Of a DNA stretch of 44,518 nucleotides, positions 1 through 44,518 are shown one piece after another. Origin of the DNA: Candidatus Poribacteria bacterium (lineage in GTDB: Bacteria; Poribacteria; WGA-4E; UBA9662). Position 1 is the first letter of the stretch. Each line of letters opens with the position of its first letter. Position numbers and translations under genes: made by a program. The DNA is taken from assembly GCA_002709695.1 (NCBI GenBank), contig PAQF01000007.1:1-44518 (forward strand), in the 5' to 3' direction. The notes beneath the pieces were generated by a model. That model saw only the letters and a program-made list of their open reading frames with translations, made no database searches and had not been told where the DNA came from.

Positions 1-1300
1 CTGAACTCCAAGCTGCTGACGTGACAGCAGCAGTATGTCCTACTAGAGTGAATAGTTCGCGGCCTGTCTTGGTATCCCATATCCTGGCTGTTCTATCCTC
101 ACTAGCCGTCACTATACGAGCACCATTTGGACTCCAAGCTACTGAATTTATCCAACCCTCATGTCCTACTAGAGTGAATAGTTCGTGGCCTGTCTTGGTA
201 TCCCATATCTTAGCTGTCTTATCCCAACTCCCCGTCACTATACGAGCACCATCTGCACTATAAGACGCTGACGTGACAACATCATCATGTCCGATTAGAG
301 TGAATAGTTCGTGGCCTGTCTTGGCATCCCATATCTTAGCTGTCTTATCCCAACCCCCCGTCACTATCTGCTGGTCATCAGGACTCCAAGCGGCTGAATC
401 GACCTCACTGTTATGACCTTTCAGAGTCAATCTTACTCTGGATTTTAAGAGCAATTGACGTAATAAAGTATTTGACAAAGGTGAAATTTTCTCATTAGTA
501 TGATATAAGCTCCTAAAAGACTCAGTTGCCAACAACAGACCGAGTTCTGGGTCAGTTTCCATACTAGCTAAGGCAAATGCTGCCAAAGACTGGGCAGTAG
601 CAACCCGAGCTGTTTTCCGTGCTTGGTCACGTTGGTAAAAAGCAAATACTGACAAACCTATCATCAGTACGAAAGCAACTGTAATACTTGTTATTAATAT
701 CCTTTGCAGCCGAATAACAGCAGTCCGACTAAATACAATGTACTCTGTATGTAGTTCTGTTGGCTTGGGTTCCTTGGTTATCCCCTCGGTTAACCACCCT
801 TCAGCTACCTGCAGTTCGCGTCGACTCAAGGCTAGTCCTCTGGCTCGTTTATCTTGATCCCATTCAATGGCACGTGTCAGTAGGCGGGTATGTTCCTTGA
901 CATATTCTAGGTCAGTATCAAGAGCATCAATTAGCAGTTCAAAGTTGGTATTAAAGTCGTCTTCTTCCCTCAGAAAGACCCAGTTATGTGCTGACATGGC
1001 AGAATGCACCTTATCATCAGATACGTCATATAAGACCACTGGCACCAACCGCTTATTGTGCTGGACAGCGTGTTCTATTTCCAGAGTACAGATCTCGGAG
1101 ACTACAGAATCAGGACTAATAATAAAGAGGAAAGTATCAGCTTCCTGAATACCAGCATAGACTTCATCCAGCCATTCAGCAGAAGGAGGGATGTCCTGCC
1201 AGTCGACCCAAGGTTGACGGTCTCTGGTTTCCAATTCCTGGTGGATGTGTTGAGCAAACTCAATATTTTTACGGGAATAGGAGATGAAGACGTCGGCCAT
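1..1300 (-). CDS. TIR domain - transmembrane - WD40 repeat protein (3' end outside window)
   Basis: The frame is open from an ATG at 1298-1300 to the left edge, giving 433 visible residues. Residues 1-125 form a TIR fold starting MADVFISYSRKN; S68-E-I-C71-x-x-E74 fits the C-x-x-E segment that carries the catalytic Glu of NAD-cleaving TIR domains. A basic linker leads to one membrane helix (about 200-222). A helical segment (224-265, ending in DPELGLLLATESFR) of the kind that precedes WD40 propellers in cyanobacterial-style TIR/STAND proteins follows, then 42-residue WD40 repeats from about 294 onward, each with a GH...WD pair. The propeller must continue beyond the window. TIR domains can be NADases or adaptors, and which applies here is unknown. 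It lies 87 bp downstream of a sirtuin gene on the same strand. The repeats are close to identical at DNA level. Confidence 0.85.
   Translation of the reverse strand, partial: MADVFISYSRKNIEFAQHIHQELETRDRQPWVDWQDIPPSAEWLDEVYAGIQEADTFLFIISPDSVVSEICTLEIEHAVQHNKRLVPVVLYDVSDDKVHSAMSAHNWVFLREEDDFNTNFELLIDALDTDLEYVKEHTRLLTRAIEWDQDKRARGLALSRRELQVAEGWLTEGITKEPKPTELHTEYIVFSRTAVIRLQRILITSITVAFVLMIGLSVFAFYQRDQARKTARVATAQSLAAFALASMETDPELGLLLATESFRSLYHTNEKISPLSNTLLRQLLLKSRVRLTLKGHNSEVDSAAWSPDDQQIVTGGWDKTAKIWDAKTGHELFTLIGHDDVVTSASYSADGARIVTGSWDKTAKIWDTKTGHELFTLVGHEGWINSVAWSPNGARIVTASEDRTARIWDTKTGRELFTLVGHTAAVTSAAWSS
36..418 (-). repeat. 126-bp tandem repeats coding for WD40 blades
   Basis: Units beginning tgtcc at 36, 162 and 288, with a diverged copy (tgacc) at 414, recur at exactly 126 bp (42 codons). 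The first three share long identical tracts such as agagtgaatagttcg and cctgtcttgg. They encode successive WD40 blades. The high DNA identity suggests recent duplication or gene conversion inside the gene. Confidence 0.9.
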
Positions 1301-1387
1301 ATCGTTACCCTTCGGCTTAGATTTTCTAGATGATAGGCAGATTTATAAGCCATTCATGCGTTGTTCTAAATTTACTCTTTAATTACC

Positions 1388-2098
1388 TTAGCTTAGAAGG
1401 TTAGTTAAAACGTCTGAAGCTTTACCAATGTGTGTTTCATCTGCGATGTTCGAGAGGGGTGTTTGTTCAATGTTGATTTCGACCACATAGGCGCCAGCTT
1501 GCTTTCCAGCAACACCTAGTGAGGCCGCAGGTTGAACAAGACCTGAAGTTCCAATAATAAACATTAGGTCGCAGTGAGTTGCAGCAAATTTTGCTGTTTC
1601 CAGCTCTTTTTCTGGTAGTACTTCACCGAACCATACAACTTTAGGTCGTAACAGTCCACCACATTGTTCGCAGGTTGGCAAAATTTGAATTGGCACTTCA
1701 GAATTGTGACTCAGATACTGACACTTTGTGCATTGAACTTTCCAGATGTTGCCATGAATTTCCAAGACGTTTTGACTACCAGCTTTATCGTGCAATCCAT
1801 CGATGTTTTGTGTAATCAAAGTGAATTGTTCCGTTTGGGCTTCGAGTTCAACCAGTGCATAATGGGCTGGATTGGGTTTGATTGGTTTAATTAATTTACG
1901 ACGCCAATCATACCATTCCCAAACTAGGTGTGGATTAGCTTGGAATGCTTCTAAAGTTGCTAATTGTTCAGGTCGAAAATTCTTCCAGAGACCGTCTGAG
2001 CCGCGGAAAGTTGGCACGCCACTTTCCGCGGAGATTCCTGCGCCTGTTAAGACTGTAATTGACTGTTTCGCTCGTAACTTTGATTTTGTTATATTCAT
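1388..2098 (-). CDS. cobB: NAD-dependent protein deacylase, sirtuin family (class III/CobB-like)
   Basis: A 236-residue Sir2 protein of normal bacterial length that removes acyl groups from lysine using NAD+. Visible motifs: GAGISAESG at 19-27 (NAD binding), FRG at 31-33, QNID at 97-100, the catalytic His at 115 (HGN), and a zinc site C123-x2-C126 with C143-x2-C146. Y63-x2-R66 in EWYDWRR matches the Tyr/Arg pair that, in SIRT5 and CobB, binds acidic acyl groups, so succinyl or malonyl lysine may be preferred. The gene begins 30 bp after the GNAT-barrel fusion ends and is followed after 87 bp by the TIR-WD40 gene, all on one strand. The family call is secure; substrate preference is inferred from the Y/R pair. 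Confidence 0.93.
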   Translation of the reverse strand: MNITKSKLRAKQSITVLTGAGISAESGVPTFRGSDGLWKNFRPEQLATLEAFQANPHLVWEWYDWRRKLIKPIKPNPAHYALVELEAQTEQFTLITQNIDGLHDKAGSQNVLEIHGNIWKVQCTKCQYLSHNSEVPIQILPTCEQCGGLLRPKVVWFGEVLPEKELETAKFAATHCDLMFIIGTSGLVQPAASLGVAGKQAGAYVVEINIEQTPLSNIADETHIGKASDVLTNLLS

Positions 2099-2128
2099 GC
2101 TTGAATGGTGTCTTTGATTAACCAGGAC

Positions 2129-3928
2129 TTATAAGCGTTCCACCCAGCTTTGAATGTGTGGTTGCAGGAAAGTCTGCGCTCGTTTGGACCACAGATGGTC
2201 GAGCGTTAAACCTCGGAAAATTGGCATAACACTCATCTTGAGATGCAGTTCTTCAGTTAACTTTTCAATCGATAGATCCGCAGATTTATCAACCAAATAG
2301 TGCAGAACTGTAGCTGCGTCTGACAGGCCTGTGACAGCGTGGTGAGGCTCAGGTAGATTTCTAAGTTGATGAACAGCATCATCCAAGTTGGGACGATGCC
2401 GATCATACCACCATTTGTCGAGTGACTCCATTGCTGATGCAAAGCAGGTTGCGGAATCACCAAGCTCTTTTTGATTACGTGGGTTACAAATAAAATCGCC
2501 AAGTTCTATCAGGATGGAATTTCTAGATTTTGTAGGGTACAACTGTCGATTGAAGAAATAATAGTCACTCGAATATTGGGTGTAAGGCGTTAACCGATAA
2601 GCAAGTGATGCTTCGTGTTTTGATTCGAAGCTAGCTTCCAACCACTGGTCAATCTGGCGAAATTTGGGTTCAGGTAAAATATTATTGGACTCAAAACCAC
2701 CTTCTAGGCCAAGGCAGAAGCTAAGTGGCAGAGGAGTTAGTCCATGTTCCCTCATGATATCAATAGTTTTATGTTCAGTGCTCCGGATAATTACTTTGCT
2801 CCCATCAGGAATTTCAGTTGCGAGTTGGTGTCGCAAATTAGGATGAGAACTAAAACCTAACCTTCCATCTTCAATGGACTCAACCCACCAAGGGCACAGG
2901 GTTATATTGGTTCTTCCATCGATCCTGTCAGATAAAATGTAGAAAGCATTCATCATAACTTTAAAGTAATCTTGGCAATTGGAACAGATGCAAGCACCGG
3001 GATCAGCGAACCAAAGTACAAAGCTGTCCGTAACGTCGGCAAAAGTATCAATCAAGTAGTCTTGGAAAGGCAGGATCTGTTCCTTTCCACGCTGCCAACA
3101 CAGGGTAATTCCTGTATAATTGATATCCTCCGCCCGAAATTGAGGAAAACGTAACCATATTGATGGGGGAACGGTGCCTGTAGAGAAACCGACATGAGTT
3201 TCCATACCCATCACTTGGGCGTACTCTAGTGCATCATGCCATACTGGATAACGCCAACTGTTACAACCCAAGCTAGGTTCGTCAGGATGATAATATTGCG
3301 TCGACCAGATATAAATTTTTAGCAAGTTGCAACCCGCTGCGTTCAGAAGTTCGATATACCATTTCCAATCCTCCAAACTCCATGTATCCGTCGTCAACGG
3401 GGTGAGATTCCATGGAACGTCTGAAGCATAGATGCCTCGAATCGAAAATGATGATTGTTGATCAGCAAAGCAACGTATCATACGGAATTGTGTATCGTTA
3501 TTATTTCGCCCCACCAGACGATAGCCTTGCTTGGAATAAACTCGAATAGCATGATAATTCTCCATATAACAGGTCAGTGAGAGACCCAATTTTCCATGTT
3601 GTTGGGCTGTAATCTCAATTTCTTGCATTAGTCTTCGACCTATTCCCATGTTCTGAAAGTTATCAATAACGCCAATGCCTAAAACAGGATAGCTGTTTCT
3701 ACCCCTATACCAAATATGTCCAACCATTTTCTGATCGCTAAATGCACCGATGTGAGCACAGTCATCATTTTTAATTTCTTTGGCAATCAATTGTATCGCA
3801 CCATCATCAAAAGCATACGGATGATAGAAGTTTCGACTCGTTTCAGATAACCCGCTGAAAAAAGCAGGGATTTTTGGAAGATCCGTGCCTTCTAATAAAC
3901 GAATAGTTATGTTACTGCTGGAATCCAT
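2129..3928 (-). CDS. GNAT acetyltransferase domain fused to a glycoside-hydrolase-like TIM barrel
   Basis: This 599-residue protein has two parts. Residues 6-150 look like a GNAT N-acetyltransferase: IGVIDNFQNMGIGRRLM carries the acetyl-CoA loop Q-x-x-G-x-G, and a typical YSKQGYRLVGR segment follows. From about 160, IRGIYASDVPWN begins a barrel with GH20/alpha-glucuronidase-like features, including a W-rich front half, THVGFSTG, and ADPGACICSNC with a C-x-C-x2-C group, ending in a helical region. I cannot name the barrel family or its catalytic acids with confidence. No stop or start signal separates the halves, so the fusion is real in this assembly. Neighbours are a PhyH dioxygenase 48 bp upstream and the sirtuin downstream. 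An acyl- or N-acetyl-sugar substrate is possible but is a guess. Confidence 0.7.
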   Translation of the reverse strand: MDSSSNITIRLLEGTDLPKIPAFFSGLSETSRNFYHPYAFDDGAIQLIAKEIKNDDCAHIGAFSDQKMVGHIWYRGRNSYPVLGIGVIDNFQNMGIGRRLMQEIEITAQQHGKLGLSLTCYMENYHAIRVYSKQGYRLVGRNNNDTQFRMIRCFADQQSSFSIRGIYASDVPWNLTPLTTDTWSLEDWKWYIELLNAAGCNLLKIYIWSTQYYHPDEPSLGCNSWRYPVWHDALEYAQVMGMETHVGFSTGTVPPSIWLRFPQFRAEDINYTGITLCWQRGKEQILPFQDYLIDTFADVTDSFVLWFADPGACICSNCQDYFKVMMNAFYILSDRIDGRTNITLCPWWVESIEDGRLGFSSHPNLRHQLATEIPDGSKVIIRSTEHKTIDIMREHGLTPLPLSFCLGLEGGFESNNILPEPKFRQIDQWLEASFESKHEASLAYRLTPYTQYSSDYYFFNRQLYPTKSRNSILIELGDFICNPRNQKELGDSATCFASAMESLDKWWYDRHRPNLDDAVHQLRNLPEPHHAVTGLSDAATVLHYLVDKSADLSIEKLTEELHLKMSVMPIFRGLTLDHLWSKRAQTFLQPHIQSWVERL

Positions 3929-3976
3929 AATGTCTTTGAAATCTCAGTTTTCTATCAGCGAAAGTAGTAGATAAGG

Positions 3977-4771
3977 CTAATCAACATTCTCAGGTAGATT
4001 GTAACGATAGATCTTTTGAGATTGTGGAGGCATCTGTTCCCAAACTTTCAGTGGAATGATTTTTCGAAAAGTTTCGGCATTGTCTGGCAAGTGATGGAAT
4101 CGGCGGAAATAGACCAAAGCCAACATGGATCGAATCTCTTGTGTTTGATTGGGCATACCTCGGTGCCAACACCGCATATCACGTACGACCACTGAGCCAG
4201 CTGGCATAATTGTGCGAGTCGATGGTAGCTGAATGGCCCGTTCTTCTAAGCTTTTTTTGTCATTGTGCTGAAGGTCAGTAATCAAGTGTGAGGCTGGCCA
4301 GACTTCTGTTGCCCCATTCTCTTCAGTAAAATCTACTAATGCTATATTGACTACCGCCAGTGAAATTGGGAGGACGTGTGGTTCGTCTGGGAAAAGATGT
4401 CCTGTATCGCGATGAATATGTTGAATTCCGCAACCTGGCCAAGCAGTGTTACTTCCGTAAGGAAAGTAGGAGAAAATATCGTCTCCCATAGCCTGTTTTA
4501 GAATTTGCATTGCAAAAGGATTTTCAATTACTAACGGGTCTAGAAATGGCATACACAAGGGGGCTGATATTCCGCCATGTCCCGTTGGCTTTGCTTCGAC
4601 AAATTGTTTTTGCACTTCTTCATTGTAAGCACTGTGCATCTCCTCTATCCAGTCCGAAGGAAGCACAGCTTCCAATATTACATAGCCACATTCTCGAAGT
4701 AGTCGTAAAGCCTGAATCAGATTGTCCTGATTCAATTGATTGTTTCTACGTTCCTCTTCAGAAATTATCAT
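3977..4771 (-). CDS. Phytanoyl-CoA dioxygenase (PhyH) family Fe(II)/2-oxoglutarate oxygenase
   Basis: A 264-residue double-stranded beta-helix oxygenase expected to hydroxylate a small organic substrate with O2 and 2-oxoglutarate. The iron triad is visible: H120-x-D122 in HIHRDTGH and the distal H203 in RDMRCWHRGMPN. R214 is placed to bind 2-oxoglutarate. The N-terminal CGYVILEAVLPSD is the usual start of the family. It shares the HxDTGHL and RDMRxWHRGxPN signatures with the protein at 28800-29630, so the two are paralogues of one subfamily. Substrate unknown; the family is too diverse to predict it. It probably belongs to the run that starts at 7372, although 111 bp separate it from the gene upstream. 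Confidence 0.9.
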   Translation of the reverse strand: MIISEEERRNNQLNQDNLIQALRLLRECGYVILEAVLPSDWIEEMHSAYNEEVQKQFVEAKPTGHGGISAPLCMPFLDPLVIENPFAMQILKQAMGDDIFSYFPYGSNTAWPGCGIQHIHRDTGHLFPDEPHVLPISLAVVNIALVDFTEENGATEVWPASHLITDLQHNDKKSLEERAIQLPSTRTIMPAGSVVVRDMRCWHRGMPNQTQEIRSMLALVYFRRFHHLPDNAETFRKIIPLKVWEQMPPQSQKIYRYNLPENVD

Positions 4772-4882
4772 CTCTTATTTTAAAAAATATAAATAACGTT
4801 TAACTAGATGGAATGGAAACAGTCAGTGTAATTGAAATCATCTGGGTCAATAGGTTGGGGTTGTTCCTTCGTTTGTAGTCTT

Positions 4883-5560
4883 CTAACGACATAGTTGAAC
4901 TAGTAAGTCTGGTCGATTTGAGCCAACTGCATCAACCTCTAGGTCTATCATTTGCTGTATTTCCTGAATTGTATCAGGGTTCCAAGCACGAATTTTCAGC
5001 CCATGAAGGTGTGCTTTTCGAACCAAATCAATGTCGATATTCTCATGTTGGATATGTATCGCTTCCACTCCTATCTCCAGTGCTTGTTGGCAAACATCAT
5101 TAGGTGGTACTGACCATAATGCTCCTAGGCTTATGGTTGAATTGATCCGATGTGCTTTACGCAAACGTTCATGCACAAACGAAGTTAAAATGACTGCGTT
5201 TTCGATATTGTTTCTCTCAATCATTCTGATAACTGGTTCTGTAGTATCTGGACCTTTAAGTTCGATCTGAAGGATAACCCTTCTTTTAACGTGATCAATT
5301 ACTTCTTGCAGAGTTGGAATCTTTTCACCTTTTCCAGCGTCAAGTTGCTTAATGTCCTGTAGAGATAGGTCTGACACGGCTCCGTGACCATCGGTTGTCC
5401 GGTCAACAGTTTGGTCATGGATGACAACAAGCTTTTGATCTCTTGTGAGGTGCACATCAATTTCGATTTGGTCGACGCCTAACTCAATTGCTTTTTGGAT
5501 CGATAAGCATGTGTTTTCAGGTTCTAATTTAGCTGCACCTCGGTGTCCGGTAATAATCAT
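4883..5560 (-). CDS. Glycerophosphodiester phosphodiesterase (GDPD/UgpQ-like)
   Basis: A 225-residue cytoplasmic enzyme, with no signal peptide, that splits glycerophosphodiesters into an alcohol and glycerol 3-phosphate. Catalytic and metal residues are in place: H6-R7 in MIITGHRGAA, E15-N16 in PENT, E33 and D35 in IEIDVH, and H48-D49 in VIHDQTVDRT. QIELKG supplies the later Glu. The length matches UgpQ-type single-domain enzymes. An AGGA stands about 8 bp before the ATG. It lies between DUF4838 and PhyH genes with 111-bp gaps on both sides. Confidence 0.93.
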   Translation of the reverse strand: MIITGHRGAAKLEPENTCLSIQKAIELGVDQIEIDVHLTRDQKLVVIHDQTVDRTTDGHGAVSDLSLQDIKQLDAGKGEKIPTLQEVIDHVKRRVILQIELKGPDTTEPVIRMIERNNIENAVILTSFVHERLRKAHRINSTISLGALWSVPPNDVCQQALEIGVEAIHIQHENIDIDLVRKAHLHGLKIRAWNPDTIQEIQQMIDLEVDAVGSNRPDLLVQLCR

Positions 5561-5671
5561 TCTAGTCCTGTGTTTTTTTTTGTAGTAAATAGAAAATCAG
5601 AATCCAAGGATTCAAAAATTTATAGTAGCAAGCAAAAAGTTGGATGAACTAAGATATCAGCAGACGTTTTT

Positions 5672-7372
5672 TTACAACCTGATCTCTGTAAAATATTCGG
5701 TTGCCAGTTTGTGTTCTGAGGCATGAGTCATATTGTACTTTTCTGCTAAGCTTATATACTGATTAATTATTTTTTTTCTTTTTTCTTTTTCTAAATTTTC
5801 TCCTGTCAAAATTATGGCTTTGTAAGCACAGATTGAGGCTTTTTCAACGCGGGCACGAACTGTGTGATTGTCTGCCAGCTCTAAGGCTTGGTTAAAGTAA
5901 TCCAAGCCCTTTTTTGAAATCTCCAGATCTAATCCTACTTCTTTGGCTGAAGGAAAACAGTTCGGGTGCACCTCACGTTGAATTGCATTGTCGTGTATCA
6001 TTGTAAGGTATTTGCTTATTGGTTTGGCAGAGTTTTGGTAGTGTAACTGGATAAATTCCTCAAGTACATCATTACCATCGAGCTCAGGATTCCAAAGTAA
6101 GCTGGAAATAATATAGTTCCGCAAGTCGGAAAATTCTCCGGTCAGGCCATTTCCATTAGCCTGCATGAATGCACCTTTGGCATTATTCTTTAGAAAGTAG
6201 CGGATATTAGGACCAATCACGTGTAAATTTGGAAAAGGCAAATCATAGCAGCTAAAATTTGTGTTATAGTTCCAAATCCATATATCGTTGCAAATTCTTC
6301 CCCAGTCATCCATATCTTGACAAAAGGATCTGTTTTTTTCGCAGTTTGGATCATCAATAGTATGAAGTGTGCAACATTCAATGCTGCATAACTGAATTTG
6401 AACATTAGGGGCAGGCCTCATAGTTTTGGGTACTTGTCGCGTATACCAGTAAGCCAAGGTGCCAACTTTAACTTTTGGGTAAGCTTTCTGAATCAATTTG
6501 GCAACAGAATTCACAAAACTGAGTTGAGACCCCATTGGCGTCTCTTCAGCTTGATTGATTGTTTCACAAGTGTCACAACGGCAGTAATTTTCAGTATCAG
6601 CTTGACTGACACTAATATTCTTTTTCTCAGGGTGTTTTTTGAGGTGTTCAATCGCGGATTCTGCCGCAATTTGGACAACCTCCGAATTTGTTACACATAA
6701 CTGAGGACCACCACCCTGTGTATCTGTGTGCCGTTTCCCATCAACCAGTGCATAGTATTCGGGATGTTTTTCTCCGTATTTATCAAATGGGACAAGTTGA
6801 TGGAATGAGTGATTGATCAACTGTTGTGGTACACTTCCACCAAGTTTTTCAGCTGGGGTCACTGTGTTAACTCGGCGCCGAGCCGCGAACTCTGGACTCT
6901 CAGAATTTTCACGATAAAAACTCCATCGAAAAGAAAAAGGTGGATTATATGCATAATTGTCAAAGTAGATTGTTAGGTTATAACCATCAGGCACATGTGT
7001 GTGATCATCGGTCAAAAAGCGAATCCCCAAACTGTTCTCAAGAAATTGGTAGACTCCATACAAAGTTCCACGAGTATCTCCTCCAGCAATAACAATCCGG
7101 TTGTACTCTACGATGATGTGAAAACCTTCATCGCCTATTTCACTCTGATTTAGAACGGATGCCCGACCAATGTAAATATGACCATCGGCTTTTTTCTTAT
7201 CGGTATATATAGGAAGATATATACCGGTCGCTTTTTCAAACCAATTTTGGAATTCTTCCATAGCATATTCATCTGAAACCGTTGCGCCTTCGCTAGTTAT
7301 GATATGCCAATTGGACATTCGAGAGACTTCAATCCCTTCGCTCTTGTTTGCAGTTTTAGAATCAGATAGCAA
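5672..7372 (-). CDS. DUF4838 / alpha-glucuronidase-like glycoside hydrolase protein
   Basis: A 566-residue protein. Residues about 60-125 resemble the small N-terminal domain of GH67/GH20 enzymes (GDTRGTLYGVYQFLE, then LGIRFL). A TIM barrel of the DUF4838 type follows, with C264-R-C266-D-T-C269 and a tract WGRICNDIWIWNY, then a helical C-terminus. No secretion signal is evident from either start. The longest frame starts with TTG at 7372, preceded by AGTAGGA at a workable distance. An ATG at residue 19 (7318) has weaker upstream sequence, so the start is uncertain. A strong promoter-like sequence lies 50-76 bp upstream. It likely acts on a glycan, but the DUF4838 substrate is not established. 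Confidence 0.8.
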   Translation of the reverse strand: MLSDSKTANKSEGIEVSRMSNWHIITSEGATVSDEYAMEEFQNWFEKATGIYLPIYTDKKKADGHIYIGRASVLNQSEIGDEGFHIIVEYNRIVIAGGDTRGTLYGVYQFLENSLGIRFLTDDHTHVPDGYNLTIYFDNYAYNPPFSFRWSFYRENSESPEFAARRRVNTVTPAEKLGGSVPQQLINHSFHQLVPFDKYGEKHPEYYALVDGKRHTDTQGGGPQLCVTNSEVVQIAAESAIEHLKKHPEKKNISVSQADTENYCRCDTCETINQAEETPMGSQLSFVNSVAKLIQKAYPKVKVGTLAYWYTRQVPKTMRPAPNVQIQLCSIECCTLHTIDDPNCEKNRSFCQDMDDWGRICNDIWIWNYNTNFSCYDLPFPNLHVIGPNIRYFLKNNAKGAFMQANGNGLTGEFSDLRNYIISSLLWNPELDGNDVLEEFIQLHYQNSAKPISKYLTMIHDNAIQREVHPNCFPSAKEVGLDLEISKKGLDYFNQALELADNHTVRARVEKASICAYKAIILTGENLEKEKRKKIINQYISLAEKYNMTHASEHKLATEYFTEIRL

Positions 7373-7420
7373 TTTCGATTTTCCTACTGATATTGGCTTT
7401 TTTGTTGTCCTGTGGATGCT

Positions 7421-7448
7421 ATTTTACATCGGGTTATTATAATGTCAA
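7421..7448 (-). promoter_or_regulatory. Sigma70-like promoter for the DUF4838 gene run
   Basis: On the minus strand TTGACA (7448-7443) is followed by a 16-bp spacer and TAAAAT (7426-7421), matching six and five of six consensus bases. Transcription would start near 7414, about 40 nt before the TTG start at 7372. Confidence 0.6.
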
Positions 7449-8001
7449 ACATTGTTAGTAGCCAATTCTCTATTTTATGTTGTAATCTCGAATAATTAAG
7501 ATTAGGACATACTGTATGTCAGGCTCGTTAAAAGTTGCAAACTTTATAGCTAAATATACAACCTATGGGGGCTATTGTCGATTAACTGGCAATATTCTAG
7601 TTCCTAACAGAATAGGGAAAAACAGGCAGAATTAACCGGTTTGGGTTGAAGATAAAAGCTGAGTTATCAGGCGAGTCATAGCCCTCAGCAACTTTTTATA
7701 TAGATGAAGTTCTTATCTGTCTTTTTCTCGATTTTCTGCTTTAATTTGAGAATCAAGAGATTAGCTAGAGAGTATACTTTTTTCTCAGGACAGCTTGAGA
7801 GAGCATTTTAAGAATTCAGAGGTAATTGGTCAACAGGATTGTGAGCAAGCAGCAGCAATCATACTCAAGTATCATAGCAAAACCTATGCCGACACCTGTA
7901 GTTAAAGAAACCAAAAAATATTCTACGTAGCACAACTTACGTGATTTAGAATGCTAAAGAATTTTTATTATGTAATTTGTGGGTTTTAGTCTATAAGGAT
8001 A
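7449..8001. other. Intergenic region without a supported gene
   Basis: About 550 bp, AT-rich, with many stops in all frames. The longest suggestive stretch is an unsupported frame of about 35 codons ending near 7904 (plus strand; it contains Q-D-C-E-Q-A-A-A), with no ribosome site. I see no RNA gene or repeat. Confidence 0.5.
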
Positions 8002-8193
8002 ATGAGCGTTGCACTTTTAGTCTATGTAAGTATTCTGCCCAAAACCGATCTGGCATTTATCCTTGGTTTACTTGTTTGTATTTTTTCGGTTGCTATTATG
8101 GAAAGTACCTTTGAATTACTATTCGCTGGCATGTGGTGTCTCATTCGGCAAATGAAAATAAAATTAGGCAGGATTATTTTGGCAGCTATTTAA
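8002..8193 (+). CDS. Possible small hydrophobic protein
   Basis: A 63-codon frame from ATG with a hydrophobic first half (residues 3-40, one or two possible membrane helices) and a basic tail RQMKIKLGR. AAGGA lies only two bases before the ATG, too close for a good ribosome site, and there is no recognisable homology. Its stop overlaps the end of the convergent gene by four bases. It could be chance in AT-rich DNA. Confidence 0.25.
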   Translation: MSVALLVYVSILPKTDLAFILGLLVCIFSVAIMESTFELLFAGMWCLIRQMKIKLGRIILAAI

Positions 8194-9359
8194 GTTAAAG
8201 AGGGCTCAGCATTAATTATCTCGTTTGCTTTTTTTACCCAATCTAGGTTTTGGGGCGGCATAATCCCGTAATTATAAAAAGAAAAATGTCTCACTCCGAT
8301 ATCGATAGCTGCTTGGACATTATTATGCAATGTTTCTGCATTCGGAGTGCTGCTACCATAGACGGAGTAACCAACTACTAGTTTTTCTTGACTACTAATT
8401 TCCTGATATTTTCCGTGGATCATATCCACCATTTGACTCGCTGATGATGTGTAAGCCAAAATTTCAACCTTATCAGAGATCTGGCTGATTGTCTCTGGTG
8501 CGAGGCCTGAAGTAACACGGTCTCCCATCAGAATGAAGTTTAACTCGGTGTCAACCGCGTCTCTAATTTCCTGAAGTAATGAGGAAACCACATTTTGTCT
8601 AACTTGTATGAATTTTTCCAGACCTTCGATTTTTTCTAGATATTGTTCCAAGTTGTTACTGGTTTTTCCTGTTTGGAAGATATCATCAAGTTCATCTTGG
8701 ATCTGGGATGCCATGCGGTCAACATCAATATTCGAATCTTCTCCTTTCTTTCGGCAATTCTGACACAGACAAAATGAAAAAAGCGATTGTGCGTCTCCAA
8801 AGTCAATACCGAATTTACTATGATAGTGTGAGTGTCCAAATCCCATATAATTCAGCGATTCGAGCTCTATAATCTGGATTCCGATTGCAGCCAAATTACG
8901 TGATAATCCAATAGCATAAGCTCTAACATCTGGATTAGCTGGACACAAAGCATAGGGAATGATATCTCCATAAACATTTCTTTGAGCACAGTCTGGATTT
9001 TTAGTTGCCAAGTAACTATTGTGCAAAAAAACTGTCCATGATTCGGGCTTCGCTTCATATTTGTGACAAGCCTCCACAAACCGTTGTAAAATAGGATTAC
9101 CCTTGATAAATGGATTGACGTACGGGCGCAGTTTTGTTCCAGAAAAAAAAGACAAATCTGGTTCAAAATAGAGTGAAGCTTGCGAACTGCGATAAAATTT
9201 ACCACTGGTCGATCGAGGCCGTAGGTGCTCAACCGAATGGTAGGCAGTTGCCAACGCAATGGCATTAATCCCAATATCCTTCACCAAGTAAGATATAACT
9301 GATTCAACACCTTCATCCGCCAAATCCCACGGATAAATCCAAATTGCTCTATGTGACAT
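8190..9359 (-). CDS. TIM-barrel protein, glycoside-hydrolase-like, function unknown
   Basis: A 389-residue protein without a signal peptide. It opens with RAIWIYPWDLADEGVESV, typical of barrels annotated as hypothetical glycosyl hydrolases. It has YVNPF, then IIELESLNYMGFGHSHYH, where a Glu sits at a strand end, and SFCLCQNCRKKG with a C-x-C-x2-C group like those in the 2129-3928 and 5672-7372 proteins. A later GYSVYGS and the C-terminal HFSFYNYGIMPPQNLDWV complete a barrel pattern. I cannot assign a family number or catalytic pair. GGAAAA precedes the ATG. It sits downstream of the isomerase-like gene with an 84-bp gap, so the two may be co-transcribed. Confidence 0.7.
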   Translation of the reverse strand: MSHRAIWIYPWDLADEGVESVISYLVKDIGINAIALATAYHSVEHLRPRSTSGKFYRSSQASLYFEPDLSFFSGTKLRPYVNPFIKGNPILQRFVEACHKYEAKPESWTVFLHNSYLATKNPDCAQRNVYGDIIPYALCPANPDVRAYAIGLSRNLAAIGIQIIELESLNYMGFGHSHYHSKFGIDFGDAQSLFSFCLCQNCRKKGEDSNIDVDRMASQIQDELDDIFQTGKTSNNLEQYLEKIEGLEKFIQVRQNVVSSLLQEIRDAVDTELNFILMGDRVTSGLAPETISQISDKVEILAYTSSASQMVDMIHGKYQEISSQEKLVVGYSVYGSSTPNAETLHNNVQAAIDIGVRHFSFYNYGIMPPQNLDWVKKANEIINAEPSLT

Positions 9360-9443
9360 TTCTTTTTTTCCAGAGTTTGTTCTTGTTTCTACATTGTTCC
9401 GAAGGAATCCAAATTGGTAACTTAATCAAGTTGCATAAAAAGT

Positions 9444-10247
9444 CTAGTAACCGAGATTCCCTAGGTATTCACGATTTACTCTAGCAGCTTCTGCTGGTGG
9501 ACGTAGTGGATAAGGACGATCCAGCTCAGCTGAAACCCAACCATCATATCCCACTTCGACCAGTGATGACAAAATAGCTCCGATATCCAATCCGGCATTA
9601 CCTGCTCCTAATTCTGCAAACCTGCCTTGTTCACCAAATTTATGTGTGCGATGATCCCAACTTTGTGGAGCATCAGCATGAAAGTCTTTTAGATGTACGT
9701 GTCCAATTCGGTCACGCAAAACTGGTTCCTCGAAAACTTGCATTGGGTTACTTCCTGCAGCCAGCAGGTGACCAGTATCAAACAATAACCACAATTCTGG
9801 CACTATGGACATCAATTTTTCAGCATCTTCTACTGTTTCGATCATAGTACCGAGGTGGGCATGATGAAAGCCTTTTATACTATGTTGAGTGCAGAAATCA
9901 AGGATCTCGTCCAGAGTTTGAGCTGCCTGTTTAAAATCAAGCTCAGTCGGGTAATTTCCACCCCAATCGCTTCTCCTCAGTCCTGGGACTTCTGCGGCAC
10001 CATTGCCAAGAGCGATGTTATATTTAATAGTGTCAATGGAGTTTCCACGCCCTCCCACATTGACAAGATGCAGACCAAAGCGATTAGCCAAAGTTGCCAT
10101 TTCGATTAGGTGGTCACCACTGTTTATACTAATACCCTCGACTCCATCCCAACCTGCTTCAGCCACTTCGCGAAATACTTTTTCAGGGTTTTCATTCTGT
10201 TCACCAGCAAATTGGATCAAGTGACAAGCCAACTTGAATTTACTCAT
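9444..10247 (-). CDS. Sugar phosphate isomerase/epimerase (xylose-isomerase-like TIM barrel)
   Basis: A 267-residue AP-endonuclease-2 superfamily barrel of the IolE/IolI type, expected to isomerise or epimerise a sugar, inositol or keto-sugar using a divalent metal. Seen: KVFREVAEAGWDGVEG at the start, the metal-site strands IKGFHHAHLGTMIE, LLFDTGHLLAAG and GHVHLKDFH, and the C-terminal YDGWVSAELDRP with a terminal metal-binding Glu. AAGGAA precedes the ATG by seven bases. Proteins of this family commonly pair with Gfo/Idh dehydrogenases, and two of those lie at 16897-19694. Exact substrate unknown. Confidence 0.88.
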   Translation of the reverse strand: MSKFKLACHLIQFAGEQNENPEKVFREVAEAGWDGVEGISINSGDHLIEMATLANRFGLHLVNVGGRGNSIDTIKYNIALGNGAAEVPGLRRSDWGGNYPTELDFKQAAQTLDEILDFCTQHSIKGFHHAHLGTMIETVEDAEKLMSIVPELWLLFDTGHLLAAGSNPMQVFEEPVLRDRIGHVHLKDFHADAPQSWDHRTHKFGEQGRFAELGAGNAGLDIGAILSSLVEVGYDGWVSAELDRPYPLRPPAEAARVNREYLGNLGY

Positions 10248-10368
10248 GTATTTAGTTCCTTAATATGTAGTTGAAAGATTCCCAAATATCTCCAATTACC
10301 CAATACTTTATTCTAGTTGAAAAAAATTGTATTTAAAAAGTCTGTGAGTAGCTTACACAAATGCCCAT

Positions 10369-10905
10369 TTAATTACTAGGTTCCTCATCAGGATTGAATC
10401 CTGTTTCCCAATCACAATCTAGACAGAAAAGAACACCTGCTCCCAGTTTTTGTATTTTGCCTTCACATCTTGGACAAATAATGGCGTTTCTAATTTCTCG
10501 CTCTGTCTTTGGTTTAGATTGAGCGAATTCAGAGTTTCTTGAGCAATTGCACTGATAGAGGTGACTGTCACATTCAGGGCAATGATAGAAGAAATTCGAG
10601 TCGCAGCCTGTTGTATCGGGTGATATCAGGCAGTGAAGCTGATAAATTACTGCATTATTCCTGATCAATCGAGAATTACCATCAATGTCGATGGCGATAA
10701 TATCCCAATCATTCAAGTGTTTTTCAAGTTGTACAACCACGCAATTAATTCGATAGGCTGATGGGGCCCATGGTTGATCGGTAATTCCAAACACAATGGA
10801 TGTTCTTTGAACTGCCATCGTTTCCCATACTTGTTCCCCCGCCAATACTTTTTGCGTTCGAAAATCGTCATCGAAAGTTAAGAAACTTAGATTTTGATCA
10901 CACAT
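10369..10905 (-). CDS. Hypothetical protein with two C-terminal zinc-binding Cys clusters
   Basis: A 178-residue protein that I do not recognise. Residues 1-100 look like a beta-rich globular domain (SIVFGITDQPWAPSAYR, DWDIIAIDIDGNSRLI). The remainder has C109-x2-C112...C119-x-C121 and a second ribbon C144-x2-C147...C161-x2-C164, a pattern for two structural zinc sites. It ends in an acidic tail. It stands alone, 121 bp upstream of the isomerase gene on the same strand. The coding reality is supported by length and the ordered Cys pairs; no function is proposed. Confidence 0.7.
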   Translation of the reverse strand: MCDQNLSFLTFDDDFRTQKVLAGEQVWETMAVQRTSIVFGITDQPWAPSAYRINCVVVQLEKHLNDWDIIAIDIDGNSRLIRNNAVIYQLHCLISPDTTGCDSNFFYHCPECDSHLYQCNCSRNSEFAQSKPKTEREIRNAIICPRCEGKIQKLGAGVLFCLDCDWETGFNPDEEPSN

Positions 10906-11275
10906 CGCTATAATCTGCTTTTGGCAAATATGGTTTTAAGTTTGGTCTGGCTAATTATCCAGATGAATTTCCGATAAGCTTGTAGCCTAAAATAGGTTTC
11001 TATCTGGCACATGATATTGGTGATTAAGACCGCAAATAGGATATCTTAACTTTGTCAACTCTATTGTGTTCTTTAATGTTCAAAGGTCTGGAATTTACTT
11101 TTCATTACTATATCATAATTATGTTACTACAATTTCGTTAGACTTTAATATCTAACTGGATTTATGAATAGACCCATACTCTTCCAAGAGGAATACTAAT
11201 CATTTAAGAATATGGTTAAGATACCAGTAATAGAGAAAACTTACAAAGCAATTAAGCGTGTGTGGACCTGTTCAC
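10906..11275. other. Intergenic region, no feature seen
   Basis: 370 bp of AT-rich sequence between two minus-strand genes. I find no open frame with a plausible start, no tRNA-like fold and no clear terminator hairpin. A promoter for the zinc-ribbon gene should lie near its low-coordinate end, but no good -35/-10 pair is evident. Confidence 0.5.
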
Positions 11276-11857
11276 TCAATTAGAATTTAATGGTCTAGAC
11301 GAACGTAAATGGACTAGGCTGGTTACTAAAATCAATACAAAGATGATTTCTACAGTCAAGAATCTTGGGTCGTCATAATGACGTTCAATATCAACTAGGA
11401 AATTATCTAGTAAGAGCCATTCTAATTGATGCAGTTGCAGTGCTTCAAAGTGATTAGTGTAACGAACTATGAATCCTTCTGGAAACCCATCTAGAACCCC
11501 ACTTACGAAGCGAAGGATGCAGTGGTCCCAGATGTCATAACTCAAGGCAACCAAAATACCGTAACTGTAACGAACATCTTTCCAAACAGCCCAAGTGATA
11601 ATACCAACTCCACTGAAGAACCAGCCCCAAAAAACCAAACGAGAAAATATCGGTCCGGAAGGACTGCTATCATGGTAGGTGAAGATAGCCATTGCGTCAA
11701 TTAAGGCATGAGATAGAAAGGCTAAACCTAAGCCCAAGACTAACCAAGCCCATCTTGGGGTTTTAGCCCACCTACTAGTTCCATTTGTTCGCTTGACTAG
11801 GATTTGACCGAGGTGAAGGCAGATTAGACCTGATAAGGCATGGGCGGGGATCATCAT
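11276..11857 (-). CDS. Integral membrane protein, unknown function
   Basis: A 193-residue protein with about four or five membrane helices: residues 3-20, 38-58 (WAWLVLGLGLAFLSHALID), 70-92 (LVFWGWFFSGVGIITWAVW), a weaker one near 97-115, and 167-183 (TVEIIFVLILVTSLVHL). HAL near the start and SHALIDAM in helix 2 recall the His/Asp pattern of small metal-dependent membrane hydrolase-like proteins (YdjM style), but the match is too weak to name it. Two adjacent ATGs (11857 and 11854) are both usable. It has no close neighbours in a unit, with more than 370 bp on either side. Confidence 0.65.
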   Translation of the reverse strand: MMIPAHALSGLICLHLGQILVKRTNGTSRWAKTPRWAWLVLGLGLAFLSHALIDAMAIFTYHDSSPSGPIFSRLVFWGWFFSGVGIITWAVWKDVRYSYGILVALSYDIWDHCILRFVSGVLDGFPEGFIVRYTNHFEALQLHQLEWLLLDNFLVDIERHYDDPRFLTVEIIFVLILVTSLVHLRSSRPLNSN

Positions 11858-12339
11858 ATTTATTTTTAGAACATTTTCAGCTATATTGAAGAGCTATTGG
11901 CCGTTCAACTGGGGTAGGGAATTTCATTACTCACTCAATACCTGAAACAGACTATTTTGATGGATACTGCTCAGGATTGGACAGTTTGTGTCTACGATGT
12001 CGGACCTCGGGGACTCCCCTTCTTGGTCCTAGAAGTCACAGGAACACACATGGGTACTTCCTCGAAGAATCGTAGGTGATCGACAATCATTTCTTTCTTC
12101 TGTAGGAGAGGAATTCATTACTGATGCGGGCGACGCGTTTCGAATGCAGCTTTGCCCATAAAACACCTATGAATCCTCTACCAATGTAAGATTTGCTATC
12201 TTAAAAAGAGTCCAGCATAAGCCAAAGCCACGCGTAGAGGAGTACGAAGTTTCTAAAAGTTTCTGGAAGTGCTAGGCAATATAAATTGCGTCAACTGTTT
12301 GTTGGAGATTTCCTTCGTTACTCATTCAAAACAGATATA
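11858..12339. other. Intergenic region without a supported gene
   Basis: 482 bp. A short, more GC-rich patch near 11960-12080 has an ATG frame of about 40 codons, but no ribosome site or recognisable protein. It could be the remnant of an older gene. No RNA gene, insertion sequence or repeat is visible. Confidence 0.45.
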
Positions 12340-13896
12340 TTAGTTATAAATGTTCTTCATTTGCCACATCTTCATCGATAAAAGCCTGATGTCTCTTCCT
12401 CGTGACCGGATTGATACACCAATGCTATCTTTTCTGCTTGGATATACTCGCATTGCCACACATTGCTTTTCGTTAATGAAGACCTCGACCACGCTTTTGT
12501 CGATGAAGACCCGCAAATTTAGTCGTTCTTCTGGTCCCAAATAGACTGGAGCGGTTTCAGGCGCTCGAGAAAGGACATCGGGCAAAATCGAAGAATAGGA
12601 CGAATCAATTGTGATCAGACTGTCTGAACATTCTCGAGGCGATACTCCTGTACGTGAACCAGGATACTTTAATCCGCGATTTCTGTAAAAAGCGATACGT
12701 GTATATTCCTGTTGGTCTGGAGAACGTAGCACATTGAGTTCGACCATTGGTGATCCATTGGTTTCAATTTCCGCATCTATCTCGATTGTATTTCCTTCTA
12801 TTCTGTCTAGTACTATTTCTTGATTGGCATTAATTGTACAATTTTTAATTTCGGTACATTGACCACGAACCGATTCGATATTACCTGCGGGCTGAATTCT
12901 CAATTCGTTGGAATCAATTAGAGATAGATGCCTTGGCAAGGTCATGATTTGGTTCCAGCCTTCGGTAGGCTTAGCTGGATTCATATTAAAAATAACGACA
13001 ATTCCGCCATCACCGTCTGGTGTTGCCGATGGGGCATGTACCCCAGCAGGTGAAGCGGCTCCGAAGTTGAATTTGCCGTGTGCGGTGGTAACAAATTTTT
13101 GTCGATTCTTGTCATAGTCACCAAGGAGATATTGGCCACCGCTCATATGGCTAAAAAATAGAAGTATGTATCTGTCGCCGATAGGCCAGAAGTAGGGACA
13201 TGCACCATCATCACCATCTAGAGTGAATCGATCATTTTCTACAAAGGGATGCAGGTATTCCCAATGTTCTAGGTCTTCAGAGCGAAAGAGATAATCCAGA
13301 GGTCTCCAAGGATCTCTTCCATTTGAAAGAGAATAGTAGTGTCCACCTTGACGCCAGATACAGGGGTCATGAACTCGATAAGGTAATGAAGACCCATCAG
13401 AACTGTCAATTGGTATAACAGGTTGCCCCGTTACTTTTTCCCAATTCAGTAGTAAGGGATCGCTTGAAGTAGCTATCATTTCTCCAACTTCAGTGCCATA
13501 GTACATGGCAATCACTCTGTTTTCCTCTACCAAAGTGGTGCCGGAAAAACAACATTTTTCAGGATTTGGATATATTGCATAGGGTAGATCCTTCCAGTGG
13601 ATGAGGTCTTCGCTAACTGCATGTCCCCAATGCTGCCGTGGATCCTCTGGTGGGTATGCCTGATAGAACAGATGCCAGTTCCCTTGCCAGAAACAAAGGC
13701 CATTGGGGTCATTGAGGCGACCTTCTGGATTAACATAGTGATAGATGGGACGGTATGGGTCGTTTTCCAAACTCTTACGTGCTTTTTCCATACGTTGGAG
13801 AAGCGGATTAGTAAGCAGTTCGTTTTCTTGTTGTTCTAAGGTTGTACTGAATTGGAATTTTGGGACGAGTGAAACATTATCTGTCTTGGCATCCAT
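12340..13896 (-). CDS. GH32-like five-bladed propeller protein (beta-fructosidase family), variant active site
   Basis: A 518-residue protein. A propeller at about 50-340 carries the GH32 signature LNDPNG (D63 as nucleophile position), FSGT at 117-120 and VHDP (D177, transition-state stabiliser position). A C-terminal beta-sandwich contains FIDKSVVEVFINE, a GH32 hallmark, so the fold is secure. The conserved Glu of the E-C-P motif, the acid/base, is Ala here (G231-A232-C233-P). It therefore may not be an ordinary fructosidase; nearby D229/D230 could substitute, or the protein could bind or use another substrate. There is no signal peptide. AGGG precedes the ATG. The gene follows the HD hydrolase by 39 bp, so co-transcription is likely. 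Confidence 0.88.
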   Translation of the reverse strand: MDAKTDNVSLVPKFQFSTTLEQQENELLTNPLLQRMEKARKSLENDPYRPIYHYVNPEGRLNDPNGLCFWQGNWHLFYQAYPPEDPRQHWGHAVSEDLIHWKDLPYAIYPNPEKCCFSGTTLVEENRVIAMYYGTEVGEMIATSSDPLLLNWEKVTGQPVIPIDSSDGSSLPYRVHDPCIWRQGGHYYSLSNGRDPWRPLDYLFRSEDLEHWEYLHPFVENDRFTLDGDDGACPYFWPIGDRYILLFFSHMSGGQYLLGDYDKNRQKFVTTAHGKFNFGAASPAGVHAPSATPDGDGGIVVIFNMNPAKPTEGWNQIMTLPRHLSLIDSNELRIQPAGNIESVRGQCTEIKNCTINANQEIVLDRIEGNTIEIDAEIETNGSPMVELNVLRSPDQQEYTRIAFYRNRGLKYPGSRTGVSPRECSDSLITIDSSYSSILPDVLSRAPETAPVYLGPEERLNLRVFIDKSVVEVFINEKQCVAMRVYPSRKDSIGVSIRSRGRDIRLLSMKMWQMKNIYN

Positions 13897-13935
13897 GAGC
13901 TTGCCCTAATTTTGATTTAATCAAACGGAATGGTG

Positions 13936-14952
13936 TTACATCAATCCTTTGTATTCGTTTTCCAAATCTTGGGTGAAAGAAATAACACGATCGACTGCAA
14001 CTTCTGCATCGTTGCGATCAGATTGCGATAATGTGGTATCTGCAATTGACTTCTGAAGGTCTGGAATCCTATTTGTTTTTAGGTGATTGAGCTGATAGGC
14101 AAAGTCAGGGTCTGCAGTCTCACTTACAAAATATTCGATTACGCCGAGTAAACCATATTTTCGGTTTATATTCATGTTTTCCAATTCTGCATTCATCTGT
14201 GAGACAAGGCTTCGACTTCGTTCTTGGCGTTTCTCTGCAACATCCTTAGCTGAATTAGTTAGAAGGTTTTCCACAAAACTATCTTTGGAGTCGACAAACC
14301 TTGGTAGACCTTGGACATAACTTTCGAGTTCAAATTTACCGCTTCGTTGAATGGCAAAATGAGCGTGAATGTGGATATTTCGAAAGAAACCAGTGTACCC
14401 AACATTCGGATCCATCGTATCAGCATCATATAGGATCTGGTTTTCGATGTTTTTGTACAGAATGTCAAAATCTTCGCTGGTCATATTTATTGGTTTTAAA
14501 TGGGCAAAAACAATTGACCGGACAGCTTCGACAAAATCTGCGTCAAAACCGTAATCAACAAGGATTTTTTCGGTAATTACGGCACCAGAGTCGTGGTGCA
14601 CGGTGTCATATAAATCGTACTCATCGTATAAACGAGTGACAATGTTTTCACGTGCTGGCTTCAGTTTTTCATTGAGCCAGAATCCTTGTTCACTAGTCAC
14701 ACGATTTCCATCGGCATCATTCAAAATTTCGCCATCATATTTCTTGGTAATATCGTGTAAAGTACCAGCAATTTCAAGTTTTTTTACATCACCACCTTCG
14801 CGTCTCCCAAGTTCCATACCCATCGCGCGTACGCGCTTAGTATGGTTCCAAGTATAGTGGCGCCACTGGAAACCAACCCGATTATGATCCCAAAGTTTGT
14901 AGGTTTCAGTAACTAAATCTTCCAGTTCCTTTGATACCTTTGAATAGTCCAT
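13936..14952 (-). CDS. HD-domain metal-dependent phosphohydrolase
   Basis: A 338-residue soluble protein. HD-type metal ligands are visible as H37 (NHTKRV), H66-D67 (AGTLHDI), H119-H120-D121, H151 (FAHLKP) and D176/D178 (YDADTMD), giving a complete H...HD...H...H...D set in residues 30-185. The C-terminal 120 residues are helical and charged, and I do not recognise them. Substrates of such proteins range from nucleotides to phosphonates, and none can be chosen here. GGGAG stands seven bases before the ATG. It precedes the GH32-like gene by 39 bp. A palindrome lies 44 bp upstream of its start. Confidence 0.85.
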   Translation of the reverse strand: MDYSKVSKELEDLVTETYKLWDHNRVGFQWRHYTWNHTKRVRAMGMELGRREGGDVKKLEIAGTLHDITKKYDGEILNDADGNRVTSEQGFWLNEKLKPARENIVTRLYDEYDLYDTVHHDSGAVITEKILVDYGFDADFVEAVRSIVFAHLKPINMTSEDFDILYKNIENQILYDADTMDPNVGYTGFFRNIHIHAHFAIQRSGKFELESYVQGLPRFVDSKDSFVENLLTNSAKDVAEKRQERSRSLVSQMNAELENMNINRKYGLLGVIEYFVSETADPDFAYQLNHLKTNRIPDLQKSIADTTLSQSDRNDAEVAVDRVISFTQDLENEYKGLM

Positions 14953-14995
14953 AAGCTCCCTGTTGATTATGCAAGATTTTTCATAGAACCTATAA

Positions 14996-15016
14996 GAGTT
15001 AACGTAGAGTTAACTC
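14996..15016. repeat. Palindrome GAGTTAACTC with an extra half site
   Basis: GAGTTAAC occurs at 14996-15003 and again at 15007-15014, and 15007-15016 reads GAGTTAACTC, a perfect 10-bp palindrome. Together they form an 8-bp inverted repeat with loop GTAGA. It lies 44 bp upstream of the HD hydrolase start. It could be an operator or a weak hairpin; it lacks a U-tract for a classical terminator. Confidence 0.45.
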
Positions 15017-15214
15017 GGCAAATCCGTTGATTTCCAAAATTTCTTTTGAAGTGTGAATTATGACTCTAGACTGATTTGAGCTGTCAGTTTTTACCGGCTC
15101 CAAACCAGCTGGCATTATAGTTGATTTTGCTACATAGATCAACAAAAATCACTGAATCAACAAAAATCGGGTTACTTTTATTCTCATACACATATCAGAT
15201 GCGAATATAACATA

Positions 15215-16777
15215 TTACTCTTTCATTGCTAATAGGTAACATGCTGCTTCCTGATCATTTCGAACAAGAAGGTAAGATCCTGAAAGCGCAGGATTATTCC
15301 AGGTTCTGCCATTAAGCGCTTCAAATCTCGATAACTCTTTGTGTGCATTTGGGCTGGCACTAACTAACACAATCTCTCCTGATTCTGCTTGAATTAACAG
15401 CAGGTTGTTTACTAGTATTATCTGTCCATGTCCGTAGCGACCTCGTTTCCATTTGCGTTGGCCATTGGTCAAGTCCAAGCATACAAGAATGCCATCATCG
15501 AGTCCATAGATGTAACCTTCATACTGGACAACATTGGTAAACTTAGCTTTCAGGTGGCGGTTTTCCCAAACTAAGGAAACATGGAATTGCTCTGAGTTTC
15601 TGTCTTGATGGATCTGAAATAATTTACAGCCAATTCCGTATCCAGTGGAAACAAAAAGCTGATTTTCAGGTAACGGCAGAGGTTGAGCAACATACTGAGT
15701 TTCTTTCGGCCAAGATTGACGCCAAAAGATTTTTCCGTTAAGGGGATTATGTGAAACAATATAGCCCTGATTAAAAATTAGAATTTGAGGTACATCTGCA
15801 AAATTAGTTATGGTTGGTGAGCTATAACCAGCTCGGTCGCTGCCCGCATGCCAAATGGTCTCTCCTGTCTCTTTGTGGTAAGCCACTAAGGATTTCTCTG
15901 AGCGTCCTCCAACACTAACCACAACCATATTGTCAAGGACTAATGGCGAACAACTTATTCCCCATTCATTGACCTCAGAATTATTATCACTAACAATATT
16001 TTTTGACCAGAGACGTTCACCTGTCGAAAGATCCAAACAGTTCAGAATTCCGGTTGCACCTAGTGCATATACGTGGTTTGCAAAGATGGTCGGTGTTGCA
16101 CGAGGGCCAATCCCTCCGGGAATCTTTTCGTACCGCGCGTTATCACTATGGCTCCATTTCATTTGACCAGATCTCAGATCATAACATACCACCATTTCTT
16201 GTTTACCACGTTGTTCCTGAGTAACTGCAAAACTTCCGACGATGGCGAAAGCTGACCATCCTGCACCTATGGGTTGTCTCCACATGAGTTTTGGTGGATG
16301 TTCCGACCAATCATCCGCCAGTTCCATTCCGCTGAGAACAGCATTACGATTCGGGCCAAGAAATCGTGGGTAATTGTTGGGTGAAGGCCTGAATGATTTA
16401 TGTATCCTTTCCGAAGAAGTATCGGTTTGTGTCAAGGAATCGCCAGCTCTCTTCGTCCAACTCCATTCCAATATTGGGAGTAAGTCTCCTGTAAAGCCTT
16501 TAATACGAAACATGAAAATTGAGAGCAAGAGAACAGAGAGAATCGCTCCCAGAGAGAGGATTCGAGTTTTCCTCCGTAACCGCGAGAAGAATAGTAACCA
16601 CACAAGAATTAGTAAAAATGAAATTCCAAGAACACTTACGATTCGAAGGTTTTGGTTTTGTCGATCTAGATTGTCAAACAGCCAAACCCAAATGATGGTG
16701 AGGATGGTCAGTAACAGAATCAGAACAATGGGCCATAGGCGGACGGTTTTTTCTGTTGGATTTTTTGGTGGGAGCAC
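15215..16777 (-). CDS. Membrane-anchored PQQ-type beta-propeller repeat protein
   Basis: A 520-residue protein starting at GTG. The N-terminus has three hydrophobic helices (about 14-34, 44-64, 72-92) and then an exported or outer-face domain. FRPSPNNYPRFLGPNRNAVLSG at 127-148 is the usual entry of planctomycete-style PQQ-like propellers. Blades repeat the pattern GxLxCLDLxTGxxxW (about 240-255, 425-440 and others). No PQQ-binding or dehydrogenase residues are evident, so a structural or binding role is more likely than quinoprotein dehydrogenase activity. It is separated from both neighbours by more than 110 bp. Partner unknown. Confidence 0.8.
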   Translation of the reverse strand: MLPPKNPTEKTVRLWPIVLILLLTILTIIWVWLFDNLDRQNQNLRIVSVLGISFLLILVWLLFFSRLRRKTRILSLGAILSVLLLSIFMFRIKGFTGDLLPILEWSWTKRAGDSLTQTDTSSERIHKSFRPSPNNYPRFLGPNRNAVLSGMELADDWSEHPPKLMWRQPIGAGWSAFAIVGSFAVTQEQRGKQEMVVCYDLRSGQMKWSHSDNARYEKIPGGIGPRATPTIFANHVYALGATGILNCLDLSTGERLWSKNIVSDNNSEVNEWGISCSPLVLDNMVVVSVGGRSEKSLVAYHKETGETIWHAGSDRAGYSSPTITNFADVPQILIFNQGYIVSHNPLNGKIFWRQSWPKETQYVAQPLPLPENQLFVSTGYGIGCKLFQIHQDRNSEQFHVSLVWENRHLKAKFTNVVQYEGYIYGLDDGILVCLDLTNGQRKWKRGRYGHGQIILVNNLLLIQAESGEIVLVSASPNAHKELSRFEALNGRTWNNPALSGSYLLVRNDQEAACYLLAMKE

Positions 16778-16896
16778 TATCGTCTTTTGTATGGAATCTC
16801 TTTTTGAGGGCTTCAGTTATTTTAGTAATTAGTTTGTTTGTTCTTAGGGCTCGCTAGACCTACTGAAACTTTATTAGGTACTTTGTATTCTTTAAA

Positions 16897-17916
16897 TCAG
16901 TATTCAGTTCGTAGATTTGGGACTGAAACGACATCGCCACCCTTTTGGGCAGACAAATGGGCACAGATACCGGGGATGGTATAATCCATTGCTCGGTACA
17001 CATCAATCGAAGGGATTTTGCCACTGATTATTGATTCAGTGAATTCTGAGGCCACCCGATTCTCAGCAGTACCGTGTGCTGCCATATTACTTTGGCAAAA
17101 CTTCATTTTTTGATCCGATTTGGTTGCTTTATAATATCCATTAATTGGATCATTGTATTGTCTTTGACTTTCAAGAACGCCGTTGGTACCGTAGATAACA
17201 TACCAATGAAATGATGGATGTCTCTCAATCGAAAATCCGCAAAGAATTTTTATAGTTGTTTCATTTGCTGTTCTAAAAAGTCCAACTTCTAAATCTGTTG
17301 CACCAATGTCTGGAGATACGTTACTTCCACTGGAAAATCCTGTTGCACTGACACATCGATCATCAGTTATGAAAAGCAAAGGGCCAAGGCTATGTGTACA
17401 ATATTGAATTGGTGGAAAGTTAGCACGCCAAGTTAGCGTGCCATCGGCATCTTTCATCAGTTGACGGCAGTCGTGAATGTATTCAGCTTCAGCGTAGATG
17501 ACCTTTCCCAGATTGTTGTTTTCGACTATAGATTGCCAGGTGAGATGCATATCGCTATAACAACTGTTTTCGGCCAGCATATAGTTTTTTCCCGATTTTT
17601 TAACGGCATCTACAATCTTTTGGCATTCGCTAATTGTGGTGGCAGCAGGAACCTCACACAGAACATGTTTACCACTTTCGAGTGCCAGAATAGTTTGTTC
17701 TGCGTGGAATTTAGGCGGGGTGCAAATGACAATGGCATCAAGATCCATAGCCAAAAGGTCTCTGATATTAGTGAATTTTTTGTCTGCGGGGAATTCCTCT
17801 AGAAGAGATTGATCTTTATCACATAAGGCAACAACACTAGATCTATTGTCTTTCGAGAAGATATTTATCCATGTTCTGCCGCGTCTTAAACCTACAATAC
17901 CTATTTTAAGTTTCAT
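16897..17916 (-). CDS. Gfo/Idh/MocA family oxidoreductase, atypical motif
   Basis: A 339-residue NAD(P)-dependent sugar-dehydrogenase-like protein. The Rossmann start KIGIVGLRRGRTW has an altered GxGxxG. AIVICTPPKFHAEQ is typical. The EKP motif, whose Lys assists catalysis, reads E88-V-P, so the Lys is missing. The C-terminal alpha/beta domain includes WRANFPPIQYCTHSLGP, which supplies the usual His. It may be a catalytically altered or regulatory member. It lies 113 bp downstream of the ThuA-Gfo/Idh fusion on the same strand. Confidence 0.87.
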   Translation of the reverse strand: MKLKIGIVGLRRGRTWINIFSKDNRSSVVALCDKDQSLLEEFPADKKFTNIRDLLAMDLDAIVICTPPKFHAEQTILALESGKHVLCEVPAATTISECQKIVDAVKKSGKNYMLAENSCYSDMHLTWQSIVENNNLGKVIYAEAEYIHDCRQLMKDADGTLTWRANFPPIQYCTHSLGPLLFITDDRCVSATGFSSGSNVSPDIGATDLEVGLFRTANETTIKILCGFSIERHPSFHWYVIYGTNGVLESQRQYNDPINGYYKATKSDQKMKFCQSNMAAHGTAENRVASEFTESIISGKIPSIDVYRAMDYTIPGICAHLSAQKGGDVVSVPNLRTEY

Positions 17917-18029
17917 GAGATTGAGAAGGCAATATTCTAATTTCGTTGTATAGGAACTTATTAAGTTTTTATTGTGTCAAGGTGAAATCTCAAGTACACA
18001 ACAAATGTACTTGAGATGACTCCAGCGAT

Positions 18030-19694
18030 TTAGAAATCAAATTCGATCTCTACTAATCGGTTTTCACGAGAAGCAGTTTCACAACCTTCTATGCATTGAA
18101 TTGTTCCTTTAGCCCATTCAGGCGTAATGATTAATGGCAGTCCTGAAAGGAGATGATCGGCTACATTTTTATAATAGGTTTGCCAACCGCCTCCTGATAC
18201 TCTCGGATAGTCTAGCGTCATCTGCCGACCATCGTCTAGAACCGATGTCACAGATGTTTTCCCGTCAAAGTTCTCTACTGTAATGGAACCTTGAGTGCCA
18301 AGAATAGTCCAGAGGGGTTTATTGGCAGTACATAGATTTGATTGAACCAGTTGAGCTTCCAAACCACTATCAAATCGGGCATAAGCTCGACAGTAATCTT
18401 CATTAGAACTTGCTTGCCATTTTCGTTTCATAAAGTTGCCGTAGAGTGTAGCTCGTTTGTTAATTCGATTCCCACCTTTATCATGTTGTGGTATGAGTTG
18501 TAGTATTTTCTCAAATTGATGGGCTCCCATATCGTATAACATTCCACCTGAGATTTCTTTGTGTGCACGCCACTGTTGTCCAGGTGCTCCATATCCAACC
18601 ATGTTACATTCGATTGAAAAGACATCACCAATTAGACCAGATTCCAAGGCATCACGAGCCGTTAAAATGTCTGGGTCCCAATGTCGGTTGTGATAGGTAG
18701 ATAGCATAACCTGCTTTTCTGTGGCAATGGATATGAGTTCATCTGCTTCCGACACATGAACAACAAATGGCTTTTCAGTAATTGTATGTAGGCCAGCTTC
18801 TAACAACACTTTAGCGACTGGTGCATGGTAGGCATGTGGAACAATCACTAGTCCCATATCGATTAATCCGCTGTCTGCCATGTCCTTTACATCGGTGAAG
18901 ACAACGACATGATCACCTTGTTCTGCTTTTGCCGCTTGGAGGCGGTTCTCGTCCCTATCACAGATAGCCGCTAACTCAAATCCATGGGTTTGCGCAATTC
19001 TATCTGAATGATGTTTCCCCATTCCAAATTGAGGTCCGTATCCAACCAACCCGATTCTTATAGCTGATGGGCTATCTTTCAAGTTGGTAACGTACCGAAG
19101 TCCCTTTATCAATTGATCTTGAAAATCCGGATGTTTGAAAGTTCGTTGATCGTGACCGAGTGCATTGTAGTAGACCTTGCCTGATCCATAATCATAGGTG
19201 TATCCAAGGGGATAACGTTCCATCCGCCAGTTACCGTACTGAAAATATCGCAGCGATGCATCTGTCCGAATTTCCATTTCATAGCATTCATCGGTAACCT
19301 GGAAACTTTTGTTCAACCGAGGGAGAATGTCGTCAACATCATCTACCACGCTTACTTCAAATGGGGCCAGAGGATCATGTTGGATGAATTCCGAACCAAT
19401 TAGGTTAATATAGGTTCCATACTGGCCTAAGCCTGCGTTGGAACCGTGTACCGCTAGTAGTCCACCTCCGTTTCTAACAAAAGACGCAATGCCTTCTTCT
19501 TGCTCAGGTGTTAGTGTTCCACCGGCGATATAAAGTGCAACAGCATCGAATGAATCCAGTTTCGTAAAGCTGTTTCTGTCTTCACTGACATCCAACTCGA
19601 ATTGCCTCGATGCTTGAACGATCTGGGTGAACATGTTGGTAAAGTCCCCATAGGGACTCTGTTGATTGTTAACAACTAGCAAGACTTTTTTCAT
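18030..19694 (-). CDS. ThuA-like domain fused to Gfo/Idh/MocA oxidoreductase
   Basis: A 554-residue fusion. Residues 1-205 form a ThuA/trehalose-utilisation glutamine-amidotransferase-like domain (VALYIAGGTLTPEQEEGI, GGGLLAVHGSNAGLGQYG, VYYNALGHDQRTF). Residues 212-554 form a Gfo/Idh/MocA enzyme with IRIGLVGYGPQFGMGKHH, VIVPHAYHAPV and an intact EKP (HTITEKPFVV), plus YDMGAHQFEKI with the expected His. GGGGAG is six bases before the ATG. ThuA proteins normally sit beside Gfo/Idh genes and are linked to 3-keto-sugar handling, so the fusion joins two steps of one pathway. Substrate unknown, but an oxidised disaccharide or glycoside is plausible. Confidence 0.9.
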   Translation of the reverse strand: MKKVLLVVNNQQSPYGDFTNMFTQIVQASRQFELDVSEDRNSFTKLDSFDAVALYIAGGTLTPEQEEGIASFVRNGGGLLAVHGSNAGLGQYGTYINLIGSEFIQHDPLAPFEVSVVDDVDDILPRLNKSFQVTDECYEMEIRTDASLRYFQYGNWRMERYPLGYTYDYGSGKVYYNALGHDQRTFKHPDFQDQLIKGLRYVTNLKDSPSAIRIGLVGYGPQFGMGKHHSDRIAQTHGFELAAICDRDENRLQAAKAEQGDHVVVFTDVKDMADSGLIDMGLVIVPHAYHAPVAKVLLEAGLHTITEKPFVVHVSEADELISIATEKQVMLSTYHNRHWDPDILTARDALESGLIGDVFSIECNMVGYGAPGQQWRAHKEISGGMLYDMGAHQFEKILQLIPQHDKGGNRINKRATLYGNFMKRKWQASSNEDYCRAYARFDSGLEAQLVQSNLCTANKPLWTILGTQGSITVENFDGKTSVTSVLDDGRQMTLDYPRVSGGGWQTYYKNVADHLLSGLPLIITPEWAKGTIQCIEGCETASRENRLVEIEFDF

Positions 19695-19744
19695 TTTTTC
19701 TCCCCTATGCTTTTCGAGTGCTAAAATCTTACATTAATGATTAT

Positions 19745-21022
19745 CTATGTTGCCGCACCGGTTGTTTGCCGAATAGCAGCGGTATCTTCTTGATATCTTT
19801 TTTCGCTGAACATCAGGATAAAGGCAATACTGGCAATAATGGTGACTATAATAGGAACTAGAAAAATCTTAGCCCAAGCGTGACCTCCATCTTCTAGTTT
19901 AAAAAATTCGTGCACACGTCCGCTAACAAGATGTCCAACAAACATACCTATCCCATTCGTTGCAAAGACTAGCAGACTTTGTGCGCTTGATCTGATGTCA
20001 ACAGGGCTGAGTCTTTCGATCGCAATCATACCTCCAACGAAGAAGAAGGCATAACACAAACCATGCAATGATTGAGAGGCGATGACTAACCACACTGGTT
20101 GGCCGATAGCAAAAATAGCGTAACGCACCGGCCAAGCCAAAATACCAAGAAAGATTGTTGTTCGCATACCAAGTTTTCGTATACTTGGTAATAGAAGAAT
20201 CATGACTAAAACTTCTGCAATTTGCCCTAAACTCATAGCCCAATTTGCTGTGCTTTCTGGTAGCCCAATTCCGTGTTGTTGTTCAGTTAAAAATAAGAAT
20301 GTCAGGTTATAGTAGAATGGGAGTTCGATAGCAACAATGAATGAGATAATTAGCAACACAGCGAAGTTGTGGTTCTTAATGAGAGATACTGCCTCCAGAA
20401 AAGCATATGGGTTTTTGGCTTCTTTGGCAGGGGGTGTGTTTGGTAAAAATAAACAATAAAATCCCATCAGAATGGAAACTACCGCAGCGGCTAGTAAACA
20501 ATCACCAACATGTGATTGTTCCGGAACACGTATTTCCCAAAATCGTAGGTATAAACTCATTACCCAATTGACTACTATCCATCCAAGCGTTCCCCAAACA
20601 CGAATGTTGCCGAATTTTTCCGAATCGCCCATATGGTGGAAGGAGATGGCATTAGTCAATGCAATAGTCGGCATGTAGAGAACCGCATAGACACAAATTG
20701 CTAGAAACATGGAAGGAAATGAGGTCTGTTGCCAAGCGACAATTAACAGAACCCCTCCAACAAAATGTGAGAATGCCGTGAAAATCTGAGCTGGCACGTA
20801 ACGGTCAGCAATCCAACCAGCTATCAGAGGGGATACCATAGCGCCGATAGCAGTAGTACCAAAAACATAACTGATTTCTTTGCCATTAAACTCGAGATTT
20901 TGCATGTGGCCAGCAATTAAAACAGCCCATGCTCCCCAAATGGCAAATTGCAGAAACATCATCAACGAAAGGCGAAAGTAAACTAAACTGTTATTTTGAT
21001 TCATGCAAATTGCCTGAGCCAT
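19745..21022 (-). CDS. MFS transporter, nucleoside:H+ symporter (NupG)-like
   Basis: A 425-residue inner-membrane carrier with about twelve helices. FLQFAIWGAWAVLIAGHM near the N-terminus, a PLIAGWIADRYVPAQ loop between helices 2 and 3, and GDSEKFGNIRVWGTLGWI are typical of the NupG/XapB branch. ATG at residue 1 or at residue 7 (MNQNNSLVYF) could start translation. It ends 50 bp before the tail of... its downstream neighbour, the ThuA-Gfo/Idh gene, starts 50 bp later on the same strand, so uptake and oxidation of one sugar-like or nucleoside-like compound may be coupled (inference). Actual cargo unproven. Confidence 0.88.
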   Translation of the reverse strand: MAQAICMNQNNSLVYFRLSLMMFLQFAIWGAWAVLIAGHMQNLEFNGKEISYVFGTTAIGAMVSPLIAGWIADRYVPAQIFTAFSHFVGGVLLIVAWQQTSFPSMFLAICVYAVLYMPTIALTNAISFHHMGDSEKFGNIRVWGTLGWIVVNWVMSLYLRFWEIRVPEQSHVGDCLLAAAVVSILMGFYCLFLPNTPPAKEAKNPYAFLEAVSLIKNHNFAVLLIISFIVAIELPFYYNLTFLFLTEQQHGIGLPESTANWAMSLGQIAEVLVMILLLPSIRKLGMRTTIFLGILAWPVRYAIFAIGQPVWLVIASQSLHGLCYAFFFVGGMIAIERLSPVDIRSSAQSLLVFATNGIGMFVGHLVSGRVHEFFKLEDGGHAWAKIFLVPIIVTIIASIAFILMFSEKRYQEDTAAIRQTTGAAT

Positions 21023-21111
21023 AAGTTTAGGCCAATCCTAGCATAAGCAGAAGAATTCAGCAAGTGATGTAGATATGATTCTTTGATCAGGCAGGTCAAT
21101 GATTGAAAAGG

Positions 21112-22623
21112 TTACAAGTTGTTTTTTGTCTGGAGTTTACTTCTGATAAATCGATAAAGAGGAAAAGTGAGAATTATAATTGTAATGCTGAAAATGGCTA
21201 AGGTTATTGGGCGTTCCCATAAAAATTCTAGTTTGCCATTGCTGATTAGCAACGATCGCCGAAGGTTATCTTCCAATAAGTTCCCAAGTACAAAACCGAT
21301 GAGCATTGGAGCCATAGGAAACTCTAGGAACCGGAGGGAAATAGCAATTGTAGCAAATCCGACCATCATATAAATATCAAAGGTATTAAATGAAACTAGG
21401 TAAACACCAATTAAGGAAAAAAAGAGGATAAATGGAATTAAAAATCGTTGGGGTAAAGAGATTAGTCGTGCAATATAAGGGATTAACGGCAGGTTCAAGA
21501 TCAATAAAACTACGTTTCCCAAGTACATCGATATGATAACTGACCAAAAGACTTCTGGGCTTTCTGTATAAAGTTGTGGACCGGGTTGAACGCCATAAGA
21601 AATTAAGGCGCCTAACATGATGGCCGTTGTACCTGAACCAGGGATGCCAAGCGTTAGAAGGGGTACAAATGAGCCAGTTGAAGCTGCATTGTTTGCCGTT
21701 TCAGGAGCTGCGAGACCTTTTAGATTCCCATCTCCGAACTTTACTTTTGTGTTGCCGAAACTGAAAGCTTGTTCCATTCCATAAGCTAGAAAGGAGGCTA
21801 TGGTAGCCCCTGCCCCTGGGAGAACACCAATTAGAAATCCCAATACTGAGGATCTGCCAATTGTTGGAGCTATCTCTTTTAATTCCTTCTTTGAAACTTT
21901 CAGATTATGCAAATCTGATGTTAGGAAAGCTTGATAATTATCGTGTTGGCTACCAAGCGTTATTATTAAGGCTTCTGATAGGGCAAAGGTAGCCATTGCC
22001 AAAAGGAGAAAACTGATGCCGTCAAACAAATTGAGTTGACCAAAAGTAAAACGCTGTGTACCAGTGACGTTATCCATACCGACGGTTGATAACATTAGTC
22101 CTATGATCGTCATTGAAATAGCTTTTAGAAACTGGCCTTTAGGGGTAAAGACGGAGACAGCTACCAATCCCATCAACATAAGCGCAAAATAGTCAGCGGA
22201 TTGGAAACTGGTCGAAAATCTCGCTAGTAATGGAGCCCCTAGAAGGAGGAAAACCGCGCCAATTGTGCCTCCGAAAAATGAGGAGTAAGCCGCAACGGCT
22301 AGCGCTTTGCCTGCTTTACCTTGTTTCGCTAGCGGATATCCATCAAAGGCAGTGGCAACAGTTCCTGCCACACCCGGCGCATTGATGAGAATTGATGAGG
22401 TTGATCCCCCAAATATCGCACCATAGTAAACCCCTGCCATTAGAATCATTCCTGAGGCAGAATCAAAACCGTACGTAATTGGGATCATTAGTGCGATTGC
22501 TGAGATTGGTCCAAGCCCTGGCAGCATACCAATCAATGTACCGGATAGAACGCCGGTGGACACCATGAAGATGTTTGTCAACGATAATGCTGTTGAAAGT
22601 CCAGTTAAAATTCCTTCTAGCAT
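21112..22623 (-). CDS. tctA: Tripartite tricarboxylate transporter large permease (TctA)
   Basis: A 503-residue membrane protein with about twelve helices, the carrier subunit of a TTT transporter driven by ion gradients. Signatures: GTLIGMLPGLGPISAIALMIP near 30-50, GVYYGAIFGGSTSSILINAPG near 64-84, and the repeated VLPGAGATIASFLAYGMEQ with TLGIPGSGTTAIMLGAL in the second half. Its ATG overlaps the TctB stop by one base (TAATG), so translation is coupled. Substrates of such systems include di- and tricarboxylates and other organic acids; the one used here is unknown. Confidence 0.95.
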   Translation of the reverse strand: MLEGILTGLSTALSLTNIFMVSTGVLSGTLIGMLPGLGPISAIALMIPITYGFDSASGMILMAGVYYGAIFGGSTSSILINAPGVAGTVATAFDGYPLAKQGKAGKALAVAAYSSFFGGTIGAVFLLLGAPLLARFSTSFQSADYFALMLMGLVAVSVFTPKGQFLKAISMTIIGLMLSTVGMDNVTGTQRFTFGQLNLFDGISFLLLAMATFALSEALIITLGSQHDNYQAFLTSDLHNLKVSKKELKEIAPTIGRSSVLGFLIGVLPGAGATIASFLAYGMEQAFSFGNTKVKFGDGNLKGLAAPETANNAASTGSFVPLLTLGIPGSGTTAIMLGALISYGVQPGPQLYTESPEVFWSVIISMYLGNVVLLILNLPLIPYIARLISLPQRFLIPFILFFSLIGVYLVSFNTFDIYMMVGFATIAISLRFLEFPMAPMLIGFVLGNLLEDNLRRSLLISNGKLEFLWERPITLAIFSITIIILTFPLYRFIRSKLQTKNNL

Positions 22624-23099
22624 TAATCTAAGTTTAGTAATCCAAATACAAATTTACTGAGAGAACCCGAATCGAGATAAATCTTCAAGAATTGTGTAAG
22701 AGAAACCCAAAAAATGATGGTTGTAACCGTGGCTGTAAGGAAAATAACCTTCAGTTTTCTTTCCCCCATGATCGAAAAGCCGATACTGAGAAACAAAATG
22801 GTTGAAACAAAAAAACCAAAAATTTTGATCACGAATCCATAGAAAATCATCAATAGCAGTAGGAGAAAAACACGAAGTATACCTTTTGAAGTGAGTTCTG
22901 GCGTGGTCGCAGCAGACGTCGCTGGCAGCAAAAATATCAGCATTGAGACGATGATGCCAGCCGCACTCAAAGAAATTGGAAAACTGGAGGGAGAGGCCGA
23001 ATCATTGAAAGCAGGAGGAACTGGAAAATGTAGCGCTATCATTCCATAAGCAATAGAAAATCCAAAAATAACTACAGCGCCAAATCTATTTTTCGACAT
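22623..23099 (-). CDS. tctB: Tripartite tricarboxylate transporter small permease (TctB)
   Basis: A 158-residue protein with four helices (about 8-26, 40-59, 75-97 split in two, 112-140), the length and layout of TctB. It includes the mid-protein segment FYGFVIKIFGFFVSTILFL that is common in this poorly conserved family. Its place between TctC and TctA in the order C-B-A, with an 18-bp gap upstream and a one-base overlap downstream, makes the assignment firm despite low sequence conservation. Confidence 0.9.
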   Translation of the reverse strand: MSKNRFGAVVIFGFSIAYGMIALHFPVPPAFNDSASPSSFPISLSAAGIIVSMLIFLLPATSAATTPELTSKGILRVFLLLLLMIFYGFVIKIFGFFVSTILFLSIGFSIMGERKLKVIFLTATVTTIIFWVSLTQFLKIYLDSGSLSKFVFGLLNLD

Positions 23100-23117
23100 T
23101 GATTATCTTTGTAGTTG

Positions 23118-24182
23118 CTAGAGGAATCCGAGTTCTTTCATCAATTTACTGATCATACTTTCTTGTTGCATAAGAAAATTATGAAACTTTTCGCCTGAAA
23201 TATACAGGTTTTTCCAGCCGTTACGGATTCTGACTTTTTCCCAATGAGGGGTTTGAAACATTTTTTTCAGTGTTTTAGAGTGGATTTTGACCTTTTCTTG
23301 AGATAGGTCGGGCGGCCCAAAAAAACCGCGCCAATTGATAAAAACAACTTCATAACCAAGTTCTTTGAAGGTTGGAACATTAGGAACTACAGGGGATCTT
23401 TCATTGGCGGTGATAGCGAGAATACGAATTTGTCCCGACCTGTGTTGTTCTAAAGCTTCGCCTAAACCCGTAGATAAAATCTTGGTTTCTCCAGATAATA
23501 ATCCGGCCATAGCCTTCCCTCCCGCATCATAGGGGATGTAGCGTACCTTTTTAGGGTCTTCCCCAACTGCTTGGAATGCTAGCGCTGCTACTAGGTGATC
23601 CATACTGCCTCGACCTGATCCACCGCTAACCGTTAATTGGGACGGATCGTTCTGGAATAGGGTAACTACCTGTTGCCAATTCTGTATTTCTGATTCATTG
23701 ACAACTGCAAATACTCCATAGTCGGCAATCACAGCAGCTATCGGTGTTAAATCTTGGAATGAGTGAGAAAATATTTTTTGTAGAGACCTGATAACGATAG
23801 GTGTTGAATTTACCATCAATGTGTCTTGTTGACGTTTCGCGGTTTTTACCAGATGGGCAATGGCCCGTCCTCCGCCCCCACCAGACATGTTTTGGTATGA
23901 AATGTGTTTAACTAAGCCAGATTTAGTTAGTGCTTCTCCTACTCCTCGTGCGGTGCCATCCCAGCCACCACCAGCACCTCCAGGAATCAGAAAGTGGAGC
24001 CTATGAACTTGTGTGTCAGCAATGAGATAGTGCGACACTAGTAAAAATGTCGTTACTATCGTTATGACTTGACGTATAGTCCAATATTTTATGAAATTTC
24101 TAGAGATCAATTCTATTCTGCTTAGTTTTCTTTTATCATTGACCAAATAGTTGCTGTCATTGATGCTCCTGTCAGCCACCAA
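23118..24182 (-). CDS. tctC: Tripartite tricarboxylate transporter substrate-binding protein (TctC/Bug family)
   Basis: An extracytoplasmic solute-binding protein of the Bug family that captures the substrate for TctAB. FLIPGGAGGGWDGTARGVGEAL, then NMSGGGGGRAIAHL, VSGGSGRGSMDHLV and PYDAGGKAMAGLLSGE follow the Bug pattern. A hydrophobic stretch at about 35-55 (TIRQVITIVTTFLLVSHYLI) is the signal or anchor. The 354-residue frame begins at TTG or GTG (24182/24179) with a long N-terminus; a TTG about 25 codons in, before ISRNFIKYW, would give a more normal signal peptide, so the start is unsure. Confidence 0.92.
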   Translation of the reverse strand: MVADRSINDSNYLVNDKRKLSRIELISRNFIKYWTIRQVITIVTTFLLVSHYLIADTQVHRLHFLIPGGAGGGWDGTARGVGEALTKSGLVKHISYQNMSGGGGGRAIAHLVKTAKRQQDTLMVNSTPIVIRSLQKIFSHSFQDLTPIAAVIADYGVFAVVNESEIQNWQQVVTLFQNDPSQLTVSGGSGRGSMDHLVAALAFQAVGEDPKKVRYIPYDAGGKAMAGLLSGETKILSTGLGEALEQHRSGQIRILAITANERSPVVPNVPTFKELGYEVVFINWRGFFGPPDLSQEKVKIHSKTLKKMFQTPHWEKVRIRNGWKNLYISGEKFHNFLMQQESMISKLMKELGFL

Positions 24183-24371
24183 GGTGAATTTCTGCCGGAG
24201 ATAAAAAAGCTCGTTGATATTTGAGCCCGTCCGTTGGAGTAATGGATACCCTACCCAAGGGTGAAGAGAATATAGCTAACGTAATATGGATGAGGGAAAG
24301 GTTCATGTAGAGTGTGTTTTTTTATCTGAAATCAGTTGCTTAAAGTTGGTGTTGAGTTATGTTCGGTTTTT

Positions 24372-25541
24372 TTATTCTTCGGAGCAAGTAACAAAAGCTC
24401 CGGTATAAGCGTGCATGAAATTTTGGTTACTAATCGGTGCATATTCAGCGTTTCCAAAAAAACCAATTATTGGTAGATCAGGAAACTTTGTTTTGATAAT
24501 TTCTATATCATAGTTCTTCTCTCCGTAAAGTCCTGTTCCTCTACCTAAACAATTGAAGTAAAGCCCAAAAGCTGGTGGGTGTTGTTGTGTGCTTTTGCTC
24601 ATGCGGTTGATAATAGTCTGAATTTCTTGTCTGGCTGCATAGGGAGTTCTCAGATGAAATCGGACTATTTGCCCTTCTGTAATATGTTCTGCAGATTCAA
24701 TAGACGAACTGTCTCGGTCAATACTCACAATATTTCGAATTAAGTAGTCACCAATCTCTGGTGATTGATTAGAATTGTCCATAGCCATACCGAGAAAAAC
24801 CATTCCTCCGGATCTACGTATGTCTTCTTCAGTTAACAATTCCAGAGATTTCTGCAATGCTTCAAGCGCTGGAATTTCGTTCAACTCTAAAATTTTGTTG
24901 CCATCAACACGGGTAATTTCAGATGCTTTTCCAAACGGTTGACAGCCTTGAGCAACGCCGACTTCGATATGGAAAGAGCCTGTTAGCAGCGCACCGGAAG
25001 CGCTAGATTCTACCATCTTTTCCCGGCACCATTGGTGAGCTTGTCCAGTTATTGGGTTTCCGGAAGCGGCTGCGCCAACAATCGGCACTGTAAATTGTTG
25101 TGCTTTGATTTTTTGAATTAGTTGTTTGGGTACCGTATTTCGAACATCTGGGAAAATGGTTAAAATTGAATTCTCTTTGGTCGAAACGTGATTATCAATA
25201 ATGGTACTGATGGAACTAATATCGTTCTTTGTTTCAAGAAATGGATGTGTAGAAAACTGATCTGAACGTACTACGAGAACACCAATAGCAGATTGTCCTT
25301 CAAACTCACCAGCTGATGTTAGGATGGACATCCCACTACAACCAACTAAACAGTCAGATCCGGAAATATCTTTGACTCCTTTGAAAATTTGCTGATATTC
25401 GCTGGCATAATTGATTGTTGCAAAAACAAACACTAAATCTGCTTTGGCAATCTTGGCGTTGCTCATAGCTGTTGTAACTGCTTGTTCGATTGCTTCAACA
25501 GTAGAGTTATTGTGGCTGTATCCAACTCCAGCACGAATCAT
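24372..25541 (-). CDS. FIST domain sensory protein (FIST_N + FIST_C)
   Basis: A 389-residue protein covering both FIST domains. The N-terminal part has VFVFATINYASEYQQIFKGV and LVGCSGMSILTSAGEFEG, followed by IVGAAASGNPI. The C-terminal part has HLRTPYAARQEIQTII, FGLYFNCLGRGTGLYG and LPIIGFFGNAEYAPI, including the conserved Cys and the G-F-x-x-x-E-x-A-P segment. FIST domains are thought to sense small ligands such as amino acids. No output domain is attached, so it probably works with a separate partner. It lies 189 bp upstream of the Tct genes on the same strand and could sense their substrate (inference only). Confidence 0.9.
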   Translation of the reverse strand: MIRAGVGYSHNNSTVEAIEQAVTTAMSNAKIAKADLVFVFATINYASEYQQIFKGVKDISGSDCLVGCSGMSILTSAGEFEGQSAIGVLVVRSDQFSTHPFLETKNDISSISTIIDNHVSTKENSILTIFPDVRNTVPKQLIQKIKAQQFTVPIVGAAASGNPITGQAHQWCREKMVESSASGALLTGSFHIEVGVAQGCQPFGKASEITRVDGNKILELNEIPALEALQKSLELLTEEDIRRSGGMVFLGMAMDNSNQSPEIGDYLIRNIVSIDRDSSSIESAEHITEGQIVRFHLRTPYAARQEIQTIINRMSKSTQQHPPAFGLYFNCLGRGTGLYGEKNYDIEIIKTKFPDLPIIGFFGNAEYAPISNQNFMHAYTGAFVTCSEE

Positions 25542-25737
25542 TATATAAGCTACCTTTTCTAATTATTGTTTAGCATAGTGGTCAACATAATGTGACAGTA
25601 TAAAAGAATTGAATCAATTACTCAACTGAGATGTTAAACTGCAATTTAATCGAATGATACCTAAATACATAGTGTTCACAGCAATATCAAGTAAATAAGA
25701 CTGAAACTCGTTGTCACAGCTTCACGTTTTTTGCAAC

Positions 25738-25968
25738 ATGGTCAAACGTGCTGACTGTTTAACGGATTATTTCAAGTATGCGAAAGATAATCTTAGCCAA
25801 AAGATACAGAAACTGCAGGCTAGGATTACTCAAGTAAAAGCAGGTGACCATATGCCTGATTTACAGGTAACTGAACTGGTGTTGCAACTTGAGAATCAAC
25901 GGTTAGAACTCCAAGACTTGGATTTTCAGCAATCGAGGTGGCGGAAGATTCGCTCCCCGAACATTTAG
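25738..25968 (+). CDS. Possible small coiled-coil protein
   Basis: A 76-codon frame from ATG (an in-frame TTG at 25711 would add nine residues). It is predicted largely helical with a heptad-like pattern (NLSQKIQKLQARITQVK, then VTELVLQLENQRLELQDL). There is no ribosome site before either start and no family I recognise. The even charge distribution and length are compatible with a real small protein, but evidence is limited. Confidence 0.35.
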   Translation: MVKRADCLTDYFKYAKDNLSQKIQKLQARITQVKAGDHMPDLQVTELVLQLENQRLELQDLDFQQSRWRKIRSPNI

Positions 25969-26272
25969 GTCGCAAATTGCTCTATTGAGCTTGTCCTATA
26001 TCATTCTTTCCTTTATCTTTCCCGCTGCTTAGTATGAAAATTTGAACTTAACTTTAAATAATTGTGTTCGTTTGAATTCTGGTATGGGAAATAGCTCTTG
26101 AATAAATGAATGTCCGTTTTTACCAAGTCTATTGCTTATAGTACCACAACTATTGCAGCAACGATTCCTTTGTGTTGGTTTATCTAAAGATGGTTCAGGT
26201 TTTCTTGTTTGATTTTCATTGTGAGCGCATATTACTTAAGATTTGTTATTGCTTTTGATAGAGTAGTTTCTT
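25969..26272. other. Intergenic region, no feature seen
   Basis: 304 bp of AT-rich sequence upstream of the DUF3179 gene. No convincing promoter or hairpin; stops are frequent in all frames. Confidence 0.5.
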
Positions 26273-27319
26273 TTGATTAAGGTTTATAGGTTATACATAC
26301 TGCTAATTTTAGTTCTGGCTTGGTTTGGTTTTCATCAATCCGTAGTTGCGGTGAACTATTCTACTGACCCAATTATCACGGTGTTACCTTTTGATGCTAT
26401 TCTTGCTATCACCGAGCCCCGATTTGTAGAGGCTCGTAATGCTAAGTTAGGTATCAATTCTCCGGTAATTGGTGTTAGTTTAAATGGAGATAGTCGTGCC
26501 TACTCTATTCATTTGCTAAATGACCATGAGATTGTTAATGACCAAGTTGGTGGTATCCCTATAGCTACAACTTGGTGACCGCTCTGCAATACGGCTATCG
26601 TGTATAGCCGGGAGATTGAAGGACAAGTATACACTTTCGGTGTTTCAGGAAAACTCTGGCGTGATGCACTGTTAATGTATGATCATCAAACACGTAGTTT
26701 ATGGTCACACATTACTGGCCAAGCTGTGGAAGGTGAATGCCAAGGAAAACAGTTAAAAATACTGGTTAGTATGCCCAAGATCACTTGGCAATTTTGGGAA
26801 ACACATTATCCTGAAACCAAAGTACTTTCGGTTGGTGATAATATAGATCGTTTTGGGCAGCAACGGGAAGATGAGGCATGGGATGGTTATCAACGGTACC
26901 ATCAGAGTTCAAATGCTGGTATCAGTGGAACGAGATACAATGATTTTCGTTTGAAGAACAAAGAGAAAGTTGTCGGCGTGCGTATCGCAGAGAATTACCG
27001 TGCTTACCCTTTCTCTGTTTTTAAAAAGACCGCAATTGTCAATGATACCATTGCTCAAAGACCGGTCTTGGTTTTCCACCATAATAAGTCAGGGGCAACT
27101 GCGGTTTTTCTTAGGTTTGTAGGGACAAAAAGGCTTACTTTCGTTAATTCTGTTGATTATCTTGTGCAAGATGAGCAAACAGAAACGCTATGGAACTTAA
27201 TTACAGGTATCGCTGTAGAAGGAAAACTGAAAGGGAAAAGGCTGCAGAGATATCCGGCGGTGAATGTCTATTGGTTTGCCTGGGCACGTTATCACCCTGC
27301 GACAACTGTTTATCGTTAA
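26273..27319 (+). CDS. DUF3179 protein with in-frame TGA: candidate selenoprotein
   Basis: Reading through one TGA (26576-26578, codon 102) gives a 348-residue DUF3179 protein. It has a signal peptide or anchor at about 3-27 (YRLYILLILVLAWFGF), then IGVSLNGDSRAYSI, then GGIPIATTW-TGA-PLCNTAIVYSR, FGVSGKLWRDALLMYDHQT, SLWSHITGQAVEG, and a second half repeating related motifs to the end. In DUF3179 the motif is normally TYCPLCNSA, so TGA replaces the first Cys of CPLC and would create U-x-x-C. The frame is intact on both sides. A hairpin fitting a bacterial SECIS follows. The start is TTG, because a stop three codons earlier excludes others. Alternatives are a nonsense mutation or a base-call error (TGC to TGA). 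DUF3179 biochemical function is unknown. Confidence 0.8.
26592..26610 (+). promoter_or_regulatory. Putative bacterial SECIS hairpin
   Basis: CGGCTAT (26592-26598) pairs perfectly with ATAGCCG (26604-26610) around the loop CGTGT. The loop starts 20 nt after the TGA and has G at its second position. Known bacterial SECIS elements place the apical loop about 16-37 nt after UGA with a G in the first two loop positions. CTC 26582-26584 may also pair with GAG 26612-26614. Confidence 0.65.
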
Positions 27320-27346
27320 TCAAAGTGCTTCGGCCACCTGAAAAAC

Positions 27347-27363
27347 ATCAACATTGTGTTGAT
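27347..27363 (+). terminator. Weak hairpin after the DUF3179 gene
   Basis: ATCAACA and TGTTGAT form a 7-bp stem with loop TTG, followed by only a short T run. It starts 27 bp after the stop codon and may end transcription, but it is A/T-rich and weak. Confidence 0.3.
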
Positions 27364-27873
27364 TTGGTGCGTTAGAAGTCCATCCGTTGTTTTGTTGTAG
27401 CTGAGTTTTTTCGCCAACTTGGAATTTTAGGATTTCTGAGTTGACAAATGGAGTGGGATATATCATGATGTGCTTGGAATCAATTTCAACAAACATATTA
27501 GTAATGGTAGTAAATCCTGCTATAGCAGAGCCTTTGTATCAAGTATTTAGGGCGTAAAGTTCTGGGAGATGTTGAGTTAACGAAAGATTTCAATGGTTTT
27601 TTCCTAACTATTTTGTGTGATCTATAGAAGTTAAGGAAGTTAGCAATAGTAAATTAGAATCAGAAAACTCTCAGATTTATGAAGAAGATTCAGCTCACAA
27701 TTAGGATCGGACTGCTCTGATAACTGATGGTGGTGTTCCCATTATTTCCTGTTAGCTTTGGAGCCTAAATATTGATTCCTTTTTGCGAAATGTTGTGGTT
27801 GCCAGATGGAATTGTTTATTCCAGAACTACGTGATCTCATACCCATTTTATGCCTATATATCAGGAGGTAAGT
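27364..27873 (+). other. Long intergenic region with one possible promoter
   Basis: 510 bp with no supported gene. TTGACA at 27441-27446, then 17 bp, then CATGAT at 27464-27469 could be a weak promoter for the RraA-PhyH genes, with a leader of nearly 400 nt. No riboswitch or tRNA is recognised in that leader. Confidence 0.35.
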
Positions 27874-28710
27874 ATGGCTTTCGAGCTTAATGCTAAAGGT
27901 AAGCACAGAGAACTAACACCCTTGTATCAGGGGGGCCGATATCGGGATGGCCGTCCAAAGGTGAAAGCAGGTCTCCTTGAGCGAATGAAACAAGTTACGA
28001 TCGAGGAAGCTTGGGGAGTATTAGGTGGTAAGGGACATCATTTCCAGTTTGACGGAGACTGGTTGAATTTGCATCCGGACCGGGTCATTGTTGGACGTGC
28101 TGTTACTTGTCGTTATGTTCCTCATCGACCGGATCTTAACGAAATTGTCGAGGAGGATGGTGAGCGTAACAAGCGCGTCGGGGGGCAAAATTCTTGGGTT
28201 ATCGATATGTTAGTTAAGGACGATGTGTTAGTGGTTGAGCTATTCGGTAAGATTGTGAATGGCACCTTCATCGGTGATAATCTGGGTACAGCTATCAACG
28301 TTAATACCGGTGGTACTGGTGTGGTAATCGACGGTAGTATACGAGATGATGAGCGTGTGCGCCAACTACCTTTCAACGTACTCTGCCGAGGCACCCATCC
28401 GACGGCCATTGGTGAAGTTACTATGGCTGAAATAAACGGTCCAGTGCGTATTGGCAACGCTACCTGCATGCCTGGGGATGTAGTGTTAGCCAAAGAGTCG
28501 GGCGTAGTTTTTATCCCACCACAGTATGCCAATGAGGTAGTCGAACGTTCGGAGGATGTACGTCTGCGAGACTATTGGGGGAAAAAGAGCATCGCTGATG
28601 GACGCTACACGCCAGGTGAGGTCGATCGTAAGTGGTCGGAAAAGATGGAAAACGAGTTCGAACGCTGGAAAGAAGAGATTGATATGCAAAAAATCTTTGA
28701 CCAACTCTAA
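27874..28710 (+). CDS. RraA family protein (aldolase/decarboxylase-like)
   Basis: A 278-residue protein of the RraA / HMG-aldolase fold. The core shows FGKIVNGTFIGDNLGTAI, then GVVIDGSIRDDERVR, whose G-x-x-R-D motif provides the pyruvate and metal site in HMG/CHA aldolases. GTHPTAIGEVTMAEINGPV and ESGVVFIPPQYANEVVE follow. It is longer than E. coli RraA (about 160), with an added N-terminal 75 residues and a charged helical tail, as in oxaloacetate-decarboxylase or aldolase-like members. AGGAGG at 27863-27868 fixes the ATG at 27874; an in-frame ATG at 27850 is less likely. A PhyH gene follows after 89 bp. Confidence 0.88.
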   Translation: MAFELNAKGKHRELTPLYQGGRYRDGRPKVKAGLLERMKQVTIEEAWGVLGGKGHHFQFDGDWLNLHPDRVIVGRAVTCRYVPHRPDLNEIVEEDGERNKRVGGQNSWVIDMLVKDDVLVVELFGKIVNGTFIGDNLGTAINVNTGGTGVVIDGSIRDDERVRQLPFNVLCRGTHPTAIGEVTMAEINGPVRIGNATCMPGDVVLAKESGVVFIPPQYANEVVERSEDVRLRDYWGKKSIADGRYTPGEVDRKWSEKMENEFERWKEEIDMQKIFDQL

Positions 28711-28799
28711 ATATGGTTGATATTACTGAGGATTATAATTTAAGTCAGTGATAATATTGTCTCTGTCTTTTTGCAGTTTTAGCATGGAGTGAACTGTAT

Positions 28800-29630
28800 A
28801 TGAGAATCAAAGTTAGTTCTGAGGAATTGGCCAAGCAGGAATTGTCTGCACCCCATCTCAAACAAGCAATTGATGCCATTCGTGAAGAGGGGTACATTAT
28901 TCTGGAAAACATCGTCCCACACGAATATTTGGATTGTTTGAATGAGAGGATGACGCAGGATTCGTACAAAATAATCGATTCCAATTCTGAGAGATGGGAA
29001 GGCCGACGCACTATTGGTCATCTGCAGCAGGGGGCACCACCCTTTGTTCCCTACATCTTTCCCGATGTTGTCGCAAATCCGATTGTTGAACATGTATCGA
29101 TTACTCTGCTTGGAGAAGGTGCTTTCAATGGTTTCTACAATGGAAATACGAATACGCCTGGAAGCACTCAACAGAGTTTACACATGGATACTGGTCACCT
29201 CTGGCCAAACCTCAATCCTTCTCATCCAGCAGCATCAGTTGTTGTCAACATTCCCATGATAGATGTAACTGAAGAGCGTGGGGCAATTGAGCTTTGGCCG
29301 GGAACTCACCTTGTAGGTGATGTTGCTCTTGATGAAGTAGCGGAGGAAGTTCGACGCAAAGTCAGACCTCCAGTGCGTGGAATTACGGAAAAGGGAGATA
29401 TTCTCATGCGGGACATGCGGCTTTGGCACCGTGGCACTCCGAATCTCTCTTGCAAGCATCGTCATATGATTGCCTTAGTACACTACGCAGGCTGGCTTCA
29501 CCGCGGACAGCCAATTCGGTATGTCAAAGGGTGTGAGGAGGAGTTTCAGAATAGTCGAGTTGATCCTCATGCAGTTTTTCTGGATGAACCGCACGACTAC
29601 CTTTTTGACTACCGAAGCCCAAATTCATAG
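28800..29630 (+). CDS. Phytanoyl-CoA dioxygenase (PhyH) family oxygenase
   Basis: A 276-residue Fe(II)/2-oxoglutarate oxygenase. H128-x-D130 (SLHMDTGHLWPN) and H210 (RDMRLWHRGTPN) bind iron; R221 (KHRHMIALVH) fits the 2-oxoglutarate site. EEGYIILENIVPHEYLD is the family N-terminus, and GAIELWPGTHLVGD is typical. It is a paralogue of the protein at 3977-4771, with the same HxDTGHL and RDMRxWHRGxPN motifs. It follows an RraA-like gene, so the two might act on one substrate, with hydroxylation then C-C cleavage (inference). Substrate unknown. Confidence 0.92.
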   Translation: MRIKVSSEELAKQELSAPHLKQAIDAIREEGYIILENIVPHEYLDCLNERMTQDSYKIIDSNSERWEGRRTIGHLQQGAPPFVPYIFPDVVANPIVEHVSITLLGEGAFNGFYNGNTNTPGSTQQSLHMDTGHLWPNLNPSHPAASVVVNIPMIDVTEERGAIELWPGTHLVGDVALDEVAEEVRRKVRPPVRGITEKGDILMRDMRLWHRGTPNLSCKHRHMIALVHYAGWLHRGQPIRYVKGCEEEFQNSRVDPHAVFLDEPHDYLFDYRSPNS

Positions 29631-29888
29631 AAGATCATCTTTGTCCTATACAGTCGATTGTTTCAGTGCATAGAATTAGCCTGCAGTAAGAACGTGAATT
29701 TGGTGTGAACTGGATACCTCAGTATTAACCATTTCCTAATGTATGTTGCAATAGAGTGGGTTCTTAACACCAGTCACGACTAATAACTTCAAAAAGCTTA
29801 TTATTGATTTTGTTATCTTCTTAATGTGGCTTGAGAGGAATATACAGGAATGTTCAAGCAAATAGTGAAAGGCTGTTAAAGATCGACA

Positions 29889-31046
29889 ATGTCAGACCTC
29901 CAGCACAATGTAGATTTTTTCAAGCAGATAATAGATACTAACCCAACTCAGCCCAAATATTATTATTATCTGGGAATAGCTTTAACTGGTTCTAATCAGT
30001 TGAATCAAGCAATTGAAGCATACCGCAAGGCTATTATATTGGAGCCAAATTATGCTGAAGCCTATTATAATCTGGGTATAATTTTGCATAAGCAGGGACA
30101 ATTGGATGACGCAGCCCAAGCTTATCAGCAGACACTTAAGGTTAATCCCAAATATGCCGATGCTTACCACAACTTGGGAGCTTTAAGGTATCAACAGAAC
30201 CGTTTGGAAGAAGCTGTTCAAGCTTATCAGGAACTCATCCTTATAGATTCAAATAATCTTGATGCCTATTACGATTTAGCCACTATTTTTCGTCAACAAG
30301 GTAAAGTAGAAGATCTAATTGATTGTTATGAAAGTATTCTTCGGATTAAACCGGAGCATACTTCGATATCTTATATGGTGTCAGTGTTAAAAGGCGAAGT
30401 GGAAGATGAAGTGCCGTTGGTTTATATTGAGAAACTGTTTGATGGATATGCGGAATCCTATGACCAGCATATGCTTGGATCTCTGGAGTGCCAGATCCCT
30501 TTACTTTTGCGCCGAGAACTGGATGAAATTATTGACCGAGTTCCATTTGATAACGTGATTGATTTAGGGTGTGGCACAGGATTGTCTGGTCAGGCATTTA
30601 GAGATGTATCAATTCGGCTAATTGGTGTTGATATTTCATCTCAAATGATAGAGGTTGCCAAAAGGAAAAATATCTACGATTATTTGGAAAATATTGATTT
30701 GATTACGTTTCTTAGTAACAGCAGGGACAAGTTTGATTTGTTCATTTCGGCCGATGTTTTTGGGTATATTGGTGACTTGGATTTGATTTTTAAAAGTGTG
30801 TCCGCGACTGCTAATGAGCATGCGCTCTTTCTCTTTTCGGTTGAGAAATATGGTCAAGAGGAAGCATCTTCTTCCAAGCTTCCCTATGTTGTTCGTTCAA
30901 GTGGTCGAGTTGCACATTCAAGGTGCTATATCACGGATTTAATAGATCAATACCAGTTTTCATTGGAACATTGTGAAGAAGCAATCATTCGTAATGATTA
31001 TGATCAGCCGATAATTGGTGACTTTTACAGACTAAGGAAATTATAA
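29889..31046 (+). CDS. TPR-repeat / class I SAM methyltransferase fusion
   Basis: A 385-residue protein. Four tetratricopeptide repeats span about 21-54, 55-88, 89-122 and 123-156, with clear W/Y-G-Y patterns (AEAYYNLGIILHKQGQLDDA). A methyltransferase domain starts near 178: FDGYAESYDQHML, then VIDLGCGTGLSG (DLGCGTG at 225-231 binds SAM), VDISSQMIEVAKR, and DLFISADVFGYIGDL. TPR-methyltransferases of this layout are common in marine and cyanobacterial genomes; the TPR part probably selects a protein or peptide target. The next gene starts 10 bp later, so they are co-transcribed. Substrate unknown. Confidence 0.9.
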   Translation: MSDLQHNVDFFKQIIDTNPTQPKYYYYLGIALTGSNQLNQAIEAYRKAIILEPNYAEAYYNLGIILHKQGQLDDAAQAYQQTLKVNPKYADAYHNLGALRYQQNRLEEAVQAYQELILIDSNNLDAYYDLATIFRQQGKVEDLIDCYESILRIKPEHTSISYMVSVLKGEVEDEVPLVYIEKLFDGYAESYDQHMLGSLECQIPLLLRRELDEIIDRVPFDNVIDLGCGTGLSGQAFRDVSIRLIGVDISSQMIEVAKRKNIYDYLENIDLITFLSNSRDKFDLFISADVFGYIGDLDLIFKSVSATANEHALFLFSVEKYGQEEASSSKLPYVVRSSGRVAHSRCYITDLIDQYQFSLEHCEEAIIRNDYDQPIIGDFYRLRKL

Positions 31047-31056
31047 TTCGTTAAAT

Positions 31057-31536
31057 ATGGCAACTATTCATCCGCAAGCGCAAATTGGACATATCCATCT
31101 CACTGTTGCCGATTTGGATCGAGCGGAGACATTCTACACTCAGGTATTAGGATTTGAAGTAACTTCCCGTTTAGGCCTGAACGCAGTTTTTCTCTCTGCT
31201 GGTGGATATCATCATCACATTGCTTTGAATACATGGGCTGGTCCAAATGCGAAACCTTCTCCCTCAGGGGCTACCGGTCTTTACCATTTTGCTATTTTAC
31301 TACCCAATCGTTTGGAATTAGCTAAGGTGGTCAAGCGCGTCATTGATTGTCAGGTTCAAATTGATGGTGCTTCCGATCACTCCGTCAGTCAAGCTGTGTA
31401 TCTGCGGGATCCGGATGGTAATGGAATAGAACTCTATATTGATCGGGACCGAAGCGAATGGGTGTATCAAGATGGCGAGTTAGTAATGACCGTCGATCCG
31501 CTCGATTTGAGCGAACTGTTAGCAGAACTGCCTTGA
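31057..31536 (+). CDS. VOC family protein (glyoxalase / extradiol dioxygenase fold)
   Basis: A 159-residue single-unit vicinal-oxygen-chelate protein. GHIHLTVADLDRAETFYTQVLGFEV is the first beta-alpha-beta-beta-beta module. GLYHFAILLP begins the second with a metal-binding His, and VYLRDPDGNGIELYIDR ends it with the usual Glu. This resembles the CatE N-terminal type, but the fold also serves glyoxalases and resistance proteins, so activity cannot be chosen. It sits 10 bp after the TPR-methyltransferase and 48 bp before the hydroxyacid dehydrogenase-like gene. Confidence 0.9.
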   Translation: MATIHPQAQIGHIHLTVADLDRAETFYTQVLGFEVTSRLGLNAVFLSAGGYHHHIALNTWAGPNAKPSPSGATGLYHFAILLPNRLELAKVVKRVIDCQVQIDGASDHSVSQAVYLRDPDGNGIELYIDRDRSEWVYQDGELVMTVDPLDLSELLAELP

Positions 31537-31584
31537 TCTGTTTTTATTGTAAACTTTATCATTAGACATTATACGAGGAACTCG

Positions 31585-32577
31585 ATGTCAAACAAAATTC
31601 TATTAGCACCGATTTTTCAGAATGCAAGATTTGATACTGAACAACGTCGTAGTGGTTTGAAAGAACTTGCTGAATTGGCGAATCTAGAAATGGAACCAAC
31701 TGAGCTGACAGAGAATGATGCCGATGGTGTAGTTGGTGTTATTGCTAGCTCTGCTTTGGTTCATCCAAGTTTCTATCAAGCTGCTGACAAGCTAAGAGTT
31801 ATCTCCAGATGGGGCGTAGGTTATGAAAACACGAATTATGAAATCGCTACCCAACATGGAGTATTCGTTACTATCGCCCCTGAGCACATGGTAACTGTCG
31901 CGGAATATACTATTGCTCAATGGATGGCAACTCTCAAACGTGTATATACCTTGAATCGCCTTTCACATGGAGGTGATTTTGCTATTATCCGAACTTATGA
32001 GGCTGGTGGGTCCACACTGGGGCTTTATGGTTTTGGTAGGATTGGTCAAGCTGTTGCAAGACGTGCAAAACCGCTTCTTGGTAACGAAGGAAGATTACTT
32101 GTGTATGACGTCCGTAGCGATATTCAAGAACTAGCAACAGAATATGGAGCTATTGTGGTAGACGATCCCATGATTTTATTCCGTGAAAGTGATACTGTTT
32201 CTCTTCACGTTGCTGGTGATGATACCATCGTTGACTACGATTGCCTCTGTGCTATGAAACCTCACAGTTCACTAATTAACCCTTCACGAGGAAACTTGGT
32301 TGATGATCAAGCTGTCAACCGCGCTATTTGCGAAGACCGTCTCTATTACTATGTGGTAGACGATCCCGTCAATGGTCCCAGAAAAATCCACAAAGATAAT
32401 CCTCGCATCATATGTACTAATCACAATGCTGGGATTACCCTTGAGTCAGCTATTCGTCTCGATTTACGGACCTTTGGACAAGTTACGGATGCTCTTCAAG
32501 GTAGAAAACCCGCTCACATTCTAAATCCTGATGTGTTGGATCACCCTCGGGTAACGGCCTGGTTGAACACAGAATAG
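31585..32577 (+). CDS. D-2-hydroxyacid dehydrogenase-like (phosphoglycerate dehydrogenase family)
   Basis: A 330-residue NAD-dependent family member. The substrate domain holds SRWGVGYENTNYEIA (73-89), the nucleotide domain LGLYGFGRIGQAVARRA with G149-x-G151-x2-G154. The catalytic Arg is R235 in NPSRGNLVDD, and the His is H280 in TNHNAGIT. The Glu that normally pairs with that His lies where this protein has VVDDP (D259/D260), so Asp may replace it. Cofactor and substrate cannot be fixed; the family reduces 2-keto acids or oxidises 2-hydroxyacids. CGAGGAA lies just before the ATG. Confidence 0.88.
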   Translation: MSNKILLAPIFQNARFDTEQRRSGLKELAELANLEMEPTELTENDADGVVGVIASSALVHPSFYQAADKLRVISRWGVGYENTNYEIATQHGVFVTIAPEHMVTVAEYTIAQWMATLKRVYTLNRLSHGGDFAIIRTYEAGGSTLGLYGFGRIGQAVARRAKPLLGNEGRLLVYDVRSDIQELATEYGAIVVDDPMILFRESDTVSLHVAGDDTIVDYDCLCAMKPHSSLINPSRGNLVDDQAVNRAICEDRLYYYVVDDPVNGPRKIHKDNPRIICTNHNAGITLESAIRLDLRTFGQVTDALQGRKPAHILNPDVLDHPRVTAWLNTE

Positions 32578-32608
32578 ATTTTTCCTGATTGCTCCCCGAA
32601 AATATGTG

Positions 32609-32651
32609 AAAATGATCCTATCTTACGAGTTAGAAAGTGAAAGATCATTTT
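32609..32651. repeat. 9-bp inverted repeat overlapping the corrinoid-cluster promoter
   Basis: AAAATGATC (32609-32617) and GATCATTTT (32643-32651) are perfect inverted copies 25 bp apart. The right arm covers the first bases of the -35 box. It could be an operator or the terminator of the previous gene. Confidence 0.45.
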
Positions 32652-32678
32652 GACAATTATATCTTTTTTGGTTAGACT
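32650..32678 (+). promoter_or_regulatory. Sigma70-like promoter before the corrinoid cluster
   Basis: TTGACA (32650-32655), a 17-bp spacer, then TAGACT (32673-32678): a full -35 match and four of six at -10. It lies 55 bp before the ATG at 32734. Confidence 0.55.
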
Positions 32679-32733
32679 TGTTTCCTGAAATGACTTGAGT
32701 AATTCAAACCAAATAGGGACGAAAATCTATAAT

Positions 32734-33369
32734 ATGGGTCAAATAGTTGATATTGGTAGAAGGATCGAATTGATTCCGATGGATTCTTATTTTCATGATA
32801 TTGCTATTGCGTTGTATCAACAGCAGCAAGATGGGCCTTCATTTTTAGTACATACCTATAGCCGGATTGAGGGAGCATCACAGCGTATTCAGTTTGTGAT
32901 TGAGACCATGCAGACATTGGGTGGGATGACGGCAACCGAATCGGGGTTGCTGCAATTTCCTTGTGGGTTGGACCATCAACTGGCTTGTAAACGTGTTTTT
33001 CTGGAAGCGTGTAAATTTGACTCAACGCATTTAGTTGAATCACGCCCTGATACCATTTTTGACAAAAAGTCAAGTTGCAACGTAACGGTGCTAAGTCATG
33101 GAAATGGGCGTTATCAAGTTACAGCTGACGGTGACGGCACAGGGAAGGAAAGGCGTGTCTCCGCTATTGCTGGTGGGTTAAGCAAACTGGGTGATATGAT
33201 GGCTTTTGATGAGGAAAATCCAGATCAGATTGCATTTCCTTGTGGTTGTTCCCATGATGCTTTAGTGGGGTTGCTGTTAGTTCGTGCTCCTAACGTGCGA
33301 GCTGTGGTACGAGAACAACAGATGACAGCGTCGCGTGGGGTACTTTCTTCTCCCAGTCAGCAAAAATAG
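32734..33369 (+). CDS. Protein of unknown family, first gene of the corrinoid cluster
   Basis: A 211-residue soluble protein from ATG; a TTG 13 codons earlier (32695) is possible, and neither start has a strong ribosome site. I do not recognise the family. It appears to contain two related halves, each with an F-P-C-G-x-x-H motif: FPCGLDH at 75-81 and FPCGCSHD at 168-175, both followed by a hydrophobic helix. Between them are SSCNVTVLSHGNGRYQVTAD, a beta-rich stretch, and RRVSAIAGGLSKLG. The paired Cys/His could bind metal or act in thiol chemistry. It is 37 bp upstream of the methyltransferase gene and is therefore likely part of the same pathway. Confidence 0.75.
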   Translation: MGQIVDIGRRIELIPMDSYFHDIAIALYQQQQDGPSFLVHTYSRIEGASQRIQFVIETMQTLGGMTATESGLLQFPCGLDHQLACKRVFLEACKFDSTHLVESRPDTIFDKKSSCNVTVLSHGNGRYQVTADGDGTGKERRVSAIAGGLSKLGDMMAFDEENPDQIAFPCGCSHDALVGLLLVRAPNVRAVVREQQMTASRGVLSSPSQQK

Positions 33370-33406
33370 ATAGGATAAAAATCTGGAAACATTAGGAGAT
33401 ATATGA

Positions 33407-34453
33407 GTGGAAACCGAAATTAATTCAATGACCAGTCGTCAGCGTGTCTTGGCAGCGTTGAGCAGGGAGCCTGTCGATCGCACCCCAGTTTGTAACCCAA
33501 CGTCAGTAGCTACTGTAGAGCTGATGGATTTGGTTGATGCTCCTTTCCCAGCTGCCAACAGGGAACCGGAGTTAATGGCTAGGTTAGCTGCTACTGGATA
33601 TACTGAATTAGGATTTGATACTATAATGCCGGTTTTCAGTATTATTCAAGAATCGTCCGCTTTGGGCTGTAAGATCCAGTGGGAGCAAAAAGATAATTGG
33701 CCAACGGTGAAAATGATGGAACCAATTTATGAAGATGTAGATGATATTAACATTCCCTCTGATCTGCTGACTCATCAGGATACAAAATGTGTACTGGATG
33801 CCATAAAAATTCTGAAGAAAGAATATGGCGATGAGGTGGCCGTTATTGGTAAAACAATGGGGCCTTGGTCACTTGGATACCATTGCTTTGGAGTTGAACC
33901 TTTTTTGCTGATGTCTCTGGATGATCCAGATAAAACCCTGCATTGTCTGGACAAATTGAAAAAAGTGACCATAGACTTTGGCGTAGCGCAAATTGATGCT
34001 GGTGCAGACGCGTTAACGTTGCCCGATCACGCCACTGGAGATCTGGTTAGTGGTGATTATTATCGTCGATATCTTCGTGATTTGCATATTGAATTTGTTG
34101 ATAGTATCCCGATTCCCTTGATTTTGCATATCTGTGGCCGAACGGTCGATCGGATGGACTATATTGCCCAAACCGGTATGTCTGCCTTCCATTATGATTC
34201 TAAAAATAAGCCTCAGGAATCAATAGAGATAACGCAAGAACGGATTTCCTTAGTTGGGAATATCAATAACCCTGAAACGCTTTTTGCCAGAGGCCCAGAA
34301 GAAGTTCGACAAGAAGTCTATAGTAATTTGGATGCAGGAATTCAACTTGTTGGACCAGAGTGTGCTATCCCTCTACAAACTGCCATCGAAAATTTGGTGG
34401 AAATCCCCAAAGCCGTCCAAGACTGGCATAGCGAACGTGCTGCACAAAATTAG
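33407..34453 (+). CDS. UroD-family corrinoid methyltransferase (MtbA/MtaA/CmuA-like)
   Basis: A 348-residue TIM barrel of the uroporphyrinogen decarboxylase superfamily that moves methyl groups to or from a corrinoid protein. SRQRVLAALSREPVDRTPV is the family start. The zinc ligands of MtaA/MtbA are present: H241-x-C243 in LILHICGRTVDR and C319 in GPECAIPLQTAIENL, so it is a methyltransferase rather than a decarboxylase. CmuA of chloromethane degraders fuses this domain to a corrinoid domain; here the corrinoid domain is the next gene. TAGGAG 8 bp before a GTG supports the start at 33407; the ATG at 33428 is the alternative. Methyl donor unknown. Confidence 0.9.
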   Translation: METEINSMTSRQRVLAALSREPVDRTPVCNPTSVATVELMDLVDAPFPAANREPELMARLAATGYTELGFDTIMPVFSIIQESSALGCKIQWEQKDNWPTVKMMEPIYEDVDDINIPSDLLTHQDTKCVLDAIKILKKEYGDEVAVIGKTMGPWSLGYHCFGVEPFLLMSLDDPDKTLHCLDKLKKVTIDFGVAQIDAGADALTLPDHATGDLVSGDYYRRYLRDLHIEFVDSIPIPLILHICGRTVDRMDYIAQTGMSAFHYDSKNKPQESIEITQERISLVGNINNPETLFARGPEEVRQEVYSNLDAGIQLVGPECAIPLQTAIENLVEIPKAVQDWHSERAAQN

Positions 34454-34529
34454 CCTTGTAAACCGGCAATCAACTTCTGTTGAGGTCTATTTATGCTGGT
34501 GTGGTTTGAGTTAACAGAAAGGAAAAATT

Positions 34530-35288
34530 TTGCCTGAAATCACTGATGTTGAAAATGAGTTTATTAGGGAAGAGATTGAGGAATACCTCGAACAACCAAA
34601 TGAAATTGAAAGGGCAATCAACACCTTCTCGCAAATATCTTCAGCAATGCAAGAAATAGCTGCTGCTCTGATTGATGGGGATCATCATACCGTAGACCAA
34701 TTGACCAGCACAGCTTTGGAAGAAGGTACAGATGCTTTGGAAATCATGGATGACGGTCTAATAGCAGGGATGAGTATTGTAGGTATAAAGTTTCGGGAAA
34801 ATTTCATCTTTGTGCCAGAAGTTCTCGCCTGTGCGCGCGCCATGAAGGCTGGGATGGCTTATATTGAGCCAATTTTATCAGCTTCCGGAATTGAACCTGT
34901 TGGTACAGTTGTCATGGGAACAGTAAAAGGGGATCTACATGATATTGGAAAAAACCTGTGTATTATGATGCTCAGAGGTGCGGGTTTTGTAGTACATGAT
35001 CTTAGTGTTGATACCTCGGAAGATGAATTCATTGATGCTGTGGAGGAATATGACGCGGATCTATTAGGCATGTCAGCGTTATTGACTACCACCATGCCCA
35101 ATATGGGTAAAACGATTGAAGCTTTCATTGATGCTGATCTGCGCGATGACGTTAAAATTATGGTTGGGGGAGCACCTGTTACTCAAGAATTCGCTGATGA
35201 TATGGGTGCTGATGGATACGGAAAAGATGCGGTTGAATGTGTGGAATTGTCTAAGCGTTTACTTGCAGAAGATGATGAAGAGTTCTGA
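34530..35288 (+). CDS. Corrinoid (B12-binding) methyl carrier protein
   Basis: A 252-residue protein. Residues 30-115 form the four-helix cap (DGDHHTVDQL, GIKFRENFIFVPEVLACARAM), and 124-245 the Rossmann B12 domain with D135-x-H137-x2-G140 (GDLHDIGKNL), the lower-axial His motif. LGMSALLTTTMPNM and VGGAPVTQEFADDMGADGYG close the cofactor site. It resembles MtbC/MtaC and the B12 modules of MetH. An acidic N-terminal extension of about 28 residues is unusual. AGAAAGGA lies 7 bp before the TTG start. It should carry the methyl group between the UroD-type and pterin-type transferases. Confidence 0.95.
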   Translation: MPEITDVENEFIREEIEEYLEQPNEIERAINTFSQISSAMQEIAAALIDGDHHTVDQLTSTALEEGTDALEIMDDGLIAGMSIVGIKFRENFIFVPEVLACARAMKAGMAYIEPILSASGIEPVGTVVMGTVKGDLHDIGKNLCIMMLRGAGFVVHDLSVDTSEDEFIDAVEEYDADLLGMSALLTTTMPNMGKTIEAFIDADLRDDVKIMVGGAPVTQEFADDMGADGYGKDAVECVELSKRLLAEDDEEF

Positions 35289-35309
35289 AACGCGTGAAAT
35301 AGGTCCGAG

Positions 35310-37208
35310 ATGCAGAAAATCGATAAAGAAGAGTATCAAAGACGCTTAGATAAAATCACCGAATTGTTTTCCAGTATGTCAGTTCACGCTGATGAGCAAT
35401 CTACCTACCGTTGTCCCTACAAAAACAAAGAAGATCGGTGTACAGCAAAATTTGGATGTCGTAACCAGCGCAAACCTGACAATCGTCGGGAGCTCTTGAT
35501 CTGTGGCGGAGATGATAAACTGGATTATCGTCAAGCTTGGGAGACCGAATCACTCCAAGATACAATTGTTACTGAGTATGGTATGGGTACAGTGAAATCT
35601 GATGGCAAAACTTGTAAACTTTCGGTCGGCAAAACAATTTTTGATTGCGCGGATGAGCTAGAAGTTCAAGTTCCAACATCTTGTTTTCGGACTGGACAAT
35701 GTCACGAGTGCATTGTTGAGATTAGACAGGGAATGGAAGCACTGCAACCTAGGAATGAAGCTGAATCCTTTCTCCAAGAGAGTTACCGGCTAGCCTGCCA
35801 AGCTGTTATTTCCGACGCTGATGTTGATATAGAATTCTCACCATTACGGCGTACTCCTAAGATTTTAACGGATTCTAATCAAACACCGGTTATGGATATA
35901 GATCCGGTTGTAACCTGTCAAGACGGAGTTGTTTACTACAATGGGGAAGCCATAGACAAGTATCGAGGGCATCTGTATGGTCTGGCAATTGACCTGGGGA
36001 CAACGACTGTGGTGATCAGCTTGGTTGATCTAGAAAATGGTAGATGTATTACTACCAGTGCCTTTGAGAATCCTCAGAGATTCGGTGGCAGTGATATCAT
36101 GAACCGTATTTCATACGATGGAATTTATCATGGTGAACTACGTAAGGCTATTATTAGTGCTATCAATCATGAAATTTTGCAAATGGAAGAAGAATTCGGT
36201 TTTGTTCGACAGGAGATCTACGAAATTGTTGCAGTTGGAAATTCAACTATGCGCGACATTTTGTTCAGACTAGATGTCCAAAGTATCGGTCAAAGACCAT
36301 ATAAATCGATGATTGAACAAGCATATTTGGCTGGCGAACGAGAGACCACATCGCTGATAGAGAAAACCCGTCGTTTGGGCATTCGAGCTAATCCTAAAGC
36401 TAAAGTTTACGGGTTGCCTTTAATTGCCAGTCATGTTGGTGCTGATACTGCTGCGGTGCTAGCAGCTGTGAATATGGCTTCAAAAAAAGAAACGGTAATG
36501 CTGATTGATGTAGGTACTAATACTGAAGTAGTTATAGGACATGCAGGACAAATGTTAGCTGCGTCCTGTCCAGCTGGACCAGCGTTCGAAGGTGGGTTGG
36601 TCAAATATGGAATGCCGGGATATGATGGCGCTATCGAATCAGTTCGATGGTCTAATGGTCAGTTTGAATATGATGTCATCGGCGGTACCCAACCACATGG
36701 ACTCTGCGGATCGGGGTTAATTGATTTACTGGCAGAACTTCGCCGTCACGATCAAATGACGCCCAAAGGCGTATTTGCAGATAAGAAACAATATGAATTA
36801 AGCGTTGTTCCAGAACATGGTATCACCCTTTCAAGAGAGGATGCCAGTAATCTAGCTCAGGCAAAAGCAGCCAATTATTGTGGACAGTTCATCCTGATAC
36901 GACACCTTGGTATTAGTCCTCTGGATATAACTGAATGCCACCTTGCTGGTGGTTTCGCCAACTATGTCGATATCGAGAACGCTATTCAAATTGGGTTTTT
37001 AGCTTCTGTTCCTAAAGATCGGATTACCAAGATCGGTAATGCCGCTATACAGGGAGCCAGAGAAGTTTTGATTTCACGGCAGAAACGCAAATCAATTGAA
37101 CAATTGGTGAAAGGAATTGATCACATTGAGCTGGAAACGACACCAGATTTCTTCGAAGTGTTTGTAGAAGGCTGTCAGTTCAAACCGATGCCAACCCAAT
37201 TTAAGTAA
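35310..37208 (+). CDS. Reductive activator of corrinoid proteins (RACo, ASKHA/DUF4445 family)
   Basis: A 632-residue activator that uses ATP to re-reduce Co(II) corrinoid to the active Co(I) state. A [2Fe-2S] ferredoxin domain at about 90-170 has C125-x5-C131-x2-C134 and C163 (RLACQA). The ASKHA domain begins near 223 with LYGLAIDLGTTTVVISL, continues with IYEIVAVGNSTM, MLIDVGTNTEVVIG, LCGSGLIDLLAEL and HLAGGFANYVD. The N-terminal 75 residues hold C35, C44, C50 and C65, a set not needed in standard RACo proteins. It starts 21 bp after the corrinoid protein gene. A RACo implies a corrinoid that cannot rely on SAM-dependent reactivation as MetH does. Confidence 0.93.
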   Translation: MQKIDKEEYQRRLDKITELFSSMSVHADEQSTYRCPYKNKEDRCTAKFGCRNQRKPDNRRELLICGGDDKLDYRQAWETESLQDTIVTEYGMGTVKSDGKTCKLSVGKTIFDCADELEVQVPTSCFRTGQCHECIVEIRQGMEALQPRNEAESFLQESYRLACQAVISDADVDIEFSPLRRTPKILTDSNQTPVMDIDPVVTCQDGVVYYNGEAIDKYRGHLYGLAIDLGTTTVVISLVDLENGRCITTSAFENPQRFGGSDIMNRISYDGIYHGELRKAIISAINHEILQMEEEFGFVRQEIYEIVAVGNSTMRDILFRLDVQSIGQRPYKSMIEQAYLAGERETTSLIEKTRRLGIRANPKAKVYGLPLIASHVGADTAAVLAAVNMASKKETVMLIDVGTNTEVVIGHAGQMLAASCPAGPAFEGGLVKYGMPGYDGAIESVRWSNGQFEYDVIGGTQPHGLCGSGLIDLLAELRRHDQMTPKGVFADKKQYELSVVPEHGITLSREDASNLAQAKAANYCGQFILIRHLGISPLDITECHLAGGFANYVDIENAIQIGFLASVPKDRITKIGNAAIQGAREVLISRQKRKSIEQLVKGIDHIELETTPDFFEVFVEGCQFKPMPTQFK

Positions 37209-37272
37209 ACTCTGACTTTACCATCAAGTAATTCGTTAAAAGACTGAAACAGCGAAAACAGGTTATATTTAA

Positions 37273-38850
37273 ATGTCCACTTGGCGAAAGTCTTCATTTC
37301 GTTCCTTACTTCAAGAAACCAACACATTTGTGGCTTGTGTAGAATTGGTTAATTCTCGCGGAGTTATTGCTGAACGAGGAGGGGCTCGTGTGTTAAAGTT
37401 GGCTCGTGAACTTTCCCAATATCCTCAGATTCATGCTTTATGTATTACAGATAATGCAGGGGGAAATGCGATGCTTAGCGGAGATACATTGGGAACTGAT
37501 CTTATTTCTCGTGGCCAAGAAGTCGTCATCCATCTTTCTTGTAAAGATTGGAATCGTAACGGACTGCAAAGTCAAGCTTGGAAGTTAGCTAGTGAGGGGT
37601 TTAATAATGTACTGGCATTATCAGGTGACTATCCCGTCAGTGGCTACAAGGGACAATCAAGCGCGGTTTTTGATATCGATTCCGTTGGGTTGTTAAAGAT
37701 GATTTCTGAGATGAATGCTGGATTGAAAGTTAGCGTTGGACAGAGTAAAAAGAATCAAGTTCTAAAACGTACACGCTTTTTCTCAGGTGCTGTCGTCAAT
37801 AATCATAAACGCTATGAACGAGAAGTTATGCCTCAGTATTTCAAACTCAGGAAAAAAATCGAAAATGGGGCGTCTTTTATTATTAATCAGATTGGTTATG
37901 ATGCACGTAAACAAGATGAGCTGTTAAAATATATGAATTACTCAGGTCTTCATGTTCCGGTGTTATATAACGTTTATGTCCTTAGTTTAGCAGCCGCCCG
38001 TTTCTTTCATGCTGATAATATTCCGGGAGTAACGGTTACTGACGATCTCCTTGCTTTAGCCGAAAAGCAGGCGGATTCGGCCGATAAAGGGAAAGCTTTC
38101 TTTTTAGAGTTTGCAGCCAAGCAGTGTGCAATTGCTAAAGGGCTGGGATTTCGTGGTGTCTATCTGGGTGGACATCTGAAGGCTAGTGACTATAAAAAGG
38201 TTTTAGAGATTGCGGACCAGTTTGGCGAAGATGATTGGAAAGACTTTGCTAAAGAGATATGCTTTAGTCAAACTGATGAGTTTTACTTCTTCGAGCCCGA
38301 TCTTACAACACAACTCAGTTCCACCGAAGTAAATCGGGAGTACCTGCATTCCAAACACTTAAAAGCTACACAAGTTTCCAAGCAAAGTATTCCCTTGAGT
38401 TATAAGATTAATCGAACTATACACGATCTAGCGTTTAAAAAAGGAACTGCAGGATTTAGTCTTGGTAAGAAAATTTCTCAGGCAATTGAAAGAAAAAATA
38501 AAGGTACTCAGAAGATTTTACACGGTTTGGAACAAGCAGTAAAAATAGCAGCCTTCGATTGTCAAGATTGTGGTGATTGCTCGCTACCAGACATTGCATA
38601 TCTTTGTCCAGAATCTCAGTGTGCTAAAAATCAGCGTAACGGTCCCTGTGGAGGAACAAAACAAGGAAAATGCGAGGTTGGTGAAAAAGAGTGTATTTGG
38701 TCATTAGCTTATGACCGTTTGAAAGCTTATGATGAAGAAGAACAGATGTTGGATGGACCAGTGGTGTTCCGGGATGGGGCGCTGAAAGGTACGAGTGCTT
38801 GGATCAATACTTTCCTTGGACGAGACCATCACGGTAAAGATAAAAAATAA
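37273..38850 (+). CDS. metF: Methylenetetrahydrofolate reductase fused to a Cys-rich MetV-type C-terminal domain
   Basis: A 525-residue protein. Residues 1-340 form the MetF TIM barrel (FVACVELVNSRG, ALCITDNAGGN, VLALSGDYPVSG, FIINQIGYDARKQDELL, YLGGHLKASDYK), which interconverts methylene- and methyl-H4folate using flavin. A linker is followed at about 430-480 by a Cys cluster: C430, C433, C436, C445, C450, C459, C467, C474, with NGPCGG, typical of the MTHFR C-terminal (MetV) domain that receives electrons in acetogens. So it may use ferredoxin-like electrons or run oxidatively. It follows RACo by 64 bp and precedes the pterin methyltransferase by 15 bp. Confidence 0.9.
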   Translation: MSTWRKSSFRSLLQETNTFVACVELVNSRGVIAERGGARVLKLARELSQYPQIHALCITDNAGGNAMLSGDTLGTDLISRGQEVVIHLSCKDWNRNGLQSQAWKLASEGFNNVLALSGDYPVSGYKGQSSAVFDIDSVGLLKMISEMNAGLKVSVGQSKKNQVLKRTRFFSGAVVNNHKRYEREVMPQYFKLRKKIENGASFIINQIGYDARKQDELLKYMNYSGLHVPVLYNVYVLSLAAARFFHADNIPGVTVTDDLLALAEKQADSADKGKAFFLEFAAKQCAIAKGLGFRGVYLGGHLKASDYKKVLEIADQFGEDDWKDFAKEICFSQTDEFYFFEPDLTTQLSSTEVNREYLHSKHLKATQVSKQSIPLSYKINRTIHDLAFKKGTAGFSLGKKISQAIERKNKGTQKILHGLEQAVKIAAFDCQDCGDCSLPDIAYLCPESQCAKNQRNGPCGGTKQGKCEVGEKECIWSLAYDRLKAYDEEEQMLDGPVVFRDGALKGTSAWINTFLGRDHHGKDKK

Positions 38851-38865
38851 ACTGGAGAGTTAACT

Positions 38866-39927
38866 ATGGGATTGGATGATGATAGTAAGTTTATAACCAT
38901 TGGTGAAAATATTCACACGACTCGTGTTGTTCGCCGTAAAGGCAAGCTGGTGAATGAAAGATCCAATGGAGATGAGGCTGTCCGTTATCTGGATGTCAAC
39001 AAAAAACGTCGTTATCTGGTTATTCCTGAAAAGATCAAACAAACTCAGGATTACCAAGAAGGACGTGTAAAACATATAACTATTGCTATTCAGTCAGCTA
39101 TGTCAGGGCAAGGATCTGAAGCCGATGAAGGTATGAAATATCTTTGTAGTTTAGCGCATCGCCAAATTAACGCTGGGGCTGATTTTCTTGATCTTAATGT
39201 AGACGAAATTTCAGTAAAGCCTGAAGAGCAGCAGACAGCTATGCAATGGATAGTACAGACCATTCAATCGATTAGTACCGTTCCATTATCAATTGACTCT
39301 TCTGGTATAGATACTCTCAAGGTCGGATTAGAAACTAGTTCTAACCATCAAGGGCGTGTACTTCTTAATTCTGCTTCGCTTGAACGTCTAGATGCATTGG
39401 ATTTAGTCAGACAGCACGATACTCAAGTTATTGTGACCGCTGCGGGTGAAGCAGGTATGCCGCAAAATTCTGATGAAAGAGTTGCCAATGCCTCACAGAT
39501 AGTTGAAAATGCTTTGGCTAAGGGGATTTCTATTGGAGATATTTTCATAGATCCACTGGTTTTTCCCATTTCAGTTGACGCGGAATTTGGAAATCATTGT
39601 TTAGATGCTATCCGAGTGCTTCGCCAGAGGTATGGAAACGAGATTAATATTACAGGTGGGTTTAGCAACGTCTCCTTTGGGCTTCCATCTCGCCGTCTTA
39701 TTAATGATGTTTTTATTAATTTGGCAGTCGATGCAGGAGCAGATAGTGGGATTATTGATCCTGTTACTAGCAAGATTCAAAACGTACTCAATATTGATCA
39801 AGGCTCAAGGCCATACCAATTGGCAAAAGAAATGCTACTGGGTTCTGATTTATACTGCAAGAATTTTCTTCGCGCTTATCGTAAAGGTGAGCTGCAAATG
39901 CAGAAGCAGGTAAAGGGAGAGGAATGA
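38866..39927 (+). CDS. Methyltetrahydrofolate:corrinoid methyltransferase (pterin-binding domain)
   Basis: A 353-residue dihydropteroate-synthase-like barrel of the AcsE/MtgA/CmuB type. ITIGENIHTTRVV starts the barrel. ADFLDLNVDEISVKP carries the conserved D-x-N (N111) for pterin binding, and PLSIDSSGIDTLKVGL the next Asp (D144). VTAAGEAGMP, ITGGFSNVSFGLPSR and GADSGIIDP match the methyltransferase branch rather than folate synthesis. It passes methyl between the corrinoid protein and H4folate. GGAGAG precedes the ATG. Its stop overlaps the next gene's start by four bases (ATGA), so the two are translationally coupled. Confidence 0.93.
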   Translation: MGLDDDSKFITIGENIHTTRVVRRKGKLVNERSNGDEAVRYLDVNKKRRYLVIPEKIKQTQDYQEGRVKHITIAIQSAMSGQGSEADEGMKYLCSLAHRQINAGADFLDLNVDEISVKPEEQQTAMQWIVQTIQSISTVPLSIDSSGIDTLKVGLETSSNHQGRVLLNSASLERLDALDLVRQHDTQVIVTAAGEAGMPQNSDERVANASQIVENALAKGISIGDIFIDPLVFPISVDAEFGNHCLDAIRVLRQRYGNEINITGGFSNVSFGLPSRRLINDVFINLAVDAGADSGIIDPVTSKIQNVLNIDQGSRPYQLAKEMLLGSDLYCKNFLRAYRKGELQMQKQVKGEE

Positions 39928-40919
39928 AACCGTTTTTAGACAGATTATCGGATACTAAGCACATGATCTATGATGGAGGTTTTGGGTCTGAGCTGTTTGC
40001 TGAGGGGATAGAATTAACCAATAGCGCGTTGGCCAACGAACAGTATCCTCAAGCTGTGGTAGATGTTCATGCGGATTATATTGAAGCAGGGGCAGATGCT
40101 ATTGGAACCAACACTTTCGTAGCTTCAGAGCTACACCTTGAGATGGCAGGCAAAAGTAAGTCTGATGTTGGGAGCATTGTTAGTTCTGCTGTGCAGCATG
40201 TAAAATCAGCAATTGATAAGATTGGCAAAGATGTGTATATCGCTGGATCCATTGGTCCAGCCCCTGGTGCTATTGAAGCTGATACTGGAGATACCGATTT
40301 TGGGATTCCCAATCAAGCTGTAAGAGATGCACATAAAAGAGTAATCTACGCCTTGGCAGAAGGAGGCGTGCATTTTCTTTGTCTGGAAACAATGTTTTCG
40401 GCCAAAGAAGCAGCTGTCGTTGTTGATGTCGCTCGGAAAACAGGTCTTCCTATTGCGATTAACATGACTTATAAATATACCAAAGATCGAAAAACAGGGC
40501 AGATTTTGTACCGAACGGATTGGGGCCATTCTGCGGCGGATCTTTTGGACATTTTATCTGAAGGTGAATTTTCCGATGGGGATAATATTTTAGATGATGT
40601 TTGTATTCTTGGCCTGAATTGTGGGGCCGAATCGCGACGTAGTGAACATACTGGCATGCCCTATGCTATCAGCGGGATTCAGCAATTAAGTCAAGCGATG
40701 AAAGATCGTGGTATCGAACCGAAAAAAATGATGGCTTATCCCAATGCGGGAATTCCTTTTCTAGATAAGAATCACAACACATACTACACACAGGGGCCAG
40801 AAGAAATGGTTTCTGATTTAGATAATCTTATATCGTCAGGAGTCTATTTTATCGGTGGGTGTTGTGGAACAACCCCTAGGCATATTGAACACTTCCGCCG
40901 AGCTTTAGATGCCAATTAG
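39924..40919 (+). CDS. Homocysteine S-methyltransferase family protein
   Basis: A 331-residue zinc barrel matching the N-terminal module of MetH, BHMT and MmuM. YDGGFGSELFAEGIE opens it. The three zinc Cys are intact: C233 (LGLNCGAE) and C313-C314 (GGCCGTTPRHI). CLETMFSAKEA and TNTFVASELHLEMAG fit the family. It can take a methyl group from a methyl-corrinoid, betaine or S-methyl donor to homocysteine. The coupled overlap with the pterin methyltransferase suggests it drains the corrinoid methyl pool to methionine; it could instead be the entry enzyme for a donor. It is the last gene of the cluster before a 253-bp gap. Confidence 0.92.
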   Translation: MKPFLDRLSDTKHMIYDGGFGSELFAEGIELTNSALANEQYPQAVVDVHADYIEAGADAIGTNTFVASELHLEMAGKSKSDVGSIVSSAVQHVKSAIDKIGKDVYIAGSIGPAPGAIEADTGDTDFGIPNQAVRDAHKRVIYALAEGGVHFLCLETMFSAKEAAVVVDVARKTGLPIAINMTYKYTKDRKTGQILYRTDWGHSAADLLDILSEGEFSDGDNILDDVCILGLNCGAESRRSEHTGMPYAISGIQQLSQAMKDRGIEPKKMMAYPNAGIPFLDKNHNTYYTQGPEEMVSDLDNLISSGVYFIGGCCGTTPRHIEHFRRALDAN

Positions 40920-41172
40920 ATTTTAGTATATTCAGTTTTTAGTTTCTAAATTTGTACTTTTGTTTTCCTCCTTTCTCTTTGTTAGTAGCTATTGCTTTTT
41001 CATTCGAATAGTCTACCGTATTCTTCTCTATTTCTTCAATCAGCTTCACATTTTTGCAAAGTTTTAATCCTGTGTTTTTTTCGTTTCCTACGAATGAAGA
41101 TTGAACATTTGAAGATAGATTCAAATGTATTGGTTTATTATCTAATACTGTGAAGTTCCAAATCATTCAGTG

Positions 41173-43071
41173 ATGAAAAATCGATTGTTCCGAGCCATTA
41201 TAGTTGGTCTAGTTTGGGTTGTTTTTCAGAGTGCAACTGCTTCCTATATTCATGGTAACAGCATTGGACAGTTAATTGCCAATCACTTACCTCTCGGCGG
41301 TTTGTTCTTTTTGATTGTACTGGTGTTAATTGTCAATCCGATTCTTCGGGTGATTAATGACAAATCTGGGTTTTCTGTCTCAGAATTGGTTGTTATTTGG
41401 ACTGTGATATCTGCTGCTTCAGCTGTGCCTGGCTACGGTATGATGGAGTTTTTGTTTCCTATATTAGTTGCACCCATTCATTTTGCCGCACCTCAAAATC
41501 AATGGAAAGAGTTTCTGTTTCCACATTTACCAGAGTGGTTGTACGTTTCTGATTCAAGTGCCGTCAGTTCCTTTTACATTGGTGAGTCTACTGTTCCTTG
41601 GCAGGCGTGGTTCCAACCAGCTAGTTTCTGGATCCTCACAAGTCTTATTTTGTCTTTCATAGTTATTTGTTGGAGTGTGATCATTCGCAAACAATGGGTT
41701 GAACGTGAACGGTATCCTTTTCCGCTAGTGCAAATTCCTAACATGATAATAGAGCAACAATCAGGTCAGATTTTTAATCGTATTTTATCCAATCGTTTCC
41801 TCTGGATTGGTTGTGTCGTTGCTTTAGTCATACATCTGCTCAGGGGATTACACCGTTACTGGCCCGTGATACCCCATCTTCAAATTTCCTACGGTTTTGG
41901 GCATTTGATTACTGAACGGCCTTGGGTTGCGTTAGTTCAGGGCTGGCCTCTGTGGGGAAGGATATACTTGGCCGTAGTTGGCGTAACTTACTTTTTACAG
42001 TTGGATGTGTCTTTCAGTCTTTGGTTTTTCTTCTTTTGTTATAAACTCCAAGAGGTCTGTATGTCAGCTTTTTCGATACAGGGCATCTCCACTCAGCATC
42101 AAGTGATGGGGGCTGACCTTGTACTAATCGGGTTCTTGATCTGGATGAGCCGAAGACACTTGAGAGAAGTCTTTGAGGTAACGGTAGGTAGGCGTTCAGA
42201 TCCGGAAAATGACGGCGAAGCTATGTCGTACCAAAAGGCTGTTATTGGAATTATTATTAGTAGTGTTGCACTTGTTGCTATCTTATGTTTTGTTGGCATG
42301 TCTCTACTGGTATCGATCGCTTTTTTATTGTTGCTGGGGATGATGATTACCATTACCTGTTGGATGGTAGCTAACGCTGGAATGTTGCTAGTTAACGTAG
42401 GAATTGCGCCCTTTTCCTTTTTAACCATTTTTTTTGGTACGCGATCTTTAGGTCGGGCGAATTTGACTTTGTTGGGATTTGATCGGTCGGTTGTTTCGAC
42501 TTGGTCATCTGAATCGCTGATGCCATATGTGTTGCAAAGCTTACGGTTATCTGATAAAGCACCGGCTCATCGACGGAAACTAGTGCCATTGATTATAGTT
42601 TCTATTTTGGTAGCAGTGGTTATCGCTTACTTTAGTTCTCTTAAATTCATTTATCATCAAGGTGCGTTTAACTTAGAGCGTTGGGTTTATAATATTGGCT
42701 ATCATGGATTAAGTAAGGCCAATCGTGCTATTCAAAATCCCTATGACCCTAATTTGCCTGCTATCCTAAGCTCCGGATTTGGGGCTACCATCACAGGATT
42801 TCTACTTTATATGCGACATCGGTTTCTTTGGTGGCCTTTTCATCCCATTGGTTATATTGTTGGTGTGACTTATGCGCCATGCCATCTCTGGTTTTCGACG
42901 CTCCTGGGGTGGGGGATTAAGATCTTGGTACTGAAATTTTTCGGGGTTGGCGCTTATCGTCGATTTCGTCCATTGTTTTTGGGGTTGATTATCGGAGAGT
43001 ATTTCATGTCGGCTCTGTGGATCTTTGTTGGCTTGTTCACCAAAGTTAGTTACTGGGGTTTACCACACTAG
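41173..43071 (+). CDS. Large membrane protein, DUF6785/OPT-like
   Basis: A 632-residue protein with about 12-15 hydrophobic helices along its length. ESATVPWQ-type region (GESTVPWQAWFQPASFW), RKQWVERERYPFPLVQIPN after helix 4, and the late WPFHPIGYIVGV are hallmarks of DUF6784/6785 proteins, which resemble oligopeptide transporters. GTG at 41170 directly precedes the ATG used here. It follows the corrinoid cluster on the same strand after 253 bp, so it might import the methylated substrate or export a product, but this rests on position alone. Transport by the family is, as far as I know, not shown experimentally. Confidence 0.8.
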   Translation: MKNRLFRAIIVGLVWVVFQSATASYIHGNSIGQLIANHLPLGGLFFLIVLVLIVNPILRVINDKSGFSVSELVVIWTVISAASAVPGYGMMEFLFPILVAPIHFAAPQNQWKEFLFPHLPEWLYVSDSSAVSSFYIGESTVPWQAWFQPASFWILTSLILSFIVICWSVIIRKQWVERERYPFPLVQIPNMIIEQQSGQIFNRILSNRFLWIGCVVALVIHLLRGLHRYWPVIPHLQISYGFGHLITERPWVALVQGWPLWGRIYLAVVGVTYFLQLDVSFSLWFFFFCYKLQEVCMSAFSIQGISTQHQVMGADLVLIGFLIWMSRRHLREVFEVTVGRRSDPENDGEAMSYQKAVIGIIISSVALVAILCFVGMSLLVSIAFLLLLGMMITITCWMVANAGMLLVNVGIAPFSFLTIFFGTRSLGRANLTLLGFDRSVVSTWSSESLMPYVLQSLRLSDKAPAHRRKLVPLIIVSILVAVVIAYFSSLKFIYHQGAFNLERWVYNIGYHGLSKANRAIQNPYDPNLPAILSSGFGATITGFLLYMRHRFLWWPFHPIGYIVGVTYAPCHLWFSTLLGWGIKILVLKFFGVGAYRRFRPLFLGLIIGEYFMSALWIFVGLFTKVSYWGLPH

Positions 43072-43082
43072 ATTTCCTAAAT

Positions 43083-43776
43083 TCAGTCCAGAAGTCCCCA
43101 TCGTTTTTGTCTTTGCAACGGCCAACTTTCCCATTGATTGTTGAAAATATGTTTTACAGCAGCAGCATCTCGCTTTCGGTTTCCACGTGGAAAGTAGTTC
43201 CAGCCTATGGATCTTCGTAACCCAGTACTGGGTTTGATGCCTGTTGCATGCCAGCAACTTGGGGGGGCAGACCAATGTACAACAAGGATCAAGTACAATC
43301 TCAATTTCAGAAAGATGCTTGATGAAAGAAATGCTGGGGATATCTTCATGTTGTCCTGATGCTATTTCCAACTGTATCAATTCCTCCTAAATCTCGGTTT
43401 TCGATCGGATATGATTTCCAGGAAGGACACGTAAAGGAGCATTGCCCGAATGGTGGAGATCTGGTGCGGTTCGAAAAGCAACCTGTTTTACCTCTGGTCC
43501 TCCATCAGAATGCCAGTCTACTTGTTGAACAAATCTACCATTTTGTGAAATAATCTTCAGAGCATCACCGAAACTACAAGCACCTATATGCACTTCCTTG
43601 CAATCGAGAAGTTGCTTGGCTATCCCGATCAGCTCCGGTTTTACGGCCATTTCCAGAACAAGTCTCCCAACGGAAAGGAACTGGCAAGCGAGTTTATTGA
43701 AATTGTTTGGCCAACTTTTTTTCTTGGTCTGAATTATTATCAGCTCGGTGAATCTGTCGCATGCATTCTTCCCCAA
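43083..43776 (-). pseudogene. Broken PhyH-family dioxygenase gene
   Basis: Three adjacent minus-strand pieces form one phytanoyl-CoA dioxygenase-like protein of another subfamily. The first has IGACSFGDALKIISQNGRF and the iron motif HSD in QVDWHSDGGPEV, and ends SKTEI at a TAG (43387-43389). The same frame continues with EIASGQHEDIP to TLVCPPKL. A one-base shift near 43251-43267, beside a seven-G run, then leads to WHATGIKPSTGLRRSIGWNY, which holds the distal His and Arg, and ends at TGA 43083. The N-terminal part of a normal gene is missing or scrambled. One nonsense and one frameshift change suggest decay, although a base-call error at the G run is possible. Confidence 0.8.
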
Positions 43777-43909
43777 ACGGATTTTTAATTAGGGTAAACC
43801 CATGGGTATGGAAATATACAACTTGCGTATCCGTCAACATTTTTGACCTGATAATTGATTTATGAATTTAGTCGTTCGAAACGTACAATCTTTTGAATGA
43901 TCAAGAAAA

Positions 43910-44518
43910 TTAGGCAGTTGAGATAAGTGCATCCATATACGATTTCGCACGGTTAATTTCATTGGTGACCTTTTCTATCGAATCCATAATCGGAATCCCT
44001 CGGGGAACAGGGTGCATAAAGATTTCGGTCCAGCCAGAATAGTTGATCCTTTTTAAGGCAGTAAGAATCGGTAAAAAATCCAAGGATCCTCGCCCCGGTA
44101 ACTGCATTAATTCCTGTTCTTTAGGTAATTTCTTGTGACAACCCATACCATGTTGCCATGCATAGAAAAGCGATAGACCTGTATCCAGATCCCTAATCAG
44201 TTGTGCTACTAATTGGGCATTTTCTGGCAAGTGATAAGGAGCCAAAGCAATTCCCAAGTGAGGTGATTGAGTATATTCGATTAACCATTTCATGGAGTCT
44301 GGTGTTTCTATTAGCCCATTGCTATGGTTCTCAATACTGATAACAATGCCCTGTTCTTCTGCTGCATCGATGTGAGGTTTTAATGCTTCAGCGAACTCAG
44401 CTACCGCTGCACGCAACACCTCACCTTCTAACTTACTGGGTCCTTTGCTGCCACATACAATAAGAGTCCCCCCTAACTTTCGGACGAATTCCATTTCTTT
44501 TTCTAAGGCAAAAGGTCC
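43910..44518 (-). CDS. Sugar phosphate isomerase/epimerase (5' end outside window)
   Basis: The frame is open to the right edge, and residues GPFALEKE precede the first visible Met at 44494, so the start lies beyond the window. The 202 visible residues match a xylose-isomerase-like TIM barrel: VISIENHSNGLIETPDSMKWL with a metal-binding Glu, LGIALAPYHLPENAQL, SLFYAWQHGMG and the C-terminal YSGWTEIFMHPVPRG. In the usual metal-site strand LxxDxxH this protein has LGIALAPYH, so an Asp appears to be missing and activity may differ. It is unlike the protein at 9444-10247 in detail but of the same superfamily. Confidence 0.85.
   Translation of the reverse strand, partial: GPFALEKEMEFVRKLGGTLIVCGSKGPSKLEGEVLRAAVAEFAEALKPHIDAAEEQGIVISIENHSNGLIETPDSMKWLIEYTQSPHLGIALAPYHLPENAQLVAQLIRDLDTGLSLFYAWQHGMGCHKKLPKEQELMQLPGRGSLDFLPILTALKRINYSGWTEIFMHPVPRGIPIMDSIEKVTNEINRAKSYMDALISTA

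Follow-up and report, generated by a model that had tools for sequence, protein, structure and literature searches.

A gene on the forward strand of a 44,518-nucleotide stretch of Candidatus Poribacteria DNA (the window, that is the whole stretch analysed), a largely uncultured and often sponge-associated group, almost certainly encodes a genuine selenoprotein of the DUF3179 family (PF11376), in which the UGA at 26576-26578 would be decoded as selenocysteine (Sec) under the direction of a SECIS element; the product would have 348 residues and contain a U-P-L-C motif. Comparison with homologues argues strongly for Sec decoding of this codon. The original prediction had presented the gene as a candidate for a new selenoprotein family, and this part of it fails, since DUF3179, to judge from the literature cited for it, has counted among the catalogued selenoprotein families from 2007 on: “DUF3179 domain-containing protein, pfam11376, UxxC/T” is listed in PMC9312934, which cites there its reference 63 (Zhang and Gladyshev 2007, Nucleic Acids Res. 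35:4952), and the listing is repeated in PMC13188914. With the family for which the 2007 paper is cited the window gene shares the Pfam family, the UxxC Sec motif and bacterial Sec decoding, and it is a well-supported new member of this known family rather than a new one. PMC13188914 does not mention Poribacteria, and no paper linking this phylum with selenoproteins was found among open-licence PMC papers. What is new is the near-universal occurrence of a DUF3179 selenoprotein in Poribacteria, a deep, mostly Sec-containing subfamily with Trp before Sec, the UxxA and UHLC variants, a Cys copy from Scalindua with what looks like a relict hairpin, an internal duplication, and a weak fold likeness to the Rieske-type barrel without its ligands.

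The only internal stop in the frame 26273-27319 is the TGA, flanked as predicted by ATTW and PLCNTAIVY and followed by 246 further codons before TAA. With TGA read as a residue, the Pfam DUF3179 profile matched residues 41-344 straight across it with an E value of 9.6e-79 (265.3 bits against a gathering cut-off of 27), which confirms the proposed family identity; NCBIfam profiles gave no match, and a PDB sequence search gave no relative. The TTG start, a point that speaks against the selenoprotein reading, corresponds in position to an ATG start in the same-genus orthologue L020. No other DUF3179 gene was found in the source assembly (5.2 Mb, 87 contigs, 96% complete). The window belongs to contig C7 of this assembly, and its closest named relatives identified by sequence are Candidatus Poribacteria MAGs. 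Automatic annotation would truncate this gene at residue 101 or place its start at 26600. Positions of all features are collected in the table.

Features of the DUF3179 gene and its putative SECIS element (positions in the window)
Feature	Position	Strand	Details and basis
DUF3179 selenoprotein gene (predicted)	26273..27319	+	348 residues, Sec at 102; TTG start, TAA stop
TGA codon, predicted Sec 102, first position of U-P-L-C	26576..26578	+	TGA/Cys column comparison
TGC codon, second Cys (residue 105) of U-x-x-C	26585..26587	+	Ala in a few relatives
Bacterial SECIS upper hairpin (putative)	26592..26610	+	pairing, covariation, synonymous freeze
Hairpin 5' arm	26592-26598	+	CGGCTAT
Hairpin loop	26599-26603	+	CGTGT
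Hairpin 3' arm	26604-26610	+	ATAGCCG
DUF3179 domain 1 (residues about 41-190), holds Sec	26393..26842	+	Pfam; model pLDDT 95.9
DUF3179 domain 2 (residues about 215-344), repeat of domain 1	26915..27304	+	hhalign

The frame would also be open if UGA stood for Trp or some other amino acid throughout the genome. The probability of such an alternative code is negligible, however: TGA is the ordinary terminator of 5 of the 33 long ORFs in the window, in agreement with the original prediction, no in-frame TGA was seen at Trp columns within the window, the TGA under study coincides exactly with a column in which Cys is conserved, and tRNA-Sec, SelA, SelB and SelD are all present. The search of the same genome for the four sel genes, proposed together with the prediction, thus returned the complete combination expected for a bacterial selenoprotein: selA (577 bits), selB (343.6 bits), selD (359.9 bits) and selC, the tRNA-Sec gene (70.6 bits against the Rfam cut-off of 47). 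The tRNA-Sec gene occupies positions 3412-3505 of the locus L001:1492-3505 and overlaps the final 12 bases of selB, which ends at 3423. Overlap of selC with selB is known in Alpha- and Gammaproteobacteria and in Nitrospirae (PMC13188914); here the same arrangement occurs, but in Poribacteria. The selD gene (L041, G000:C48:8595-9515, minus strand) has an in-frame TGA of its own, marked by the asterisk in LAKTCG*AAKVSP. It stands at the place where SelD proteins usually carry Sec or Cys. This SelD is very probably a selenoprotein itself, which would make selD a second gene of this genome with a TGA read as Sec.

Within Poribacteria DUF3179 is present in 75 of 85 genomes, and in 69 of these 75 a copy is interrupted by one in-frame stop only, which is always TGA and never TAA or TAG. 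Of the 69 genomes with a TGA copy, 62 also have a strong tRNA-Sec, scoring 64 bits or more; the other seven are draft MAGs. DNA of the site, read in 62 of the 69, had the form W-TGA-PLC in 59 cases and W-TGA-HLC in three. Where a MAG gene contains one internal stop, the cause is often a nonsense mutation or a miscall, with only a remnant of the frame behind it, yet for the window gene such an origin (pseudogene or sequencing error) is refuted and deserves practically no credence: TGA is found at this codon in all 59 of the poribacterial UPLC-type orthologues, which come from independently assembled genomes, the frame beyond it is whole and conserved in these orthologues, with no decay downstream, synonymous codons are frozen and the hairpin described below covaries. 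Poribacteria thereby appear as a phylum that decodes Sec almost universally and has a DUF3179 selenoprotein in most genomes. In some poribacterial genomes Cys-form paralogues (for example L083 and L012) occur in addition to the Sec form. The three W-U-H-L-C copies (L078, L079 and L080) form a second, divergent Sec clade of the phylum; their hairpin is shifted and has 5 bp, and the CGUGU loop is kept in two of the three.

The RNA hairpin CGGCUAU-CGUGU-AUAGCCG begins 13 nt after the TGA, reaches its loop 20 nt after it and has an energy of −9.5 kcal/mol (26592-26610). Rules for the bacterial SECIS given in PMC13188914 call for a loop of 3-9 nt, a stem of 4-16 bp, a G in the first two loop positions, a distance of 16-37 nt from UGA to the loop and an energy of at most −7.5 kcal/mol; with its 5-nt loop, seven pairs, G at loop position 2 and the distance and energy just given the hairpin falls within all of them. 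The geometry put forward in the original prediction is thus correct. Taken by itself in the window sequence the hairpin does not reach significance (z = −0.04 for a 71-nt fold), and seven pairs were reached in 2.6% of synonymous shuffles of the window gene; its significance came from comparison. Among 58 poribacterial orthologues the codons beneath it, ACG-GCT-ATC-GTG-TAT, are nearly invariant (ACG in 56/56 among Thr, GCT in 56/58, the other three in 58/58) and have the lowest synonymous diversity of the gene. In 30 diverse Sec sequences standard pairs fill 96.7% of pair cells, 37 both-side changes were counted and five of the seven pairs have changed on both sides. Covariation in the same set is 0.454 against 0.132 in shuffled alignments, with none of 500 shuffles as high, and it reaches at most 0.130 when the hairpin is slid; the compensatory changes span at least six phyla beyond Poribacteria. 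All seven pairs are formed in 85 of 95 Sec forms versus 1 of 55 Cys forms, and the CGUGU loop is found in 85 of 95 Sec forms. Based on the synonymous freeze, the covariation and the restriction to Sec forms the hairpin can be taken as the SECIS, which would direct Sec insertion at the UGA, decoded by SelB with tRNA-Sec. The Rfam model SECIS_1 had no match in the genome itself, nor in any of 14 control genomes; since it is silent in the controls and covers one class only, its non-match is uninformative. The lone Cys form with all seven pairs appears to belong to Candidatus Scalindua rubra (L096). Its hairpin looks like a relict left after a loss of Sec to Cys, as the sister Anammoxibacter has Sec.

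Beyond the phylum a GTDB scan gave at least 588 DUF3179 loci, and among the best 80, which were kept, 21 loci from outside Poribacteria carry TGA at this site. They belong to Chloroflexota, Planctomycetota (Anammoxibacter), Nitrospinota, Acidobacteriota, Bacillota and Fidelibacterota (Marinimicrobia), with one unclassified bacterium; bins may contain foreign contigs, therefore phyla represented by a single locus should be treated with care. Over 150 loci, about a dozen poribacterial ones of which occur in both collections and probably come from the same genomes, the site codon is TGA in 95, TGC or TGT in 55 and nothing else. The UGA is thus aligned with Cys of homologues, with the frame conserved on both sides, and its predicted place in the DUF3179 Cys column is borne out. 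The residue before Sec is Trp in 94 of 94 sequences, while Trp precedes Cys in 5 of 54 and Tyr or Phe in 49 of 54. Cys forms (CPLC; Chloroflexota, Nitrososphaerota and others) belong to the same family and have Cys in the Sec column, but differ from the window protein in the preceding aromatic residue and in having no SECIS hairpin. A tree of 97 proteins, calculated with the Sec column omitted, needs five Sec/Cys changes; one of its halves contains Cys forms only, and in the other Sec predominates, with Cys forms scattered through it. Such a division suggests, rather than proves, an ancient Sec-using DUF3179 subfamily, and with a support of 88 for the dividing branch (SH-aLRT, quick search) this reading can be no firmer than a suggestion.

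The second Cys of the motif is replaced by Ala in Anammoxibacter (UPLA, L094), in a Bacillota MAG (UPLA, L124) and in Scalindua (CPLA, L096 and L097). Review listings give UxxC/T for the family and not UxxA (PMC9312934, PMC13188914). Since UxxA relatives exist, the family can do without a second Cys in this position, and of the U-x-x-C redox motif originally proposed the motif itself stands, while an indispensable part for its Cys does not. Together with the Scalindua Cys copy and its hairpin these relatives make up a natural series on the roles of Sec and of the second Cys.

The AlphaFold2 model (pLDDT 90.8 for the full protein, 95.9 for domain 1 alone) has an N-terminal hydrophobic helix (residues 2-19) followed by two beta-rich domains, with Sec 102 at the end of a beta-strand in domain 1. 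Comparison of the two domains by hhalign gave a probability of 99.9 and an E value of 1.5e-35, that is an internal duplication, and domain 2 has neither Sec nor Cys at the site equivalent to Sec 102. Mostly beta and built of repeated domains, the protein does not have the thioredoxin fold, and no thioredoxin is among the Foldseek matches listed. Best matches of the full model were Rieske ferredoxins (probability 1.00, target TM 0.56-0.60, E 0.007-0.1), and with domain 1 alone the Rieske match was weaker (E 0.12 and up). The Rieske Pfam profile (PF00355) had no match to either half at E 10; hhalign to Rieske gave no support for domain 1 and 11-15% for domain 2. Rieske ferredoxins thus resemble the modelled fold weakly, and their canonical C-x-H...C-x2-H ligands are absent from the window protein, so that the barrel likeness may serve as a weak lead on the fold only. 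A rival reading is a Rieske-derived selenoprotein whose Sec and Cys would bind a metal, with no role for Sec as a redox selenol; the top Foldseek matches and a hand alignment, in which H85-x16-U102-x2-C105 reproduces the Rieske H-x16-C-x2-H spacing, could indicate it. This is very unlikely, since the E values of these matches never fall below 0.001 and are poorer with domain 1 by itself, some relatives have Ala in place of Cys105, and the hhalign register puts the Sec motif off any Rieske ligand. The hand alignment of U102-x2-C105 on the Rieske C-x2-H is unsupported by the profile comparison, which places the Sec motif elsewhere, and it counts here only towards this improbable rival.

For a selenoprotein with a redox-active Sec the product would be a 348-residue U-P-L-C protein of two repeated beta-rich domains, exported or anchored in the membrane by its N-terminal hydrophobic helix; export, as originally proposed, is plausible from this modelled helix. 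The Sec selenolate would be a reactive nucleophile or reductant, and Cys105 may assist it without being an obligatory resolver. The setting may be an extracytoplasmic thiol/oxidant reaction, and the most likely mechanism is a reaction of the Sec selenolate with an oxidant or a disulfide in a protein that is exported or anchored in the membrane. A broader proposal, which we regard as improbable, is that a deep UPL[CA] subfamily with Trp before Sec, in which Sec is the ancestral state, extends over Poribacteria, Chloroflexota, Planctomycetota, Acidobacteriota, Nitrospinota, Fidelibacterota and Bacillota and acts through a single reactive selenol, independent of the second Cys, in a Rieske-like barrel that has been duplicated. 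We know of no earlier link between selenium and a redox fold of this kind.

In the window the DUF3179 gene has FIST-domain and RraA-like genes as neighbours, and the FIST neighbour is common only to the window genome and a same-genus genome. Since neighbours differ among the poribacterial copies, there is no conserved operon pointing to the function of DUF3179. In many poribacterial loci a convergent SDR-like (short-chain-dehydrogenase-like) gene, absent in the window, follows DUF3179; in L031 such a gene lies about 0.9-1.7 kb past the TGA.
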